The translations under genes were made by a program, and so were the position numbers. From contig AP017968.1 of NCBI GenBank assembly GCA_002356455.1, forward strand, positions 3,100,001 through 3,164,000: a stretch of 64,000 bases of DNA, written 5' to 3'. The notes beneath the pieces are model-generated. The model ran no database searches and had not been told where the DNA came from. It saw only the letters and a list, made by a program, of their open reading frames with translations. The DNA comes from Fusobacterium varium (GTDB taxonomy: Bacteria > Fusobacteriota > Fusobacteriia > Fusobacteriales > Fusobacteriaceae). Below are positions 1 through 64,000 of the stretch, piece by piece (position 1 is the stretch's first letter; each line of letters opens with the position of its first letter).

Positions 1-1
1 A

Positions 2-61
2 CTGGCTTCTGTAACCACAATCTCTATTATCATTGCAGGGATATTTGTTGAATTTCTTTAA
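2..61 (+). CDS. C-terminal end of a membrane protein (partial)
   Basis: The window opens inside a reading frame that ends with TAA at 59-61. The 19 visible residues are almost all hydrophobic (Ile, Val, Leu, Ala) and end in Glu-Phe-Leu, as in the last transmembrane helix of a carrier. The next gene begins 42 bases later with its own strong ribosome site, so the two may share an operon. The family cannot be told from this fragment; a transporter feeding the following peptidase is an inference. Confidence 0.5.
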   Translation: MASVTTISIIIAGIFVEFL

Positions 62-103
62 TATCATATATAAACTTTAAAATTAATTTTCAGGAGGAAT
101 AAG

Positions 104-1711
104 ATGCTAAAATTTGATTCTACTATTTATCCATATCCATCAAGAAGAAATGTAATGTATGCCAAAAATGGTATGGTGGCAACTGGATCTCCACTTGCTG
201 CACAAGCTGGGCTTGAAATACTTAAAAAGGGAGGAAATGCAATAGATGCTGCTATTGCCACTGCTGCTGCTCTTACTGTTGTAGAGCCTACTGGCAACGG
301 TATAGGTGGAGATGGATTTGCTATCCTCAGTGTAAAAGATAAAATTTATGGGCTTAATGCCAGCGGCCCTTCACCAAAACTTCTTGAAGCACAGGAATTA
401 TTAAATAAAGGTTTGAAAGAAATGCCGAAATATGGACTTATACCAGTTAATGTTCCAGGAATACCTAAGGCTTGGGCAGAACTAAGTAAAAAATTTGGAA
501 AACTTCCTTTAAGTGAAGTTGTTACTCCAGCTGTAAAATTAGCAAGAGAGGGATATGCAGTTCCTGTAAATGTTGCTAAATTATGGAAAAAGGCTTCTGT
601 AAATTTTGGAAAAGAAAGTGGAGAAGAATTTAAATACTGGTTTGAAACTTTTACTGAAAATGGAAAATGCCCAGAAATAGGAGATGTAGTGAGACTTCCA
701 GATCATGCAGATACTCTTGAGATGATAGGAGATACATATGCAGATGCTTTCTATAAAGGAGAACTGGCAGATAAAATAGATGCTTTTTCTAAAAAATATA
801 ATGGATATATAAGAAAAGAAGATTTGGAAGAATTTGAGGCAGAGTGGGTGGAGCCTATTTCTGTAAAATATCATGGATATGATGTTTATGAACTTCCACC
901 AAATGGACATGGAATAAGTGCTCTTATGGCGCTTAATATCTTAGATAGATTCCAGTTTGAAGCAAGAGAAACAGTAAGATCATATCATACAATGATAGAA
1001 GCAATGAAGCTTGCATTTGTAGATGTACAGAAATATGTAGCAGATCCTAGATTTATGAAAGTAACTGTTGAACAATTGTTATCTAAAGCATATGCAGAAG
1101 ACAGAGCTAAGTTAATAGGAAGTACAGCTATAATGCCGGAAGCAGGAGATCCATACTGTGGAGGAACAGTATATCTGGCAGCAGCAGATAATGAAGGAAA
1201 TATGATATCATATATTCAAAGCAACTATATGGGATTTGGTTCAGGAATGGTAGTTCCTGGAACAGGAATAGCGCTTCATAACAGAGGAAACAACTTTAAT
1301 CTTGATCTTGAAAGTGCAAACTGTGTAGGACCATCAAAGAGACCATATCATACAATTATCCCAGGATTCCTGGGAAAAGATGGAAAAGCAATTGGACCAT
1401 TTGGAGTAATGGGAGGATTTATGCAGCCGCAAGGACATGTACAGGTAGTAACTAATACAGTGGACTTCCTGATGAATCCACAGGCAGCTTTAGATGCCCC
1501 GAGATGGCAATGGGTAGGAAAGAAAAATATAGAACTGGAATATGGAGTTCCAGAACATATAGCCTATGAGCTGGCAGCAATGGGTCATGACATAAAAGTA
1601 TTATATGATCCATTAATGATGGGAAGAGGAGAAATCATCTGGAGAATGGAAAATGGAGTTTTAGTAGGAGGAACAGAACCTAGAACAGATGGACATATTG
1701 CTTTATATTAG
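104..1711 (+). CDS. ggt: Gamma-glutamyltransferase family enzyme
   Basis: This is a 535-residue Ntn-hydrolase of the gamma-glutamyltransferase/gamma-glutamyl hydrolase family, which removes or transfers gamma-glutamyl groups from glutathione-like peptides. The N-terminal half has the family's Gly-rich stretch (GNGIGGDGF). The self-cleavage threonine is most likely Thr355 in CGGTVYLAAADNEGN, giving a large chain of about 354 residues and a small chain of about 181. No signal peptide is visible, unlike periplasmic E. coli Ggt, so a cytoplasmic YwrD-like role is possible. An AGGAGGAAT ribosome site lies just before the ATG. IS copy 1 follows 30 bases after the stop codon. Confidence 0.85.
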   Translation: MLKFDSTIYPYPSRRNVMYAKNGMVATGSPLAAQAGLEILKKGGNAIDAAIATAAALTVVEPTGNGIGGDGFAILSVKDKIYGLNASGPSPKLLEAQELLNKGLKEMPKYGLIPVNVPGIPKAWAELSKKFGKLPLSEVVTPAVKLAREGYAVPVNVAKLWKKASVNFGKESGEEFKYWFETFTENGKCPEIGDVVRLPDHADTLEMIGDTYADAFYKGELADKIDAFSKKYNGYIRKEDLEEFEAEWVEPISVKYHGYDVYELPPNGHGISALMALNILDRFQFEARETVRSYHTMIEAMKLAFVDVQKYVADPRFMKVTVEQLLSKAYAEDRAKLIGSTAIMPEAGDPYCGGTVYLAAADNEGNMISYIQSNYMGFGSGMVVPGTGIALHNRGNNFNLDLESANCVGPSKRPYHTIIPGFLGKDGKAIGPFGVMGGFMQPQGHVQVVTNTVDFLMNPQAALDAPRWQWVGKKNIELEYGVPEHIAYELAAMGHDIKVLYDPLMMGRGEIIWRMENGVLVGGTEPRTDGHIALY

Positions 1712-1741
1712 TATGAAAAAAATACATTAAAAGAGTATTAG

Positions 1742-3512
1742 GAGGCTGTTGCAAATTCAAAATAGCCCAATTACCCAAAAAGCTGACTTGAAGTTTTCTT
1801 CTTGTCAGCTTTTTCTTTTTAAATAAAAAAAGGTATAAAATACTAAAAATTTTTTCAAATTTCTAATATAATATACCTATGCAAAAACCAACTAATAATA
1901 ACATTTTTTTTCAATTAAATCAACCTAAACTTTTTAACTTTTTACAATATGAAATTTCTGATAATGATCCTGTAAGAAAACTTAGCTCAATATTGGAGGG
2001 ATTAGATTTTAGTAGTTTAATGCAAGTATTTTCTTACAAAACAAAGGTACATCCTATCAGAATGTTTTCTATCATTGTTTATGCCTATTCGCGCAATTTA
2101 ACTTCTACTAGAGATATAGAAATGGCTTGCCGTGAAAATATTAAATTCAGGTTTCTTTTACAAAATTCTAAAATTCCTGTTCATTCTACTATTTCTAGAT
2201 TTTTAGCAAAAACTGAAGATATTCTTCCAGATCTATTTGAACAATTCATTGAAAAAATTTTTGAAATGGAAGATATTTCTACTGAAACAATATATATTGA
2301 TGGTACTAAAATTGAAGCATATGCTAATAAATATTCATTTGTTTGGAAAAAATCTATTGAGAAATACAGAGATAGATTAGATGAAAAAATTCTTGAACTA
2401 ATTTCAAATTTTAATGATGATTTCAACTTACAATATGACAACTTCCTTGAAATATATTCGTATCTTTCTAATTTGAATTTTCAAATAGTCAAAGGCAGAG
2501 GAAAGCGAAAATCTAAAGAACAAAAATATTTAGAATTATGCGCAGAATACTTAGAAAAGTATCAAAAATATTCTAATCATTTTAAAAATCTTAATGGTAG
2601 AAATAGCTATTCAAAAACTGATATAGATGCTACTTTTATGAGAATGAAAGATGACCATATGAGAAATGGTCAATTAAAACCTGGATATAATCTACAAATA
2701 GGAGTGATTAGTGAATATATTTCTTCATATGAAATTTTTTCTAACCCTTCTGATTCTAAAACTTTGATTCCATTTTTAGAGAAAATTTCATCTCAAAATT
2801 TAGAAATTAAAAATATTGTAGCTGATGCAGGATATGAAAGTATTTCAAATTATGAATATTTGGAAAAAATGGACTATACTTCATACATAAAACCAATATA
2901 TTTTGAAAAATCTAAAATCAGAAAGTTTAAAAATGATTTAAACAGAGTAGAAAATTTAATATATAATCATTCTGAAAATAAGCTATTTAGAAAAGATGGA
3001 TTAGAATTAGAATTTCTATACTCTAACAAAAATAATACAGTTCAATATTTTTGGAATCCTGAAACTAACAAAAAAATTAAGTACAATGCGAGATTTAGAA
3101 TTTTATCAAATAAATCAAAAGAGAATGTATCAAGCAATTATGGAAAACAATTAAGAATGAACAGAAGTATTCAAGTAGAAGGTGCTTTTGCAGTTTTGAA
3201 AGAAGATATGAAATTGCGAAAATTAAAAGTTCGAAGTAAAAAAAGTGTTTTAAGAGAAATATGTTTGTTTTGTATCGCTTACAACTTCAACAGATATCTA
3301 AGCAGAAATATAAATAATCGCTTAGGAACAACACTTCACTCATTAAAAGTAGCTTAGATAAATAAAAAATCATCTACTTCTTTTTTTGATACTTAAAAAT
3401 AAATATAAAAATATAAATTAGCAGAAATCTATTTTATAGATTTCTATTTTTTTATGAAAAATAAGAGAGGCTGCACAAATTAGTTTATCAATCACTAATT
3501 TGCAACAGCCCC
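1742..3512 (+). mobile_element. IS1182-type insertion sequence, copy 1
   Basis: This is a 1771-bp element with 16-bp terminal inverted repeats. The left end GAGGCTGTTGCAAATT (1742-1757) pairs with AATTTGCAACAGCCCC (3497-3512) with one mismatch. It carries one transposase gene. Near the right end a hairpin (about 3421-3453) followed by a T run probably ends transcription. Copy 2 at 27274-29044 has the same length and orientation. No direct target duplication could be recognised in the flanks. Confidence 0.9.
1879..3357 (+). CDS. IS1182-family DDE transposase (copy 1)
   Basis: This is a 492-residue transposase. The likely catalytic acidic residues are Asp141 in YIDGTKIEAYANKY, an Asp in IVADAGYES near residue 316, and the Glu of IQVEGAFAVLKED near residue 434. 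The N-terminal part matches the DUF772-type domain of IS5/IS1182 transposases. Compared with copy 2 there are nine amino-acid changes, eight of them between residues 85 and 165. One of these turns the Asp of the PDHSTISRF motif into Val101, so this copy may be less active. The frame is full length. Upstream, TATAAT-like sequence sits inside the element, so it carries its own promoter. Confidence 0.9.
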   Translation: MQKPTNNNIFFQLNQPKLFNFLQYEISDNDPVRKLSSILEGLDFSSLMQVFSYKTKVHPIRMFSIIVYAYSRNLTSTRDIEMACRENIKFRFLLQNSKIPVHSTISRFLAKTEDILPDLFEQFIEKIFEMEDISTETIYIDGTKIEAYANKYSFVWKKSIEKYRDRLDEKILELISNFNDDFNLQYDNFLEIYSYLSNLNFQIVKGRGKRKSKEQKYLELCAEYLEKYQKYSNHFKNLNGRNSYSKTDIDATFMRMKDDHMRNGQLKPGYNLQIGVISEYISSYEIFSNPSDSKTLIPFLEKISSQNLEIKNIVADAGYESISNYEYLEKMDYTSYIKPIYFEKSKIRKFKNDLNRVENLIYNHSENKLFRKDGLELEFLYSNKNNTVQYFWNPETNKKIKYNARFRILSNKSKENVSSNYGKQLRMNRSIQVEGAFAVLKEDMKLRKLKVRSKKSVLREICLFCIAYNFNRYLSRNINNRLGTTLHSLKVA

Positions 3513-3538
3513 CTTTTGTTTTTTAGATATATAAAAAA

Positions 3539-3672
3539 GGAATTGTTGTAAATTTAAAAGAACTCAATTACTGTCACTAAAAAAATTAACTTAAATTTTT
3601 TCATATAAATTTTTTTCTATATAGTATAAAAATTAGCAGAAATATATATAATGATTTCTATCTTCTATTATT
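3539..3672 (+). repeat. Degenerate IS1182-type end-to-end remnant
   Basis: About 130 bases that align, with many point changes, first to the left end of the neighbouring IS (GG-x-TTGTTGTAAATTTAAAAG, CAATTACT, then a decayed copy of the subterminal region) and then to its right subterminal region (TTAGCAGAAAT followed by GATTTCTAT). The transposase gene is missing between the two parts. It looks like an old deletion derivative of the same family. Its alignment is by eye. Confidence 0.55.
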
Positions 3673-3701
3673 TAAATACCAGCTTTTCCCAAGTTTATAT
3701 A

Positions 3702-5045
3702 TTAATTATTAATTTCTGCTTGATTTTTTACATATTCTTTTTCTTCTTTAGTACGTAGCAAACCAAATTGAATTGTAATAATTGCTGCTAAAATTAAGAA
3801 ATAACAGTAAAAATTATATTTTACTACCTCAAGAGGATTTAGTGCTGCATAAAATCCAGAAAGTGTCAGCATACCACCTGCATGTGGAGCAAGTCCATGA
3901 ACAGCACAGGCAAAGATATCCATTAAACTTGCATTTCGTTTAGGTGAAATATGATGTTCTTCTGCAATATCTTTTGCTATAGGTGCTGTTATCATTATAG
4001 CAATTGTATTATTAATAAGTGCAAAGTCTAATAAACCTGACATAGCTCCTATACAATATTCTGCTCCTTTACGAGTCTTGACATTTCTACGCAGTATTTT
4101 TATAAGCCATTCAATTCCACCAAATTCTTCAATCAATCCTATAAGACCTCTTAAAAGCATTGCTACTATTGCAGTAGTCATCATTCCAGACATTCCTGTC
4201 CCAATTGATTGAACAAATGTTATCATTGTCATGGTTCCAGCAAACATACCAACAATTCCTGCAAAGAATGTTCCAGAAACAAGAACTATAAATACATCCA
4301 TTCCTTTAACTGCTGCCACTATTACATAAATATATGGTAAAATAAGCAATACATTATATGGAAGTGATTCAGAGCTTATTGTTACATGGCTTCCTGTTAT
4401 ATAATAAAGTACAACTGAAGCTATTGCTGCTGGTAAAGCAATCTTAAAGTTCATTTTAAATTTATCTTTCATCTCACATCCAGCACCTTTAGTTGCTGCT
4501 ATAGTTGTATCTGAAATAATAGACAAGTTATCACCAAATAAAGCTCCACTATAGACAGCTCCAAAAAACATAGGAATACTTGTTCCTGTAGTTTCAGCTA
4601 TTGCAAGAGCAATTGGAGCAATAGCAACAAGAGTTCCTGAAGAAGTTCCAATAGCAGTTGCAACAAGTGAAGATATTATGAAAATTCCTGGTAATACAAA
4701 ACTTGTTGGAATAAAAGAAAGCCCTAAATTTACAACACTGGCTACTCCCCCCATTTGTTTTGCTACTCCTGCAAAAGCCCCTGCAACCAAGAAAATCATA
4801 CACATCATTACTACTCCATCATTTCCTGCTGCAATACAAAACTTTTTAATTTTTGTTTCAAAAGGCATTTGTCTATACATAAGACATGCTACTATGATTC
4901 CAATAAATATTGCAGCATGACGTGGAAAAAGATTCCATGCATTACTTACACCTATTATTGTAAAATAGCATCCACTGCCCAAATAAAGAATAAGAAAAAC
5001 TAACATAGGAATAAACGCAGATCCACCTAATTTTTTTTCTTTCAT
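3702..5045 (-). CDS. NhaC-type Na+/H+ antiporter-family carrier
   Basis: This 447-residue polytopic membrane protein is hydrophobic throughout, with roughly 11 helices. It has the Gly/Ser/Thr-rich stretches typical of the NhaC branch of the ion-transporter superfamily (ATAIGTSSGTLVAIAPIALA, GALFGDNLSIISDTTIAATK). Many members exchange amino or organic acids rather than simple cations. It is transcribed away from the D-amino-acid genes that start at 5423, and its leader carries a -24/-12 promoter. This suggests control by the sigma-54 activator at 8172-10232 and import of that pathway's substrate; the substrate itself is not known. Confidence 0.75.
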   Translation of the reverse strand: MKEKKLGGSAFIPMLVFLILYLGSGCYFTIIGVSNAWNLFPRHAAIFIGIIVACLMYRQMPFETKIKKFCIAAGNDGVVMMCMIFLVAGAFAGVAKQMGGVASVVNLGLSFIPTSFVLPGIFIISSLVATAIGTSSGTLVAIAPIALAIAETTGTSIPMFFGAVYSGALFGDNLSIISDTTIAATKGAGCEMKDKFKMNFKIALPAAIASVVLYYITGSHVTISSESLPYNVLLILPYIYVIVAAVKGMDVFIVLVSGTFFAGIVGMFAGTMTMITFVQSIGTGMSGMMTTAIVAMLLRGLIGLIEEFGGIEWLIKILRRNVKTRKGAEYCIGAMSGLLDFALINNTIAIMITAPIAKDIAEEHHISPKRNASLMDIFACAVHGLAPHAGGMLTLSGFYAALNPLEVVKYNFYCYFLILAAIITIQFGLLRTKEEKEYVKNQAEINN

Positions 5046-5130
5046 AATCTTTCTCCTTTATATGTTTTTATGATACCCCTATTTTAAAAAATTGAACATA
5101 AACTATATATTTACCACTGCCTATACATAA

Positions 5131-5145
5131 GCAATTTTTATGCCA
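5131..5145 (-). promoter_or_regulatory. Sigma-54 (-24/-12) promoter of the NhaC-type carrier
   Basis: Read on the minus strand the sequence is TGGCATAAAAATTGC, with GG and GC separated by exactly ten bases, as in RpoN promoters. It lies 86 bases before the carrier's start codon. A sigma-54 activator is encoded three genes away in the divergent operon. Confidence 0.75.
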
Positions 5146-5278
5146 TAAATACAACAACTGACAATTAAAGAATATATTAAAAATTTTATTAAAAAAAAAT
5201 CTATAATTTGCCATAAAAAATAGGATTATATTCCCAAAAATATTTACTATAAAAATATAAATTGGTGAAATAAGGATA

Positions 5279-5310
5279 AAAACAGGATAAAATAAAATCA
5301 AAACAGGATA
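5279..5310. promoter_or_regulatory. Direct repeats, possible upstream activator sites
   Basis: AAAACAGGATA occurs at 5279-5289 and 5300-5310, two helical turns apart (21 bp), with a weaker AAGGATA copy just before. They lie about 135-180 bp upstream of the minus-strand sigma-54 promoter, a usual distance for an enhancer-binding activator, and just before the plus-strand sigma-70 promoter. The binding protein is inferred, not shown. Confidence 0.45.
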
Positions 5311-5334
5311 TTCAACCTTTATATTAAATTAATC

Positions 5335-5363
5335 TTGACATCCTATTTTTTCCCACCTATAAT
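5335..5363 (+). promoter_or_regulatory. Sigma-70 type promoter of the D-amino-acid operon
   Basis: A consensus TTGACA (5335-5340) and a consensus TATAAT (5358-5363) are separated by 17 bases. The site lies about 60 bases before the start of the desulfhydrase-like gene. Confidence 0.75.
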
Positions 5364-5422
5364 ACAATTGAACATAAACTTAAATATTTGCCTTATTATT
5401 TTTTTAAAGGCGGATGATTTTA

Positions 5423-6517
5423 ATGAAAATAGAAAATTTAAAAAAAGCTAATGTTGGTTATACTAATACTCCACTTGAATTTATGAAAACACTTTCTCAA
5501 AAACTTGGCAAAGGAAATTTATATATTAAGCGGGATGATATGTCTGGCTTAGCTTTAGGTGGTAATAAAACAAGAAAACTTGAATACTTGGTTCAATATG
5601 CTATTGATAATGGCTATACTGCACTTATGACATTTGGTGGGGTACAGACAAATCATGGTAGATTGACAGTTGCTGCTGCCATAAGGTATGGATTGAAACC
5701 TATTTTGATTTTGAAAGGAAAAAAACCTGATTATTTATCTGGAAATCTTCTTCTTGATAGATTGATGGGAGCTGATATCTATTTTGTTGATTATTCATCA
5801 GTTAAAAATTTGCCAAAATCTAAACGACAAATTGCTGAAAAGAAATTTTTAAAAGAATGTACAGATAATATTTTAAAAAAATATGAATCTCAGGGAGAAA
5901 AAGTATTAAGCATTCCTGTAGGAGGACAAGGAGTTATTGGTTCTGCTGGATACGCAATGTTTGTTCCTGAAATTATAAAGCAAATGCAGGAACAGAATAT
6001 CAATGCTAAATATATTGTGTGTGGTTATGGCTCAACAGGCACATTTGCTGGTTTATGGGCTGGTGCAAAATACTTTAATGCCCCTTTTGAAGTTATTGGC
6101 ATTCCAATAGAGCCCGATTTTTGTCCTATTGAAGAAACTGTAAAATCAATAAATGAAATAAGTGAATATTTTGATATGGGATTTACATGTCAGAAAGAAG
6201 ATATCCATCTTGAAATTGGTAATGATCCAATTCCCTATGGAGGCACTGATTATAACGAACCTGATTTAGAAACTCAAAAAAGTATAGAACTAATGGCTTC
6301 TACTGAAGCAATTATACTTGATCCCTGCTATACTGGAAAAGTTTTTAGAGGATTTATAGATTTAATAAAAAAAGAAATAATTCCAGCAAATGAAAATGCA
6401 ATATTACTTCACTCTGGTGGTGCTCCTGGTTTATTTGGAAAGGAACATTGTGATTCTTTACAAAGTTTACTATGGTCAGATGAGGAAAATGATCATGTAA
6501 CAGTCATGAAATTATAA
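5423..6517 (+). CDS. D-cysteine desulfhydrase / ACC deaminase family PLP enzyme
   Basis: This is a fold-type II pyridoxal-phosphate enzyme. The cofactor lysine sits in LALGGNKTRKLEYL (about residue 49, counting from this start), followed by the family's TFGGVQTNHGR segment and a phosphate loop near VCGYGSTGTFAGLW. Relatives remove ammonia and sulfide from D-cysteine, deaminate 1-aminocyclopropane-1-carboxylate, or act on other D-amino acids; the exact substrate is not visible. The ATG at 5423 is preferred over an in-frame ATG at 5414 because the AAAGGCGG ribosome site ends only two bases before 5414. The deacylase follows 11 bases later, so one operon could release and then deaminate D-amino acids. 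Confidence 0.8.
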   Translation: MKIENLKKANVGYTNTPLEFMKTLSQKLGKGNLYIKRDDMSGLALGGNKTRKLEYLVQYAIDNGYTALMTFGGVQTNHGRLTVAAAIRYGLKPILILKGKKPDYLSGNLLLDRLMGADIYFVDYSSVKNLPKSKRQIAEKKFLKECTDNILKKYESQGEKVLSIPVGGQGVIGSAGYAMFVPEIIKQMQEQNINAKYIVCGYGSTGTFAGLWAGAKYFNAPFEVIGIPIEPDFCPIEETVKSINEISEYFDMGFTCQKEDIHLEIGNDPIPYGGTDYNEPDLETQKSIELMASTEAIILDPCYTGKVFRGFIDLIKKEIIPANENAILLHSGGAPGLFGKEHCDSLQSLLWSDEENDHVTVMKL

Positions 6518-6528
6518 GGAGTGACAAT

Positions 6529-8118
6529 ATGTATATACTAATTAAAAATGGCTTGATTTATGATGGAACACTAGAAAATAAACCATTTATTGGAGATATT
6601 CTTATTAAAAATAATATTATAAAAAAAATAGATAAATGTATCACTTTTAAAGATGCAAAAATTATTGATGCTGAAAATAAACTTATAACTCCTGGATTCA
6701 TTGATATTCATCGACATTGTGATCTTGCAGTTTTTAAAAAAGATTTTGGAAAACTTGAATTAGCTCAAGGAATTACTACTATAGGAACTGGAGTTTGTGG
6801 TTTTTCATTTGCTCCTTATACTGAGAATTCCAGAAATCTATACGACTACTGTGTTCCAACACATGGTTATCCTGTAAATAATATTAAATATTCAAAACTA
6901 AGTGATTATATTGCAGATTTGAAAACTATAGATAAAGCTGTCAATATTTCAACATTACAAGGTACTGGTTCTGTTAGAGTTGCCGTAAAAGGATACAGCC
7001 CTTCTGCCTTTACTGAATCAGAAATGAAAGAAGCACAAAAATATATCAATGAAGCTATTTCTTGCGGAGTAAAAGGATTTTCATCTGGTTTAGTATATCT
7101 CCCTGAAGTATACAATACTACAGAAGAAATGAAAAAATTATTTATTCCATGTAAAGGGAAAAAAATGATTTATATGCCACATATGCGTGATGAAGCTTCA
7201 AGACTTGCAGAAGCTGTTAAGGAAAGCATTGATATTGCCAAAGAAAATGAAATGCCTCTCCATATAAGCCATTTAAAGGCATTGGGTCCAGATAACTGGG
7301 GAAAAACTCTTGATAAAGCAATTGAGTTAATAGAGGAAGCTCGAGAAAAAAAAGGAATGGATATTACAGTAGATTTTTATCCTTATCATGGAACTGCTAC
7401 TACTTTAGCTGCAATTCTTCCAGTTTCTTTTTTAGATAAACCTTTTACTGATATATTAAACGAGATTACTTCTCATGAAAGTATAAAAAAAATGCGTTAT
7501 TGCTATTATAATCCTGGACCAAATGATGAAAATATTAATCCTGATTTTCGTTGGTCTCATTCCATGATCAGCAGTCTTTCAAAAAGTGAAAATAAAAAAT
7601 ATATAGGAAAAACTATCCATCAATGTGCTGTTGAATATGGTTATAAAGATGAAATAGAATTCATTGCTCATTTGCTTAAAAATGAAGATGGAAAAATTGG
7701 AATTGTTGGTTTTAATATTTCTCCAGATGATATTATAAAAATTGCACAATTACCTTATTCACTTGTAATTTCTGATGCTCTATATGATGAGAGTGATACA
7801 CCACATCCTAGAAAAATGGCCACTTTTACACATTTTCTTAAATATTATATCAAAGATTTAAAAATTCTTTCATTACAAGAAGGAATTCATAAACTTACAC
7901 AAATGCCTGCTGAAAGATTACAGTTTCAAAGACGAGGAGTTTTAAAAGAGGGATATTTTGCAGATATACTTATTTTTGATATTGATAAACTTGGAGATAA
8001 CTCAACTTTTGACAACTCTAATAATCTTTCTACAGGAATGGAATATGTTCTGGTTAATGGAAAAATTGCCTGGAAAAATGAAAAGTTAATTGGGAAATAT
8101 GGAGAAGTTCTTCATTAA
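6529..8118 (+). CDS. N-acyl-D-amino-acid deacylase (D-aminoacylase)
   Basis: This is a 529-residue amidohydrolase that should cleave N-acyl-D-amino acids to a free D-amino acid plus an acid. The zinc-site motif HRHCD in GFIDIHRHCDL follows the usual short N-terminal beta domain. Further on are the Cys of GTGVCGFSF, the histidines in YMPHMRDEASR and LHISHLKAL, and the catalytic Asp of VISDALYDESDTPHPR. The C-terminal GYFADILIFD region completes the beta domain. It lies between the desulfhydrase-like gene and a sigma-54 activator. A second, clearly different deacylase of this family is at 24345. Confidence 0.85.
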   Translation: MYILIKNGLIYDGTLENKPFIGDILIKNNIIKKIDKCITFKDAKIIDAENKLITPGFIDIHRHCDLAVFKKDFGKLELAQGITTIGTGVCGFSFAPYTENSRNLYDYCVPTHGYPVNNIKYSKLSDYIADLKTIDKAVNISTLQGTGSVRVAVKGYSPSAFTESEMKEAQKYINEAISCGVKGFSSGLVYLPEVYNTTEEMKKLFIPCKGKKMIYMPHMRDEASRLAEAVKESIDIAKENEMPLHISHLKALGPDNWGKTLDKAIELIEEAREKKGMDITVDFYPYHGTATTLAAILPVSFLDKPFTDILNEITSHESIKKMRYCYYNPGPNDENINPDFRWSHSMISSLSKSENKKYIGKTIHQCAVEYGYKDEIEFIAHLLKNEDGKIGIVGFNISPDDIIKIAQLPYSLVISDALYDESDTPHPRKMATFTHFLKYYIKDLKILSLQEGIHKLTQMPAERLQFQRRGVLKEGYFADILIFDIDKLGDNSTFDNSNNLSTGMEYVLVNGKIAWKNEKLIGKYGEVLH

Positions 8119-8143
8119 AAGCTGTTTTTTAACAGCTTTTTTT
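8117..8143 (+). terminator. Rho-independent terminator after the deacylase
   Basis: AAAAGCTGTT and AACAGCTTTT form a ten-base stem around a four-T loop and run into a T tract. It overlaps the deacylase stop codon and precedes the regulator's ribosome site, so the regulator is probably expressed partly by read-through or from a separate promoter. Confidence 0.75.
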
Positions 8144-8171
8144 GCATATACTTATAAAGGAGGGAATAGTG

Positions 8172-10232
8172 ATGAAAAAATCAATAGGAATAATTTCTAA
8201 AGCCAGTTCTATTGCTAATTTTTACAAGGATATATTATCTGAGGTTTTCACTGATAATATTGATATTTATACTTACAGTATTGAAGAAAAAACTATAAAG
8301 CTCCTTCATAATTGTGATTTATATCTTTTGTCAGCTACAAGTGATGATATAAAGAAGTATAAATGGGCAGAAGATTTTCTACCTCCAGAGTCTAAAACTG
8401 TCAAGGCCGATATTGTTTTTTCTAAAAAGGCAATTGATATTTTAAAAAAATATCCTGTTGGTACAAAAGCATTGATAGTTAATCAAAATAAGCATATGTC
8501 AATGGAAAGTTTATCCCAATTAACTCATTTGGGAATTTCTAATATTGAATTTTTTTTATATTACCCTAAAATGAAAAAGGTTCCTTCAGTTGACCTTGCT
8601 TTTGCAACTGGAGAAAAAGAACTTATCCCATCTAAAATACCTAATTGCATTGATTTAGGCTGTAGAAAATTATCTATTAATACTATTTATGAAATAGCTT
8701 TAAAATTAGATCTTACTTTTGTATTAAAAGAAAAAGAATTTGAAAATTATATCAATTCTTTAGCTGTAAAAGATTATTCTCTTCAAAAAATATCATACAA
8801 CAACCTTACTACTGAATTAAAATTAGAAGCTATATTAGATTCTCTTGATTCAGGAGTTATCATTATGGATGAGCAGAATAATATTACCATGATAAATGAT
8901 GTAGCAAAAAATTTACTCCAATTAAAATTTAATATTCTAGGTAAATCAATAAAAGAAGTTTTTCCATGGCTTTCCACTACCCCACTACCTATTTTTACAA
9001 ATGAAAATTCGAAACTTATTAAAATAGAAAATAATGAAATCAGTGTATCAATAATGCCTCTGCTTTTAAAGAATAAATTTTTAGGTAATTTTGCTTTATT
9101 ACAAAAATTTGATTTATCTGAAAAAAAACAAAATGCATTACGTATACAAAAAATCAAAAAAAAATCTTATGCTAAATTTACATTTGAAGACATCATAGGA
9201 ACAAGTTCTGCAATTCAATCAGTAAAAGATATAGCCATACGAATGGCTGCAAATAACTGTTCTATAATTCTTGAAGGAGACAGTGGAGTAGGTAAGGAAA
9301 TGTTTGCTCAAGCTATTCACAATGCTTCTCCCAGAAGAGATTCAGCTTTTGTAGCAATAAATTGTGCTGCTCTTCCTGAAACACTTCTTGAAAGTGAACT
9401 TTTTGGATATACTGAAGGTTCTTTTACTGGAGCAAAAAAAGGTGGTAAAATTGGTCTTTTTGAATTTGCAAATGGAGGGACACTTTTTTTAGATGAAATT
9501 GAATCAATGAGTCCAATGATGCAAGTAAAATTATTAAGAGTTTTACAAGAAAAAGAAATAGTTAAAATAGGAGCAACAGAACCTATTGGTATAGATGTAA
9601 GAATAATTTCATCTACAAATGAAAATATTCTTGAAAAAATTGCTCAATCTAAATTCAGAAAAGATTTATATTATCGATTAAATGTAATTCCTATTAGAAT
9701 TCCTTCATTAAAAGAAAGAAAAGAAGACATTTTTTCTCTTATTAAATATTTTCAAAATGAATTAAATACAAATTTTGAATTAACTGACACAGTAAAATCT
9801 ATATTTTTAAGTTATCCATGGCTGGGAAATGTTAGGGAATTACGAAATTTAATTGAATATTTTTCATGTCTGGATGTATCTAAAATAGATTATATTCATT
9901 TACCAGAACCATTTCAAAATAGTTTAATTCAAAATCATATAAAAGTAAATTTCAAAAAATCATCTGTTTATAATAACTTACATTTAAAATTTCTGCCTCA
10001 AGAAGTTGCTGTTTTACGAGTCTTGGAAAATCGTTACTCTTATGGTAAAGGATTTGGAAGAAAAGGAATTATAAAAGCCTGTGAAGATATAGGCTGTCTT
10101 GTAACTGAGCATGAAGTTAGAGAAATATTGAAAAAATTTCAAAAAGAAAAGTATGTCAGAGTAAATAAAGGAAGAAGTGGTACTTATTTAACTGAAAAGG
10201 GAAACAATATTATAAAAAAATTAATTTTATGA
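8172..10232 (+). CDS. PrpR-type sigma-54-dependent activator
   Basis: The protein is 686 residues from this start. Residues about 1-180 resemble the PrpR N-terminal ligand domain, about 200-310 form a PAS-like segment, and about 340-570 are the AAA+ domain. Walker A is EGDSGVGKE and Walker B is GGTLFLDEIES. The loop that touches sigma-54 reads GSFTGA instead of the common GAFTGA. The C-terminus is not a Fis-type helix-turn-helix but looks like a winged helix (GRKGIIKACEDIGCLVTEHE). The ATG at 8172 is chosen over one at 8142 because AAAGGAGGGA lies just before it. It probably senses a substrate of the D-amino-acid genes and drives the sigma-54 promoter at 5131-5145. Confidence 0.85.
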   Translation: MKKSIGIISKASSIANFYKDILSEVFTDNIDIYTYSIEEKTIKLLHNCDLYLLSATSDDIKKYKWAEDFLPPESKTVKADIVFSKKAIDILKKYPVGTKALIVNQNKHMSMESLSQLTHLGISNIEFFLYYPKMKKVPSVDLAFATGEKELIPSKIPNCIDLGCRKLSINTIYEIALKLDLTFVLKEKEFENYINSLAVKDYSLQKISYNNLTTELKLEAILDSLDSGVIIMDEQNNITMINDVAKNLLQLKFNILGKSIKEVFPWLSTTPLPIFTNENSKLIKIENNEISVSIMPLLLKNKFLGNFALLQKFDLSEKKQNALRIQKIKKKSYAKFTFEDIIGTSSAIQSVKDIAIRMAANNCSIILEGDSGVGKEMFAQAIHNASPRRDSAFVAINCAALPETLLESELFGYTEGSFTGAKKGGKIGLFEFANGGTLFLDEIESMSPMMQVKLLRVLQEKEIVKIGATEPIGIDVRIISSTNENILEKIAQSKFRKDLYYRLNVIPIRIPSLKERKEDIFSLIKYFQNELNTNFELTDTVKSIFLSYPWLGNVRELRNLIEYFSCLDVSKIDYIHLPEPFQNSLIQNHIKVNFKKSSVYNNLHLKFLPQEVAVLRVLENRYSYGKGFGRKGIIKACEDIGCLVTEHEVREILKKFQKEKYVRVNKGRSGTYLTEKGNNIIKKLIL

Positions 10233-10238
10233 AAATAG

Positions 10239-10272
10239 AAAAGGTATCTTTGTAATTAAGATACCTTTTTAA
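10239..10272. terminator. Bidirectional terminator between convergent operons
   Basis: AAAAGGTATCTT and AAGATACCTTTTT form a stem with A and T tracts on the two sides. It lies between the activator gene and the end of the xanthine dehydrogenase gene, and can serve both strands. Confidence 0.8.
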
Positions 10273-10275
10273 TTT

Positions 10276-12846
10276 TTATTTTTTATATGCTGTTTTTTGA
10301 AGTGGAAGAGAAGTTCTAAATTCTCCATCATATTTAAAATAAGCATTTTGAACAGCTGGAGCTGTAGGAATAACAACTATTTCTCCTACTCCCTTTGCTC
10401 CATAAGCTAATTCTGCTTTATTTTTTTCTATTATTATAGCTTCTATTTCAGGAGTATTTGCAGCTCTAAATAATCCAAGAGTTCCAAATTTTACTTTAGG
10501 TATTCCTTTCTCAACTGGCATGACTTCTGTAAGTCCATATCCCAGTCCCATAACAACTCCACCTTCTATCTGCCCTTCTAACGCTTTCGGATTGATAGCA
10601 CGACCTACATCATGAGCTGCTGTTACCTTTTGAACTTTACCATTTTCATCTAATATAACTATTTGAGTAGCATATCCATAAGCCACATGACTTACAGGAT
10701 TAGGTTTATCTGATCCCATTTTGTCTGTAATTCCAGAATATTGACCTTCATAGTCCCATCCTTCAAGTTCTTCCAATGTTTTTCCTTCAAGTTGTTTTTT
10801 TAATTCTAAAGAAGCTACTCTCGTTGCTTCCCCAGTAAATACTGTTTGCCTGGAAGCAGTTGTAGTTCCACTATTAGGAGTAATTTCTGTATCTGGAGAA
10901 TCTACAATTATTTTATCTATTGTCAATCCAGTAGTTTCACATAATATTTGTAAGCATACTGTCCCCATTCCCTGTCCTATACAAGCTGCTGAAGTCCTTA
11001 TTCTTACTTTTCCATCTTGTACAGTAAGTCTGCATCTTCCTATATCTGAAAGCCCTACTCCTACTCCTGCATTTTTCATTGCACAGGCAATTCCTACTAT
11101 TTTATTATTGAAATATTCATCTTTCACTGCTTCAAGAGTTTCTACTAGAGCTGTTCCTTCATCTGCTATCTGTCCATTGGGTAATACTTGTCCTGGTCTT
11201 ATAGCATTTCTATATCTTATTTCCCAAGGAGAAAGACCTGTAAGTTCTGCAAGTTGATTTATGTTAGATTCTATTGCAAAAGCCGACTGTGTAACTCCAA
11301 ATCCTCTAAATGCTCCTCCTACAGGATTATTTGTATATACAGCTATTCCTTCTATATCAATATTTTGATAGTTATAAGGTCCAGCAGCATGAGTACAGGC
11401 TCTTTGTAATACTGGTCCACCTAATGAAGCATAGGCTCCTGTATCTGCATATATTTTACATTTCATTCCTGTAAGAATACCATTTTCATCACAACATGTG
11501 GTCATTTCTATTTTCATAGGATGTCTTTTTGTACTTATATTTATACTTTCCTGTCTGCTTAAAGTAACTTGAACAGGTTTCTTAAGAACATATGCAAGAA
11601 GAGCTGCATGATGCTGTACTGACATATCTTCTTTTCCTCCAAAACCACCTCCTACATATGCAGATTTTACTCTTACTTGATTTTTTTCCAAGCCAAGAAG
11701 TCTTGCTATTTCTCTTTGTTCATCATACACTGATTGACTAGAAGTATATATTTCTATACCTCCATTACCATCTGGCATTGCCAGTGCCGATTCAGGCTCC
11801 AGATAAGCATGTTCAGTGGCTGGTGTCTCATATATATTTGTCACTTTATATTTAGAATTTAACAGAGCCCCTTCATAATCCCCTCTTTTCAATACCTCTC
11901 TTACCAAAACATTATTAGGTTTAGAATGGATAAGAGGAGCTCCGTCAGCCATGGCTTCCTCTATTGTAAATAATCCCTCAAGTTCTTCATATTCAACTTT
12001 TACAAGCTTTTTTGCTTCTTCTAATATTTTTTTATCTTTAGCAGCAACTAATGCTACTGCATCACCAATATATCTTGTTATTCCTCCAACTGGTATGAGG
12101 GCATCCCAGTCGGAAATAAATTCTAAATGTCCTATATTATTTTTTCCTGGAACATCTTTAGCTGTAAGTACACCAAGTACACCTTCTAACTTTAAAGCTT
12201 CACTATAATCAATAGATAAAATTTTTGCTCTAGGATATTTTGTCCTTACTGCACTTCCATAATACATTCCATCTACTTTATAATCTTCAGCATATTTTGC
12301 TGTTCCAAGTGTTTTTACAGTTCCATCTACTCTATGTACATGGGTTCCTACTAATCCTTCACATTCTACTGCTGGAATTTCCAGTTTTTCTCTAAATAAT
12401 TTTGCTGCCAATAGTATTGCTTCTTCTATTTTCACATATCCTGTACATCTGCATATATTTCCAACTAAAGCTTTTTTTACTTCTTCTTTTGCAGGATTAA
12501 GTGTTTTTAAAAAAAGACTTTTGGCTGCTATAACCATTCCAGGAATGCAAAACCCACATTGAACTGCTCCACATTCTGTAAAAGCATATGCAAAAACTGC
12601 TTTTTCCCTTTCAGAAAACCCTTCTATAGTTTCTATTTCTTTTCCAGATATTTTTTTAGTTGTGAATATACAGGATTTCATTGCCTTTCCATCTATTAAT
12701 ATAGTACAAGTACCGCAAGCTCCTTCTTTACATCCATTTTTTATAGATATAAGCCCAAGATCATCACGCAGAAAATCCAATAAGTTTTTTTCTTCAGAAG
12801 TTTCTATTTTCTGCCCATTTACTATAAAAGTATATACCTCTCCCAT
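10276..12846 (-). CDS. Xanthine dehydrogenase-type molybdo/iron-sulfur protein (XdhD-like)
   Basis: This is a fused molybdenum hydroxylase of 856 residues. The first 150 residues hold two [2Fe-2S] sites (CKEGACGTCTILIDG, and CGFCIPG with GNICRCTGY). The rest is the molybdopterin domain, with YVGGGFGGKEDMS, GGAFRGFG and the probable catalytic Glu in GAKGVGEIVVIP. The order matches E. coli XdhD. No FAD subunit is encoded nearby. The start at 12846 is chosen because the ATG at 12858 lies within the GGAGGG ribosome site. It is the last gene of the ssnA-permease-PreA operon and should hydroxylate a purine such as xanthine or hypoxanthine. Which purine, and whether it carries labile selenium, cannot be read from the sequence. 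Confidence 0.85.
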   Translation of the reverse strand: MGEVYTFIVNGQKIETSEEKNLLDFLRDDLGLISIKNGCKEGACGTCTILIDGKAMKSCIFTTKKISGKEIETIEGFSEREKAVFAYAFTECGAVQCGFCIPGMVIAAKSLFLKTLNPAKEEVKKALVGNICRCTGYVKIEEAILLAAKLFREKLEIPAVECEGLVGTHVHRVDGTVKTLGTAKYAEDYKVDGMYYGSAVRTKYPRAKILSIDYSEALKLEGVLGVLTAKDVPGKNNIGHLEFISDWDALIPVGGITRYIGDAVALVAAKDKKILEEAKKLVKVEYEELEGLFTIEEAMADGAPLIHSKPNNVLVREVLKRGDYEGALLNSKYKVTNIYETPATEHAYLEPESALAMPDGNGGIEIYTSSQSVYDEQREIARLLGLEKNQVRVKSAYVGGGFGGKEDMSVQHHAALLAYVLKKPVQVTLSRQESINISTKRHPMKIEMTTCCDENGILTGMKCKIYADTGAYASLGGPVLQRACTHAAGPYNYQNIDIEGIAVYTNNPVGGAFRGFGVTQSAFAIESNINQLAELTGLSPWEIRYRNAIRPGQVLPNGQIADEGTALVETLEAVKDEYFNNKIVGIACAMKNAGVGVGLSDIGRCRLTVQDGKVRIRTSAACIGQGMGTVCLQILCETTGLTIDKIIVDSPDTEITPNSGTTTASRQTVFTGEATRVASLELKKQLEGKTLEELEGWDYEGQYSGITDKMGSDKPNPVSHVAYGYATQIVILDENGKVQKVTAAHDVGRAINPKALEGQIEGGVVMGLGYGLTEVMPVEKGIPKVKFGTLGLFRAANTPEIEAIIIEKNKAELAYGAKGVGEIVVIPTAPAVQNAYFKYDGEFRTSLPLQKTAYKK

Positions 12847-12864
12847 ATTTCCCTCCATTATTTC

Positions 12865-13962
12865 TTATCTAACTATATCCATAGCTTTTGTAGGACATTT
12901 AGAGACACATACTCCACATCCAAAACATTTTTCTCTATTAATAACAGCTTTTTTCTCAATTATTTCTATTGCCTTATATCCACATACAGTCTTGCATACT
13001 CCACAGCCAATACATTTCTCTAATGTTACAACTGGTGGATGTGTTATATAATTGGCTTTTTCTCTTTCAGATAAATATTTTACAGTTATTCCTCTTATTT
13101 CATCTAATGAACTATACCCATGTGCATCAAGCCATTCATTAGTTTCTCTTGCTATTCTTCCAAAAGCTTTAGGTCCTTCGATTATTCCTTGTGTACATAC
13201 TTGAACTGCTGCTGCTCCTGCCATTACCATTTCAATTACATCTGCTCCACAAGTAACTCCACCTACACCAAATACTGGAATTTTTACTGCTTTTGCAAGT
13301 TCATATACAACTCTTAGTGCTATTGGTTTTATAGCTGCTCCTGACATCCACCCATATCCTGTTGAACTTCCCATAAATGGCTTTCCAGTTTCTATATCTA
13401 TTGAAAGACAAGGTCCTACTGAATTAATTGCAACCAAACCATCTGCTCCATTTTCCTCAAGGGTTTTTCCAACTTCTCCTAAGTTCTCCACTCCTGGTGA
13501 TACTTTCATAAATACTGGCTTTTTAGTAAGTTCTTTAGCTGCCCTCAATGTATTCAACATAGGAGTAAGATCTCTTCCTACATAATGACTCGATATCTCA
13601 TAGGCATCAGCATATTTATCAAGCATAGGAATAAGTTTTCTGATATCAGATTCAACATATCCCATTCCTATTATCAAAGGTTCATTTTTTACTTTACATT
13701 TTTCATACTCTTCAGCTATCCAATGTTCTACTGATAATTCAGACCATAATTCTGTATTTATAAAAAGTTTTCCCTTAAAGTCATGCATACATGGCTTTGG
13801 TACATCTGCTGGAACTGCTGATACAGTTTTTGCAACTACTCCTGCTGCTCCATTTTCTACACATGCTCTGCATGCTTCTGCATCCTTTGAAGGTGGGCCT
13901 GCTGCCACAATTACTGGATTTTCATACTCTAAACCTGCTATTTTAACTCTTATATCTGCCAT
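12865..13962 (-). CDS. Dihydropyrimidine/dihydroorotate dehydrogenase-like ferredoxin-fusion protein (PreA-like)
   Basis: This 365-residue protein has a flavin-binding TIM barrel like dihydroorotate dehydrogenase and PreA, followed by a C-terminal ferredoxin part with two [4Fe-4S] motifs (CIGCGVCKTVCGY and CFGCGVCVSKCPT) near residues 315-360. It lies 18 bases before the xanthine dehydrogenase start. PreA is known to work with an NAD-linked flavin partner, PreT, which is not seen here. The tight pairing suggests it either reduces a ring intermediate of purine breakdown or passes electrons to or from the dehydrogenase. That role is inferred from context. Confidence 0.75.
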   Translation of the reverse strand: MADIRVKIAGLEYENPVIVAAGPPSKDAEACRACVENGAAGVVAKTVSAVPADVPKPCMHDFKGKLFINTELWSELSVEHWIAEEYEKCKVKNEPLIIGMGYVESDIRKLIPMLDKYADAYEISSHYVGRDLTPMLNTLRAAKELTKKPVFMKVSPGVENLGEVGKTLEENGADGLVAINSVGPCLSIDIETGKPFMGSSTGYGWMSGAAIKPIALRVVYELAKAVKIPVFGVGGVTCGADVIEMVMAGAAAVQVCTQGIIEGPKAFGRIARETNEWLDAHGYSSLDEIRGITVKYLSEREKANYITHPPVVTLEKCIGCGVCKTVCGYKAIEIIEKKAVINREKCFGCGVCVSKCPTKAMDIVR

Positions 13963-13996
13963 TTTTTCCTCCTAAAATTACATTTTAATTTCTATT

Positions 13997-15349
13997 TTAT
14001 TTTTTATTTTTTCCTAATTCATTAAAAATTATATTTAGTATCAATACTGAAAGACATCCTAAAGTTACTGGACTCTGAAACAATATCTTTCCCCATCCTG
14101 GAAAATGCTTGAAAAACTCTGGTACCGCTATTGGTATTAAGGCTATTCCTATACTTGTAGCAACTATCATAAGATTTTTGTTTCCATTGTAGTTAACTTC
14201 TCCAAGTCTTTTTATTCCATTAGCAGCAACTATACCAAACATAATTATCCCTGCTCCGCCTAATACAGGTTCTGGAATTGATGTCAGTATATTTATTAAC
14301 TTTGGAAAAAAACTTACAGTCAAAAGCATAACTCCTGCTGCTGTTCCTACAAAACGACTTGAAACTCCAGTTATTGAAGCTATTCCAACATTCTGCCCAA
14401 ATAGTGAGTGGGGAAAAGTATTAAATATTCCTCCTAATACTGAAGAAAGTCCATGCGCTCTTAATCCTGCTACTAATCTTCCTTCATCTTTTTCATCAAC
14501 CTTACATATATTGCTGAGATTCAATTGGTTTCCTGTTGCATCTGTCATAATTACTAACTGTACTAAAAATAATGATAATACTGCTGTGATATCAAATTTT
14601 GGCATTCCAAAATATAATGGCGTATTTAAATTGAAAACTCCTGCATTAGAAATATTTGAAAAATCCACCATCCCCATAGGCATAGCTATAATCGTTCCTG
14701 CTATTATTCCTATCAGTATTGCTATATTTCCTAAAAAACCTTTAGATAATTTTTGAATTCCAATTATTATTACTAAAGTTATTCCTGCAAGCAGAATATT
14801 TTTGAAGTTTCCAAAATGTTCTGCTGATGGATTTCCTCCTCCTATCCATCTTATGGCTACTGGAATAAGGGATAATCCCATACATGTAACTACTACTCCT
14901 GATACAAGAGGTGGAAAAAACTTTAATAGTTTTCCAAATACTGGTGCAACTATGATGCAAAATACTCCTGAAATAATAGTCGCTCCCATCATTACTTGTA
15001 TTCCCAGTACAGGATCTGCCTCTCTATAGGCTACTCCTACCGCTGTAAGAGCTGCAACTCCAGCAAAACTTACTCCTTCTATCATTGGAAGTTTTGACCC
15101 AATTTTTTTTCCAATACCTAAAGTTTGAATAATAGTTCCCAATCCTGCCATCATGAAGGATGCAGCAACCAATATACTGATCTGATTGTAAGACATTCCT
15201 AAAGAATTTCCAAGAATAATAGGAACTGCCATAGCTCCTGCACACATTGCTGCTATATGCTGCATTCCAAATAGAAAGAGTTCCTTTAAACTAAGCATTG
15301 TATCTATTGAACTTATCTGTTCTCCATTTGCTGTTTTTGTGTTCATCAT
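13997..15349 (-). CDS. NCS2-family uracil/xanthine (urate) permease
   Basis: This is a 450-residue polytopic carrier of the nucleobase:cation symporter-2 family. Visible family features include the N-terminal FLFGMQHIAAMCAGAMAVP segment, the QNVGIASITGV motif and a helix-rich body. Close relatives take up xanthine or urate. It sits between ssnA and the PreA-like gene in the same minus-strand operon, which supports a purine rather than a pyrimidine substrate. Confidence 0.85.
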   Translation of the reverse strand: MMNTKTANGEQISSIDTMLSLKELFLFGMQHIAAMCAGAMAVPIILGNSLGMSYNQISILVAASFMMAGLGTIIQTLGIGKKIGSKLPMIEGVSFAGVAALTAVGVAYREADPVLGIQVMMGATIISGVFCIIVAPVFGKLLKFFPPLVSGVVVTCMGLSLIPVAIRWIGGGNPSAEHFGNFKNILLAGITLVIIIGIQKLSKGFLGNIAILIGIIAGTIIAMPMGMVDFSNISNAGVFNLNTPLYFGMPKFDITAVLSLFLVQLVIMTDATGNQLNLSNICKVDEKDEGRLVAGLRAHGLSSVLGGIFNTFPHSLFGQNVGIASITGVSSRFVGTAAGVMLLTVSFFPKLINILTSIPEPVLGGAGIIMFGIVAANGIKRLGEVNYNGNKNLMIVATSIGIALIPIAVPEFFKHFPGWGKILFQSPVTLGCLSVLILNIIFNELGKNKK

Positions 15350-15376
15350 TAAAATACCCCCAAACCCATATTTATA

Positions 15377-16702
15377 TTACATTCTATCCCATAATTTTTG
15401 TGCTGTTTCTCTCGAATGTCCAAATATCCTTTTTTCATCTCCTACAAGTAATTTTCTATCTTTCATTATTACTTTTCCATTGATTATAGTTGTGGTAACA
15501 CTTCTGCCCATCATTCCAAATAATATATGTCCATTAAGATTATTTCCGTCCATAGGAGTAAGAGGATCATAGTCTACCACTATCACATCTGCCAAAGCTC
15601 CAGCTTTAATTACTCCTATATACCCTTTAAAATATTTCTCAGCTATTTTTTTATTATTTTCAAATAAAGCTGTTGGAACTTCTGTCCATGCAACTGATGG
15701 ATTTTTCTTTTCATGTTTATGTATAATATTAGCTACTTTCATTGATTCAAACATATCACTTGTATATCCATCTGTTCCTATTCCAATATTTATTCCTTTA
15801 ACAGACATTTCTAAAAATGGTGAACATCCCACTGCATTTCCCATATTAGATTCTGCATTATGTACTACATTTGTTTTTGTATCTTTAAGAATATTCATCT
15901 CTTCTTCATTTATATGTATACAATGAACTGCTATTGTCTTATCTCCAAGAATATTAAAATCTCTCAGCCTTTCAATTACTCTTTTATTATATTTTCTTAG
16001 TGAATCTTCTAAATCAGCTTTTCCTTCTGCTGTATGCACATGATACCCAGCATTTAATCCTTTCATTTCTTTATCACATTTTTTCAAACTTTCATCTGAA
16101 AGAGTAAACGAAGCATGAAGCCCAAACATTCCTTTTATCATATTTTGAAAATCAGTATTATATTTTTTTATGAAATTAACATTTTCTTTTATTCCTTCTT
16201 CCATTATCTCTATTCCATCTCTATCAGAAACTTCATAACACAAACATGTTCTTATTCCTAATTTTTTTGCAGCTTCTGCTATAGTTTCAAGACTGCCTGT
16301 AATAGCATAAGGACTTGCATGATGATCAAATACTGTTGTTACTCCATTTTTTATACAGTCTATATATGTTGTAAGGGCACTATATTCAATATCTTCTAAA
16401 TTTAGTTTTTTATCTAATTTCCACCAAAGATTTTCAAGTATATCTACAAAATTTTCTGATGGTTTTCCATTAGATTTCATCCCTCTGGCAAATGCACTGT
16501 AAATATGATGATGTGTATTTATAAGTCCCGGCATTATTACTTTTCTATCTACATCTTCAATTTTTTCATCAGGATATTTTTTTATCATATCCTCAGTATT
16601 GCCTAAATCTATTATTTTCTCTCCTTTTATGACTATACTTCCATTTTCAATGTATGGTCTTTCAATATCTTGAGTTATTATTCTTCCATTAATTAATATC
16701 AA
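15377..16702 (-). CDS. ssnA: SsnA-type amidohydrolase/aminohydrolase
   Basis: This is a 441-residue metal-dependent amidohydrolase of the SsnA group, relatives of guanine deaminase and chlorohydrolases. Metal ligands are seen in INTHHHIYSAFARG, HVHTAEGKADL and HCIHINEEEM, with the Asp in GIGTDGYTSD. SsnA genes travel with ygeX, ygeY, hydantoinase and molybdenum hydroxylase genes in anaerobic purine-breakdown clusters, as here. The start is a TTG placed six bases after GGAGGG; no better in-frame ATG exists. It is the first gene of the left operon, behind a -24/-12 promoter. Confidence 0.8.
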   Translation of the reverse strand: MILINGRIITQDIERPYIENGSIVIKGEKIIDLGNTEDMIKKYPDEKIEDVDRKVIMPGLINTHHHIYSAFARGMKSNGKPSENFVDILENLWWKLDKKLNLEDIEYSALTTYIDCIKNGVTTVFDHHASPYAITGSLETIAEAAKKLGIRTCLCYEVSDRDGIEIMEEGIKENVNFIKKYNTDFQNMIKGMFGLHASFTLSDESLKKCDKEMKGLNAGYHVHTAEGKADLEDSLRKYNKRVIERLRDFNILGDKTIAVHCIHINEEEMNILKDTKTNVVHNAESNMGNAVGCSPFLEMSVKGINIGIGTDGYTSDMFESMKVANIIHKHEKKNPSVAWTEVPTALFENNKKIAEKYFKGYIGVIKAGALADVIVVDYDPLTPMDGNNLNGHILFGMMGRSVTTTIINGKVIMKDRKLLVGDEKRIFGHSRETAQKLWDRM

Positions 16703-16740
16703 AATATTCCCTCCTATATTATTTACTTGTTAACTTTAAA

Positions 16741-16756
16741 AGCAATATGTATGCCA
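16741..16756 (-). promoter_or_regulatory. Sigma-54 promoter of the ssnA operon
   Basis: On the minus strand the sequence is TGGCATACATATTGCT. GG and GC are separated by exactly ten bases. It lies 39 bases before the ssnA start codon. Confidence 0.85.
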
Positions 16757-16860
16757 ATCTTATAAAATTATAAAAATTATTTCATATTCACTTGATTTTT
16801 AACTATTAATATAAAAATCATTTAAATTTTATAAAATTTATTCTAAAAAATCCTTATCAT

Positions 16861-16895
16861 TATCATAATGATAAAAAATAACTATCATTTTGATA
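16861..16895. promoter_or_regulatory. Paired upstream activator sites for the ssnA operon
   Basis: TATCATAATGATA (16861-16873) and TATCATTTTGATA (16883-16895) are 13-bp palindromes with centres 22 bp apart. A half copy TTATCAT precedes them. They lie just over 100 bp behind the sigma-54 promoter of ssnA and directly upstream of the activator gene. The same motif pair recurs at 19343-19375. Confidence 0.8.
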
Positions 16896-16978
16896 AACAC
16901 TCATTTCAGTTTTATAAAATATATGTTATAATAATCAAAAGCGGTTATAATTATAATCACTGTTTTTGGAGGTCATTA

Positions 16979-18739
16979 ATGTCTAAGTTAAAAAAAATAG
17001 AAAACCATGTAAAAAAATATGCTAATATAATAGCAAATGTCATAGAAGCTGAAGTGGAAATAGTAGATAACGAACTTGTAAGAATAGCTGGAACTGGTTT
17101 ATTTCAAGATAAAAATAATGAAATAGTTAGTGGTGTTGTATATAAAGAAGTAATAAAAACAAAGAAAAGTCTTTTAATTAAAGAACCTAAAAAACATGAG
17201 CTCTGTAAAAAATGTGATTACAAAAAAGAATGCAAAGAAAAGCTGGAACTATCTTCTCCCATATTATATAAAGAAGAAGTAATTGGAGTAATTGGTCTTA
17301 TCTGTACTACAGATTTACAAAAAAATAAAGTTCTTAATAATCTTGATTCTTATCTCAATTTTCTTGAACAAATAGGTGATTTTATATCTGGGAAAGTATA
17401 TGAATATCAAAGTGAGATAAAAACACAGGAAATAAACGATATTTTAAAACAAATACTTAATAATATGGATAAATGTGTTCTCTCTTTAGATGCCAACAAT
17501 TATATAATCAATGCAAATAAATCAGCAATGAAAACTTTGAAACTAGGAGCTGAGTATGCTTCAAAACAAGTTAATATTATATCTAAAAAACTCACTATCT
17601 TAGGAAAAGATATATTCGAAATAACAATTGATGATAAATATTTCAATATGGTTGGAATCTCCATTCCAATATCTTCAATAAATGAAAAAGTTTATAATAT
17701 CTTTATTTTTGATAATGTTAATACTGAAATTCCTAAAAATCTAAAAATATCTAATGATTCCTATGCTTTAGATGCTATAATTGGTGAATCAGAAATTATG
17801 CAAAATTTAAAAAATAAAATAAGAAAAATAGCAGATACAAAATCCACTGTATTAATAACTGGAAAAAGTGGAACAGGAAAAGAGCTTGTAGCCAGAGCTA
17901 TTCATGATAGTGGTGAAAGAAGAAATAGACCATTCATAGCCATTAACTGTGGTGCTATACCTGATTCTCTTTTGGAAAGTGAGCTTTTTGGTTATGTAAA
18001 AGGAGCATTCAGTGGAGCCAGTTCAGAAGGAAGAGTAGGAAAATTTGAGCTTGCTAATACTGGAGATATTTTTTTAGATGAAATAGGAGAAATGCCTTAC
18101 TCTTTACAAGTAAAACTTTTAAGAGTACTTCAAGAAAGAACTTTAGTCAGAATTGGTTCAAATAAACTTATTAATCTGGATTTAAGAGTTATTGCCGCTA
18201 CTAACATGGATTTAAAAAAAATGGTGGAAGAAAATAAATTCAGAGAAGATTTATATTATAGATTAAATGTAATTCCTATTGAAATTCCGCCTTTATGTGA
18301 AAGGGGAGAAGATCTTTTCCTTATTATAGACAAACTTATAGAAAAATATAATAATATTTTTAATAAATATGTACACACTATAGATGAAGATGTAAAAGAA
18401 ATATTAAAAAGCTACTCATGGCCTGGAAATGTAAGAGAACTTGAAAATATTATTGAATTTATGGTAAATATGGCTGATGATTCTGGAAGAATCACTAAAA
18501 ATATGCTGTATGATAATATCCTCAAAAATAAACAAAATATAAAAAATGATAGAAATATATCATTTAATGATAGTAATGATGTTTATACTATTGAAGAAAT
18601 GGAAAAAATTCTTATAAAAAAAGCGTTAGAGCTATATAAAGATGATTCTAATTGTAAAAATAAAGCTGCCAGTAAACTTGGGATAGGTATTGCCACACTT
18701 TATAGAAAAATAGATAAATATAAATTAAACGAAATATAA
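16979..18739 (+). CDS. YgeV/UacR-like sigma-54-dependent activator
   Basis: The protein is 586 residues from this start. The N-terminal sensor region has a cysteine group (HELCKKCDYKKEC), a PAS-like part follows, then the AAA+ domain with Walker A TGKSGTGKELVARAIH and Walker B GDIFLDEIGEM. The sigma-54 contact loop is GAFSGA rather than GAFTGA. The C-terminus is a Fis-type helix-turn-helix (NKAASKLGIGIATLYRKI). The start used here has GGAGG eight bases upstream; an earlier in-frame ATG at 16868 would lie inside the activator sites. It sits between two divergent purine operons, each with a -24/-12 promoter, as does E. coli YgeV/UacR, so it most likely switches both on in response to a purine. 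Confidence 0.85.
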   Translation: MSKLKKIENHVKKYANIIANVIEAEVEIVDNELVRIAGTGLFQDKNNEIVSGVVYKEVIKTKKSLLIKEPKKHELCKKCDYKKECKEKLELSSPILYKEEVIGVIGLICTTDLQKNKVLNNLDSYLNFLEQIGDFISGKVYEYQSEIKTQEINDILKQILNNMDKCVLSLDANNYIINANKSAMKTLKLGAEYASKQVNIISKKLTILGKDIFEITIDDKYFNMVGISIPISSINEKVYNIFIFDNVNTEIPKNLKISNDSYALDAIIGESEIMQNLKNKIRKIADTKSTVLITGKSGTGKELVARAIHDSGERRNRPFIAINCGAIPDSLLESELFGYVKGAFSGASSEGRVGKFELANTGDIFLDEIGEMPYSLQVKLLRVLQERTLVRIGSNKLINLDLRVIAATNMDLKKMVEENKFREDLYYRLNVIPIEIPPLCERGEDLFLIIDKLIEKYNNIFNKYVHTIDEDVKEILKSYSWPGNVRELENIIEFMVNMADDSGRITKNMLYDNILKNKQNIKNDRNISFNDSNDVYTIEEMEKILIKKALELYKDDSNCKNKAASKLGIGIATLYRKIDKYKLNEI

Positions 18740-18774
18740 AATATTCTTAAAATTGTGTTTATAATTTCAAATAT

Positions 18775-18820
18775 AATTTCAGTAATTATGGCAGTTCAAA
18801 ACTGCCTAATTACTGAAATT
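18775..18820 (+). terminator. Long-stem terminator after the activator
   Basis: A stem of about 20 bases (AATTTCAGTAATTA with GGCAGTT, paired to AACTGCC with TAATTACTGAAATT) closes a short loop and is followed by TTTTG. It lies between the activator gene and the convergent oxidase gene, and can stop both strands. Confidence 0.85.
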
Positions 18821-18883
18821 TTGTTTCATTTACATAATATTATTTTTAATATTTTTATTACACTATATTTTTATGTTATTTCG

Positions 18884-19303
18884 TTATTTAATTATAATAT
18901 TTTCTGATTTAAAATTACTGTAAAATCTGCCGCTTTCAGCAGTAAACTTTAATACACAGTAATCTGGGTCAGTAATTCCTTTTTGATAATAAAGCTCATC
19001 CCCATCTTTCCATATCATTTCTTTACTTAAATTATCTTCAAGGATTTCCATTTTTCCCTTTAACATAATACCTCTAAAAAAACGCCTGTCACAAAAATAA
19101 ATACAAGCTTTAGAATCTGTTTTATACTGTTTAACACGCATAGAAGAAGTGTTTGTTGTAAAGTAAAAAACTTTAATTCCTTCTCTTTTTCTCGGTGGAA
19201 GCATTGCCTTAGTATTTGGAAACCCATCTTCATCTATTGAGCTTATATATGTTACTCCTTGTTTTTCTATAAGATTTCCCAATGTTTTTTCTGTATCTTT
19301 CAT
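18884..19303 (-). CDS. Pyridoxamine 5'-phosphate oxidase-fold (FMN-binding) protein
   Basis: This 139-residue protein has the split beta-barrel pattern of the PPOX/FMN-binding family (GVTYISSIDEDGFPNTKAML, YFTTNTSSMRVKQYK, KACIYFCDRRFFRGIMLKG). Members bind flavin or haem-like cofactors; many have no known substrate. It faces away from ygeX and shares the intergenic region that holds the activator sites, but no -24/-12 promoter is seen in its direction. Its link to purine breakdown is positional only. Confidence 0.75.
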   Translation of the reverse strand: MKDTEKTLGNLIEKQGVTYISSIDEDGFPNTKAMLPPRKREGIKVFYFTTNTSSMRVKQYKTDSKACIYFCDRRFFRGIMLKGKMEILEDNLSKEMIWKDGDELYYQKGITDPDYCVLKFTAESGRFYSNFKSENIIIK

Positions 19304-19342
19304 TTTAATCCCTCCTCATATATTTTAGTATACTATATTTTC

Positions 19343-19375
19343 TATCATTATGATATTGAAATTATCATAATGATA
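19343..19375. promoter_or_regulatory. Paired upstream activator sites for the ygeX operon
   Basis: TATCATTATGATA (19343-19355) and TATCATAATGATA (19363-19375) are perfect 13-bp palindromes around one central base, with centres 20 bp apart. They lie 83 bp behind the ygeX sigma-54 promoter and match the pair in front of ssnA. Confidence 0.85.
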
Positions 19376-19457
19376 ATTTTTTTAAAAATACTTGAAATAT
19401 TGCATTAAAAAACACTTTTTCTTTAAAAAATCAAATATTATTAAAAAATTTTGATTC

Positions 19458-19473
19458 TGGCACAGAAATTGCT
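19458..19473 (+). promoter_or_regulatory. Sigma-54 promoter of the ygeX operon
   Basis: TGGCACAGAAATTGCT matches the RpoN consensus almost base for base, with GG and GC separated by ten bases. The predicted start is about 35-40 bases before the ygeX start codon. Confidence 0.92.
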
Positions 19474-19519
19474 TATTATATAATTAAAATAAAAAATATA
19501 TATTAAGGAGGATTTCAAA

Positions 19520-20740
19520 GTGGAATTATTAAAATGGGTACACAATAAAAAAAGCAGAGATGCTGGATATAAAAAATCTGAACTTTCAGGATTTAGCTCT
19601 GAGGAAATGAAAGAGGTTTATGACTTTCATAAAAGTCTCCCTGATTATCAGGCAACTCCTTTAGTTGATTTGAAAACTCTTGCTTCATACTATGGTGTTA
19701 AAAAAGTATGGCTGAAGGATGAATCTAAAAGATTTGGACTTAATGCTTTCAAAGTACTTGGGGGATCATATGCAATAGGGAAATATCTTAGTAAAAAACT
19801 TAATAGAGATATGAAAGATCTTCCTTTCAATGTGCTTATCTCTGATGAAGTAAAAAAACAGCTTGGTGATGTTATTTTTGTTACTGCTACTGATGGTAAC
19901 CACGGTAGAGGCGTAGCATGGATGGCTGCAAGACTTAGACAAAAATCTGTTGTATATATGCCTAAAGGTTCTGCTCAAATGAGATTTGATGCAATAGCTA
20001 AAGAAGGAGCAGATGTAAGTATAACTGATCTTAACTATGATGATGCTGTAAGACTTGCTAATAAAGGTGCGCAGGATCATGGATGGATAATGGTACAGGA
20101 TACTGCATGGGATGGATATGAAGAAATACCTTTATGGATAATGCAGGGATATTCAACAATAATAAATGAGGTTGTAGAACAGCTTGAAGCAGTTAAAGAA
20201 GAAAAACCGACTCATGTATTTCTTCAGGCTGGAGTAGGATCATTCGCAGGGGCAGTACAGGGATATTTAGCTCATCTTTATGGAGATGACAGACCAGTTA
20301 CTGTTATTTGTGAGCCTCATGGAGCCAACTGCATATATAAATCTATGAAAGCTGATGATGGAAATCCTCATAATGTATCTGGAGATCTTACTACTATAAT
20401 GGCTGGACTTGCTTGTGGAGAGCCAAATACTATCAGCTGGAAAATATTAAGAGATAATGCAGACTTCTCTGTATCATGTGATGATCAGATTGCAGCCAGA
20501 GGAATGAGAGTACTTTCTAGTCCTCTTGGAACAGATACAAGAGTTATCTCAGGAGAATCAGGAGCTGTAGGGCTGGGACTATTCACTATTCTTTCAGAAA
20601 AGAAAGAAGAATACAAAGAACTTATGAAGGAACTTAAAATAGATGAAAATTCAAGAATTCTCTGCATCAGTACAGAGGGAGATACAGATGTAGAAGGATT
20701 CAAAAATATAGTATGGAATGGAGCTTATCCAAATAAATAA
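19520..20740 (+). CDS. ygeX: 2,3-Diaminopropionate ammonia-lyase
   Basis: This 406-residue PLP enzyme splits 2,3-diaminopropionate to pyruvate and two ammonia. The cofactor lysine is Lys78 in RFGLNAFKVLGGSYA and the acid is Asp125 in TATDGNHGRGVAW, matching the known layout of the E. coli enzyme. Its length is normal for the family. An AAGGAGG ribosome site precedes the start. It is first in the operon ygeX-ygeY-dihydropyrimidinase-ridA, behind a strong -24/-12 promoter. In anaerobic purine breakdown this step converts the ring carbon skeleton to pyruvate. Confidence 0.92.
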   Translation: MELLKWVHNKKSRDAGYKKSELSGFSSEEMKEVYDFHKSLPDYQATPLVDLKTLASYYGVKKVWLKDESKRFGLNAFKVLGGSYAIGKYLSKKLNRDMKDLPFNVLISDEVKKQLGDVIFVTATDGNHGRGVAWMAARLRQKSVVYMPKGSAQMRFDAIAKEGADVSITDLNYDDAVRLANKGAQDHGWIMVQDTAWDGYEEIPLWIMQGYSTIINEVVEQLEAVKEEKPTHVFLQAGVGSFAGAVQGYLAHLYGDDRPVTVICEPHGANCIYKSMKADDGNPHNVSGDLTTIMAGLACGEPNTISWKILRDNADFSVSCDDQIAARGMRVLSSPLGTDTRVISGESGAVGLGLFTILSEKKEEYKELMKELKIDENSRILCISTEGDTDVEGFKNIVWNGAYPNK

Positions 20741-20776
20741 ATCATATTTTAAATAAAAAATTCAGGAGGAATTTAA

Positions 20777-21961
20777 ATGTTGACTAATGAAAGAAAAGAA
20801 CAGATAGTAAAAGTACTTCAAAACCTTATTCAAAGAAGAAGTTATTCAGGAGAAGAAAAAGAGGTAGCAGAATATATTAAAAAATTATGTCTTGAAGTAG
20901 GATATGACACTGTACATATAGATAAATATGGAAATGTTATTGGTTCTGTAAAGGGAAAATATGAAGGACCAAAAGTACTTATGGATGGTCATATAGATAC
21001 TGTTCCAGTAGATGAGGAAAAATGGACTAAGAAACCTTTTGCTGGTAATATAGAAGATGGAAAACTTTATGGAAGAGGAACTACTGATATGAAGGGAGCT
21101 GTGTGCGCAATGCTTTTAGCAGGAGCATACTTAGCTCAAGACCTTAAAAAAGAATTCGCTGGAGAAATATTCATTGCTGGTGTAGTTCATGAAGAATGTT
21201 TTGAAGGAGTTGCAGCAAGAGAAATAAGTAAATATGTAAAACCTGATTATGTAATAATAGGAGAAGCTTCTCAGCTTAATCTTAAAATAGGACAAAGAGG
21301 AAGAGGAGAAATAGTAGTAGAAACTTTTGGTAAACCAGCTCACTCAGCTAACCCAGAAAAAGGAATAAATGCAGTATATAAAATGATGAAGATAATTGAA
21401 AATATTCAAAAACTTCCAATGACTCATCATGATACACTAGGATATGGAATACTTGAATTAACAGATGTAAAATCATCTCCATATCCAGGAGCATCAGTAG
21501 TACCTGACTACTGCAGAGCTACTTATGACAGAAGACTTTTAGTAGGAGAAACTCCTGAAAGTGTACTTGCACCTATTCAAAAACTGCTGGATGAAATGAT
21601 GAAAGAAGATGACACTCTGAAAGCAAAAGTATCATATGCAAAAGGAGTAGAAAAATGCTGGACAGGAGCAACAATAGAAGGGGAAAGATTCTTCCCGGGA
21701 TGGCTGTTTGAAGAAAAAGATGAATATGTACAAAAAGCATTGAAAGCTTTAAAAGAAATAGGACAGACACCAGCAATAACCCATTACAACTTCTGTACAA
21801 ATGGGTCACACTATGCAGGAGAAGCAGGAATAAAAACAATAGGATATGGACCATCAAGAGAAAATCTGGCACATACAATAGATGAATATATAGAACTGGA
21901 TAGTTTGTATAATGTAACTGAAGGATATTATGCAATTTTAAAAGCTTATTTAACAAAATAG
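20777..21961 (+). CDS. ygeY: YgeY-type M20 metallohydrolase
   Basis: This 394-residue M20 peptidase/deacylase belongs to the YgeY group. Metal and catalytic motifs are seen in MDGHIDTVP (His72, Asp74), GRGTTDMKG (Asp104) and VHEECFEG (Glu139-Glu140). It should cut an amide or ureido bond of a small substrate rather than a peptide, probably forming the amino acid that YgeX consumes. The gene starts 36 bases after ygeX with AGGAGGAA in front, and is followed by the hydantoinase-like gene. Confidence 0.88.
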   Translation: MLTNERKEQIVKVLQNLIQRRSYSGEEKEVAEYIKKLCLEVGYDTVHIDKYGNVIGSVKGKYEGPKVLMDGHIDTVPVDEEKWTKKPFAGNIEDGKLYGRGTTDMKGAVCAMLLAGAYLAQDLKKEFAGEIFIAGVVHEECFEGVAAREISKYVKPDYVIIGEASQLNLKIGQRGRGEIVVETFGKPAHSANPEKGINAVYKMMKIIENIQKLPMTHHDTLGYGILELTDVKSSPYPGASVVPDYCRATYDRRLLVGETPESVLAPIQKLLDEMMKEDDTLKAKVSYAKGVEKCWTGATIEGERFFPGWLFEEKDEYVQKALKALKEIGQTPAITHYNFCTNGSHYAGEAGIKTIGYGPSRENLAHTIDEYIELDSLYNVTEGYYAILKAYLTK

Positions 21962-21981
21962 ATTCTATTAAGGAGTATTTT

Positions 21982-23319
21982 ATGCTTTTGATAAAAAATG
22001 GAAATGTTCTCACAGGAAATAAAATTGAAAAACTTGATATTTTAATAGAGAATGAAAAAATAAAAAAAATAGATAAAAATATTTCTGAAAATATTTGTGA
22101 CAATGTATTAAATGCTCAAGGAAAATATATTATTCCTGGAGGCATTGATGTGCATACTCACTTTAATATTGATGTGGGAATAATTTCAGCTGATGATTTT
22201 TACACTGGAACTGCTGCTGCTGCTTTTGGAGGTACTACCTGTATAGTAGATCATCCTGGTTTTGGTCCTAAGGGATGTAATTTAGAATACCAGATAAATA
22301 AATATATAAAAGATGCTGAAAATTCAAATATAGATTATTCTTTTCATGGCGTCGTACAGGAAGTCTATGAAGATATATTTTCACAAATGGAAAGCTTAAA
22401 AAAAATGGGAATAAATAGTGTCAAAATATATATGACATATGCCTATAAAATGACTGATGATGATGTTTTAAAAATGTTTAAATATGCAAAAAAATTAAAT
22501 ATGATTGTGTGTGTTCATTCTGAAGATGACAAAGGAATTGAATTTCTAAGAGGAAAATTTACTGAAGAAAGTAAACTTGCTCCAATATATCATGCTGAAT
22601 CAAGACCTGATTTTATTGAGGGATGTTCTGTATATAAGCTTCTTTCATATGCTCAAATAACTGGTTTTGAAAAATTATATCTGGTACATATATCTTCTAA
22701 AGAATCTATGAAAATAATTGAAGACTTTAGAAAAAAAGGAGTAAAGTTTTTTGTTGAATCTTGTCCTCAATATATTTTTCTTACTGAAGAAAAATATCTG
22801 GAAAAAAATGCTCTTGATTTCATTCTCAGTCCCCCTTTGAGAAAAAAAGAGGATACAGAATATATAAAAGATTCTTTAATTAATAAAAAAATAGATGTTA
22901 TTGCAACTGACCACTGTTCTTTTACTTTAGAAGATAAATCAAAAGGAAAAAATGATTTCAAACTTTGTCCTAATGGTATTCCTGGTGTAGAAGAAAGAAT
23001 TCCTTTACTTTTTAATGAAGTTATCAATAACAGACTATCAGTAGAAATATTTCTTAAAACAGTTTGTGAAAATCCTGCAAAAATATTTGGATTATTTCCT
23101 AAAAAAGGTATATTGACAGAATGCAGTGATGCTGATATAGTAATACTTGAAAAGAAAGATTCAAAGATAGAAAATGTGCACACTGCTGCCAAATATAGCT
23201 GTTATAACAACTTTCCTCTTTCAGCAGTAGTAGATACTGTCATATTAAGAGGTAATATAATAATTAAAAACAATGAACTTATAAAAAAATCATTAGGTAA
23301 ATTTATAAAAAGAATATAA
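21982..23319 (+). CDS. Dihydropyrimidinase/hydantoinase-family ring-opening amidohydrolase
   Basis: This 445-residue cyclic amidohydrolase opens five- or six-membered ureide rings. It has the HxH metal pair in GGIDVHTHFNID, the likely carboxylated lysine in NSVKIYMTYAYK, and further ligands in CVHSEDDKG and LVHISSKES, with the Asp in IATDHCSF. It corresponds in position to E. coli hyuA/ygeZ. It probably opens an imidazole- or hydantoin-type intermediate of purine breakdown before YgeY acts. The gap to ygeY is 20 bases. Confidence 0.85.
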   Translation: MLLIKNGNVLTGNKIEKLDILIENEKIKKIDKNISENICDNVLNAQGKYIIPGGIDVHTHFNIDVGIISADDFYTGTAAAAFGGTTCIVDHPGFGPKGCNLEYQINKYIKDAENSNIDYSFHGVVQEVYEDIFSQMESLKKMGINSVKIYMTYAYKMTDDDVLKMFKYAKKLNMIVCVHSEDDKGIEFLRGKFTEESKLAPIYHAESRPDFIEGCSVYKLLSYAQITGFEKLYLVHISSKESMKIIEDFRKKGVKFFVESCPQYIFLTEEKYLEKNALDFILSPPLRKKEDTEYIKDSLINKKIDVIATDHCSFTLEDKSKGKNDFKLCPNGIPGVEERIPLLFNEVINNRLSVEIFLKTVCENPAKIFGLFPKKGILTECSDADIVILEKKDSKIENVHTAAKYSCYNNFPLSAVVDTVILRGNIIIKNNELIKKSLGKFIKRI

Positions 23320-23338
23320 AACATAGGAGGAAAAATCA

Positions 23339-23716
23339 ATGAAAAAAATAATTCACACTGAAAAAGCACCTGCTGCTTTAGGACCATATTCACAAGCTAT
23401 AGAAGTTAATGGAACTCTTTATGTTTCTGGACAAATTCCATTTGTTCCTGAAACAATGACTCTAGTTTCTGACTGTGTAAAAGCTCAGACTAAACAATCT
23501 CTAGAAAATATTAAAGCTATACTTGAAGCTGCCGGATATACTTTTAAAGATGTAGTAAGAGCTGGAGTATTCATTAAAGATATGAATGATTTTGCAGCTG
23601 TAAATGAAGTTTATGCTGAATATCTTGGAGATGTAAAACCTGCAAGAGCATGTGTTGAAGTAGCTAGACTTCCAAAAGATGTAAAAGTTGAAATAGAAGT
23701 TATTGCTGTAAAATAG
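23339..23716 (+). CDS. ridA: RidA-family enamine/imine deaminase
   Basis: This 125-residue protein of the RidA/YjgF family has the family's end motif with the key arginine ([21 protein letters not shown]). RidA hydrolyses reactive 2-aminoacrylate, the enamine released by PLP lyases, to pyruvate. It starts 19 bases after the hydantoinase gene and ends the operon that begins with ygeX, whose chemistry passes through that same intermediate. A strong terminator follows. Confidence 0.9.
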
Positions 23717-23729
23717 TAATATATATTTT

Positions 23730-23772
23730 AAAATGGGGAGAAATCCAACAGTTGGATTTCCTCCATTTTTTT
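23730..23772 (+). terminator. Terminator of the ygeX operon
   Basis: AAAATGGGGAGAAATCCAAC pairs with GTTGGATTTCCTCCATTTT around a tiny loop, and a T run follows. It closes the four-gene operon. Confidence 0.88.
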
Positions 23773-23918
23773 ATTAATTTATGAATTAAATTTTTCTATT
23801 TTCTTTTATTGACAAACAAAAAAAATGTTATATACTTAAATTAGAAAAATATATAGTGCTTTTATAGATTATAAAAAAATGATTGATTTATAATATAATT
23901 ATTGGAGTTGAATTAATT

Positions 23919-24230
23919 ATGATGACTGATAATTACATATACATTTTAGGAGTTTCTAAAACAAACTTTGATAATGCTATAACTAAAAATTATAATATGC
24001 TTTTTGTTGGATTTCTAATTGATAAAAATAGTGATAAAATAGTTGATGTTGAAGCTACAATGATTTTAGAATTAAGTAATAAGTTTATAAAAACACTATT
24101 TATAAATAAAAATTTTATTAAAGATTATGATATAATTATCAATGAGTTTGAAAAAAGATATTTCGGCAGATCACAAAAAGCCCTTATCACTGCCTATAAA
24201 GATGCTTTAAAAAAATATGAAAATATATAA
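23919..24230 (+). CDS. DUF3870-family small protein
   Basis: This protein of about 103 residues ends in the GRSQKALITAYKDAL signature of DUF3870 proteins; its function is unknown. These proteins occur beside amidohydrolase and carrier genes in anaerobes. The ATG at 23919 is preferred to one at 23883 because GGAG lies about 14 bases before it and the upstream codons do not fit the family. It is cut off from the neighbouring genes by terminators on both sides. Confidence 0.65.
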   Translation: MMTDNYIYILGVSKTNFDNAITKNYNMLFVGFLIDKNSDKIVDVEATMILELSNKFIKTLFINKNFIKDYDIIINEFEKRYFGRSQKALITAYKDALKKYENI

Positions 24231-24269
24231 TGAGAATTTTTTATACACTTATTTGTTCACACAAATGAG

Positions 24270-24320
24270 GTCCAAAATTCCACCTGTAAATGTTACTGGT
24301 TGAGTTTTGGATTTTTTTAT
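24270..24320 (+). terminator. Terminator after the DUF3870 gene
   Basis: TCCAAAA near 24270 pairs with TTTTGGA near 24304, with a weaker inner pairing of CCACC with GGTTG. A long T run follows. It lies in the leader of the next gene, so a role as an attenuator cannot be excluded. Confidence 0.6.
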
Positions 24321-24344
24321 TTTTATAATAGGGGGGAATGCTGT

Positions 24345-25922
24345 ATGTATGATTTAGTAATTTTAAATGGAAAAGTTTTTGATGGAAATGATGGCGTCAG
24401 CAAAAAATTAAATATTGGTATTACCGATGATAAAATTGCTGTTATAACAGAATTACCTGTGACAGGTAAAAAAATTATTGATGCTTCTAATAAATATGTA
24501 TCTCCTGGCTTTATTGATGTCCATGGACATTCTGACCTTGTTCCTTTACTGGGAGCGAATTACAACAGTAAACTTTACCAAGGTGTTACCACTGAAATAA
24601 ATGGCAATTGCGGTATTGGTCCTGTTCCCTCATCTCCCAAAACAGCAGAACTTACAAAAAAATATATGAATGATAACCTCTCCATATCAGATAAAAAATT
24701 TGATTTTGAAAATATTAATTCTCTTAATAAATTAAAAAAATTAATGAAATCACATCCTTTTAATATAAATCAAGGTTATCTTATTGGTGGTGGCAGTATT
24801 AGAATAGCTGTTATGGGATTTGACAACAGAGAAGCTTCTCAAGAAGAAATAGAAAAAATGCAGCTTCTTTTAGAAGATGAATTAAAAGCTGGAGCATATG
24901 GAATTTCCTTTGGTCTTATTTATCCTCCTGGTTCCTTTACTTATACTAAAGAAATAATAGAAATGTTAAAAGTTATAAAAAAATATGATAAAGTAGCTGT
25001 TTTTCATATGAGAAATGAAGGAGAGAAAGTTTTAGAATCAGTTGAAGAAATGATTTTTATAGCTAAGGAAAGTGGTGCAAAAGTTGAAATATCTCATTTT
25101 AAAATAATGTACAAACCTCTATGGGATACATCTGAAAAGTTAATAAAAATGATTGAAGAAGCAAGGGAGAAAGGAGTTAAAATATCTTTTGACCAATATC
25201 CTTATGTAGCTTCTGCCACAAGTCTTTTTGTACTTATTCCTTCAGATTTATTTGCTGTCGGGTTAAAAGCTATGATAGAAAAATTAGATATCAATGATAA
25301 AGCTCTTCTTGACCAAATTAAAGATAAAATTGAGAAAAGAGGTGGGGCTGACAGAGTTGTTATCGCATCTGTCATAGAAAAATTTAAAGAAAGTGAAGGA
25401 AAAAATCTTTTAGAAATCAGTAAAATATGGAATATTTCTCCTGAACAATGCGTTGTCAAATTTATAAAAGAATCTACTGGAAAAGTTAATGCTATTTATT
25501 TTTCAATGAGTGAATCAGATGTGGAAAATATAATGAAACAAAAATATGGAATAATCGCCAGTGATGGATATTCTTATCCATTAGAAACTCCTGAAGGATT
25601 TGGATTTCCTCATCCTAGAAATTTTGGCACTTTTCCGAAATTTTTAGAGACAGTAAGAGAGAAAAATCTTCTTTCTATTGAAGAAGCTCTTAGAAAAATA
25701 ACATCTATTCCAGCTAAAGTATTTAATATAAAAGATAGAGGAGTTCTAAAAGAAGGAGCTTTTGCTGACATAACTATATTTGACTTTGAAAAAATAAAAG
25801 ATAATTCTACTTTTATCAACCCTTTCAGAAAACCTTCTGGAATTGACTATGTAATAGTCAATGGAAAAGTAACTGTAGAAAATGGAATATATAATCATAT
25901 AACTAATGGAAAAATAATATAA
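24345..25922 (+). CDS. N-acyl-D-amino-acid deacylase, second type
   Basis: The protein is 525 residues from this start. The zinc motif is GFIDVHGHSDL; the Cys ligand lies in NGNCGIGPVPS, and other ligands in FHMRNEGEK and VEISHFKIM. The catalytic Asp is in IASDGYSYP, followed by the PHPRNFGTFPKFL loop of D-aminoacylases. It differs strongly from the deacylase at 6529, so it is unlikely to be a recent duplicate and may take other acyl-D-amino acids or peptidoglycan fragments. The start is set by GGGGGGAA nine bases upstream; an earlier in-frame ATG at 24300 lies inside the terminator. The permease follows 16 bases later. Confidence 0.85.
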   Translation: MYDLVILNGKVFDGNDGVSKKLNIGITDDKIAVITELPVTGKKIIDASNKYVSPGFIDVHGHSDLVPLLGANYNSKLYQGVTTEINGNCGIGPVPSSPKTAELTKKYMNDNLSISDKKFDFENINSLNKLKKLMKSHPFNINQGYLIGGGSIRIAVMGFDNREASQEEIEKMQLLLEDELKAGAYGISFGLIYPPGSFTYTKEIIEMLKVIKKYDKVAVFHMRNEGEKVLESVEEMIFIAKESGAKVEISHFKIMYKPLWDTSEKLIKMIEEAREKGVKISFDQYPYVASATSLFVLIPSDLFAVGLKAMIEKLDINDKALLDQIKDKIEKRGGADRVVIASVIEKFKESEGKNLLEISKIWNISPEQCVVKFIKESTGKVNAIYFSMSESDVENIMKQKYGIIASDGYSYPLETPEGFGFPHPRNFGTFPKFLETVREKNLLSIEEALRKITSIPAKVFNIKDRGVLKEGAFADITIFDFEKIKDNSTFINPFRKPSGIDYVIVNGKVTVENGIYNHITNGKII

Positions 25923-25938
25923 ATAAGGGGGAGATTTT

Positions 25939-27261
25939 ATGGGAAGCTGGTCACTTATTAATTCACCATCACTTTTGGGGTTGATACCTCTTATTCTTTA
26001 TCTGATTCTTGTTTTTAAAGGTTATAAAGCAACTACTGCTGTTGCTGTTGGATTAACTACTGGTTGTATTCTTACAGGGCAATCAATTTCCAGTATTTCC
26101 AGTATGCTTGCTAAGGCAACGGGTTCTTTTTTAGGTATAATTGGACTTATAATTATGCTAGGCAGCGGACTTGGCTATGTAATGACAAAAAGCGGTGTTG
26201 CAAAGACTATAGTTTATTGGATAGTAAACAGAATAGGAGTAAATAATGAAAAAAAAGGTATTATTGTTACAATGATTTGCTCACTTGTTATAGTTGCCTT
26301 ATTAGGTACTTTAGCAGGAGGAAATGCTATAATTGCTCCTATTATAATTCCAGTAGTTGCTGCCGTTGGAATTACTCCAAGTACTGTGGGTATTATATTT
26401 CAGGCAATGGGAGAAACAGGATTGATATGGGGGCCATTTACTCCACCTGTTATAGGTCTAATGGCTATTACAGGACTGTCTTATGGAAAAATGATGATTT
26501 GGGCTGCTATTCCATATGGAGTTATATGGATAATAATCACATACTTTGTTGCTCAGAGAATACAAAAAAGTACTAAAGCAAAAGGAGAAAAATATGAGAA
26601 TGTTGAGATAGCAGAAGAATTTACTCCTACAGCCTCTCAAAAAAGAACTACTGTTATTTTTCTTGTAAGTTTTCTTTTATTTATAATATATGGAATAATT
26701 ACAAAACAGGGAACTAACTATGTTATAGTATTTATAATTCTTTTAGCACTTATTTTAGGCGTTTCTTCAAAAATGAAGTTGGATACAATAATAGGAGAAA
26801 TGGCACAAGGTATGGGAAAAATGACAGAAATGTATTTGCTGTTTATACTTCTTGAACCTTTCATTAATTTAATTGTTATAAGTGGAGGATTTGAAGCTCT
26901 CTCTAAATTTTTATTGAATATCTTCCCTAATCCAAATTCCTTAACTGTTATGATGATGGGTAGTTTGGTAGGAGGATTTGGAGTAGATGGTGCTGTAGTC
27001 GCTCAACTCAAAATTACAAATGATTTATTTATAGACCTTGTGAATAAAATAGGTCTGCCAATGGAAATGTGGGCTATTGCACTTATTGCTGCTTCAAGAA
27101 TAACTACAAATGTCTATCCAACAGCCAATATGGTTGGACAGATGGGAATAGCTCGTTCAAAAAATATTAAAGCTATGCTTATATCTGGATGGTGTGTATC
27201 TATGGCTATTCTTGTTTATATTTTCCTTTGGTCTTTTATAGGACAAAAGATTTTTTTCTGA
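25939..27261 (+). CDS. Ion-transporter-superfamily permease (GntP/DcuC-like)
   Basis: This 440-residue membrane carrier has about 12 hydrophobic helices in two halves. Its signature is the LGTLAGGNAIIAPIIIPVVA loop. It resembles GntP/DcuC/CitMHS-type organic-anion carriers more than amino-acid permeases. Its gene is paired with the D-aminoacylase, so N-acylated amino acids are a plausible substrate; that is an inference. The stop codon is only 12 bases before IS copy 2, which probably displaced its original terminator. Confidence 0.7.
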   Translation: MGSWSLINSPSLLGLIPLILYLILVFKGYKATTAVAVGLTTGCILTGQSISSISSMLAKATGSFLGIIGLIIMLGSGLGYVMTKSGVAKTIVYWIVNRIGVNNEKKGIIVTMICSLVIVALLGTLAGGNAIIAPIIIPVVAAVGITPSTVGIIFQAMGETGLIWGPFTPPVIGLMAITGLSYGKMMIWAAIPYGVIWIIITYFVAQRIQKSTKAKGEKYENVEIAEEFTPTASQKRTTVIFLVSFLLFIIYGIITKQGTNYVIVFIILLALILGVSSKMKLDTIIGEMAQGMGKMTEMYLLFILLEPFINLIVISGGFEALSKFLLNIFPNPNSLTVMMMGSLVGGFGVDGAVVAQLKITNDLFIDLVNKIGLPMEMWAIALIAASRITTNVYPTANMVGQMGIARSKNIKAMLISGWCVSMAILVYIFLWSFIGQKIFF

Positions 27262-27273
27262 TAAAAAAGAAAA

Positions 27274-29044
27274 GGGGCTGTTGCAAATTTAAAACAGCCC
27301 AATTATCAAAAAAGCTGACTTGAAGTTTTCTTCTTGTCAGCTTTTTCTTTTTAAATAAAAAAAGGTATAAAATACTAAAAATTTTTTCAAATTTCTAATA
27401 TAATATACCTATGCAAAAACCAACTAATAATAACATTTTTTTTCAATTAAATCAACCTAAACTTTTTAACTTTTTACAATATGAAATTTCTGATAATGAT
27501 CCTGTAAGAAAACTTAGCTCAATATTGGAGGGATTAGATTTTAGTAGTTTAATGCAAGTATTTTCTTACAAAACAAAGGTACATCCTATCAGAATGTTTT
27601 CTATCATTGTTTATGCCTATTCGCGCAATTTAACTTCTACTAGAGATATAGAAATGGCTTGCCATGAAAATATTAAATTTAGGTTTCTTTTACAAGATTC
27701 TAAAATTCCTGATCACTCTACTATTTCTAGATTCTTAGTAAAAACTGAAGATATTCTTCCAGATCTATTTGAACAATTCGTTGAAAAAATTTTTGAAATG
27801 GAAAATATTTCCACTGAAACAATATATATTGATGGCACTAAAATTGAAGCATATGCTAATAAATATACATTTGTTTGGAAAAAATCTATTGAGAAATATA
27901 GAACTAGATTAGATGAAAAAATTCTTGAATTAATTTCAAATTTTAATGATGATTTCAACTTACAATATGACAACTTCCTTGAAATATATTCATATCTTTC
28001 TAATTTGAATTTTCAAATAGTCAAAGGTAGAGGAAAGAGAAAATCTAAAGAGCAAAAGTATTTAGAATTATGCGCAGAATACTTAGAAAAGTATCAAAAA
28101 TATTCTAATCATTTTAAAAATCTTAATGGTAGAAATAGCTATTCAAAAACTGATATAGATGCTACTTTTATGAGAATGAAAGATGACCATATGAGAAATG
28201 GTCAATTAAAACCTGGATATAATCTACAAATAGGAGTGATTAGTGAATATATTTCTTCATATGAAATTTTTTCTAACCCTTCTGATTCTAAAACTTTGAT
28301 TCCATTTTTAGAGAAAATTTCATCTCAAAATTTAGAAATTAAAAATATTGTAGCTGATGCAGGATATGAAAGTATTTCAAATTATGAATATTTGGAAAAA
28401 ATGGACTATACTTCATACATAAAACCAATATATTTTGAAAAATCTAAAATCAGAAAGTTTAAAAATGATTTAAACAGAGTAGAAAATTTAATATATAATA
28501 ATTCTGAAAATAAGCTATTTAGAAAAGATGGATTAGAATTAGAATTTCTATACTCTAACAAAAATAATACAGTTCAATATTTTTGGAATCCTGAAACTAA
28601 CAAAAAAATTAAGTACAATGCAAGATTTAGAATTTTATCAAATAAATCAAAAGAGAATGTATCAAGCAATTATGGAAAACAATTAAGAATGAACAGAAGT
28701 ATTCAAGTAGAAGGTGCTTTTGCAGTTTTGAAAGAAGATATGAAATTGCGAAAATTAAAAGTTCGAAGTAAAAAAAGTGTTTTAAGAGAAATATGTTTGT
28801 TTTGTATCGCTTACAACTTCAACAGATATCTAAGCAGAAATATAAATAATCGCTTAGGAACAACACTTCACTCATTAAAAGTAGCTTAGATAAATAAAAA
28901 ATCATCTACTTCTTTTTTTGATACTTAAAAATAAATATAAAAATATAAATTAGCAGAAATCTATAAAATAGATTTCTATTTTTTTATAAAAAATAAGAGA
29001 AGCTGCACAAATTAGTTTATCAATCACTAATTTGCAACAGCCCC
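27274..29044 (+). mobile_element. IS1182-type insertion sequence, copy 2
   Basis: This 1771-bp element has perfect 16-bp terminal inverted repeats: GGGGCTGTTGCAAATT at 27274-27289 and its complement at 29029-29044. It is in the same direction as copy 1. The flanks are AGAAAA on the left and TTTTTC on the right, which are inverted rather than direct repeats, as if it entered the loop of a terminator hairpin. The right-end hairpin loop is AAA where copy 1 has TTT. Confidence 0.92.
27411..28889 (+). CDS. IS1182-family DDE transposase (copy 2)
   Basis: This 492-residue transposase is nearly identical to copy 1 outside residues 85-165. It keeps the family's PDHSTISRF motif with Asp101 and has a full-length frame, so this is the better candidate for an active transposase. 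The acidic triad is as described for copy 1 (Asp141, an Asp near 316, a Glu near 434). Confidence 0.92.
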   Translation: MQKPTNNNIFFQLNQPKLFNFLQYEISDNDPVRKLSSILEGLDFSSLMQVFSYKTKVHPIRMFSIIVYAYSRNLTSTRDIEMACHENIKFRFLLQDSKIPDHSTISRFLVKTEDILPDLFEQFVEKIFEMENISTETIYIDGTKIEAYANKYTFVWKKSIEKYRTRLDEKILELISNFNDDFNLQYDNFLEIYSYLSNLNFQIVKGRGKRKSKEQKYLELCAEYLEKYQKYSNHFKNLNGRNSYSKTDIDATFMRMKDDHMRNGQLKPGYNLQIGVISEYISSYEIFSNPSDSKTLIPFLEKISSQNLEIKNIVADAGYESISNYEYLEKMDYTSYIKPIYFEKSKIRKFKNDLNRVENLIYNNSENKLFRKDGLELEFLYSNKNNTVQYFWNPETNKKIKYNARFRILSNKSKENVSSNYGKQLRMNRSIQVEGAFAVLKEDMKLRKLKVRSKKSVLREICLFCIAYNFNRYLSRNINNRLGTTLHSLKVA

Positions 29045-29053
29045 TTTTTCATT

Positions 29054-29980
29054 TTAATTATATATTTTTATCATATTTTTTATCATCTCTATCATTTTTT
29101 CTCTTACTTCTACTGGTTCTAAACATTCACACTTATTTCCAAAACTAAGAAGTAATTCATATCCAAAATCATCATCTACAAATGGAAAATCAACAATCAT
29201 TTTATTTTTTCCACAATATGTTATATTTTCTTCTTCACACCTCTCTAATATTTTTTCCTTAATTGAAATATCTGCAAGAAGTTTTATATTTATAATTCTT
29301 TTTTCTATCCAGTTCATCCTTAAAGTTTCTATATCAAATTTCCTTGGAGAAAATTCCTCATCAAGAACTTTTAAATAAGAAATTCTTGCTAATTTAAAAA
29401 GGCGAAAATCATTTCTCAAGGTACAATAACTATTTATATACCATTTTTCTTCTTTCCATAGAAGTTGATAAGGTTCTACTTTTCTTTCTGTGTTTTTTCC
29501 ATTACCATCTAAATATTTAAAGATAAGATAGTTTCTTTTATTCAAAGCTTCTTTTATTTTAGAAAGGTTCCCTTGAAGTTTTTTATTTCCGCTCCATGTG
29601 GTCAAATCTATTATTATCTGTCCTGATTTTAATTTTATTTCCTGTTTATGTTCTTCTGGAATAAGACTTTGAAGTTTTGTCAGCACTTTTGTCAATTCAG
29701 CATTAGGTACTGCTGAAGATATACTTCCTAACCCTGTCATAATAGTAGTTATATCCTCTTTAGTAAAAAATTTTTTATCCATTTTATATTTTTCCAAAAT
29801 ACCAATTCCACCATTAATTCCAGTATAGGTAACAATTGGCACTCCAGCTGCCTGTATTGTTTCTATATCTCGATATATAGTTCTCGATGTTACTTCAAAC
29901 ATTTCAGCTAATTTAGATGCACTTATTTTATTATGTTCAAGAAGAACCATAATAATAGAAAGAAGTCTATCAATTTTCAA
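29054..29980 (-). CDS. YafY-type HTH/WYL-domain transcriptional regulator
   Basis: This 308-residue protein has an N-terminal HTH_11 domain (KISASKLAEMFEVTSRTIYRDIETIQAAG) and a WYL domain around residues 140-215 (YQLLWKEEKWYINSYC). It is transcribed away from the oxidase-fold gene at 30096, the usual pairing of a regulator and its target. The shared spacer holds a TGACA-N6-TGTCA dyad. Its stop lies only 10 bases from the end of IS copy 2. Confidence 0.85.
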   Translation of the reverse strand: MKIDRLLSIIMVLLEHNKISASKLAEMFEVTSRTIYRDIETIQAAGVPIVTYTGINGGIGILEKYKMDKKFFTKEDITTIMTGLGSISSAVPNAELTKVLTKLQSLIPEEHKQEIKLKSGQIIIDLTTWSGNKKLQGNLSKIKEALNKRNYLIFKYLDGNGKNTERKVEPYQLLWKEEKWYINSYCTLRNDFRLFKLARISYLKVLDEEFSPRKFDIETLRMNWIEKRIINIKLLADISIKEKILERCEEENITYCGKNKMIVDFPFVDDDFGYELLLSFGNKCECLEPVEVREKMIEMIKNMIKIYN

Positions 29981-30015
29981 CTTTTATCACTTCCTGCTTT
30001 TTTATTTTTAAACCA

Positions 30016-30031
30016 TGACACACTGATGTCA
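30016..30031. promoter_or_regulatory. Likely operator of the WYL regulator
   Basis: TGACA-CACTGA-TGTCA is a dyad in the 115-bp spacer between the divergent regulator and oxidase genes. It lies about 20 bases upstream of a possible -10 element TATACT (30044-30049). Confidence 0.55.
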
Positions 30032-30095
30032 GATTTTAAATGCTATACTTAAATAACAATAGATCTATTGAACATAAAAATTATGGAGGTAAAAA

Positions 30096-30512
30096 ATGGA
30101 TTTACTTAAAGAATTCTATGAAATAATGAAAAAACAAAATGATATTGCTTTAGCTACAAGTGTAAATGAAATACCAAATGTTAGGATAGTTAGTTTCTAT
30201 TTCTGTCCTGATAAAAATATTTTATATTTTAGCAGCTTTAAAGACGAAATTAAAACAAAAGAATTTGAAAAAAATAATAAAGTATCTTTTACAACTATTC
30301 CAAGAGAAGATATAAAATATGCACGCACAAATTGTGGAATAGTCAAAAAAAGTAATTTACCTATGTCTGACTTTAAACAGGCTGTTTGTGAAAAAATACC
30401 TGATTACAAAGAAATGATAGATAATTTTGAAGATAAACTTGTCTTATATGAAATAACTTTTAAAGAAGTCTCTATCACTATGGAGTATGAAGAATATAAA
30501 ATAACTCTATAA
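30096..30512 (+). CDS. Pyridoxamine 5'-phosphate oxidase-fold protein
   Basis: This 138-residue split-barrel flavoprotein-like protein (DIALATSVNEIPNVRIVSFYF, ILYFSSFKDEIKTKEFEKN) is a different subgroup from the one at 18884. Its activity is unknown. GGAGG lies before the ATG. The divergent WYL regulator probably controls it. Confidence 0.75.
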   Translation: MDLLKEFYEIMKKQNDIALATSVNEIPNVRIVSFYFCPDKNILYFSSFKDEIKTKEFEKNNKVSFTTIPREDIKYARTNCGIVKKSNLPMSDFKQAVCEKIPDYKEMIDNFEDKLVLYEITFKEVSITMEYEEYKITL

Positions 30513-30519
30513 AATAAAA

Positions 30520-30566
30520 AAGAGAAGATTTAAAACATTTATTAGATTTTTTATCTTCTCTTCAAT
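30520..30566. terminator. Terminator between convergent genes
   Basis: AAGAGAAGAT and ATCTTCTCTT form the stem, with A- and T-rich flanks. It serves the oxidase gene and probably the convergent phosphatase gene. Confidence 0.7.
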
Positions 30567-30597
30567 ATTTTTTAAAAGATAATTTCTATAATAAAAA

Positions 30598-31224
30598 TTA
30601 TTTATTTATCTGACTGTCTTTTTTTAATTGTTCTACATCTACCTCTTTTATAAAAGCAACTATATCTTTCCACATTGAGTGATATCCATATCCGCCATTT
30701 AACATTTCAGATAAAGCTTCTTCTCTTTCCCAATTTTGATATACCATTCGATACAAAGCAACCATCATTCCTGTTCGATCTGCACCATGATAACAATGAA
30801 TTAATATTGGCTTCTCATTTGCAGATAAATTATCCGGATTTAAAAGCTGCATAACTTTTACTGCATCTTCATATCTAGGATTCCATGCTCTCATACTTAC
30901 ATGTATAAGTTTTAAATCAGTATTTTCAGCCAATTCTATATCTTTCTGTTTAGAGCGCAAAGATATTACTGTTCCAATTCCTAATTCTTCTGCTTTTTTC
31001 ATACCTTCTCTTGTAGGCTGAGCTGAACGAAAAAGGGTTTCTGAAACTTTATGAAAATTATCAAGTCCTTTTACTTCTACTGGAATTGCCCACTGTTTAG
31101 ACTTTTCTATTTCATTTATTTCCTGAGATGAACAATTGCTCAAAATAAATAGACTAAAAAATAATGTAATAATCAAAAAAATTCTGTTTACTCTATAAGC
31201 TTTTTTTAAGATATTAATTTTCAT
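30598..31224 (-). CDS. Lipoprotein dual-specificity (tyrosine) phosphatase
   Basis: This 208-residue protein begins with a hydrophobic signal segment and lipobox LSNC (Cys31), so it should be anchored on the outer side of the inner membrane or in the outer membrane. The catalytic loop HCYHGADRTG has Cys144 and Arg150 of the CX5R motif. The probable general acid lies earlier, in the segment around RAWNPRYED. The substrate may be a phosphoprotein or an inositol phosphate. The gene stands alone between terminators. Confidence 0.82.
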   Translation of the reverse strand: MKINILKKAYRVNRIFLIITLFFSLFILSNCSSQEINEIEKSKQWAIPVEVKGLDNFHKVSETLFRSAQPTREGMKKAEELGIGTVISLRSKQKDIELAENTDLKLIHVSMRAWNPRYEDAVKVMQLLNPDNLSANEKPILIHCYHGADRTGMMVALYRMVYQNWEREEALSEMLNGGYGYHSMWKDIVAFIKEVDVEQLKKDSQINK

Positions 31225-31322
31225 TTATCTTTCCTTCCTATAATTAATCTATGGTTATTTTTTTTATTTACTTTTAATATAGCAGATTTTCCTTTTTTTT
31301 CAAATCTTTATCTTTAAACTAT

Positions 31323-31376
31323 AAAGAGGGTGGAATACAAAACAGATATTAAATTCTGCTTTTTTCCATCCTCTTT
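31323..31376 (-). terminator. Terminator of the hut operon
   Basis: AAAGAGGGTGGAA (31323-31335) pairs with TTCCATCCTCTTT (31364-31376) across a longer loop, directly after hutI on the minus strand. Confidence 0.65.
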
Positions 31377-31390
31377 CATTTTAATATTTT

Positions 31391-32668
31391 TTATTTATAA
31401 CAGATATGTTTATTTTTTACTACCTGTTTTCCATTTTTATAAACATCTTTTACATGATTCATTCCAAAATTGTAAAATATGTAATTAAGATTATCTGTAT
31501 CATATATTATAAAATCTGCCTTTTTACCTATTTCCAAACTCCCTATACTATCCTCTCTTTTTACTGCCCTTGCTCCATTTAGAGTTACTGCTTTAAATAT
31601 TTCTATTGGTGTCATTTTTAATTGTGAAGAACATATCTGCATTACCAATTGTATATTTTCACATGGACATGATCCAGGATTATAATCAGTAGATACAGCG
31701 ATATCTACCCCTTCATTTATCATTTTTCTCACAGGTGCATAAGATTTTCCAAGATTAAATGAAGTGGCTGGAAGAATATCAGCTATTACCCTATTTTCCT
31801 TCAGGCTTTTAATTCCTTCATCACTTACTGCCATAAGATGCTCTGATGATATTGCTCCTACTTCTCCTGCTAGCTCTCCTCCACCTAGAGATACTATTTC
31901 ATCAGCATGTATCTTTACCATAAATCCTTGTTTTTTAGCCTCATTTAATACTTTTCTGCTCTCTTCTACTGAGAAAACTTCATCTTCACAAAAGATATCA
32001 CAAAATTCTGCAAGTTTTTTTTCTTTTATTATAGAAAGCATTCTTATTACTTCTTCAACATAACCTTTTGAGTTTCCTTTAAATTCCTCTGGTATAGCAT
32101 GAGCTCCCATAAATGTAGAAACTATATCAATTGGATGTTTTTCATCCAATCTTTTATTTACTTCTAATTGCTTTATTTCATTTTCTAAATCAAGCCCATA
32201 TCCACTTTTTGATTCTACTGTAGTTACTCCAAAACACAGCATTCTATCTAATACTTCATATGCCTTATCAAAAAGTTCATATCTTGTAGCTTTTCTTGTA
32301 GCTCTTACTGTACTGAGTATACCTCCACCATTTCTAAGTATTTCAAGATAAGGTACTCCTTTTAATTTCATAGGAAGTTCATTTTCTCTGGAACCATAAT
32401 GTACAAGATGTGTATGTGAATCTATAATTCCAGGAGTGACTACTTTCTTTTCTACATCTACAAGCTTTGTCCATTCCGACTTTAAACTTTCAGGTATATT
32501 TCCAGCTCCAATTTGAAGTATTTTTCCGTCTGCTACAGCTAGATAAGCATTTTTTAATATCTCTATATTTTCCATTCCATTATCAAAATCTGCTCTGTCC
32601 AATTCTCTGGAAGTTACTAAAGTTCCAATATTATATAATATCAGGTCTGCTTTCATCTGCTCCTCCAC
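31391..32668 (-). CDS. hutI: Imidazolonepropionase
   Basis: This 425-residue amidohydrolase makes N-formimino-glutamate from imidazolone propionate in histidine breakdown. Metal motifs are in GIIDSHTHLVHYGSRENE, VKIHADEIVS and STDYNPGSCPCENIQ. It is the last gene of the minus-strand operon, 16 bases after hutU. No HutG or formimidoyltransferase gene follows, so the last step must be encoded elsewhere. Confidence 0.93.
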   Translation of the reverse strand: MEEQMKADLILYNIGTLVTSRELDRADFDNGMENIEILKNAYLAVADGKILQIGAGNIPESLKSEWTKLVDVEKKVVTPGIIDSHTHLVHYGSRENELPMKLKGVPYLEILRNGGGILSTVRATRKATRYELFDKAYEVLDRMLCFGVTTVESKSGYGLDLENEIKQLEVNKRLDEKHPIDIVSTFMGAHAIPEEFKGNSKGYVEEVIRMLSIIKEKKLAEFCDIFCEDEVFSVEESRKVLNEAKKQGFMVKIHADEIVSLGGGELAGEVGAISSEHLMAVSDEGIKSLKENRVIADILPATSFNLGKSYAPVRKMINEGVDIAVSTDYNPGSCPCENIQLVMQICSSQLKMTPIEIFKAVTLNGARAVKREDSIGSLEIGKKADFIIYDTDNLNYIFYNFGMNHVKDVYKNGKQVVKNKHICYK

Positions 32669-32684
32669 TATGTATAATTTTTAT

Positions 32685-34712
32685 TTATTTTATTTTTTCG
32701 GCAATAAGTTTCTTAATCAAGTCATCATCAGCAATATATGGAAGTGTAATATGATCGGTTCCTTTATTATTGTTGTTATATTCAATAACTGTTTCTATTG
32801 AATGAGGATTTCTAGCCCATGCTCTTCTGGCTACTCCTCCCATTACATCCCAAGGCATTGCCTGCATCAATATCTCATCAACTCTGTGACTTCCATCAAG
32901 AACCATTCCAAATCCACCATTAATAGATTTTCCTATTCCAACTCCCCCTCCATTGTGAAGAGCTATCATAGTCATTCCTCTTGCTGCATTACCAGCAAAA
33001 CATTGAGTTGCCATATCTGCCATTATGTTGCTTCCGTCTTTTATGTTTGAAGTTTCTCTAAATGGTGAATCTGTTCCAGATACATCATGATGATCTCTTC
33101 CAAGCATTACTGGTCCTATCTCTCCATTTCTTACCATTTCATTAAATTTCAAAGCTACTCTTGTTCTGCTCATTGCATCCTGATAAAATATTCTTGCCTG
33201 TGTTCCTACTACAAGTCCATTTTTATCTGCATCTTTTATCCACATATAATTATCTCTGTCCTGATATCTTCTTTCTGGATCAACAAGTTCAAGAGCTGCA
33301 TGGTCAGTTTTTAATAAATCTTCTTTTTTGCCAGATAGACACACCCATCTGAAAGGTCCATATCCATAGTCAAATAATTCTGGTCCCAAAATATCTTCTA
33401 CATATGAAGGGAATATAAAACCACCTTTATCATCTCTTCCATTTTTAGATATTTCTTTAATCCCTATGTCATAAATAGATTTTAAAAAACTATTTCCATA
33501 ATCAAAGAAATATACTCCCTTGGCTGTTAATTTTTTAATAACTTCATAATGTCTTTTTAATGTTTCATCTACAAGTTTATTAAAAGTTTTTCTATCTTCT
33601 GCCAGTAATCTTGTTCTTTCTTCAAAAGTTATTCCTACTGGACAATATCCTCCATCATATACTGCATGGCATGATGTCTGATCTGAAAGAAGATCTATAT
33701 GTTTATTGTTTTTATCTGCATATTCTAAAAGATCTACAATATTTCCATGAAAAGCTATTGCATATGGAGTTTTAGCCTCCTGTTTCTCTTTTGCAATAGA
33801 AAATGCCTCTTCTGGAGTCCAAGCTATTTTATCTACCCATCCCTGTTCAAGTCTTGTGTGTATTCTTGAAATATCTACTTCTGCTACTATTCCTACCCCT
33901 TTAGCAATTACTGTAGCTTTTCCTTGAGCTCCACTCATTCCTCCCAGTCCAGAAGTAACAAATAACTTTCCTGCAAGATCCCCATCTTTTGCTACTCCAC
34001 AAAAAAGTCTTGCTGCATTAAGTATTGTAGAATAAGTTCCATGCACTATTCCCTGTGGTCCTATATACATCCAGCCTCCAGCTGTCATTTGTCCATAATT
34101 AGCTACTCCGATAGCTGCTGCTCTTGCCCAGTTATCGTAGTCATCAAATGCTCCCACCATAAGTGCATTAGTTATTATGGCTCTTGGTGCATATGGATTT
34201 GATCTGAATAATCCTGTAGGATGTCCTGAAGCTACTACTAATGTTTGATCTTGAGTAAGATTTTCAAGATATTTTTTTATAAGCAGATACTGCATCCAAT
34301 TTTGACATACTTGTCCTGTTTCTCCATAAGTAACTAATTCATAAGGATAAAGGGCTATTTCAAAATCAAGATTATTATCTATCATTACCTGCATAGCTTT
34401 AGCTTCTATACACTTCCCTTTATATTCATCAATAGGTTTCCCATATATTCTTCCTTCTGGTCTGAATCTATACCCATATATTCTTCCATGCTCCATTAGT
34501 TCATTTAAAAATTCTGGTGCCAGTTTTTCATGATATTCTTCTGGTATATATCTTAAAGCATTTTTTAGTGCTAATTCAATTTCATCTTTTTCCAGATGTA
34601 CTACCCTTTTAGGTGCCCTTCTTATTTTAGGATCCATTTCAGGCACTTTTTCTGGTATATCTTGAGCTGCCAGCTTTATTGTCATTGCATTAAATATGTC
34701 TTTGTTTATCAT
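32685..34712 (-). CDS. hutU: Urocanate hydratase
   Basis: This 675-residue NAD-dependent enzyme converts urocanate to imidazolone propionate. Typical stretches are ASGHPTGLFRSNPYAPRA, TSGLGGMSGAQGKA (NAD-binding region) and MLGRDHHDVSGTDSPFRET. It is longer than the usual proteobacterial enzyme of about 555 residues, because of extra N-terminal and internal sequence. It lies 11 bases after hutH. Confidence 0.93.
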   Translation of the reverse strand: MINKDIFNAMTIKLAAQDIPEKVPEMDPKIRRAPKRVVHLEKDEIELALKNALRYIPEEYHEKLAPEFLNELMEHGRIYGYRFRPEGRIYGKPIDEYKGKCIEAKAMQVMIDNNLDFEIALYPYELVTYGETGQVCQNWMQYLLIKKYLENLTQDQTLVVASGHPTGLFRSNPYAPRAIITNALMVGAFDDYDNWARAAAIGVANYGQMTAGGWMYIGPQGIVHGTYSTILNAARLFCGVAKDGDLAGKLFVTSGLGGMSGAQGKATVIAKGVGIVAEVDISRIHTRLEQGWVDKIAWTPEEAFSIAKEKQEAKTPYAIAFHGNIVDLLEYADKNNKHIDLLSDQTSCHAVYDGGYCPVGITFEERTRLLAEDRKTFNKLVDETLKRHYEVIKKLTAKGVYFFDYGNSFLKSIYDIGIKEISKNGRDDKGGFIFPSYVEDILGPELFDYGYGPFRWVCLSGKKEDLLKTDHAALELVDPERRYQDRDNYMWIKDADKNGLVVGTQARIFYQDAMSRTRVALKFNEMVRNGEIGPVMLGRDHHDVSGTDSPFRETSNIKDGSNIMADMATQCFAGNAARGMTMIALHNGGGVGIGKSINGGFGMVLDGSHRVDEILMQAMPWDVMGGVARRAWARNPHSIETVIEYNNNNKGTDHITLPYIADDDLIKKLIAEKIK

Positions 34713-34723
34713 TTTACATCCCC

Positions 34724-36259
34724 CTATATTTTTAATTCTCCAATAACTTTTTCTACATTTTCAACTATACTGTTTTTTTCTATTAACGTTTCTACAGCAT
34801 TGATATCAATATTCATAACTCTGTCTTTATCATAATATGATACTATTTCTCTTACTGCTGTATATGCTTTTTCAGTTCCAAGTCCAAGATTTTTACTTAC
34901 TTTTTTAAGATCTATTCCCTGACAAGCCGACAGAATTTCCATAGCTATTACTTTTCTTGCATTTTTTAATATCTCTCCTGCTTTTCTGGCTGCTATAGTT
35001 CCCATAGATACATGGTCTTCCTGATTTGCTGAAGATGGTATAGAATCCACTGAAGCTGGATGAGCTAAAACTTTATTTTCTGATACAAGAGAGGCCGCAC
35101 TATATTGGACTATCATAAATCCAGAATTAACACCTCCATTTTCAACTAAAAATGCTGGAAGTCCACAATTTAAACTTGGATTTACAAGTCTTTCTATTCT
35201 TCTTTCAGAAACATTTGCCATTTCTGATATTGCTATTCCTAAAAAATCAAATGGAAGTGCCATAGGCTGTCCATGAAAATTTCCTCCTGAAATAACATCA
35301 TCTGTATCACAGAATATTATTGGATTATCGGTTACTGCATCCATCTCTATTTCAACTTTTTCTCTTACAAATTCAAGTGCATCCTTACTTGCTCCATGTA
35401 TTTGAGGAATACATCTCAGTGTATATGGATCTTGTGTTCTCATTTCTCCCTGTCTTGTTGTACATTTACTTTCTGTAAGAATATTTCTAAAATTTTCAGC
35501 TGTTTTTATCTGACCTTGGTGTCCTCTTACTTCATGGACTCTAGAATCAAATGCACAAGTTATTCCATTTAAAGCTTCCATTGTAAGAGCTCCTGCAATA
35601 TCCAGATGTTTCATGAGATTAATTGCATCATATGTTATATGGGCCCCAATTGATGTCATTACTTGCGTTCCATTAATAAGTGCTAATCCTTCTTTAGAAG
35701 AAAGTTCACCAAGAATAGATACTCCAGCTTTTTTCATAGCCTCTGCTCCATTCATAAGTTCTCCATTTACATAAGCTTTTCCCATTCCCAACATTACCAA
35801 TACCATATGTGATAGAGGAGCTAAATCTCCTGATGCTCCCAATGATCCTTTTTCTGGAATGAATGGTGTTACATCTTTATTAAGCATATCTACCAATGTA
35901 TCTAAAATTATTTTTCTTACTCCTGAATGTCCTTTGGATAAATTTACTACTCTAAGAAGCATTATTCCCTTTGCCATATCTACTGGAAGCGGATTTCCCA
36001 CTCCACATGAGTGACTCATTATAAGATTTTTTTGAAGCAGTCCTGTTTCTTCTTCTGAAATAACTGTATCTGAAAATTTTCCAAATCCTGTTGTAATTCC
36101 ATAAGATACTTTCTTCTCTTTTACATATCTATCTACAAGCTCTCTAGCTGCTGCTGCTCTTTTATATGCTTCTTTTGAGATTTCTACCTTATATCCTTTT
36201 CTTGTAACATTAATCAGATCTTCTAATGTAAGTCTTCTGTCTCCTATTACCAATCTCAT
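34724..36259 (-). CDS. hutH: Histidine ammonia-lyase
   Basis: This 511-residue enzyme deaminates histidine to urocanate. The Ala-Ser-Gly tripeptide that forms the MIO cofactor is at residues 142-144 in GSLGASGDLAPLSH. The length is normal. An AGGAGG site lies upstream. It is the second gene of the operon, 36 bases after the carrier gene. Confidence 0.95.
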   Translation of the reverse strand: MRLVIGDRRLTLEDLINVTRKGYKVEISKEAYKRAAAARELVDRYVKEKKVSYGITTGFGKFSDTVISEEETGLLQKNLIMSHSCGVGNPLPVDMAKGIMLLRVVNLSKGHSGVRKIILDTLVDMLNKDVTPFIPEKGSLGASGDLAPLSHMVLVMLGMGKAYVNGELMNGAEAMKKAGVSILGELSSKEGLALINGTQVMTSIGAHITYDAINLMKHLDIAGALTMEALNGITCAFDSRVHEVRGHQGQIKTAENFRNILTESKCTTRQGEMRTQDPYTLRCIPQIHGASKDALEFVREKVEIEMDAVTDNPIIFCDTDDVISGGNFHGQPMALPFDFLGIAISEMANVSERRIERLVNPSLNCGLPAFLVENGGVNSGFMIVQYSAASLVSENKVLAHPASVDSIPSSANQEDHVSMGTIAARKAGEILKNARKVIAMEILSACQGIDLKKVSKNLGLGTEKAYTAVREIVSYYDKDRVMNIDINAVETLIEKNSIVENVEKVIGELKI

Positions 36260-36295
36260 TAAAAATCGCCTCCTAAGTTATTTTATATCTATTTT

Positions 36296-37594
36296 TTAAA
36301 ATATTAAACTTCCTATAAATCCTGCTATAAATAATGGTATACAGAAATGTAAAAATGTTGCCATACAGGTATTTCTTATATGTTCATGCTGCCCATCTGC
36401 ATTTAATCCTGATGTTGGTCCCAGTGTTGAATCTGAAGCTGGTGATCCTGCATCCCCTATGATGGAAGCTGCTGTAATTAAAACTATCATGGCGGCTGGG
36501 GAATATCCCATTTCTATTGTAAGAGGAACATAGATTGTTGCAAGTATAGGTACAGTTCCAAAAGATGTCCCAATACCCATTGTAATAAAAAGACCTACTG
36601 TAAGCATTGCTAAGGAAGCAATTACTTTATTTCCACCACATATTCCAACTACTCCTGTAACAAGAGTTTCTATAGCTCCAGTTTCTCTGATTACTCTCCC
36701 ATACCCTGCTGCTACAAGCATGATAAATGCTATCAACCCCATTATAAGCAACCCATCATTTAAAACACTATCTAATTCATTCCATTTTACTACTTTAAAA
36801 ATTATCATTATACCAAGAGCAGCTAAAGCTCCTAATGGAAGAGAACCGCTATATAACTGTATCCCAAAAGCTGTTAGTGCTGCAATCAATGTTATCCAAT
36901 GTTTCTTTTCCATCTTTTCACTGTCTACTTCTTCCATTCCCTTTAAAGGAAGATCTTGATATTCTCTATCTTTTCTGTAAGTGATAAATATTGCTGTGAG
37001 TAATCCTATAACCATAGCTAATCCCAGTATCCATGTAGATCTCCAGATTTCTCCAAGTTCTACATTATAGCCATTGGCCGATATCTGATCTTTTACTATT
37101 GTATGAAATATCAGTCCAAATCCTACTGGTAAAACAACATATGGAGTTTTTAATCCAAATGTCAATGAACATGCCATTGCCCTTCTGTCTAATTTTAATT
37201 TGTTCATTAATTTTAATAAAGGTGGAATTAATATAGGAATAAATGCTATATGAACTGGTATAAGATTTTGTGAAAAACAAGCCAATCCTGCTATTAATAA
37301 AAGTAGTACCTTTTTTCTTCCACTTACTATACCTGCTATTTTTTTAGATATTATACTAGCCACCCCTGTACTATTTATAGCTACTGCCAATGTTCCAAGC
37401 AAGAGATAGCTGAGTGCAGTTTCAGAATTTCCTCCCATACCACTTATCAATATCTTCATAGTTTCAGGCAGTCCTATCCCAGAAGTTATTCCTGCTATCA
37501 AAGCTGCTATGAGCATAGAAAAAATTACATTTAATTTAAGCAAACAAAGAATTATCATAGTTAAAACTGATAATATTACTGGATTAAGCAGCAT
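36296..37594 (-). CDS. Na+/H+ antiporter-family carrier, probable histidine transporter
   Basis: This 432-residue protein has many membrane segments and the family loops LGTLAVAINSTGVASII and ITAASIIGDAGSPASDSTLG. It belongs to the NhaC/YuiF-like branch of ion transporters. As first gene of the hut operon it most likely brings in histidine; this rests on context. AGGAGG precedes its start. The operon leader carries three dyads. Confidence 0.75.
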   Translation of the reverse strand: MLLNPVILSVLTMIILCLLKLNVIFSMLIAALIAGITSGIGLPETMKILISGMGGNSETALSYLLLGTLAVAINSTGVASIISKKIAGIVSGRKKVLLLLIAGLACFSQNLIPVHIAFIPILIPPLLKLMNKLKLDRRAMACSLTFGLKTPYVVLPVGFGLIFHTIVKDQISANGYNVELGEIWRSTWILGLAMVIGLLTAIFITYRKDREYQDLPLKGMEEVDSEKMEKKHWITLIAALTAFGIQLYSGSLPLGALAALGIMIIFKVVKWNELDSVLNDGLLIMGLIAFIMLVAAGYGRVIRETGAIETLVTGVVGICGGNKVIASLAMLTVGLFITMGIGTSFGTVPILATIYVPLTIEMGYSPAAMIVLITAASIIGDAGSPASDSTLGPTSGLNADGQHEHIRNTCMATFLHFCIPLFIAGFIGSLIF

Positions 37595-37675
37595 AAAAAA
37601 ACCTCCTAAGTTATAAAATCTTATTTTACATGTTAGAATAATCTTAATGAAATATTAATTTTTCTTCTTAATATT

Positions 37676-37700
37676 ATTTTATGATATCGCGACATAAAAT
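37676..37700. promoter_or_regulatory. Dyad operator upstream of the hut operon
   Basis: ATTTTATG and CATAAAAT arms are separated by nine bases containing TCGCGA. It lies about 80 bases before the carrier gene. The GC-containing core stands out in a very AT-rich spacer, so a regulator site is likely. Confidence 0.5.
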
Positions 37701-37740
37701 AAAACTTGAACCTAGGTCTTTATTAAAAATTTTATTTTTT

Positions 37741-37831
37741 ATTATTAAAAACATTTTAATAATATACTAAAATAAAATAATAATTTTTTTCGATTTTTTT
37801 CCGAAATAATTATTAAAAACATTTTAATAAT
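37741..37831. repeat. Two identical 23-bp palindromes upstream of the hut operon
   Basis: ATTATTAAAA-ACA-TTTTAATAAT is present at 37741-37763 and again, base for base, at 37809-37831 (68 bp apart). Each is a perfect ten-base dyad. The rest of the 464-bp spacer (37595-38058) is AT-rich and has no gene. Repeated identical dyads suggest cooperative binding by a regulator of the operon. Confidence 0.55.
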
Positions 37832-38021
37832 ATTTTATCTAATAATAGAGTAGCATGTTAATTTATTAAAAGTCTAATATAATAAATATATAATTTAATA
37901 TACAATTTTTATAATATGTTTTATTTCTATTTTTTTATTCCTTTATTTGTACATTAAATTTTATTTTTATTCATAAATAATAAAAAATATAGAAAATATT
38001 TCTGAAGTTCTATAATATAAA

Positions 38022-38049
38022 TATGGACAGAGATAAATCTCTATCCATA
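38022..38049 (-). terminator. Terminator of the TRAP/dehydrogenase operon
   Basis: ATGGACAGAGAT and ATCTCTATCCAT pair just after the dehydrogenase stop codon on the minus strand. AT-rich sequence follows. Confidence 0.65.
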
Positions 38050-38058
38050 TTCTGCTCT

Positions 38059-39018
38059 TTATTTTATTAGTGGATTATTAACTGGCCAACTTGGTTTTTC
38101 ATTTGACAAAACTTTTATAATTTCTGAAGCTGCCTGTACTGCCATAAGTATCATACATTCTTCTGTATTAGATGCCATATGAGGAGTTGTAATTACATTA
38201 TCCATTGAAAGCAGCGGATTATCATTTTTAGGTGGCTCCTCTTCAAACACATCTAAAAAAGCTCCAGCAATTAATTTTTCATTTAAAGCCAAAATAAGTT
38301 CTTCTTCATTTATTACTTCACCACGGGCGCAGTTTATAAGATAAGCAGATTCCTTCATATTACTAAATTCTTTCATCCCAACACATCTTATATTTTCTTT
38401 TACAAGTGGCATATGTAAAGTTATAATATCAGCTTCTTTAAATATATTTTCCCAACTACAAATAGTTGCATAATCAGGATAATCTTCTTCTTTTAAATAT
38501 GGATCATACGCAAAAATTTCCATTCCTAATCCATAAAAAGCTTTTTGAGCCACTTTTCTTCCTATACGCCCAAATCCTACTATCCCTAATTTTTTCCCAG
38601 TTAAATCCATTCCTTTATGAGTATTTTTAAAGAAAAAATCTCCTTCTTTCATTTTTCTATTCATTAAAAATATTTTTTTAGAAATTGCCAGAATAGCTCC
38701 TAATACAAATTCTGCTACTGTATTGGTAGTAGAATCTGGTGCATTAGTTGCCCATATTCCCAGCCTAGCTGCTGCTGCTAAATCAACATTATTATACCCT
38801 GCACCATGTCTTGCTACAATTTTTAAATTTTTACCAGCTTTCAGTACTGCTTCTGTACAAGGAGCTGTTCTTAACAAAATTGCATCACAATCTACTACAT
38901 CTTTTATTAAATCTTCCTCTTTTGCCCCTGAACCATTTTTTATTTCAAAGCCATAACTTTTTAATAATTCAATTCCTTCTTTTGCCACTGCTTGTGGTAT
39001 CAATATTCTATATGACAT
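38059..39018 (-). CDS. D-2-hydroxyacid dehydrogenase (phosphoglycerate dehydrogenase-like)
   Basis: This 319-residue NAD-dependent dehydrogenase has the nucleotide loop KLGIVGFGRIGRKVA, the catalytic Arg in INCARGEVI, the Glu in DVFEEEPP and the His in TTPHMASNT. It lacks the C-terminal ACT domain of biosynthetic SerA. Its start overlaps the end of the TRAP permease gene by 11 bases, so the two are translated together. It therefore probably oxidises or reduces the hydroxy- or keto-acid brought in by that transporter. Confidence 0.82.
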   Translation of the reverse strand: MSYRILIPQAVAKEGIELLKSYGFEIKNGSGAKEEDLIKDVVDCDAILLRTAPCTEAVLKAGKNLKIVARHGAGYNNVDLAAAARLGIWATNAPDSTTNTVAEFVLGAILAISKKIFLMNRKMKEGDFFFKNTHKGMDLTGKKLGIVGFGRIGRKVAQKAFYGLGMEIFAYDPYLKEEDYPDYATICSWENIFKEADIITLHMPLVKENIRCVGMKEFSNMKESAYLINCARGEVINEEELILALNEKLIAGAFLDVFEEEPPKNDNPLLSMDNVITTPHMASNTEECMILMAVQAASEIIKVLSNEKPSWPVNNPLIK

Positions 39019-40894
39019 TTACTTCTCCCTCATTATAACTTTTTTTAGATTTTATTATTTGAAGAGTATATATTGTTCCTAAACAGATAAGTCCAAATAT
39101 ATCTGATTTCACTCCTGGCATCATTGTAGAAACACTTCCTAAAAGAACAATTATCGTTTTTGGCCAAGATAAATTTCCTTTAAAATATCTTTGAACTGCT
39201 GTTGCCAGACCATAAGCACCTATTAATGCACTTATTATAGCAAGAATAATTTCTCCTTTTGTTCCCTTTCCAAGTAATGCTGGATTCATGCAGAACATAA
39301 ATGGCATTAAAAATCCAGCTAAACTGAGGCGCCATGCTACAAATCCAGTTTTCATGGCATCGCCTTTGGCAATACCTGCTGCTGTATAAGCTGCTACTGC
39401 TACTGGCGGAGTAACATTTGCCATAATTCCAAAATAAAATACAAAGAAATGAGCAGCAATTTTAGCTATTCCTAGATTTTCCAAGGCTGGTACAATCAAA
39501 GTTGCTAATAAAACATAAGCAGCTGATGTAGGCATTCCCATTCCTAATATTACTGAAGTCAACATAGTAAGAACAAGCAGCAGCATTACATTTCCCTGAG
39601 ATAAACTTATAAGTAGAGAGGATAATTTATATCCTACTCCTGTCAGCATAAGCATTCCAACTATTATTCCAGCAGTGCCTGTTGTAAGAGCAACACTAAC
39701 CATTCCTTTTGATGAACTGGCAATAAGATGTAATATTTCAGATATAGATCTTTTCTTTCCTGGATACACCAACATTATTATAATTAAAAATATTATAGAA
39801 AAGAAAGCTGATTTCTGTGCTGAATATCTTACCCCAACCAGTAAAAATACTAACAATACTAATGGCATAAGCAAAAGCCATCCTTTTTTCAGTTCTTCCA
39901 TAAAGCTAGGCAATTCCTCTTTATTCTGTCCTCTTAAGTCTTTTTTTAGTGCTTCTAAATCAATCATTATAAATAATGCTATATAAAATAATATTGCTGG
40001 AATTATGGCTGCTGTCAATACTTCCTGATATGAACCAATATAATCAGCCATAATAAAAGCTGCTGCTCCCATAACTGGCGGCATAAGCTGTCCTCCACTA
40101 GAGGCAGCAGTTTCTACAGCACCTGAAAACTCTGGATCAAATCCACTTTTCTTCATCAATGGAATAGTGAAAGACCCTGTTCCTACAACATTTGCTACAG
40201 CACTTCCTGAAATTGTTCCAAATAAACTGCTGGCAACCACGGCAACCTTTGCTGGTCCCCCTCTGAATCCACCAAGTAATGATTGAGTCAACCTTATAAA
40301 TATATCCCCTGCTCCAGAAGCTTCAAGAATTCCAGCAAATATTACAAAGATGGATACATATATAGACGAAACTCCTAAAGGAGTATTAAATATTCCATTT
40401 GTTCCTTTGAATAAAACCTCTGTAATTCTTATCCATGTATACCCTCTGTGAGCAATACTTCTGGGAAGATTAGGTCCGAACAATGCATATAAAATACATA
40501 AAACAGCGATTATTGGCATTGCTGCTCCTACTGTTTTCCATGTGAAGAAAAGAAGCAGAACTAAAAGAACTGTTGCTAGAATAATTTCCAAGTCAGACAT
40601 AGTTCCACTTGATTTCCACATGGTATCTGCTATGGAATAAGAATATAATCCTATAATTGATACAACTGCAATGATTCCAACAGAAAATATATTTTTTATT
40701 TTCTCATTCTTCATATTGAATAAATTATAACATAATGGTACCAACATCATACTAAGTGCCAGATGCACTACCCTATGCTGATATGATGGTAACGCTCCAA
40801 AGTATGAAGTATATATATGAAATAATGCTAATGTTAACCCTATTACAAAAAACATGATTTTAGTAAGTTGATTATTTGTATTTTTCCCCTCCAT
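39008..40894 (-). CDS. TRAP transporter fused permease (4TM/12TM)
   Basis: This 628-residue membrane protein fuses the small DctQ-like and large DctM-like parts, as in TAXI-type TRAP systems. Typical stretches are GGFRGGPAKVAVVASSLFG and GTISGSAVANVVGTGSFTIP, followed by ETAASSGGQLMPPVMGAAAF. It works with the solute-binding protein encoded 18 bases upstream and is driven by a sodium or proton gradient. The substrate is not visible; organic acids are usual. Confidence 0.9.
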   Translation of the reverse strand: MEGKNTNNQLTKIMFFVIGLTLALFHIYTSYFGALPSYQHRVVHLALSMMLVPLCYNLFNMKNEKIKNIFSVGIIAVVSIIGLYSYSIADTMWKSSGTMSDLEIILATVLLVLLLFFTWKTVGAAMPIIAVLCILYALFGPNLPRSIAHRGYTWIRITEVLFKGTNGIFNTPLGVSSIYVSIFVIFAGILEASGAGDIFIRLTQSLLGGFRGGPAKVAVVASSLFGTISGSAVANVVGTGSFTIPLMKKSGFDPEFSGAVETAASSGGQLMPPVMGAAAFIMADYIGSYQEVLTAAIIPAILFYIALFIMIDLEALKKDLRGQNKEELPSFMEELKKGWLLLMPLVLLVFLLVGVRYSAQKSAFFSIIFLIIIMLVYPGKKRSISEILHLIASSSKGMVSVALTTGTAGIIVGMLMLTGVGYKLSSLLISLSQGNVMLLLVLTMLTSVILGMGMPTSAAYVLLATLIVPALENLGIAKIAAHFFVFYFGIMANVTPPVAVAAYTAAGIAKGDAMKTGFVAWRLSLAGFLMPFMFCMNPALLGKGTKGEIILAIISALIGAYGLATAVQRYFKGNLSWPKTIIVLLGSVSTMMPGVKSDIFGLICLGTIYTLQIIKSKKSYNEGEVNVI

Positions 40895-40912
40895 CTTTAC
40901 ACCCCTTTTATA

Positions 40913-41893
40913 TTAGTTCATAACCCCTTTTTCTTTCAAGTATTTTACAACTCCAGGATGCATTTCTATTAATCCTTCCAATCCTCTAGTTGCATTTTCA
41001 ATATTCCATTCATTACATTGTGGATAAGCAGCTACTAATAAATCATTATTTTCAAACAAAGCTTTTGCCATGTTGTAAATATCTTCTTCTGGCATATCTC
41101 TATAAGTGATTAAAATACTTGCACTTCCAAAAGTATATTCTACTTCCTCATTTTGTCCATTATATACATCTGCATTTATTTTAGCTGGAATATAATATGG
41201 ACATTCTGCCATTATTTTATCAAAATATTCTTTTTCTAATCCCAATAAACGAATTGGCTTTGAAGCTGCTGCTGTTGTAACTGGAGAAGCTGGCAGAGTA
41301 CTCATTATACATACTGCATCTACATTTCCATCAGTCAAAGCTTCTGCTCCATCACCATGAGATAAATATTCAGGTTTCCAATCTTTATTTATCTCATATC
41401 CATAAGCATCCATTATTGTTTTCATTGCATCTCCAGCTACACTTCCAGCAGGGCCTACAGCTATCTTTTTTCCTTTTAAATCTTTAAAACTTTTTATTTT
41501 TCCATCTCTTAATGTATATACCTGTAATGTTGTCATATGCCCACCCATTACACCTCTCAAATCATCTTTTTCTATTTTTTTTCCTTCAAAACTTCCCTTT
41601 CCCTCTAATGCAAGTGCTAGGACATCTGATGCTGTCATAGCCAGCTCTACATTTTTATTTCTAGCTAATAAAATATTCTCTGAAGAACCTCCAGTTATTT
41701 CTATATTTGCAGAAACATTTGGATCATTTTTATTTATAATATCAGACATTGCTGTTCCTATAATAGAAAAAGCCCCACCTGCACTTGAAGTTGCAATAGA
41801 AATATACTTTACCCCAGCTGCATATGTAGATATTCCTAGTAATAATAACAAAATAAAACTACCAATGACCTTTGAAACTTTAAAGTTCTTCAT
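40913..41893 (-). CDS. TAXI-family TRAP solute-binding protein
   Basis: This 326-residue exported protein has a signal peptide of about 25 residues ending near STYA. The mature part begins with the TAXI-type ISIATSSAGGAFSIIGTAMSDIINK segment and continues with LKGKKIAVGPAGSVAGDAM. It delivers substrate to the fused permease. The palindrome TGTTATAACA lies about 34 bases before its start, so it is likely controlled by the adjacent GntR protein. Confidence 0.9.
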   Translation of the reverse strand: MKNFKVSKVIGSFILLLLLGISTYAAGVKYISIATSSAGGAFSIIGTAMSDIINKNDPNVSANIEITGGSSENILLARNKNVELAMTASDVLALALEGKGSFEGKKIEKDDLRGVMGGHMTTLQVYTLRDGKIKSFKDLKGKKIAVGPAGSVAGDAMKTIMDAYGYEINKDWKPEYLSHGDGAEALTDGNVDAVCIMSTLPASPVTTAAASKPIRLLGLEKEYFDKIMAECPYYIPAKINADVYNGQNEEVEYTFGSASILITYRDMPEEDIYNMAKALFENNDLLVAAYPQCNEWNIENATRGLEGLIEMHPGVVKYLKEKGVMN

Positions 41894-41926
41894 AAAATAC
41901 CTCCACTTTTTATTTTATAATATAAC

Positions 41927-41936
41927 TGTTATAACA
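41927..41936. promoter_or_regulatory. GntR operator in front of the TRAP operon
   Basis: TGTTATAACA is a perfect ten-base palindrome, and the same ACTGTTATAACA is found before the gntR gene at 42661. A half site (ACTGTTACA) lies about 30 bases further upstream. Confidence 0.65.
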
Positions 41937-41983
41937 CTTATATGAAACAAAAGAAAATAACTGTTACATTTATTCAACCATTT

Positions 41984-42637
41984 TTATAAATTTGCTATTA
42001 TCAGCTCTAACGAGTCATTTACATGCATTCTCATCAGTTTTTCTGATTCATCAGCATCTCCTTTTGCAATAGTATCTATCAAGTACCTATGCCAATATCT
42101 TGGATAAGTAGCTTTAGGAGCATTTGTTCCTATGGCCTTGCATAAGATCCAAAACATATTTATTTTTTTTAGAGTATTTATCAATAAACTATTTCCTGTA
42201 AATTCTGTAAGTTTTGCATGAAATAATATATGTGAATTTCTGCTATCAAAAACTGTTTCTTCTGTATAAGGTATAGTATCCAATTCAGCAGCAATTGACA
42301 TAAGCTGTTCATATTGTTCTTTAGTCATAGTTTTAGATAATATCCTTGCTGATTGACACTCTATCGCTTCTCTGAGTTGATAATTTTCTATAATTTTTTC
42401 CTTAGTAGGAACTATCACATAGGAACCCCATTGTGGTTTTGATTCAACCAAATAATTTTCTTCTAATTTCTTTAAAGCTTCAATTACTGGTATTACACTA
42501 ACTCCAGTTGCTTCAGCCATTTTTCTTCTTGATAATTTCATTCCTGGAGAAAACTCCCCATCCAGAATTTTTTGTGAAATTATTCTATAAGCTATATCAG
42601 ATGCGGTTTGGAAATTCTCTTCTACCACTATTATCAC
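41984..42637 (-). CDS. GntR/FadR-type transcriptional regulator
   Basis: This 217-residue protein has an N-terminal winged helix (LSRRKMAEATGVSVIPVIEALKKL) and a C-terminal FCD ligand domain. It lies directly upstream of the TRAP operon in the same direction. Palindromes in both promoter regions suggest control of itself and of the transporter, with the transported acid or its product as signal. Confidence 0.85.
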   Translation of the reverse strand: MIIVVEENFQTASDIAYRIISQKILDGEFSPGMKLSRRKMAEATGVSVIPVIEALKKLEENYLVESKPQWGSYVIVPTKEKIIENYQLREAIECQSARILSKTMTKEQYEQLMSIAAELDTIPYTEETVFDSRNSHILFHAKLTEFTGNSLLINTLKKINMFWILCKAIGTNAPKATYPRYWHRYLIDTIAKGDADESEKLMRMHVNDSLELIIANL

Positions 42638-42660
42638 TCCTTTAATTATTTCGAAATTAC

Positions 42661-42670
42661 TGTTATAACA
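42661..42670. promoter_or_regulatory. GntR operator in front of its own gene
   Basis: TGTTATAACA lies 24 bases before the start codon of the GntR gene and is identical to the site at 41927-41936. Autoregulation is inferred. Confidence 0.65.
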
Positions 42671-42875
42671 TATTTTTTATATAGTTTTATCTATAATCAG
42701 TACAACTATACTCGTTGTAAAACGTTATTAACTATTTTAGTGAATTGTATCATAATTTAATTTTTATAAATATATTCCCTATACTAAAATTACAAATCAA
42801 AATATATTATATATAACAAAAAAATTTAGTCATTCCTCAATTAGATTAAATAATAAGACTTATAAAAAATTACAA

Positions 42876-42899
42876 AGGACAGAGAAAACTCTCTGTCCT
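42876..42899 (-). terminator. Terminator of the adhesin operon
   Basis: AGGACAGAGA and TCTCTGTCCT form a perfect ten-base stem with a four-base loop. On the minus strand it is followed by TTTGTAATTTTTT. It lies 23 bases after the HU-like gene. Confidence 0.85.
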
Positions 42900-42921
42900 A
42901 ACATATCTGTAAATAAATTTT

Positions 42922-43206
42922 TTATATTTTTTCATTAAATTTTTTCTTTAATGTTTTTCCCTGCTTAAATACTATTTTATTTGTTGCAGGTATTTTTTCT
43001 GATTTTTTTGTTCTTGGATTATTAAATATTCTCTCCTTTATTTCTTTTATTTCAAAACTTCCCCATCCCTTAAAAATAAGTTTTTCATCCTCTTTTAAGA
43101 TATCTGTCAAAGTTTCCCAAAAAGTTTCTACTTTCTCTTTCGCTACTTTTAAATTTTTTAGTTCTCTTTTTTTCCTATACTCTCTTATAAAATCTGTTTC
43201 TTTCAT
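42922..43206 (-). CDS. HU/IHF-family DNA-bending protein
   Basis: This 94-residue protein shows the HU pattern in its second half: KGWGSFEIKEIKER, then NPRTKKSEKIPATNKIVFK and QGKTLKKKFN, including the NPRT tip of the DNA-binding arm. The N-terminal helices differ from the usual housekeeping HU, so this is a specialised paralogue. It is the last gene of the adhesin operon and overlaps the preceding gene by four bases. A very similar N-terminus begins at 63946, directly after the second autotransporter. Confidence 0.82.
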   Translation of the reverse strand: MKETDFIREYRKKRELKNLKVAKEKVETFWETLTDILKEDEKLIFKGWGSFEIKEIKERIFNNPRTKKSEKIPATNKIVFKQGKTLKKKFNEKI

Positions 43207-43412
43207 ATAATATGCCCTTTCTCTTCTTTTTCTTCTTGTAACGCAAGTTTAAAAAGCCCTAATAAGACTTCTGTATTAGACATTCTTAATCCATCGGTTT
43301 TACATAATTTTTTTAGTCTTTTTTTTATAAAAACATATTCTTCTTTTGTAAAGTGACAACCATATATTCTGTATCCTTTTGACTTTATATTCTTTCCCTT
43401 TTTTATTTCCAT
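43203..43412 (-). CDS. Small ribbon-helix-helix-like protein
   Basis: This 69-residue basic protein has a strand (RIYGCHFTKEEYVFI) followed by two helices (KKRLKKL, then SNTEVLLGLFKLALQ), resembling the RHH fold of Arc/CopG repressors. It is translationally coupled to the HU-like gene by a four-base overlap. The fold call is by pattern only; no function is claimed beyond possible DNA binding. Confidence 0.55.
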   Translation of the reverse strand: MEIKKGKNIKSKGYRIYGCHFTKEEYVFIKKRLKKLCKTDGLRMSNTEVLLGLFKLALQEEKEEKGHII

Positions 43413-43421
43413 TATTCTTCC

Positions 43422-43784
43422 CTATCTTATAGCTTCAAATATACTTATTATTTCTTCTTGCTTTAGCATATCTGCTTCTAGTTCCTTTTTAGCCTCTGCA
43501 TATTTTTTTGCTAATTCTTGGTACTGATCTTTATAAAATTTACTATCTTTTACACTTAATATTCTTTTTTCCTTTTCTGAAATTTCTTCATACATTTTCT
43601 TTTGAGATGCCAGAGTTTTTTCAGCTTCTTCTGCTTCTGCTTTTCTTTGGTTATACATTGCTCTCTCTTCTGCCTCTAATTTTTGAAGATTAAGTTCAAG
43701 TTGTTCAAATGTTGACATTACATTTGTTGCTGAATATGATACTGCTGATACTGCTAAGATACATCCAATTAATATTTTCTTCAT
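43422..43784 (-). CDS. FadA-like small coiled-coil adhesin
   Basis: This 120-residue protein has a signal peptide (MKKILIGCILAVSAVSYSA). The mature part is a long alpha-helical coil with the FadA layout (YNQRKAEAEEAEKTLASQKK, then SKFYKDQYQELAKKYAEAKK, then KELEADMLKQEEIISIFEAI). FadA of F. nucleatum forms filaments that bind host cadherins. Whether this family member binds cells is unknown. It lies in the adhesin operon between two small cytoplasmic proteins. Confidence 0.8.
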   Translation of the reverse strand: MKKILIGCILAVSAVSYSATNVMSTFEQLELNLQKLEAEERAMYNQRKAEAEEAEKTLASQKKMYEEISEKEKRILSVKDSKFYKDQYQELAKKYAEAKKELEADMLKQEEIISIFEAIR

Positions 43785-43792
43785 CTTTCCCC

Positions 43793-44209
43793 CTATTTTT
43801 CTTCCTTTTCCAATTTTATATATTCTTTTAGTACATCATTTATTTTATATTTTTCAACTATTTCATTTATTACTTTCACTTTTTCTTCTCCAAGTTTTTG
43901 ATTAAATAATGCTTGTTGAAGTTGTGGATATACTTCTACTGTATTTTTATCTTTCAGCAATTCAGCATTATTTTTATATACTTCTAACAGTTCATAATCA
44001 TATATTTGAACTGTTTTTTGAGCTATTGAATTAAGATAAAATTCTATCTCCATATTCAGATTCATCTCTTCTAAATATTTCTTTTCTTCTTCTGTATATT
44101 CTTTCTTTTCCATTTCTGTAAGAATAGCCTTTCTTACCAAAAGTTGAGCTATTCCATCTTTATTTCCATTCAATTTTTCTATTTCTTCCTTTGTTAATTT
44201 TATCTGCAT
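43793..44209 (-). CDS. Small helical protein of the adhesin operon, unrecognised
   Basis: This 138-residue, highly charged helical protein has no signal peptide. The segment VQIYDYELLEVYKNNAELLK with the following QLQQALFNQKLGEEKVKVIN faintly recalls the substrate-binding arms of SurA/PpiC-type chaperones, which help outer-membrane proteins. That likeness is weak and its lack of an export signal argues against a periplasmic role. The ribosome site AAGGAGAG is good and the genes on both sides are within 10 bases. Confidence 0.6.
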   Translation of the reverse strand: MQIKLTKEEIEKLNGNKDGIAQLLVRKAILTEMEKKEYTEEEKKYLEEMNLNMEIEFYLNSIAQKTVQIYDYELLEVYKNNAELLKDKNTVEVYPQLQQALFNQKLGEEKVKVINEIVEKYKINDVLKEYIKLEKEEK

Positions 44210-44218
44210 ATTCTCTCC

Positions 44219-44446
44219 TTATTTTATTTTTTTATTTATTTTCCTACCAATCATTTCCAATTGAATTTTGTCATATTCTTCAAATAAATGTAAAATAGCC
44301 TTTTTATTTGTCTTATACTTAACTTTTAATTTAGCAAGCCCTTCTTTTATTATTTGAGATTCTTCTTCACTAACTCTTATTCCCAAAACAACTCTGCTTT
44401 TATTTCCACTTCCTAAAGGTCTTCCCCTTTTTTCTATTCTTTCCAT
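44219..44446 (-). CDS. Small ribbon-helix-helix-like DNA-binding protein
   Basis: This 75-residue protein starts with a basic arm (KRGRPLGSGNKSR, an AT-hook-like GRP core), then a short strand (VVLGIRVSEEE) and two helices (SQIIKEGLAKL, then NKKAILHLFEEYD), typical of RHH repressors. It is the first small gene after the giant autotransporter. A local regulatory role is likely but not shown. Confidence 0.6.
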   Translation of the reverse strand: MERIEKRGRPLGSGNKSRVVLGIRVSEEESQIIKEGLAKLKVKYKTNKKAILHLFEEYDKIQLEMIGRKINKKIK

Positions 44447-44469
44447 ATTCTTTCCACCTTTAGTTTTGT

Positions 44470-44495
44470 AGACTGTCCCTAAAAAGAGACAGTCT
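44470..44495 (-). other. Intra-operon hairpin behind the giant autotransporter
   Basis: AGACTGTC and GACAGTCT pair around a short loop, eight bases after the autotransporter stop codon. No T run follows on the minus strand, so it is more likely an mRNA-end stabiliser or processing signal than a full terminator. Confidence 0.55.
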
Positions 44496-44502
44496 GCTTA
44501 AT

Positions 44503-47500
44503 TTAGAATTTGTAATTAAATCTTACTCCATATTTAACTGATGTATCTTTTCTATTTCCTTCATCTGCTGCCTCCACTTCAAATGTTACTCCCATGTGGT
44601 TGGCTTTCTCCACTGTCAGTCCTACTTTTCCTGTCAGTTTCCCTTCTCTTTCATCTGGAGTAATCAGGCTGTAATATCCTTCTCCTCCATTTTTTAGTCT
44701 TGCTTTGTTTCCATCATAGTTATCTCCAAGTTCATATGCATACTTTACATCTGCTGTCACTTTTACTGATACATCATTTCCTGCATAGATTCTCTGCTGA
44801 GCTTTTACTCCTGCTCCCAGCTGTGCGCTTAGGTAGTCGTTATCCTTAATCTGTACTTCAAGTCCCCCTTTGCTTCCAGCGCTTTCTGTAAAGCCATCTA
44901 CTTTTCCATACTCTAAATCTAAATCAGCATATACATCCAACTGTCTGGAAAGATCTGTATAGATAACTTTTGTCACTCTGTTGTCAAGTGCTACAGAGTA
45001 TGTATTGTACTCTCCTTTATTCTCAAATGTTTCCTGAAGATTAAGCTTTCTCTTAGCTATATGTCTGTTATATCCAAGTTCCAATCTTGTAAGCCATGAT
45101 ACTTTATTCTCTTCACTTAGATTTTTAACTCTATGTACTCCTGCTCTTAATGAATATACATCCTCTTTTGAACCTCCATCATCAAAATCAAACTTCGATC
45201 CAGTAAATCCTAATGTATACCCATATTTACTTCCATACTCTGTTCCTTCTTTCTCTTTCATATAAAGAACACCCATTACCTTGTAATCATAATCATCTAT
45301 TCCTAAAGTTGGATCCTTGTAGTTTCCATCAGTATAAATTACACTGTATTTGCTGCTGTCTTTAGTCAGATTGTATGATGATTCAAGTTCATAAAAAGAG
45401 TTGTCAAATGCTCTGTTGATATCCTGCATTCTTCCCTGGATAGTTGAATAGATATCCCCTCTAGTTTCTGCAAGTTTTCTAGATGTTTCTCTTTCAAACT
45501 GATCTGCTGGAAGTCCTTCAAGATACTGATTCAATCCTTTCAATATATCAGCATCTTTTCCGCTTCCACCACTGTTTTTAAGAATATTATCCAAACCTTT
45601 TTCCAGCGCATCAAACTGATCTCCTATTGTTAAATCAGCATATGGTCTTTTAACAATAACCAGATTTCCTTTATCTGTTACTTTTGCAATAAACAGTGGT
45701 GATGTTACTGGTGTAAGCTTATTCCCTGTTATTGTTCCCATTGCTGTATTTATAAATCCTTCTATTTCATAAGAAATTCCATTTCCTGTTGATGCAAAGT
45801 TTGGAAGCAGTCTTACCTCTCCGCTTACACTGTTTGCATTAAATAATGGTGTTCCTGTTGTTACATCTACATATGCTCCATTTACTACTATATTTCCTGC
45901 TGTTGAAAGTGTTCCTCCAATAGATACATATTTATCATTAATTGTTATTGTTCCATCTGATTCTATTTTTACACTTCCTATTTCAGCATTAGATACTCCC
46001 ACATTTGCTCCTGGAGTTCCATTTCCTCCTGGAAGAACAACTATATGCCCATAGTTGTTTAAAGCTCCTGGTCCTTCAATTCCTATTCCGTTTTTTAAAT
46101 AAATAGTTCCACTGTTGTCAAATGCTGCTCCTACTCCTATAAGCATTCCAACACCTTCATTAACAGTTATTATCCCAGCATTTTCTATTCTCGCACCACT
46201 ATATGCCGCCATTCCCACTGTTGTTGCTGTACATGGATCTGGAGCTGATGTACTTCCTAAGATGATATTTCCTCCAGCAGCATTTACAGCTACTGCTCCA
46301 TCTCTTACAAGAATTCCTACTCCTCCTCTATCAACATTGATAGTTCCTGTATTTTGAATCTTTGTTCCTGAGCCATCCCCATAGATTCCTACTGAATGAT
46401 CGTAGTTTACAGTTATATTTCCAGAGTTATTTACAGTAGTTCCTGCAGTTGCATAGATTCCTATTGAGTTAAGGTGATTTTCTATCTTATCATGATCACC
46501 TTTTACATCTGTTTCTCCTACAACTATATTTCCTGTATTATTAATTACATCTACTCCACTTGAGAATATTCCCACTGCTGACATTCCTAGTGTCATATCT
46601 GCGCTGTTATTAACTGTTGTTCCCTGACCTTTTAAATAAATTCCATATCCGCTGTTTCCTACTGACCAGTTCCCTGATGATGTGATTGTTGATGGCGCTG
46701 TTCCTCCAAGTTTGTATATTCCTACAGAACCTGTTTTTATTTTATCAGCTATTGTCATATTCCCTGTATATGTTACATTTCCATTTCCTTCACTTACTAT
46801 TCCTATACTTGTATTTGTTCCAATAGTCATATTTCCTGTCACTGCTGAATTTAGTCCCTTAGCATATACACCAATAGAATTTTTATCACTTAGAGTTATT
46901 GTGCCCATTGACAAGTTGATATTTCCATTTCCTTCTCCATAAATACCTGCTCCATTACTTCCTACATTCATGGTTGTTCCGCTTTGTGAAATTGTTCCAC
47001 CAGTCATATTTTTTCCATAGATTCCAATACTGTTATTTCCTGCTGAAACGTTTCCTGCAGTTCCTGTATATGATGAACCTTTATCTAAAAATACCCCTAT
47101 TGATGAATTTGTCAATGAAGCTGCTAAAGCAGCTGATATATCTCCAGTCACTGTTATTACACTGCTTTCTCCATATACGCCAATATTACTGTTTCCTCCT
47201 GTTACAGCTACTCCACCTGTCACTGTTAGATTAGAGTTTCCTTTTGCCATTACTCCTACCTGATTGCTTCCAGAACTTCCTATAGAAATTCCCCCAGATG
47301 CACTTCCAGCTGAATTATTTAATATTCTGCCTATTGTATAATTTCCTGTTTGTGTAACTGTTGGCATTGCTCCTATTGATGCTACACCATCATAATAAAT
47401 TCCTACAGAATATTTTGCTGGACTGGAATCTGTTTCTGCAATTCCACTTTGAACTGTAATTGCTGTTGTTCCAAATGTTGGTGCTGCATTTTTTATATAT

Positions 47501-50500
47501 GCTCCTATTCCACCATTTTTAGCTGTTATAGCTGAGCTTCCACTTGCAGTTACGCTTCCTCCATCTGCTACTATTCCTATTTGATTATCAGCTGTTATAT
47601 CTCCTGTGAAAGTCAGAGCAGAACCTTTAGAATACATATATATTCCATCTGTTCCTACTGATATATTTCCTGTGTTTAAAACTGTAACTGCTGCTCCTTC
47701 AGCATATACTCCTATTCCGCCTTTTCCAGCTGTGATTGATGCTGTTCCTGCCAACGTTACATTAGAACCACCTTTTACTACTAATCCTATTGCACTTTTA
47801 TTAGAACTTGAAACTCCTACTTTAATAGTTCCATCAATTGCAGAAGTTGTTCCTGATACTACCATCACTCCTACACTTTCATCTCCTAAGATGATAGTTC
47901 CTGCATTTATATTTGATGTTACTCCTTCAAGAACTACTCCTGTATTTCTTGAACTTCCTGAAGTTATATTATTTGATACAAGTCCTCCAGCAGTGCCTTT
48001 AAGATATACTCCTATTCCATCAGTTCCTGTCATAGTCATTGTATCATTTTGTACTGATCTTCCACTGTCAGCGCTATAAATCCCTATTCCACTTGTTCCT
48101 ACATTAATAGTTCCTGTATTTACTACTTCAGCTATATTTGTATAAATTCCAATAGAAGGTGAAGGAACAGCTCCAGTTGATATTCCCTCTGCATTAATTA
48201 TCCCCGTATTATTTATTGTAATTGTTCCTGTTGGGGTGCTTGTTCCAGGTGTTATAGCTGCAAGACCTATTCCTCCAGTATGAGCGCTTATTGTTCCTCC
48301 ATTATTTGTTATATTTTTTGGTGCTGTAGTTCCACTGTCATATGTTCCAAGAAGTCCTGTTCCTCCTTCACCTATACTTAAATTTCCAGATGAAGTTAAG
48401 TCACCATTTGATGTTGCCGCAAGTGAACCTGAACCTGCTGCAGTTATATTATTTCCAAGAACAAGAGTTCCTCCATTATTGTAAACTCCTATTCCTCCGC
48501 CAGTTCCAAAATTAAATGTAAGATTTCCTGTTGTTCCTAGGTTAGCAGTTCCTCCAGCTACATATACTCCAGTTCCTCCATTAATATTCATAACTGATGT
48601 ACCTGTTGTCAAAGAAGTTCCACTTTTTACATATATTCCTATTCCATTTTCAGTTGTTATATTTCCATTGTGGTTAAGAGTCATTCCTGTTCCATTTAAA
48701 TATATTCCTACTCCATCTTTTGCATTTACAGTTACATTATTCATAGTATATGTACCTGTTATTCCTGTATCAAAAAGTATTCCTACTGATGTTTTAGCAT
48801 CACTTGCTCCTGGAGATGACTCTGGAATACTTGCTCCTGTTTCTATAACTGCTCCATTAAATGTTACTGTATCATTAAGAAGGAATGCTCCAACAGAACC
48901 CTGTCCTGTTTTAATATTTCCTGAAATTACTGAATTTCCTTTAGCTGCAACTCCTACTGCTCCTGTTCCTGAAACATTTACTGCAAAGTCAATATCTGCA
49001 TTTTCTCCAAATACTCCAACTCCTCCTGAAGCTATATTTAAAGTACCTGTATTAGTTACAGTTCCTGCTGTTGTATCTTTCAGATAGATTCCAACTGCAT
49101 CTGATGTGATGCTTCCTCCAGCTCCATTAAAGCTGTTTCCTGAACCATCTACATATACTCCTGTACCTGTTCCTGAAACTGTTATACTTCCTGTATTCTT
49201 CCCAGAACTTGTTCCACTTCCTGCTATGTACATTCCAAGATTAGATCCTGTTTTTATTTCTCCTATATTTTCTACTGAAGCTGTATCTGTTGCAGTATCA
49301 GTTTTAGCCACCATTCCTGCTGATGATGTTCCTGTTGCCCCACTTATATCAATAATTCCACTATTTACTCCAGTTCCTTTTCCAGTATATATCCCTATAT
49401 TATCTGCCCCTGCCATAGTTATATTTCCATTTGAAGTAAGTGTTGAATTTCCTCCTACATACGAAGCTATATTATTGTTTGTTCCCACTCCTGTTGATGT
49501 TACATCTTTACTATTAACAAGGTTTATTCCATCAGCTGCATATATTCCTATGCTTTTAGTTCCTGTAAGTTCAATTTCAGCCCCATTTGTTACAATCCCT
49601 GAAGCAGTTCCCTTACTGTAATATACTCCTATGTTATCAACAGCAGCTGTATTGTTCACAGTAATTTTTTCTCCTGCTGCATAGGCTCCATCAACAAGAT
49701 ACATTCCAGTTCCTTTATCTGCATCTGTGTTAAGAGTAAGTCCTCCAACGCCTATAGTTACAGCACCATCACTTCCATATACTCCAATCGCTCCTGCAGA
49801 TGCAGTTCCTTTTACGGTTACTGTTCCTGCTATAGTAGAATTTCCATCTATAAATACTCCTGTTGTCTTTGCTCCATTAGCTGTTACGTTTACATTCAAA
49901 GTATTATTCCCTTTAGAATAGATTCCTACTGCTTCATTTTGGACAATAAGCTGTCCTGTTGTATTACTTGTAAATGTATTTCCAGTAGTTTCATTTTCAA
50001 GATATATTCCTACAGTCTTATTTCCTGTTGTTGCTGGAATTCCCATTCCATCTACTGTTACAATTTTTCCAGAATCTATTCCTACAGCAGCATCTTTACC
50101 ATAAACATAAATATTTTTATTTTCATTATTATTTGTAAAAGTCAAATTATTTTTAAAGTTTACTGTTGCATTTTCTGCAAAAACTCCTACACTTGATTTC
50201 CCAGTAAATGCTATATTTCCATTAAGTTCAGCTGTTGCACCAGATTTTACATAGATACCAGTAGAACTATCTGCATTCAGGTTAATTGTTCCTATATTGC
50301 TAGCTTTATTATTAGCTCCCTCTGCATACATACCTATTTGAGAAGAATCTCTTACTTCAATAATTCCAGCTATATCATTAACGATATTAGCAGTTTTAGT
50401 ATACATACCTACTGCACCTGTTTTTCCAGATGTAAGATCAATAGTTCCTGCATTTGTCCCTGTATTAGCAGAAGTTCCCTTTACAAAAATACCTATTCCT

Positions 50501-53500
50501 TCTGTTCCTACATTTAAACCTCCTGAAGAAGTAATATTCATATTTTCTGCATATACTGCTGTCCCTTTTACAAAGTCTGATGCATTTATATTTATATTTA
50601 TGCTTTTAGTATCAGTTCCACTTCCTTTATAGAAAATACCTGTTTTCCCATTAATATCTGCCCCTGTACTTGTTAAAGTGACACTGTTAGCTGTAATAGT
50701 TGATGTTCCATCAACCATTACTCCTATTCCGTCTGAGCCAAGATTTAATGTTCCAAGTTTTGTAACATTACTTCCTTCTGCTGCATAGATAGCTACTCCG
50801 CCACTTCCTACTGTTATATTTCCCTGATTTGCAATTGTGGCTTTTTTTCCATAGATTCCTATAGCTGCAGCAGAATCATTTGAATTTCCTACTGTTATAT
50901 TTCCTGTATTACTTACTTTTGTATCAGTTACTGCTCCAACAGTGTTATTGTTATCTGCATAAATACCTATTGTTCCTGTTCCATCAAGGGCAATATTCCC
51001 TGTATTTGCAATAGTTACTTTCCCTTGTTCAGCAAAAATGCCTCCAGTTCCAAACTCATTCACTATTATATTTTTTGAAGAATCTTCTCTATATGCCATT
51101 CCTAAAATACCTATAGATTGATTTCCTCCTACTTCTATATCTCCTGCATTTGACACTGTACTTCCATTTACTGCATAAATTCCTACAGCTCCATCATTTG
51201 ATGTATTTCCTCCAGAAGTTATTTTTTCCACTTCTATTTTAGAACCTGCTTTCAAGTCTACTGCTCCAAAGTTCATATATAGCCCTATAGCTCCTGCACC
51301 TGCATCTGTTCTGTCTGCTATTACTTTAGAACCTGCTGCAAGATTTATCTGGGCATCTGCTGCACTTGCTGCTGATTTACTTGAATTCATTTCAAGTCCT
51401 ACTACCTGTCCTTTAAAATACGCTGCTGCATCAGAACTGTTAATTTCTGATTTTACTTCTATATCAGCTAAAACATTCAGATTAAGTCTTTGTCCTAAAA
51501 ATCTTCTATAGTAAAAAAACCCTGTTGAACTTGTATTAGTATCTGATTTATCCATATTGGCATTAATGTTTAAAGTTCCTCCATCTACAGCTGCTATCTT
51601 GTACTTATCAAATACTTGAGTTCCATCTGTTCCAGCAACTATATCTACTCCATTTCCTAATTTGTTTTCTATATCCTCTTTAAGTGTTCCTATATTTAAA
51701 GTTCCTATATTTTTAAGATTAACTCCTACTGCATCATTAGACATTACTACAATTTTAGCTCCAGTCAAAGTTATCGGATTAGAAGAAGGGGTACTTAAAT
51801 CTAACTCAAGAGCTGTAGCTTTTCCTCTCAGAATTATTTCTCCATCTGTTAAATCAACAGTTCCTCCATTTGAAGTATAGACAGCATATCCACTTCCTTC
51901 ATAATCTACAATTCCATTTGTTATATCAATTTTTGACCCTGCACCAACTGAAGCTATACCAACAGACCCATCTTTTACTTTTACATATGTGTTTTTAACA
52001 CTGATTTTTCCTCCATCACTTGTATAAATTCCCAGTCCTGTTGTACTTCCATCAGCTTGTATTTTTCCTTCTACATATATATCTACTGGAGTAATTGGTT
52101 CTGGAATATTCCCATTACCATCAGGCTGAGAAAGTGTCAAAGAAGTTCTGTCTGCTATAATACTTCCCTGATTTGTTGCAAATATACCTGTGCTATTTCC
52201 TGATAAATTCAAACTCAATTTATCTTTTGCTATATTTATTACTGTTCCGCTGTCTTTAGCATATAAGGCAACAGTATTCTCAATTTTCTTAGTATTATCT
52301 CCAGCTGTCACATTACCATTTATTGTTATTGTTTTTCCATTTTGGGCAATTGCTACTTGATTGTTTTTTCCGCTTTCTATTAAAATATCTCCCTCAAACT
52401 TTACATCTCCACCTTGAGCAATTATTCCAATATTTCCTTCTCCGCCAGATATTTTTATACTGCTGTTTTCTGCTGGAGCTCCATATGGTTTTAAAATTTC
52501 AATTGTTCCATTTTTTCCAAATATTCCTATTCCACCATATGAATATTCACCTATTTCTATCTGGGCTGCTGTTTTTGTTGTACTTGAATTATCCATCAGT
52601 ATTCCAATGGCTTGTTCTACTAAATTAGGATCATTTCTTCTTATAGTACCATCAGGATTAATAAAAATATCAGTTGTTGAATTTCCTTTTAATATGGTTT
52701 GTTTTTTGTTCCCAATATTAAATTTTACTAGATTTTTTTCATTTGTTATATTAGTATTTTGTGCAACTAAACCAACACTTTTATCTCCTAATAATTCGAT
52801 TGGTTTTTTTATATATGCTGCATGTCTATTGTCAAAAACACTATTATTTGACATATATAAAGCAATTGCTTCCGCTCCTCTTATCTCAACAATTCCTTCA
52901 TTTACAAATGCAGCCCTGTTATGAGATAAATTTGAGTAAGCCCACTGCATCAATGAAGCTCCTATTCCATCTACATATATTTTTCCAGTTGGTCCATTTG
53001 AATAAATATATGCTTTGGACTGACTTGTATCAGGAGAATGCATATATACAATAGATCTGTCTCCATCAACAGTAATTGTTCCTTCATTATCCAAATAATT
53101 AGTTCTATAATTTCCATTAGTATGTGATGTTGTAAAAAAATATGCTGACCCTGTTCCATTTATTTCTACTTCACCTTTATTAACAAATAAAAGTTCTGTT
53201 TCATCTTCTCCTTTTATTCCTGTATACGTCTGATACCCTCTCAATCTATCACGTGTTATTGAAGTTATCAGTCCTTCTGCTACTCTATTGTCTAAATTTC
53301 CATTTACAGTTCCTTCAGTTTCAAGATCAATAAGTTTAGCATTATTTGAATTAAAAATTATTTTTGTATTTTCTCCGTAATATGAATACGGTACATTTAA
53401 TAAAGTATGAAAAAATTGTTGAGAAACATTATAAATTTTATTTTCTGTTGGTTTAGTTCCTTGAGGAGTTGTTCCAGGAAATGCTTCAGCATCATAATCC

Positions 53501-54531
53501 GTTACTCCTACACTATAATTTCCTGAATTTCCACTTATGATGTATTCTCCAGATTTTAAACTTATTTGAGATATTACTCCATTATTTCCATTCCACCAAA
53601 AGTATTGTACACTTGGATTTGCTCCACTTCCTGCTATTGATGGGGATGAAACATTTATTGGAACTATTACTGGCAGCGAAGGTGCTGTTGGAAGAATTAT
53701 CATTGTTGGTTCATATCCTTCAGGTGCTGTTGGGGCACTTACTGTTATATTTTTTTCTGCTGGTGTTGCTGGTGTTGTTACTGTTGGGGCACTCACTGAG
53801 ATTTTACCAACTGCTGATGGTGTTGACACATTTACACTCAAACTTCCTGGTGCTGTTGGTGGTGTTATTGATGGTGCTGTTACTGTTGATATTGATGGCA
53901 CTACAGGACTTACTGTTCCTGGCAATGCACCAAGATTCACCACTGGTGCTGATACATTTACTGATACATTTGGATTGATCGTTGGTAATACTGGTTCAAC
54001 AGGTTTTATATTGGCTCCCACTTCTATTGTCTCTCTAAAGACTTCATTATCAACTACCACTCCATTTCCAGCCATCACTTTATCTTTTCCTATATTTCCT
54101 GTAGCTTTCAGTAAACTGCTGCCGTTTGATGTTCCATAATATTTATTAACTGCATCAATAGTTTTTGCAAATTCCTTGTCTGTTACATCTTTCATCTTTC
54201 CATTATCTAAATACTGATAACTGAAAAAAACTTGTGTACTTGGCATCAAGGGCTTAGAGTAAAAATCTCCCTTTCTTACAAGTTCTACAAAGTCCGAATT
54301 ATATTCTTTTATTAATCTTTCATTTTCTGCTATTTTTCTTTTTATTTCTTCGCGCTCTGTCTGAATTCTAGTTAAAAGCTCATTTTTAGTTTCCTGTATC
54401 TCTTCTGCTGTTATTCCTGCACCTAAAGATATCCCGCCTGTTATCATAAAAGCTATTAAAAGCGATAAAGAATAACTTACCTTTCTCTTTAAAAATCTTT
54501 TTAGAGATTTTTCAATATCATTTTTTTTCAT
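44503..54531 (-). CDS. Giant type Va autotransporter adhesin (RadD/Fap2-like)
   Basis: This is a 3342-residue surface protein. Residues 1-38 form a long signal sequence with a charged start (KKNDIEKSLKRFLKRK). About 39-75 is a coiled coil (EIQETKNELLTRIQTEREEI). About 180-300 is rich in Pro, Val, Ser and Thr. The long passenger, to about 3050, is made of short beta-solenoid repeats of the form GI-G/V-Y/F-x followed by Asn/Thr/Gly-rich turns. The last 290 residues or so form the outer-membrane barrel, ending in FNYKF with the usual terminal Phe. RadD and Fap2 of F. nucleatum share this layout and bind bacteria or host cells; the ligand here is unknown. It is preceded 13 bases upstream by a coiled-coil exported protein, as in the fad-I/radD operon. 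Confidence 0.9.
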   Translation of the reverse strand: MKKNDIEKSLKRFLKRKVSYSLSLLIAFMITGGISLGAGITAEEIQETKNELLTRIQTEREEIKRKIAENERLIKEYNSDFVELVRKGDFYSKPLMPSTQVFFSYQYLDNGKMKDVTDKEFAKTIDAVNKYYGTSNGSSLLKATGNIGKDKVMAGNGVVVDNEVFRETIEVGANIKPVEPVLPTINPNVSVNVSAPVVNLGALPGTVSPVVPSISTVTAPSITPPTAPGSLSVNVSTPSAVGKISVSAPTVTTPATPAEKNITVSAPTAPEGYEPTMIILPTAPSLPVIVPINVSSPSIAGSGANPSVQYFWWNGNNGVISQISLKSGEYIISGNSGNYSVGVTDYDAEAFPGTTPQGTKPTENKIYNVSQQFFHTLLNVPYSYYGENTKIIFNSNNAKLIDLETEGTVNGNLDNRVAEGLITSITRDRLRGYQTYTGIKGEDETELLFVNKGEVEINGTGSAYFFTTSHTNGNYRTNYLDNEGTITVDGDRSIVYMHSPDTSQSKAYIYSNGPTGKIYVDGIGASLMQWAYSNLSHNRAAFVNEGIVEIRGAEAIALYMSNNSVFDNRHAAYIKKPIELLGDKSVGLVAQNTNITNEKNLVKFNIGNKKQTILKGNSTTDIFINPDGTIRRNDPNLVEQAIGILMDNSSTTKTAAQIEIGEYSYGGIGIFGKNGTIEILKPYGAPAENSSIKISGGEGNIGIIAQGGDVKFEGDILIESGKNNQVAIAQNGKTITINGNVTAGDNTKKIENTVALYAKDSGTVINIAKDKLSLNLSGNSTGIFATNQGSIIADRTSLTLSQPDGNGNIPEPITPVDIYVEGKIQADGSTTGLGIYTSDGGKISVKNTYVKVKDGSVGIASVGAGSKIDITNGIVDYEGSGYAVYTSNGGTVDLTDGEIILRGKATALELDLSTPSSNPITLTGAKIVVMSNDAVGVNLKNIGTLNIGTLKEDIENKLGNGVDIVAGTDGTQVFDKYKIAAVDGGTLNINANMDKSDTNTSSTGFFYYRRFLGQRLNLNVLADIEVKSEINSSDAAAYFKGQVVGLEMNSSKSAASAADAQINLAAGSKVIADRTDAGAGAIGLYMNFGAVDLKAGSKIEVEKITSGGNTSNDGAVGIYAVNGSTVSNAGDIEVGGNQSIGILGMAYREDSSKNIIVNEFGTGGIFAEQGKVTIANTGNIALDGTGTIGIYADNNNTVGAVTDTKVSNTGNITVGNSNDSAAAIGIYGKKATIANQGNITVGSGGVAIYAAEGSNVTKLGTLNLGSDGIGVMVDGTSTITANSVTLTSTGADINGKTGIFYKGSGTDTKSINININASDFVKGTAVYAENMNITSSGGLNVGTEGIGIFVKGTSANTGTNAGTIDLTSGKTGAVGMYTKTANIVNDIAGIIEVRDSSQIGMYAEGANNKASNIGTINLNADSSTGIYVKSGATAELNGNIAFTGKSSVGVFAENATVNFKNNLTFTNNNENKNIYVYGKDAAVGIDSGKIVTVDGMGIPATTGNKTVGIYLENETTGNTFTSNTTGQLIVQNEAVGIYSKGNNTLNVNVTANGAKTTGVFIDGNSTIAGTVTVKGTASAGAIGVYGSDGAVTIGVGGLTLNTDADKGTGMYLVDGAYAAGEKITVNNTAAVDNIGVYYSKGTASGIVTNGAEIELTGTKSIGIYAADGINLVNSKDVTSTGVGTNNNIASYVGGNSTLTSNGNITMAGADNIGIYTGKGTGVNSGIIDISGATGTSSAGMVAKTDTATDTASVENIGEIKTGSNLGMYIAGSGTSSGKNTGSITVSGTGTGVYVDGSGNSFNGAGGSITSDAVGIYLKDTTAGTVTNTGTLNIASGGVGVFGENADIDFAVNVSGTGAVGVAAKGNSVISGNIKTGQGSVGAFLLNDTVTFNGAVIETGASIPESSPGASDAKTSVGILFDTGITGTYTMNNVTVNAKDGVGIYLNGTGMTLNHNGNITTENGIGIYVKSGTSLTTGTSVMNINGGTGVYVAGGTANLGTTGNLTFNFGTGGGIGVYNNGGTLVLGNNITAAGSGSLAATSNGDLTSSGNLSIGEGGTGLLGTYDSGTTAPKNITNNGGTISAHTGGIGLAAITPGTSTPTGTITINNTGIINAEGISTGAVPSPSIGIYTNIAEVVNTGTINVGTSGIGIYSADSGRSVQNDTMTMTGTDGIGVYLKGTAGGLVSNNITSGSSRNTGVVLEGVTSNINAGTIILGDESVGVMVVSGTTSAIDGTIKVGVSSSNKSAIGLVVKGGSNVTLAGTASITAGKGGIGVYAEGAAVTVLNTGNISVGTDGIYMYSKGSALTFTGDITADNQIGIVADGGSVTASGSSAITAKNGGIGAYIKNAAPTFGTTAITVQSGIAETDSSPAKYSVGIYYDGVASIGAMPTVTQTGNYTIGRILNNSAGSASGGISIGSSGSNQVGVMAKGNSNLTVTGGVAVTGGNSNIGVYGESSVITVTGDISAALAASLTNSSIGVFLDKGSSYTGTAGNVSAGNNSIGIYGKNMTGGTISQSGTTMNVGSNGAGIYGEGNGNINLSMGTITLSDKNSIGVYAKGLNSAVTGNMTIGTNTSIGIVSEGNGNVTYTGNMTIADKIKTGSVGIYKLGGTAPSTITSSGNWSVGNSGYGIYLKGQGTTVNNSADMTLGMSAVGIFSSGVDVINNTGNIVVGETDVKGDHDKIENHLNSIGIYATAGTTVNNSGNITVNYDHSVGIYGDGSGTKIQNTGTINVDRGGVGILVRDGAVAVNAAGGNIILGSTSAPDPCTATTVGMAAYSGARIENAGIITVNEGVGMLIGVGAAFDNSGTIYLKNGIGIEGPGALNNYGHIVVLPGGNGTPGANVGVSNAEIGSVKIESDGTITINDKYVSIGGTLSTAGNIVVNGAYVDVTTGTPLFNANSVSGEVRLLPNFASTGNGISYEIEGFINTAMGTITGNKLTPVTSPLFIAKVTDKGNLVIVKRPYADLTIGDQFDALEKGLDNILKNSGGSGKDADILKGLNQYLEGLPADQFERETSRKLAETRGDIYSTIQGRMQDINRAFDNSFYELESSYNLTKDSSKYSVIYTDGNYKDPTLGIDDYDYKVMGVLYMKEKEGTEYGSKYGYTLGFTGSKFDFDDGGSKEDVYSLRAGVHRVKNLSEENKVSWLTRLELGYNRHIAKRKLNLQETFENKGEYNTYSVALDNRVTKVIYTDLSRQLDVYADLDLEYGKVDGFTESAGSKGGLEVQIKDNDYLSAQLGAGVKAQQRIYAGNDVSVKVTADVKYAYELGDNYDGNKARLKNGGEGYYSLITPDEREGKLTGKVGLTVEKANHMGVTFEVEAADEGNRKDTSVKYGVRFNYKF

Positions 54532-54544
54532 ATATCTTCTCCCC

Positions 54545-55126
54545 TTAGTTTCCTACTTTTACCTTCTGTTCCATTCTATCTAGTCTACTCAAGTATTCTT
54601 TAAGTTTTTCATTTTCAAGCAAAAGAAGTTCTACTTCATTATTATTTGAGTTAAACTTATCATTTACTTCATCAAATTTCTGACTTAAAAATGCTCTGTT
54701 TTCATCTGGCTCTATTCCTAAAACCTCTTCTAGCTTCATAATTTCCTCTTCTTCTGCCTTTAAAAATACCATTCTTTCCTTTCCTATTTTAAAAGCTTCT
54801 CCTGCTGCTGCCATTCTTGCTTCTGGATTGTTTTCACTTCTGAATACTTTTTCCTCAAGAGATTCATTCATATTTCTTCTAATGTCTTCAATTATTTTCT
54901 TTCCTTTTTTCTCCTCTGCTTTTTCAGCAGCTATTCTGGCTTTTTCCTCTGCTGCTTTGATTTTTTCTGCTTCTTTAGCAGCTCTTTCCTTTTCTTTTTC
55001 TTCCATACGAATTTCTTTTCTTATTTCCTCAAGAACTTTCATTCCCTCTTTTTCACTTATTTCCTGTGAATAAAGAACTGTTCCTAAGTTAGCTAAAAGA
55101 AAAACACCTATAATTGCTTTCTTCAT
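54545..55126 (-). CDS. Coiled-coil exported protein upstream of the autotransporter
   Basis: This 193-residue protein has a signal peptide (MKKAIIGVFLLANLGTVLYS) and then almost continuous charged helix rich in Glu, Lys and Ala, including a second coil near the end (EVELLLLENEKLKEYLSRLD). Its position directly before the autotransporter matches fad-I before radD in F. nucleatum, but no lipobox cysteine is present, so it is not an obvious lipoprotein. It probably helps display or fold the adhesin. A strong GGGAGG site precedes the ATG. Confidence 0.75.
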   Translation of the reverse strand: MKKAIIGVFLLANLGTVLYSQEISEKEGMKVLEEIRKEIRMEEKEKERAAKEAEKIKAAEEKARIAAEKAEEKKGKKIIEDIRRNMNESLEEKVFRSENNPEARMAAAGEAFKIGKERMVFLKAEEEEIMKLEEVLGIEPDENRAFLSQKFDEVNDKFNSNNNEVELLLLENEKLKEYLSRLDRMEQKVKVGN

Positions 55127-55187
55127 AAATCCTCCCTTTTATTAATATTGAAAATATATAAACCTTACTTTATGTTTTAAGGTATTT

Positions 55188-55688
55188 TTAATTTAAAATC
55201 TTTATTTCGCTCACATAATGATTATGTTTATTTATTTTTGCCATTAAATACCCTTTTTCCTCATCTATAAATATTTTTTCTACTTTCCCTTCATATATTT
55301 CTCCATTTGTACAAACTTTTAAACTTTTTTTATTTTTTTCAAAAGAGTTTATGCATATAATTTTTTCCCAAAATAAAATAGATTCTCTAACAAATGGTTG
55401 AAGAACAGCATATTCAGAAAAAATTTTTCTGATTTTTTCTGAATCATTTTTTCCATCTATTTTTTTGCTCAATTCTTCATAGTAAATTTTATTTGTCTTA
55501 TTTAAGTTAAATTGAAGATATTCATTTTTATTAAATTGAATATCACAATAACAATTTAAATTTTCTCTTGAGAATTTCAACAAAATTTCATTACAAAGTT
55601 TTTCTTTTGTTATGTCAAAATGTTTTTGATCTTCCTTTAAAGTCTTTAATACGAACTCAGGAACTGCAACTTTAATTTTTTCTTTCAA
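55188..55688 (-). CDS. Putative DNA-binding regulator of the adhesin operon
   Basis: This 166-residue protein was not assigned to a family. The first 45 residues (VAVPEFVLKTLKEDQKHFD, then KEKLCNEILLKF) have a strand-helix-helix pattern like RHH proteins, and the C-terminal 60 residues form a small beta-rich domain that loosely recalls a WYL domain. It is the first minus-strand gene, 61 bases before the coiled-coil gene, and an 11-bp dyad sits just upstream of it. Autoregulation and control of the adhesin operon are inferences from position. Confidence 0.5.
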   Translation of the reverse strand: MKEKIKVAVPEFVLKTLKEDQKHFDITKEKLCNEILLKFSRENLNCYCDIQFNKNEYLQFNLNKTNKIYYEELSKKIDGKNDSEKIRKIFSEYAVLQPFVRESILFWEKIICINSFEKNKKSLKVCTNGEIYEGKVEKIFIDEEKGYLMAKINKHNHYVSEIKILN

Positions 55689-55709
55689 AATTTTCCTCCC
55701 AGATCATAA

Positions 55710-55750
55710 ATTAAAACTTATATTCAGAATAAAACTTTTTAAGTTTTAAT
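55710..55750. promoter_or_regulatory. Dyad at the start of the adhesin locus
   Basis: ATTAAAACTTA (55710-55720) and TAAGTTTTAAT (55740-55750) are perfect 11-base complements with a 19-base gap; a further AAAACTT lies between them. It overlaps the promoter region of the regulator gene and is a likely operator. Confidence 0.5.
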
Positions 55751-56431
55751 AGTATTATTATACTTTATTTTATCTTTTTTAATAATACAGGTAAATTCTA
55801 ATTTTTAAGTTCTATTTTATGGATATTTTTTTTATATTTTTATCTGTAAAAAATAGCTTGATATAAATTATTATTAATAATTTTAAAGAATATTATCAAA
55901 AAAAATTATATTATTTTTTAGAATAAATTTCATAAAATTAGTTCTTGATTTTTCAAATGCTACATATTATATCAACATATAAAAAAACGATAATTTCCTA
56001 TAATTCTACAAAATTTTATCAATATAAATAGTATATTTTTATATTTCTTTTTATATATCTAATAAAATCCAATAAATATTATCATAATTAGAACACTTTT
56101 ACAACATAATAAATTTATATTTATTCTTTATTTTTCAAGTAATAAAATAGTATCGACTGCGTTCAATATTTTTTTCTTCAAAAATATATAAATAAATTTT
56201 ATTTTTTTATATAATTTCAATTTTCACTAAAATTAATCTAGTCCAATATATATGATAAAAATAAACTTGAATTTTTAATTTGAATATAGTAATATTTAAC
56301 TTAAGTTGTTTTATATTAAAAAAAAATATCCATGGAATTTTTAAAAATTTTCTTTAAATATTTAAGTAACTTTTCCAAAAGCTTTTGAAAGACTTTGACA
56401 TAGAATACTGAATTTACTAAGGAGAGTTAAA
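55751..56431. other. Long AT-rich spacer between adhesin locus and recombinase
   Basis: About 680 bases with no credible gene. Several short AT-rich dyads are present (AACTTAAGTT at 56298-56307, and AAATTATTATTAATAATTT-type sequence near 55867). A GC-containing 12-base palindrome, CAAAAGCTTTTG, lies at 56376-56387, followed by a TTGACA at 56395 in front of the recombinase gene. No clear long inverted repeat that would mark an invertible segment was found by eye. Confidence 0.6.
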
Positions 56432-57028
56432 ATGGATAAAAGAGGGCAAGAAGTTAGATACATAAATTCTGATGATTTAGTACAAATAAGAAACTATTTT
56501 AAAAATAATAAAAAAGTAGTAATACTTTCTTTAATAAATATAGGAGTAAATGTTGGATTGAGAATTTCTGATCTTTCCAAATTAAAGTTTGAAAATATAA
56601 ACCCTGATTATACAATAAAATTAAGAGAGAAGAAAACAAAAAAAATACGAAAAATAAAATTTAATTTAGTCTGCCAAAAAGCAATTAGAGATTTAAAGGA
56701 ATATTATGAAGGATTAGGTTATTCCTCAGAAAAAGGATTTTTATTTAAATCCTTAAATAGAAAATATGTAAAAGAATTATATGATAAACCTCTTTCTAAT
56801 GTTGGCATTTCTAAATACCTAAACAAAGCAAAAAAAGATTTAAATATCAGTTATCCCATTGGAACTCATTCTCTAAGAAAGACTTGGGGACATAGGGTTT
56901 ATAAAGGTACTCTTGATATAGCAGTAGTGATGTCTATTCTCAATCATTCTTCAGCAGAGCAAACATTAAAATATATTGGAATAGATGAAGACCGAACAAA
57001 TGAAATTTATGAAAATTTTAAAATTTAA
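56432..57028 (+). CDS. Tyrosine recombinase of FimB/XerD type, catalytic domain only
   Basis: This 198-residue recombinase consists only of the catalytic domain. The active-site set is complete: Arg44 in NVGLRISDL, a lysine in the REKKTKKIRKI hairpin, His146 and Arg149 in THSLRKTWGH, His172 in LNHSS, and the nucleophile Tyr181 in TLKYIGI. It lacks the N-terminal core-binding domain of phage integrases. FimB and FimE, which flip the fimbrial promoter in E. coli, have this size. It faces away from the adhesin operon across a 740-bp spacer. Site-specific inversion or excision nearby is possible. The GGAGAG site before the ATG supports this start. Confidence 0.82.
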   Translation: MDKRGQEVRYINSDDLVQIRNYFKNNKKVVILSLINIGVNVGLRISDLSKLKFENINPDYTIKLREKKTKKIRKIKFNLVCQKAIRDLKEYYEGLGYSSEKGFLFKSLNRKYVKELYDKPLSNVGISKYLNKAKKDLNISYPIGTHSLRKTWGHRVYKGTLDIAVVMSILNHSSAEQTLKYIGIDEDRTNEIYENFKI

Positions 57029-57072
57029 TATAGAACAGATATTAAATTAAAATTTTACAAAAATTATTTCAA

Positions 57073-57118
57073 GGCACACTTTTAATGATTAAGTATTATT
57101 AAAAGTGTGTCTTTTTTT
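57073..57118 (+). terminator. Terminator after the recombinase
   Basis: GGCACACTTTTAAT pairs with ATTAAAAGTGTGTC and is followed by seven T. Confidence 0.88.
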
Positions 57119-57204
57119 AATAATAAAAAAATGATATAATAAATATATTATTTTATACATTTTAATTATGAAAAATACTTTATAAATATATCAAGGAGGA
57201 AATT

Positions 57205-58308
57205 ATGAGAATAAGTATTGTAATACTTGGAATTATTTTTATGCTGATTTCTACATTTTCTTATGCCTGTACAGGAGTAACTATAAAAACTAATACTGAT
57301 AAAATGATTCAAGCCAGAACAATAGAGTATGGAGAGGGAGATTTAAATAGTGAGATTGTCATATCACCTAAAGAAAAAGAGTTTCAATCTTTAACTCCTG
57401 ATGGAAAAATGAATGGGCACAAATGGAAAGCAAAATATGGTTTTGTTGGAATTGCCATTATCTCAGATTTATTTATAGGAGAAGGTATTAATGAAGCTGG
57501 ACTCAATGCAGGACTTTTTTATTTTCCACATTATGGAAGCCTTACAAAATACAATGAAAAAATTTCAAAAGAATCTGTAACAGATATGCAGCTAGTGACT
57601 TGGATACTTTCTAATTTTTCAACTGTTGATGAAGTAAAAGAAGGACTAAAAAAAATTAAGGTGGTAAATATAGGAAATGATAAAAATGGTCTTCCTTTAC
57701 CTACAGCACACTGGAGAATTGCAGATGCTTCTGGAAAAAATATAGTTCTTGAAATAATTAATAATGGAGAGGTTAAGATATATGATAACGAAATAGGAGT
57801 TTTAACAAATTCCCCTGATTATGAGTGGCATTTAAAAAATTTAAATAATTATATTAATCTTTATTCAGGAAATGCAAAAGATTATACTATGAACAATCAC
57901 AAAATATTTTCATTTGGAGCTGGAACTGGAGCTTTAGGCCTGCCAGGAGACATAACACCTCCTTCAAGATTCATCAGAGCTTTTTATTATTTAAATACAA
58001 TGAAACCTGCAAATACTTCCTTAGAAGGAATACAAGAGGCTTTCCATATTCTAAATAATTTTGATATCCCTATTGGAGCTGAATATCCTTTGGAGCACAA
58101 AGAAAACATACCTGATAATCTCTTAAGTGCAACTCAATGGACATCAGTATGTAATATAAATGATAAAGAATTTTATTATAAAACTATGCACAATAGCCAA
58201 ATAAGAAAAATAGATTTAAAAAAAATAGATTTTTCAAAGACAAAATATCAGATACTTCCTTTAGATAAAAGCTTTGAAGAAAGTATTTCAGAAATAGATA
58301 TAAAATAA
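57205..58308 (+). CDS. Secreted choloylglycine hydrolase/penicillin-acylase-family amidase
   Basis: This 367-residue Ntn-hydrolase has a signal peptide whose removal after Ala21 would expose the nucleophile Cys22 (SYACTGVTIKT). Other family residues are Arg38 in QARTIEYG, the Asn in VLTNSPDYEWH, and the Arg in GLPGDITPPSRFIRAFYY. Gram-negative members are periplasmic; they cleave bile-salt conjugates, penicillin V or acyl-homoserine lactones. Which of these is the substrate cannot be decided here. It stands alone between two terminators, with AAGGAGG before the start. Confidence 0.88.
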   Translation: MRISIVILGIIFMLISTFSYACTGVTIKTNTDKMIQARTIEYGEGDLNSEIVISPKEKEFQSLTPDGKMNGHKWKAKYGFVGIAIISDLFIGEGINEAGLNAGLFYFPHYGSLTKYNEKISKESVTDMQLVTWILSNFSTVDEVKEGLKKIKVVNIGNDKNGLPLPTAHWRIADASGKNIVLEIINNGEVKIYDNEIGVLTNSPDYEWHLKNLNNYINLYSGNAKDYTMNNHKIFSFGAGTGALGLPGDITPPSRFIRAFYYLNTMKPANTSLEGIQEAFHILNNFDIPIGAEYPLEHKENIPDNLLSATQWTSVCNINDKEFYYKTMHNSQIRKIDLKKIDFSKTKYQILPLDKSFEESISEIDIK

Positions 58309-58344
58309 TTTTTAAATAAAAAATATTTTAATTTATATAAAAAA

Positions 58345-58389
58345 AGCTGAGTAACATTTAAAAAAATGTTTTACTCAGCTCTCTTTTTT
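58345..58389 (+). terminator. Terminator after the amidase gene
   Basis: AGCTGAGTAA pairs with TTACTCAGCT, with an inner CATT/AATG pairing, and is followed by CTCTTTTTTG. Confidence 0.8.
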
Positions 58390-58431
58390 GTATAATATAG
58401 TTACCACCCTAATTATACAAAGGAGACATTC

Positions 58432-59640
58432 ATGCAAATCAAACATATTATCTCTAAAATCAATATAACAAATCTTTTAGGTAAAATCAAGAAATATTTT
58501 AAAAATGAACATTTTGAGGATGTTAAACAGACTATTCAAAAATTCTTAGCTTGTTCTATTGATAAATCTTTTCTCTCTCTTCAATGCCCTAATTGTCATG
58601 AGGCGCATAAAATTAAAGTTACTTGTAAATCTAGATTTTGTCCTTCCTGCGGTAAACGTTATTCTGCTGTTTGAACTGAAAAAACTTCCACTTCTCTTAT
58701 TGATGTTAAACATAGAAGTGTCCTTTTTACTATTCCTGAAGAACTTAGAATGTTTTTCTTCTATGATAGAGACCTTTTAACTAAGCTTGCTTATGCTGTT
58801 AATGATGTTTTTAAATATCAATTTCATAACATTAAAGCAAAAAATCAAAGAATTCATAAAATTTCAAAATATTCCTCTAAATACTTTACTAACTCAGATA
58901 TCATTCATTATGGATTGATTACTGTTATTCATACCTTTGGACGCGATCTTAAATGGAATCCTCATATTCATGCTATTGTTACTTTAGGTGGATTCAATAA
59001 AAACTACCAATTTCTTGAAAAAAAATATTTTCATGTCAATTCCATTGCTGGACAATGGAAAAAAATGGTTATTGATATTGTTAAATCTGGAAATTATGAC
59101 AAGCCTGAAATTAAAGCTAAAGCTTATGCTGCTGCTAACTACCTTTATCGCAAAAATACAAGATTCTTTTTCAATGTTGCAAAAAATGATTTAAATAATA
59201 ATATTCATGCAATTAAATATATTGGCAGATATCTATCAAGAGCTCCTATCGCAGAATATAAAATTATTGATTTCTATGATAATAAGGTTACTTTCTATTA
59301 TGAAAGTCTTGCTGATGATAAACAAAGAATTGAACTTACTTTAGATGCGGAAACATTTCTTTCCAAATTAATTATTCACATTCCCCCTAAACATTTCAAA
59401 ATGATTAGGCGCTTTGGAATCTATTCTAGAAATATTAAATCAGAACTTAAAAACATCATGAAATTCATGAGAAAATATGTCTCTAAATATTCCAATTTTA
59501 CTTTTTATCAACTTGAAATATGGAAAACTTTTGGAGTAAATCCTTTTTATTGTTTTAAATGTAATACCAGAATGAAAGTTAAAAAAATATCATATTTTAA
59601 TATACATACAGGCTCCATTTGCTGGAAAGAATATCGCTAA
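58432..59640 (+). pseudogene. IS91-type transposase broken by a TGA codon
   Basis: One continuous 402-codon frame shows the IS91 layout. There is an N-terminal zinc finger (LQCPNCHEAHKIKVTC, then SRFCPSCGKRYSA), and the catalytic part contains HxH-type WNPHIHAIVTLGG and the tyrosine region ALKYIGRYLSRAP-like (AIKYIGRYLSRAPIAEYK). Codon 81 at 58672-58674 is TGA; in the normal frame KRYSAV is followed by a tryptophan, so a single TGG to TGA change explains it. Both halves have otherwise intact coding sequence, indicating a recent loss. The element's ends could not be placed. Confidence 0.85.
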
Positions 59641-59667
59641 AAAGCTGATTAACAATCAGCTTTTTTG
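59641..59667 (+). terminator. Terminator after the IS91-type transposase
   Basis: AAAGCTGATT and AATCAGCTTT pair around AAC and run into six T. It may also be the subterminal hairpin that IS91-type elements carry at the 3' end. Confidence 0.75.
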
Positions 59668-60282
59668 TGCTGTCAATTTTAATCTTATTCAATTAATATA
59701 TCTAATATGAATACAAAATAATTAACATTTTTTATTTTTTTAACAAATTTATCAAATTATAATTTCCTAAGAAAAAAGTAAAGAGGTCGAAATTAATCGA
59801 CCTCTATTGGAGCAGACAAAAGAAAAATAATAGAATAAAAGGGATAAAAAACTTAATAAGACTAAATTCATGTAAGTAGAATTTAAAAATGTTGTGCAAA
59901 GCTTATACTAGCTTGGAATTAAATTCACATAAATAAAAAAATATTTTAGTAAAAAAAAACATCATCCATGAGGGAAATTCACCTTGTGGGTGATTTTTTG
60001 TTTTGGCAGATGATTTTTTATAAAAAGACAGTTTTAATATTAAAATAAGCTTCAGACTTTTTTATGAAAAAATTTACCACTGAACAAAAAATCAATGACG
60101 AGAACACCATTCCTGATAAAACCGTTCCCGAATTTTTAGAGCCATCAGAAGATAGTTTTTATTAGAAGATAATAAAAGAATAGAAGATATAAATAATACA
60201 CATACAGGGGCATAACAGAAGCTTAATCAGGGAAAAGGCTGTGGCAGAAGCTGCAGTCTTTTTTTTACCCAAAAATAAAAAA
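59668..60282. other. Spacer with hairpins, mostly non-coding
   Basis: About 600 bases without a convincing larger gene. It holds a strong dyad at 59782-59805 (AGAGGTCGA and TCGACCTCT, no T run) and a weak terminator-like hairpin at 59975-59999 (TCACC/GGTGA plus T run). A short frame of 33 codons lies at 60064-60165. The mixed features fit an insertion-scarred junction. Confidence 0.5.
60064..60165 (+). CDS. Very short open frame, doubtful
   Basis: A 33-codon frame from ATG to TAG with acidic composition (TVPEFLEPSEDSFY end). There is no good ribosome site and no known relative that I recognise. It could be the remains of a phage-type gene next to the small membrane protein that follows. Kept only as a possibility. 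Confidence 0.2.
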   Translation: MKKFTTEQKINDENTIPDKTVPEFLEPSEDSFY

Positions 60283-60528
60283 ATGAACAGTAATACAGAA
60301 CTGTTTTTCAAGATAATAGCTACAACAGGAACTTTTTTATTGGCATATCACAAGTATATACTTTCACTGTTTGACAAAAAACTGGACAAGAGAGATTGTG
60401 AAAAAGAAAGACTGTATGCAGAGAAATTCAGAACAGAAAATATAAGAACACTAACTGATGGAATAAAAAGAATAGAGGAGAGAATGACAGGAATAGAAAA
60501 AGAATCGATGAAACAATACAAGAATTAA
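60283..60528 (+). CDS. Small membrane-anchored coiled-coil protein
   Basis: This 81-residue protein from the ATG at 60283 has one hydrophobic helix near residues 8-25 (FFKIIATTGTFLLAYHKYIL) and then a charged helix (RTLTDGIKRIEERMTGIEKE). The plan recalls the XhlA/BhlA-type small proteins of phage lysis cassettes, which suggests a prophage scrap, but no other phage gene is nearby. A longer GTG start at 60241 adds a run of unlikely residues and overlaps a T-rich hairpin, so it was not used. Confidence 0.45.
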   Translation: MNSNTELFFKIIATTGTFLLAYHKYILSLFDKKLDKRDCEKERLYAEKFRTENIRTLTDGIKRIEERMTGIEKESMKQYKN

Positions 60529-60571
60529 TACACTAAAGAAAATACTCTTTAATACTATAAAAGCAATAAAA

Positions 60572-60749
60572 GTTCTCTTTAATGTATAAAGGCGAACTTT
60601 TACATGTTTTAACTTTATCAATTATAATCTCTAAAATTGATAAAGTCAAGATAAAAATATTTTTAGGGAAAATATCCTTAAAAAAATGACCCCCTGTAAA
60701 TAAAGTAATTACGACTATTTTATGTTCGCTTTTATACATATAAGAGAAC
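60572..60749. repeat. 178-bp element bounded by 26-bp inverted repeats
   Basis: The left arm (60572-60597, beginning GTTCTCTT and ending GCGAAC) is the complement of the right arm (60724-60749, beginning GTTCGC and ending AAGAGAAC) with three mismatches. Between them lies a perfect 12-base stem (ACTTTATCAATT at 60612 with AATTGATAAAGT at 60635) and a further TTTTTA/TAAAAA pairing. The element ends 88 bases before the start codon of the second autotransporter. It could be an invertible regulatory segment, a miniature transposable element or a structured leader. Confidence 0.7.
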
Positions 60750-60837
60750 AATTATCAATTTTACTGAATTTGAGATTATTATAAATGTAAAAAAAGTTGA
60801 ATTTGAAGTAAAAAATATCAAAGGGGGAGAGGAAAAT

Positions 60838-63800
60838 ATGATTAAAGAAATGGAGAAAGCTTTAAAAAGATATCTCAAGGGAAAGAATAGAATAACAATG
60901 GGAGTGGTAGTAGCTTTTTTACTGGGAAACAGTTTTGCATTTGGAGATGTTACGATAAAATATGATACTGCAGCTTCAACTCTTATTGTACAAGATGATT
61001 CAGGAACTAATATAGGAACAGTAACAAAAAATCCTGCTGGTAAATTTACCTGGACAATACCAGAAGGAACAGATATAACTGAAACTGTAAAAATAGATGA
61101 TACAGTAAATGCAAATAATATTAAAGTAAATATAGTGAATAGTGGAAATATAAGTGGGAGCAGTACTGGTGGAGATAAATCAGGAAATGGAATTTATTCT
61201 TATTCTGAAAAAGGAGCTAATACAATAGGAAATATAATAAATAGTGGAACTATAACTGGTAGTACTACTGGTCGTGGAGAGAGTTCAGGAAATGGAATTT
61301 ATTCTAATGGTAATGAGAGTAAAATAGGTGATATAATCAATAATGGAATAATTAGTGGAAATGGTCTTGGTAGTAGTAGCGGAAATGGAATTTATTCTAG
61401 TTCTTATAGTTTTTATCTTTTCCCCATAGAGAATAAAATAGGTGATATAATCAATAATGGAATAATTAGTGGAAATAATAGTGGAAGTTATCCAGGAAAT
61501 GGAATTTATTCTAGTTCTGGTGCTGCTAGTTCTACTGCAAAGAACAAAGTAGGCAACATAACGAATTATGGAATAATTAGCGGAAATGGTGGTAATCAAG
61601 GATATGGAATTTATTCTTATTCTAATTCTGATTCATCAATAATAGAATCAATTTCGAATTCTGGTGTTATAATGGGAAGTCAAAATGGAATATATATTAA
61701 AGGAGATTCTAGTTCAAAGATTGATAAATATAGCAATTATGGACTTGTAATAGGACAGACACCAGTCAAAATTGAAGGTGGCGGAACAGTAAACACTCTA
61801 AAAGAACAGGGAATGGCTATAACTCTTGATGGAAGTGGAGATATCACTTCTATTGCTTCAGGAACTGGAGGAAGTACAGGAATATATTCTATAGTGAATA
61901 CTCAATTAAGAGATAATTTAGGAAGCACAGTATCATCTGGTGCAGTAGATTCATATGATGTATATACAAGCGACCAAAGTATTTCAGATACTATTATCAA
62001 TGGTGCTGGTGTAAATAGTGGAACAGTGACAATAGAAGCAGATAAGAATTTTTCACTTAATGGCGGAATTATTAATGCCTATAAAACTGCTGTTACAGTT
62101 AAAGATGGAGCTTCATTTACTGGTACAGATGTAACAATCAATGGTGGGGGCTTAGATAAAACTACTCCTGTTATTTCTGGAGATTCAGGAGCTAATACAG
62201 TAAATATATCTGGAAATTCTTTTATCAATGGAAAAGTTGATTTAGAAGATGGAGATGATACTTTATCTATTGGAAATTCCACTCAAATCAATGGAGATAT
62301 AGATGGTGGAACAGGAACTGATACTCTTTATTTTGGTTCAGCTATTGCCAGAGCAGTGGGAAATGATAATATAAATCTTTTCCATAAAATATCAAATGTG
62401 GAAGAAATAAATATAAATCAAAAAGTAACTGCATTTGAAACTTCTGAAATTACAGGAGCAGATAAGATTAATATTGGTAAAAATGGGGAGCTTGTATTAA
62501 GAATAGATGGAACAAATAGTAATAAACATGCACTTTCCAATGGAAATAGTAGTGGAACAATAGATTCAGATGGTGGAAAACTTCTTCTTGCGCTTAATGG
62601 AGTATCTGATGGAAGTACAATAGATATGGGAATGAATCTTGGAGATGGAATATATGGAGTGGAAAATCCAGACATAGAATATAGAGATTTATTTACTTTA
62701 GATACAACTTCATATTTACATTCTATTAGAAAAACTCCTGGTTCTTCAACAATAACAGTTGAAACTAAATCTACACTTCCACTGTCACCAACAACACCTG
62801 AATATACAAATTATGGGAAATTAAATAAAATATATCAAAGTATGAGGGTTGTAGATGGTGTAAAAGAATTTAATGTAGATACTGATGAAAAATTCTCATC
62901 TTTTATGGGATACTTAAATGATATCTATGCAGGAAATCCATACTCATATTCTTCTGAACTATCAAGAAAATCAATGGGAATGTTCAGAGATATAGCTACT
63001 GAAAATTCATTTAAAGCAGATACAGGAAAATGGATGATATACGGCGGACTTACTCATATAGATGGAGGAACTAAAGATACATACTATGGAAAAGGATACT
63101 ATACTTATGATATAGGAAGTTCTGATATAGATTCTGATACAAAAATCACAGGAGCATATATGCTTGGAGAGTATGGAGTATCTGATGACTTTAAAGCTGG
63201 AGTGGCAGTTGGAGGAAACAAGTTTAAATCTGACTTGTCTAATGGCTCAAAAGTTGATGGAGATGCGCTGTATATTGGAGGATATGCTAAGAAGTATCTT
63301 GGAAATCTAAAAGTAACAGCAGGAGCAGGATTCCAGTATGGAGATTATGATGCAGACAGAACAGCAGCAGGAAGAGAAATTACAGAAACAAGAAGCTATT
63401 CTTCAAGCTACAATGATTTGACTTATGATATTTATCTGAATGGAAGATATTCACTTAATATTGGAGATAATCTATACTTAGAACCTTATGGAACACTGTC
63501 ATATACATATGTAAAACAGGATGGAGCAGATGAGGGAAATAAAACTTTAGCAATAGAAACAGATTCACAATCATTTGACTACACAGTTGGAAAAATGGGA
63601 ATAGATCTTAAAAAAGTGATACCACATGAAAAAGGAAAGAGTACATTATCAATTGGAGCAAGCTATACAAAAATACTTGATGGAGCAGATGAGGAATATA
63701 TCACAGGAAGATTTAAAGGTGGAAGCGACTTTGATATATTAGTTGCCCACAAGAATGAACATAGCTTAGGATTGAATGCTAAATATGCACTTGAACTGGA

Positions 63801-63924
63801 AAATGGAATCTTGTTTGATGTAAAAGGAAGCTATGCAATAGAAAGAGATTCACATAATCAATCTGGAAAGAATAAAACTGAAGGTGAATGGATAGTTGGA
63901 GCAGGGCTGGGTTATAAGTTCTAG
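60838..63924 (+). CDS. Type Va autotransporter, 1028 residues
   Basis: The long signal sequence starts with charged residues (MIKEMEKALKRYLKGKNRI) and ends near FAFG, the same style as the giant autotransporter. The passenger begins with Asn/Gly/Ser-rich solenoid repeats of the form IGDIINNGIISGN and SGNGIYS. From about residue 740 a classical autotransporter barrel follows (KWMIYGGLTHIDGG, then AYMLGEYGVSDDFKAGVAVG), ending in GLGYKF with the terminal Phe. It is probably an adhesin; no protease or lipase motif was seen. AAGGGGGAGAGG lies before the ATG. It is followed 21 bases later by an HU-like gene. Confidence 0.9.
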   Translation: MIKEMEKALKRYLKGKNRITMGVVVAFLLGNSFAFGDVTIKYDTAASTLIVQDDSGTNIGTVTKNPAGKFTWTIPEGTDITETVKIDDTVNANNIKVNIVNSGNISGSSTGGDKSGNGIYSYSEKGANTIGNIINSGTITGSTTGRGESSGNGIYSNGNESKIGDIINNGIISGNGLGSSSGNGIYSSSYSFYLFPIENKIGDIINNGIISGNNSGSYPGNGIYSSSGAASSTAKNKVGNITNYGIISGNGGNQGYGIYSYSNSDSSIIESISNSGVIMGSQNGIYIKGDSSSKIDKYSNYGLVIGQTPVKIEGGGTVNTLKEQGMAITLDGSGDITSIASGTGGSTGIYSIVNTQLRDNLGSTVSSGAVDSYDVYTSDQSISDTIINGAGVNSGTVTIEADKNFSLNGGIINAYKTAVTVKDGASFTGTDVTINGGGLDKTTPVISGDSGANTVNISGNSFINGKVDLEDGDDTLSIGNSTQINGDIDGGTGTDTLYFGSAIARAVGNDNINLFHKISNVEEININQKVTAFETSEITGADKINIGKNGELVLRIDGTNSNKHALSNGNSSGTIDSDGGKLLLALNGVSDGSTIDMGMNLGDGIYGVENPDIEYRDLFTLDTTSYLHSIRKTPGSSTITVETKSTLPLSPTTPEYTNYGKLNKIYQSMRVVDGVKEFNVDTDEKFSSFMGYLNDIYAGNPYSYSSELSRKSMGMFRDIATENSFKADTGKWMIYGGLTHIDGGTKDTYYGKGYYTYDIGSSDIDSDTKITGAYMLGEYGVSDDFKAGVAVGGNKFKSDLSNGSKVDGDALYIGGYAKKYLGNLKVTAGAGFQYGDYDADRTAAGREITETRSYSSSYNDLTYDIYLNGRYSLNIGDNLYLEPYGTLSYTYVKQDGADEGNKTLAIETDSQSFDYTVGKMGIDLKKVIPHEKGKSTLSIGASYTKILDGADEEYITGRFKGGSDFDILVAHKNEHSLGLNAKYALELENGILFDVKGSYAIERDSHNQSGKNKTEGEWIVGAGLGYKF
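61321..61476 (+). repeat. In-frame repeats in the passenger
   Basis: A 42-base unit starting AAAATAGGTGATATAATCAA occurs without change at 61321-61362 and 61435-61476, 114 bases (38 codons) apart. Weaker copies lie on both sides. Recombination between them would change passenger length without a frameshift. Confidence 0.75.
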
Positions 63925-63945
63925 TGGAAATAACAGGGGGAAGTT

Positions 63946-64000
63946 ATGACAGAAGGGGAATTTATAAGATTCTATAAAAAGAGAAATGGACTAAAGAATC
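63946..64000 (+). CDS. Start of an HU-family protein (partial)
   Basis: The first 18 codons, MTEGEFIRFYKKRNGLKN, are cut by the window end. They match the N-terminus of the HU-like protein at 42922-43206 (MKETDFIREYRKKRELKN) residue by residue with conservative changes. AGGGGG lies seven bases before the ATG. Its place right after the autotransporter mirrors the first adhesin locus. Confidence 0.6.
   Translation, partial: MTEGEFIRFYKKRNGLKN

What the first reader, a model, noticed from the sequence alone, without database searches (positions are those of the whole stretch)
60572..60749. Candidate invertible or miniature element in front of the second autotransporter
26-bp arms with only three mismatches bound a 178-bp segment that also contains a perfect 12-base inner stem. 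It ends 88 bp before the adhesin start codon, where a promoter would lie. A small recombinase is encoded 4 kb away. Inversion would change which promoter faces the gene. The nested stems also fit a MITE or a structured 5' leader.
Basis: partly seen in the sequence, partly recalled or inferred. Interest (0 to 1): 0.68.

Follow-up and report, generated by a model that had tools for sequence, protein, structure and literature searches.

The report
Flippable promoter of adhesin gene, OFF
The 178-base segment is one of about 30 DNA switches in this gut fusobacterium in which a recombinase can flip a promoter toward or away from a surface-protein gene, so cells could change their surface adhesins at random; this copy points away, so the adhesin should be off.

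Summary
The two 26-bp arms (60572-60597, 60724-60749) belong to a site family with about 30 inverted pairs in this genome and about 100 in it and three relatives. Each arm is two inverted half-sites (GTTCKCTTT) around a 6-bp centre. That centre varies among elements (14 sequences) but is identical between an element's two arms in 70 of 71 distinct pairs (permutation mean 12.6), while flanking half-site positions match only at chance: the signature of tyrosine-recombinase sites, not of an RNA stem or MITE. Relatives include elements whose flanks align directly while the inside is reversed, with inner half-sites exchanged at the centre. The inside carries a near-consensus sigma-70 promoter, here on the minus strand, away from the autotransporter (OFF). 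All 16 autotransporter-size elements scored in this genome are OFF; ON copies occur in relatives. Sites are abundant only in the four genomes encoding close (74-100%) relatives of the 198-aa tyrosine recombinase at 56432-57028, the likely trans-acting invertase. Targets are autotransporters, polysaccharide genes and outer-membrane proteins. Not shown: flipping of this very copy (all 12 close copies face one way) and the recombinase's action.

The parts
60572..60597 (+). distal (left) recombination site: half-sites GTTCTCTTTA / AAAGGCGAAC around the 6-bp centre ATGTAT (60582-60587)
60724..60749 (-). proximal (right) recombination site in inverted orientation, same 6-bp centre ATGTAT (60734-60739)
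60582..60739 (.). segment predicted to invert, with crossover inside the two 6-bp centres
   Evidence: inference from reversed insides and exchanged inner half-sites in relatives
60621..60649 (-). sigma-70 promoter TTGACT-N17-TATAAT (-35 60649..60644, -10 60626..60621) pointing away from the autotransporter = OFF; after inversion the -10 would lie at 60695-60700 (+), with its last base 138 bp before the ATG
60599..60628 (+). weaker promoter-like match toward the gene (TTTACA-N18-TATAAT), sharing the ATTATAAT palindrome with the -10 above; seen in this subfamily only; possible basal expression
   Evidence: sequence; second-strand scores
60838..63924 (+). target gene: 1028-aa autotransporter (Pfam Autotransporter 5.6e-29)
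56432..57028 (+). 198-aa tyrosine recombinase, candidate trans-acting invertase; catalytic R44, HxxR H146/R149, H172, Y181 conserved in all orthologues

Best explanation
The segment is an invertible promoter (inverton). A tyrosine recombinase, most likely the 198-aa enzyme encoded at 56432-57028 and its identical second copy elsewhere in the genome, binds the two inverted 26-bp sites, exchanges strands inside their identical 6-bp centres and flips the roughly 150-bp segment between them. In the sequenced orientation the segment's single strong promoter fires away from the autotransporter, into a stretch with no minus-strand gene for about 5 kb, so the adhesin is OFF; after inversion the promoter would sit about 138 bp before the ATG and transcribe it (ON). 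The same enzyme probably serves about 30 such elements in front of autotransporters, polysaccharide and outer-membrane-protein genes, giving combinatorial phase variation of the cell surface. Shown: site architecture, matched centres, promoter sequence and its direction, reversed copies in sister loci, co-occurrence with the recombinase. Inferred: that this copy flips, that this enzyme does it, and that orientation sets expression.
For: Matched 6-bp centre in 70/71 distinct arm pairs with 14 different centres (permutation mean 12.6, maximum 24 of 2000), while half-site positions 5-7 match at chance and position 20 is barely above it. Reversed insides between directly aligned flanks: L106 vs L108 in one genome (flanks z 13.7 and 42.8; inside direct z 1.6, flipped z 27.8), L106 vs L083 and L056, L058 vs seven siblings; polysaccharide locus L116 vs L115/L117 (flipped z 31 and 28; direct z about 2.7), where the inner half-sites travel with the inside and the outer ones stay. 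Near-consensus promoter (TTGAxx-N17-TAxxAx) on exactly one strand in 68 of 86 elements, never on both, 2.0 expected in shuffles. It points away from autotransporter-size ORFs in 47 of 48 scored elements, and toward the gene in L058, L097 and L116. In the window no minus-strand ORF >=80 aa lies between 55689 and 60571. Sites: 85, 100, 47 and 90 matches in G000, G001, G002, G007 and 0-2 in 37 other relatives; recombinase orthologues of 74-100% identity in exactly those four. 17 of 26 shorter autotransporters but 0 of 15 giant RadD-like ones in this genome have an element or site in front.
Against: All 12 close copies in this genome (window plus 11) face the same way, so no flipped copy of this subfamily has been seen. 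No sequencing reads were available. A pattern search for the flipped junction in the genome collection found nothing, but that collection may leave out this genome. A weaker promoter-like match faces the gene in the present orientation. The recombinase link is co-occurrence among four related species, and a 76% paralogue at G000:1631168 and plasmid-borne relatives are alternatives. The promoter pattern used for the count was refined after seeing the data.
Confidence: 0.9

Rival explanations
1. A locked, formerly invertible promoter: the family works by inversion elsewhere, but this subfamily has been fixed OFF, or is expressed from the weaker forward promoter, and spread by duplication of whole autotransporter cassettes.
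For: 12 of 12 close copies have the same orientation and conserved flanks on both sides; a forward TTTACA-N18-TATAAT match exists; one relative's element has mismatched centres (L086 1564473, ATACAT/ATCTAT) and may be locked.
Against: Both sites of the window element are intact, with identical centres and conserved half-sites, and the genome carries two identical copies of the likely recombinase. All 16 scored autotransporter elements in this genome are OFF whatever their subfamily, as expected of an isolate with an OFF bias.
Confidence: 0.15
2. The repeat is a MITE (miniature transposable element) spread by a transposase in trans.
For: About 12 copies of 83-100% identity scattered over one genome, with terminal inverted repeats.
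Against: Homology continues through both flanks into the autotransporter's signal region, so copies arose by duplication of whole loci. Elements of unrelated inner sequence share only the sites and a promoter. Centres are matched within but not between elements, and insides are found reversed between fixed flanks.
Confidence: 0.02
3. A structured 5' leader RNA or attenuator in which the two arms pair as a long stem.
For: The arms are complementary and lie in front of the gene; the 6-bp centres co-vary as base pairs would.
Against: Only the 6-bp centre co-varies; positions 5, 6 and 7 pair no better than shuffled partners. The only strong promoter fires the other way. Insides are reversed in sister loci. 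No Rfam family matched near its gathering score.
Confidence: 0.03
4. The segment inverts, but the acting enzyme is not the window's recombinase: it is the 76% paralogue (G000:1631168), a plasmid-borne relative or a housekeeping Xer protein.
For: Several tyrosine recombinases exist in the genome; no site lies near most recombinase genes.
Against: G001 has 100 site matches and only one intact close relative, which is the orthologue (90%) of the window's enzyme; the paralogue is absent there. The more distant ~190-aa family also occurs in genomes without sites.
Confidence: 0.25

Closest known systems
ipuS switch of uropathogenic E. coli CFT073 (autotransporter UpaE), PMC6083910
   Same: Promoter-bearing invertible element in front of an autotransporter operon, flipped by tyrosine recombinases, some of which serve several switches
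   Different: Three switches in that genome, not about 30; unrelated site sequence (from own knowledge); proteobacterial
Multiple invertible promoters of Bacteroides (Mpi and Tsr recombinases; from own knowledge)
   Same: A genome-wide set of promoter segments with inverted repeats in front of surface polysaccharide and protein genes, controlled in trans by one recombinase
   Different: Mpi is a serine recombinase with one site sequence; here a tyrosine-type enzyme, centres diversified into at least 14 sequences, and autotransporters as main targets; different phylum
RecV-controlled switches of Clostridioides difficile (PMC2784873, PMC7446863, PMC9286219)
   Same: Several short invertible segments in one genome acted on by a shared tyrosine recombinase, surface genes among the targets
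   Different: Different site sequences and targets; smaller number of elements
Bacterial invertons as catalogued by read mapping (PMC5903667, PMC11892184)
   Same: Short intergenic inverted-repeat segments with promoters beside surface genes
   Different: The 2018 survey reports no Fusobacteria hits; the 2025 main text does not mention Fusobacteria

Membership tests
Invertible promoter (inverton) | Inverted repeats bounding a short intergenic segment in front of a gene | tested here: met
   unique in the window and absent from shuffles
Invertible promoter (inverton) | Promoter inside the segment, directed on one strand | tested here: met
   TTGACT-N17-TATAAT on the minus strand; family-wide 68/86 on one strand only; by sequence, not by transcript mapping
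Invertible promoter (inverton) | Both orientations exist | tested here: inconclusive
   Met for the family through sister loci in relatives; not seen for the window's own subfamily (12 of 12 the same way)
Invertible promoter (inverton) | Orientation controls expression of the gene | not testable with these tools
   needs expression data by orientation
Tyrosine-recombinase site | Two inverted binding half-sites around a 6-8 bp crossover region identical in both partners | tested here: met
   centre identical in 70 of 71 pairs; half-sites exchanged at the centre in L116
Tyrosine recombinase (for 56432-57028) | Catalytic R, K, HxxR, H/W and Y residues | tested here: met
   R44, H146/R149, H172 and Y181 invariant in eight orthologues/paralogues and aligned to XerA/XerC-like structures; a lysine-rich K67-K71 stretch is at the expected place
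XerC/XerD (dif) system | Match to XerC/XerD models above the curated cut-off | tested here: not met
   45.6 and 41.5 bits against cut-offs of 335 and 330
MITE | Copies inserted in unrelated sites with target-site duplication | tested here: not met
   flanks are homologous among the close copies
Structured RNA leader | Covariation along the whole stem | tested here: not met
   only centre positions co-vary; no Rfam hit at threshold

The most novel reading that the evidence does not exclude
One trans-acting recombinase in the Fusobacterium varium/ulcerans group runs a genome-wide bank of about 25-50 invertible promoters over autotransporters, polysaccharide loci and porin-like proteins, and the diversified 6-bp crossover sequences act as an address code that favours inversion within each element over rearrangement between elements.
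Probability: 0.45. Interest if true: 0.78.

Novelty: new member of a known kind. Interest (0 to 1): 0.68.

Why it matters
This genome probably belongs to a patient isolate reported to carry 44 autotransporters, most of unknown function (PMC5720691). If most of the shorter ones sit behind flippable promoters parked OFF, then published expression profiles and adhesin repertoires of these fusobacteria describe one state of a switching population, and colonies of one strain can differ in surface antigens. I found no report of invertible promoters in Fusobacteria in the papers I could search; it would be a large, directly testable phase-variation system in a gut and disease-associated phylum, with a named enzyme, named sites and a predicted state for every locus.

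Tried and rejected
MITE with terminal repeats: rejected because flank homology continues on both sides. RNA stem: rejected by the position-wise permutation test. First site pattern was one base short and found almost nothing; the corrected one found 46-81 per genome. Exact search for the flipped junction of the window subfamily in genome contigs: nothing. Sites in viral contigs: nothing. Rfam: only sub-threshold chance hits. Sites that at first looked single (GTTCTCATTATTGTAATAATGCGAAC) proved to have a partner about 193 bp away with divergent half-sites. Recombinase neighbourhoods in two more distant species (L162, L163; 45-51% identical enzymes) showed no obvious site family.

Full report
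WHAT IS THERE. The window holds two 26-bp arms, 60572-60597 and 60724-60749, reverse-complementary at 23 of 26 positions and spanning 178 bp, 88 bp before the ATG of a 1028-aa autotransporter. It is the only inverted repeat of that quality and span in the 64 kb; six dinucleotide shuffles have none. The window lies at 3100001-3164000 of a 3,965,155-bp chromosome with two further contigs of 89.6 and 68.1 kb, which fits Fusobacterium varium Fv113-g1 (3.96-Mb chromosome, two plasmids, 44 autotransporters; PMC5720691).

IT IS A FAMILY. The 201-bp stretch has eleven further copies of 83-98% identity and more diverged ones in the same genome. Among the close copies both flanks are conserved too, so they are duplicated loci, not scattered insertions. 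A degenerate pattern of the 26-bp site finds 81, 75, 46 and 60 matches in this genome and three congeners, none with the reversed pattern. In the fetched loci 86 inverted pairs were identified by site score alone; ten more with divergent half-sites were added later. This genome has about 30.

THE SITES LOOK LIKE TYROSINE-RECOMBINASE SITES. Each site is two inverted half-sites around a 6-bp centre (positions 11-16). Over 71 distinct pairs the centre takes 14 forms (ATGTAT, ATATAA, ATACAT, ATCTAT, ATGGAT and others), yet is identical between the two arms of an element in 70 pairs; permuting partners gives 12.6 on average and 24 at most in 2000 trials. Positions 5, 6 and 7 in the half-sites agree only as often as chance, and position 20 is barely above it. 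An RNA stem would co-vary throughout; a crossover region must match only where strands are exchanged. Copies are related to one another, so the permutation number is not a strict probability, but the contrast between positions does not depend on that. The single exception (L086, ATACAT/ATCTAT) lies between neighbours with exactly these two centres and looks like a hybrid.

THE INSIDE HAS FLIPPED IN RELATIVES. With loci turned so that the gene is on the right, L106 and L108 of one genome align directly in both 200-bp flanks (z 13.7 and 42.8), while the inside aligns only reversed (z 27.8 against 1.6 direct). L106 is also reversed against L083 and L056, and L058 against seven siblings (z 12.5-17.5 reversed, about 0 direct), while all siblings agree with each other. 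Clearest is the polysaccharide locus L116 against L115 and L117 of the same genome (reversed z 30.7 and 27.8, direct about 2.7): the inner half-sites GTTCTCATT and GGACGCC change places with the inside while the outer half-sites stay, which puts the exchange within the 6-bp centre TTGTAA.

THE INSIDE CARRIES A PROMOTER, PARKED OFF HERE. On the minus strand of the window segment lies TTGACT-N17-TATAAT (-35 60649-60644, -10 60626-60621). In the family, 68 of 86 elements have such a promoter on one strand and none on both; 2.0 would be expected in shuffled insides (the pattern was refined after inspection). It points away from the gene in all 16 scored autotransporter-size elements of this genome and in 47 of 48 over the four genomes; the exception is L058, one of the reversed ones. 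L097 (a gene resembling a polysaccharide chain-length protein by eye; a related protein had no Pfam hit) and L116 (sugar-transferase locus) also point toward the gene. In the window the outward promoter has no minus-strand ORF of 80 aa or more before 55688. After inversion the -10 would end 138 bp before the ATG. A weaker forward match (TTTACA-N18-TATAAT, 60599-60628) exists in this subfamily and could give basal expression.

TARGETS. In this chromosome 17 of 26 shorter autotransporters have an element or site in front, and 0 of 15 giant (about 3,100-3,600 aa) ones, including the RadD-like giant of this window. Other targets by Pfam: sugar transferase loci (Bac_transf), MBOAT O-acyltransferase, outer-membrane beta-barrel, glycosyltransferase 9, a GGDEF protein: a surface-antigen list typical of phase variation.

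THE ENZYME. The 198-aa protein at 56432-57028 is a core-only tyrosine recombinase (Phage_integrase 1.1e-21) with R44, H146-x-x-R149, H172 and Y181 invariant in eight orthologues and paralogues and aligned with XerA/XerC-like structures. It is far below the XerC and XerD cut-offs. Over 41 genomes, orthologues of 74-100% identity occur in exactly the four genomes with many sites; the other 37 have at most two sites. One of the four has a single intact close copy for 100 site matches, which suggests action in trans. Except beside a degenerate copy (L157), no site lies near the other recombinase genes, so the 4-kb distance in this window is probably chance. That this enzyme flips these sites is inferred.

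PRECEDENT AND NOVELTY. Mechanistically this is an invertible promoter. Nearest in function is the ipuS switch of E. coli with the autotransporter UpaE (PMC6083910). A 2018 survey of 13 phyla lists no Fusobacteria among its positives (PMC5903667), a 2025 inverton study does not mention them in its main text, and five full-text searches found no Fusobacterium inverton report. The library holds open-licence papers only, so supplementary lists of other surveys may contain some of these loci. I file it as a new member of a known kind, notable for the phylum, the scale and the diversified crossover sequences.

LIMITS. No reads were available; the window's own element has not been seen in the other orientation (12 of 12 close copies are OFF); promoter function and the enzyme's role are read from sequence.

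Noticed in passing
L115-L121, L028, L049, L090 (G000, G001, G002, G007): Loci of a 436-453 aa bacterial sugar transferase (except L118, with no such ORF found) share an invertible element with centre TTGTAA; in G002 one of three is ON (L116) and two OFF, as if one polysaccharide type is expressed at a time.
   Followed up: partly
L086, G001:1564473: The only element with mismatched centres (ATACAT/ATCTAT), lying between neighbours that have exactly these two centres: probably a hybrid from recombination between tandem autotransporter loci, possibly locked.
   Followed up: partly
L015, G000:1739892, and L014, G000:1677255: Outer arm bases are swapped (L015) or made identical (L014) between the two arms relative to the window copy, with the inside unflipped; hints at repeated inversion or conversion between arms.
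   Followed up: partly
L078 vs L063, L067, L068 (G007): Flanks are 92-98% identical but the inside is only about 82% identical and reversed; the inside seems to diverge, or be exchanged, faster than the flanks.
   Followed up: partly
window 55188-58308 and G000:3237238: Recombinase, a divergent 166-aa protein of unknown family and a choloylglycine-hydrolase-family gene are duplicated elsewhere (recombinase and 166-aa protein 100% identical); the 166-aa gene also accompanies the recombinase in G001 and G002.
   Followed up: partly
window 58432-59640: An IS91-type transposase (Zn_Tnp_IS91 and Y2_Tnp domains) is split into two ORFs, probably a broken copy.
   Followed up: no
L025, G000:268521: One element lies 339 bp before a CHASE-GGDEF protein, so c-di-GMP signalling may also be phase variable.
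   Followed up: no
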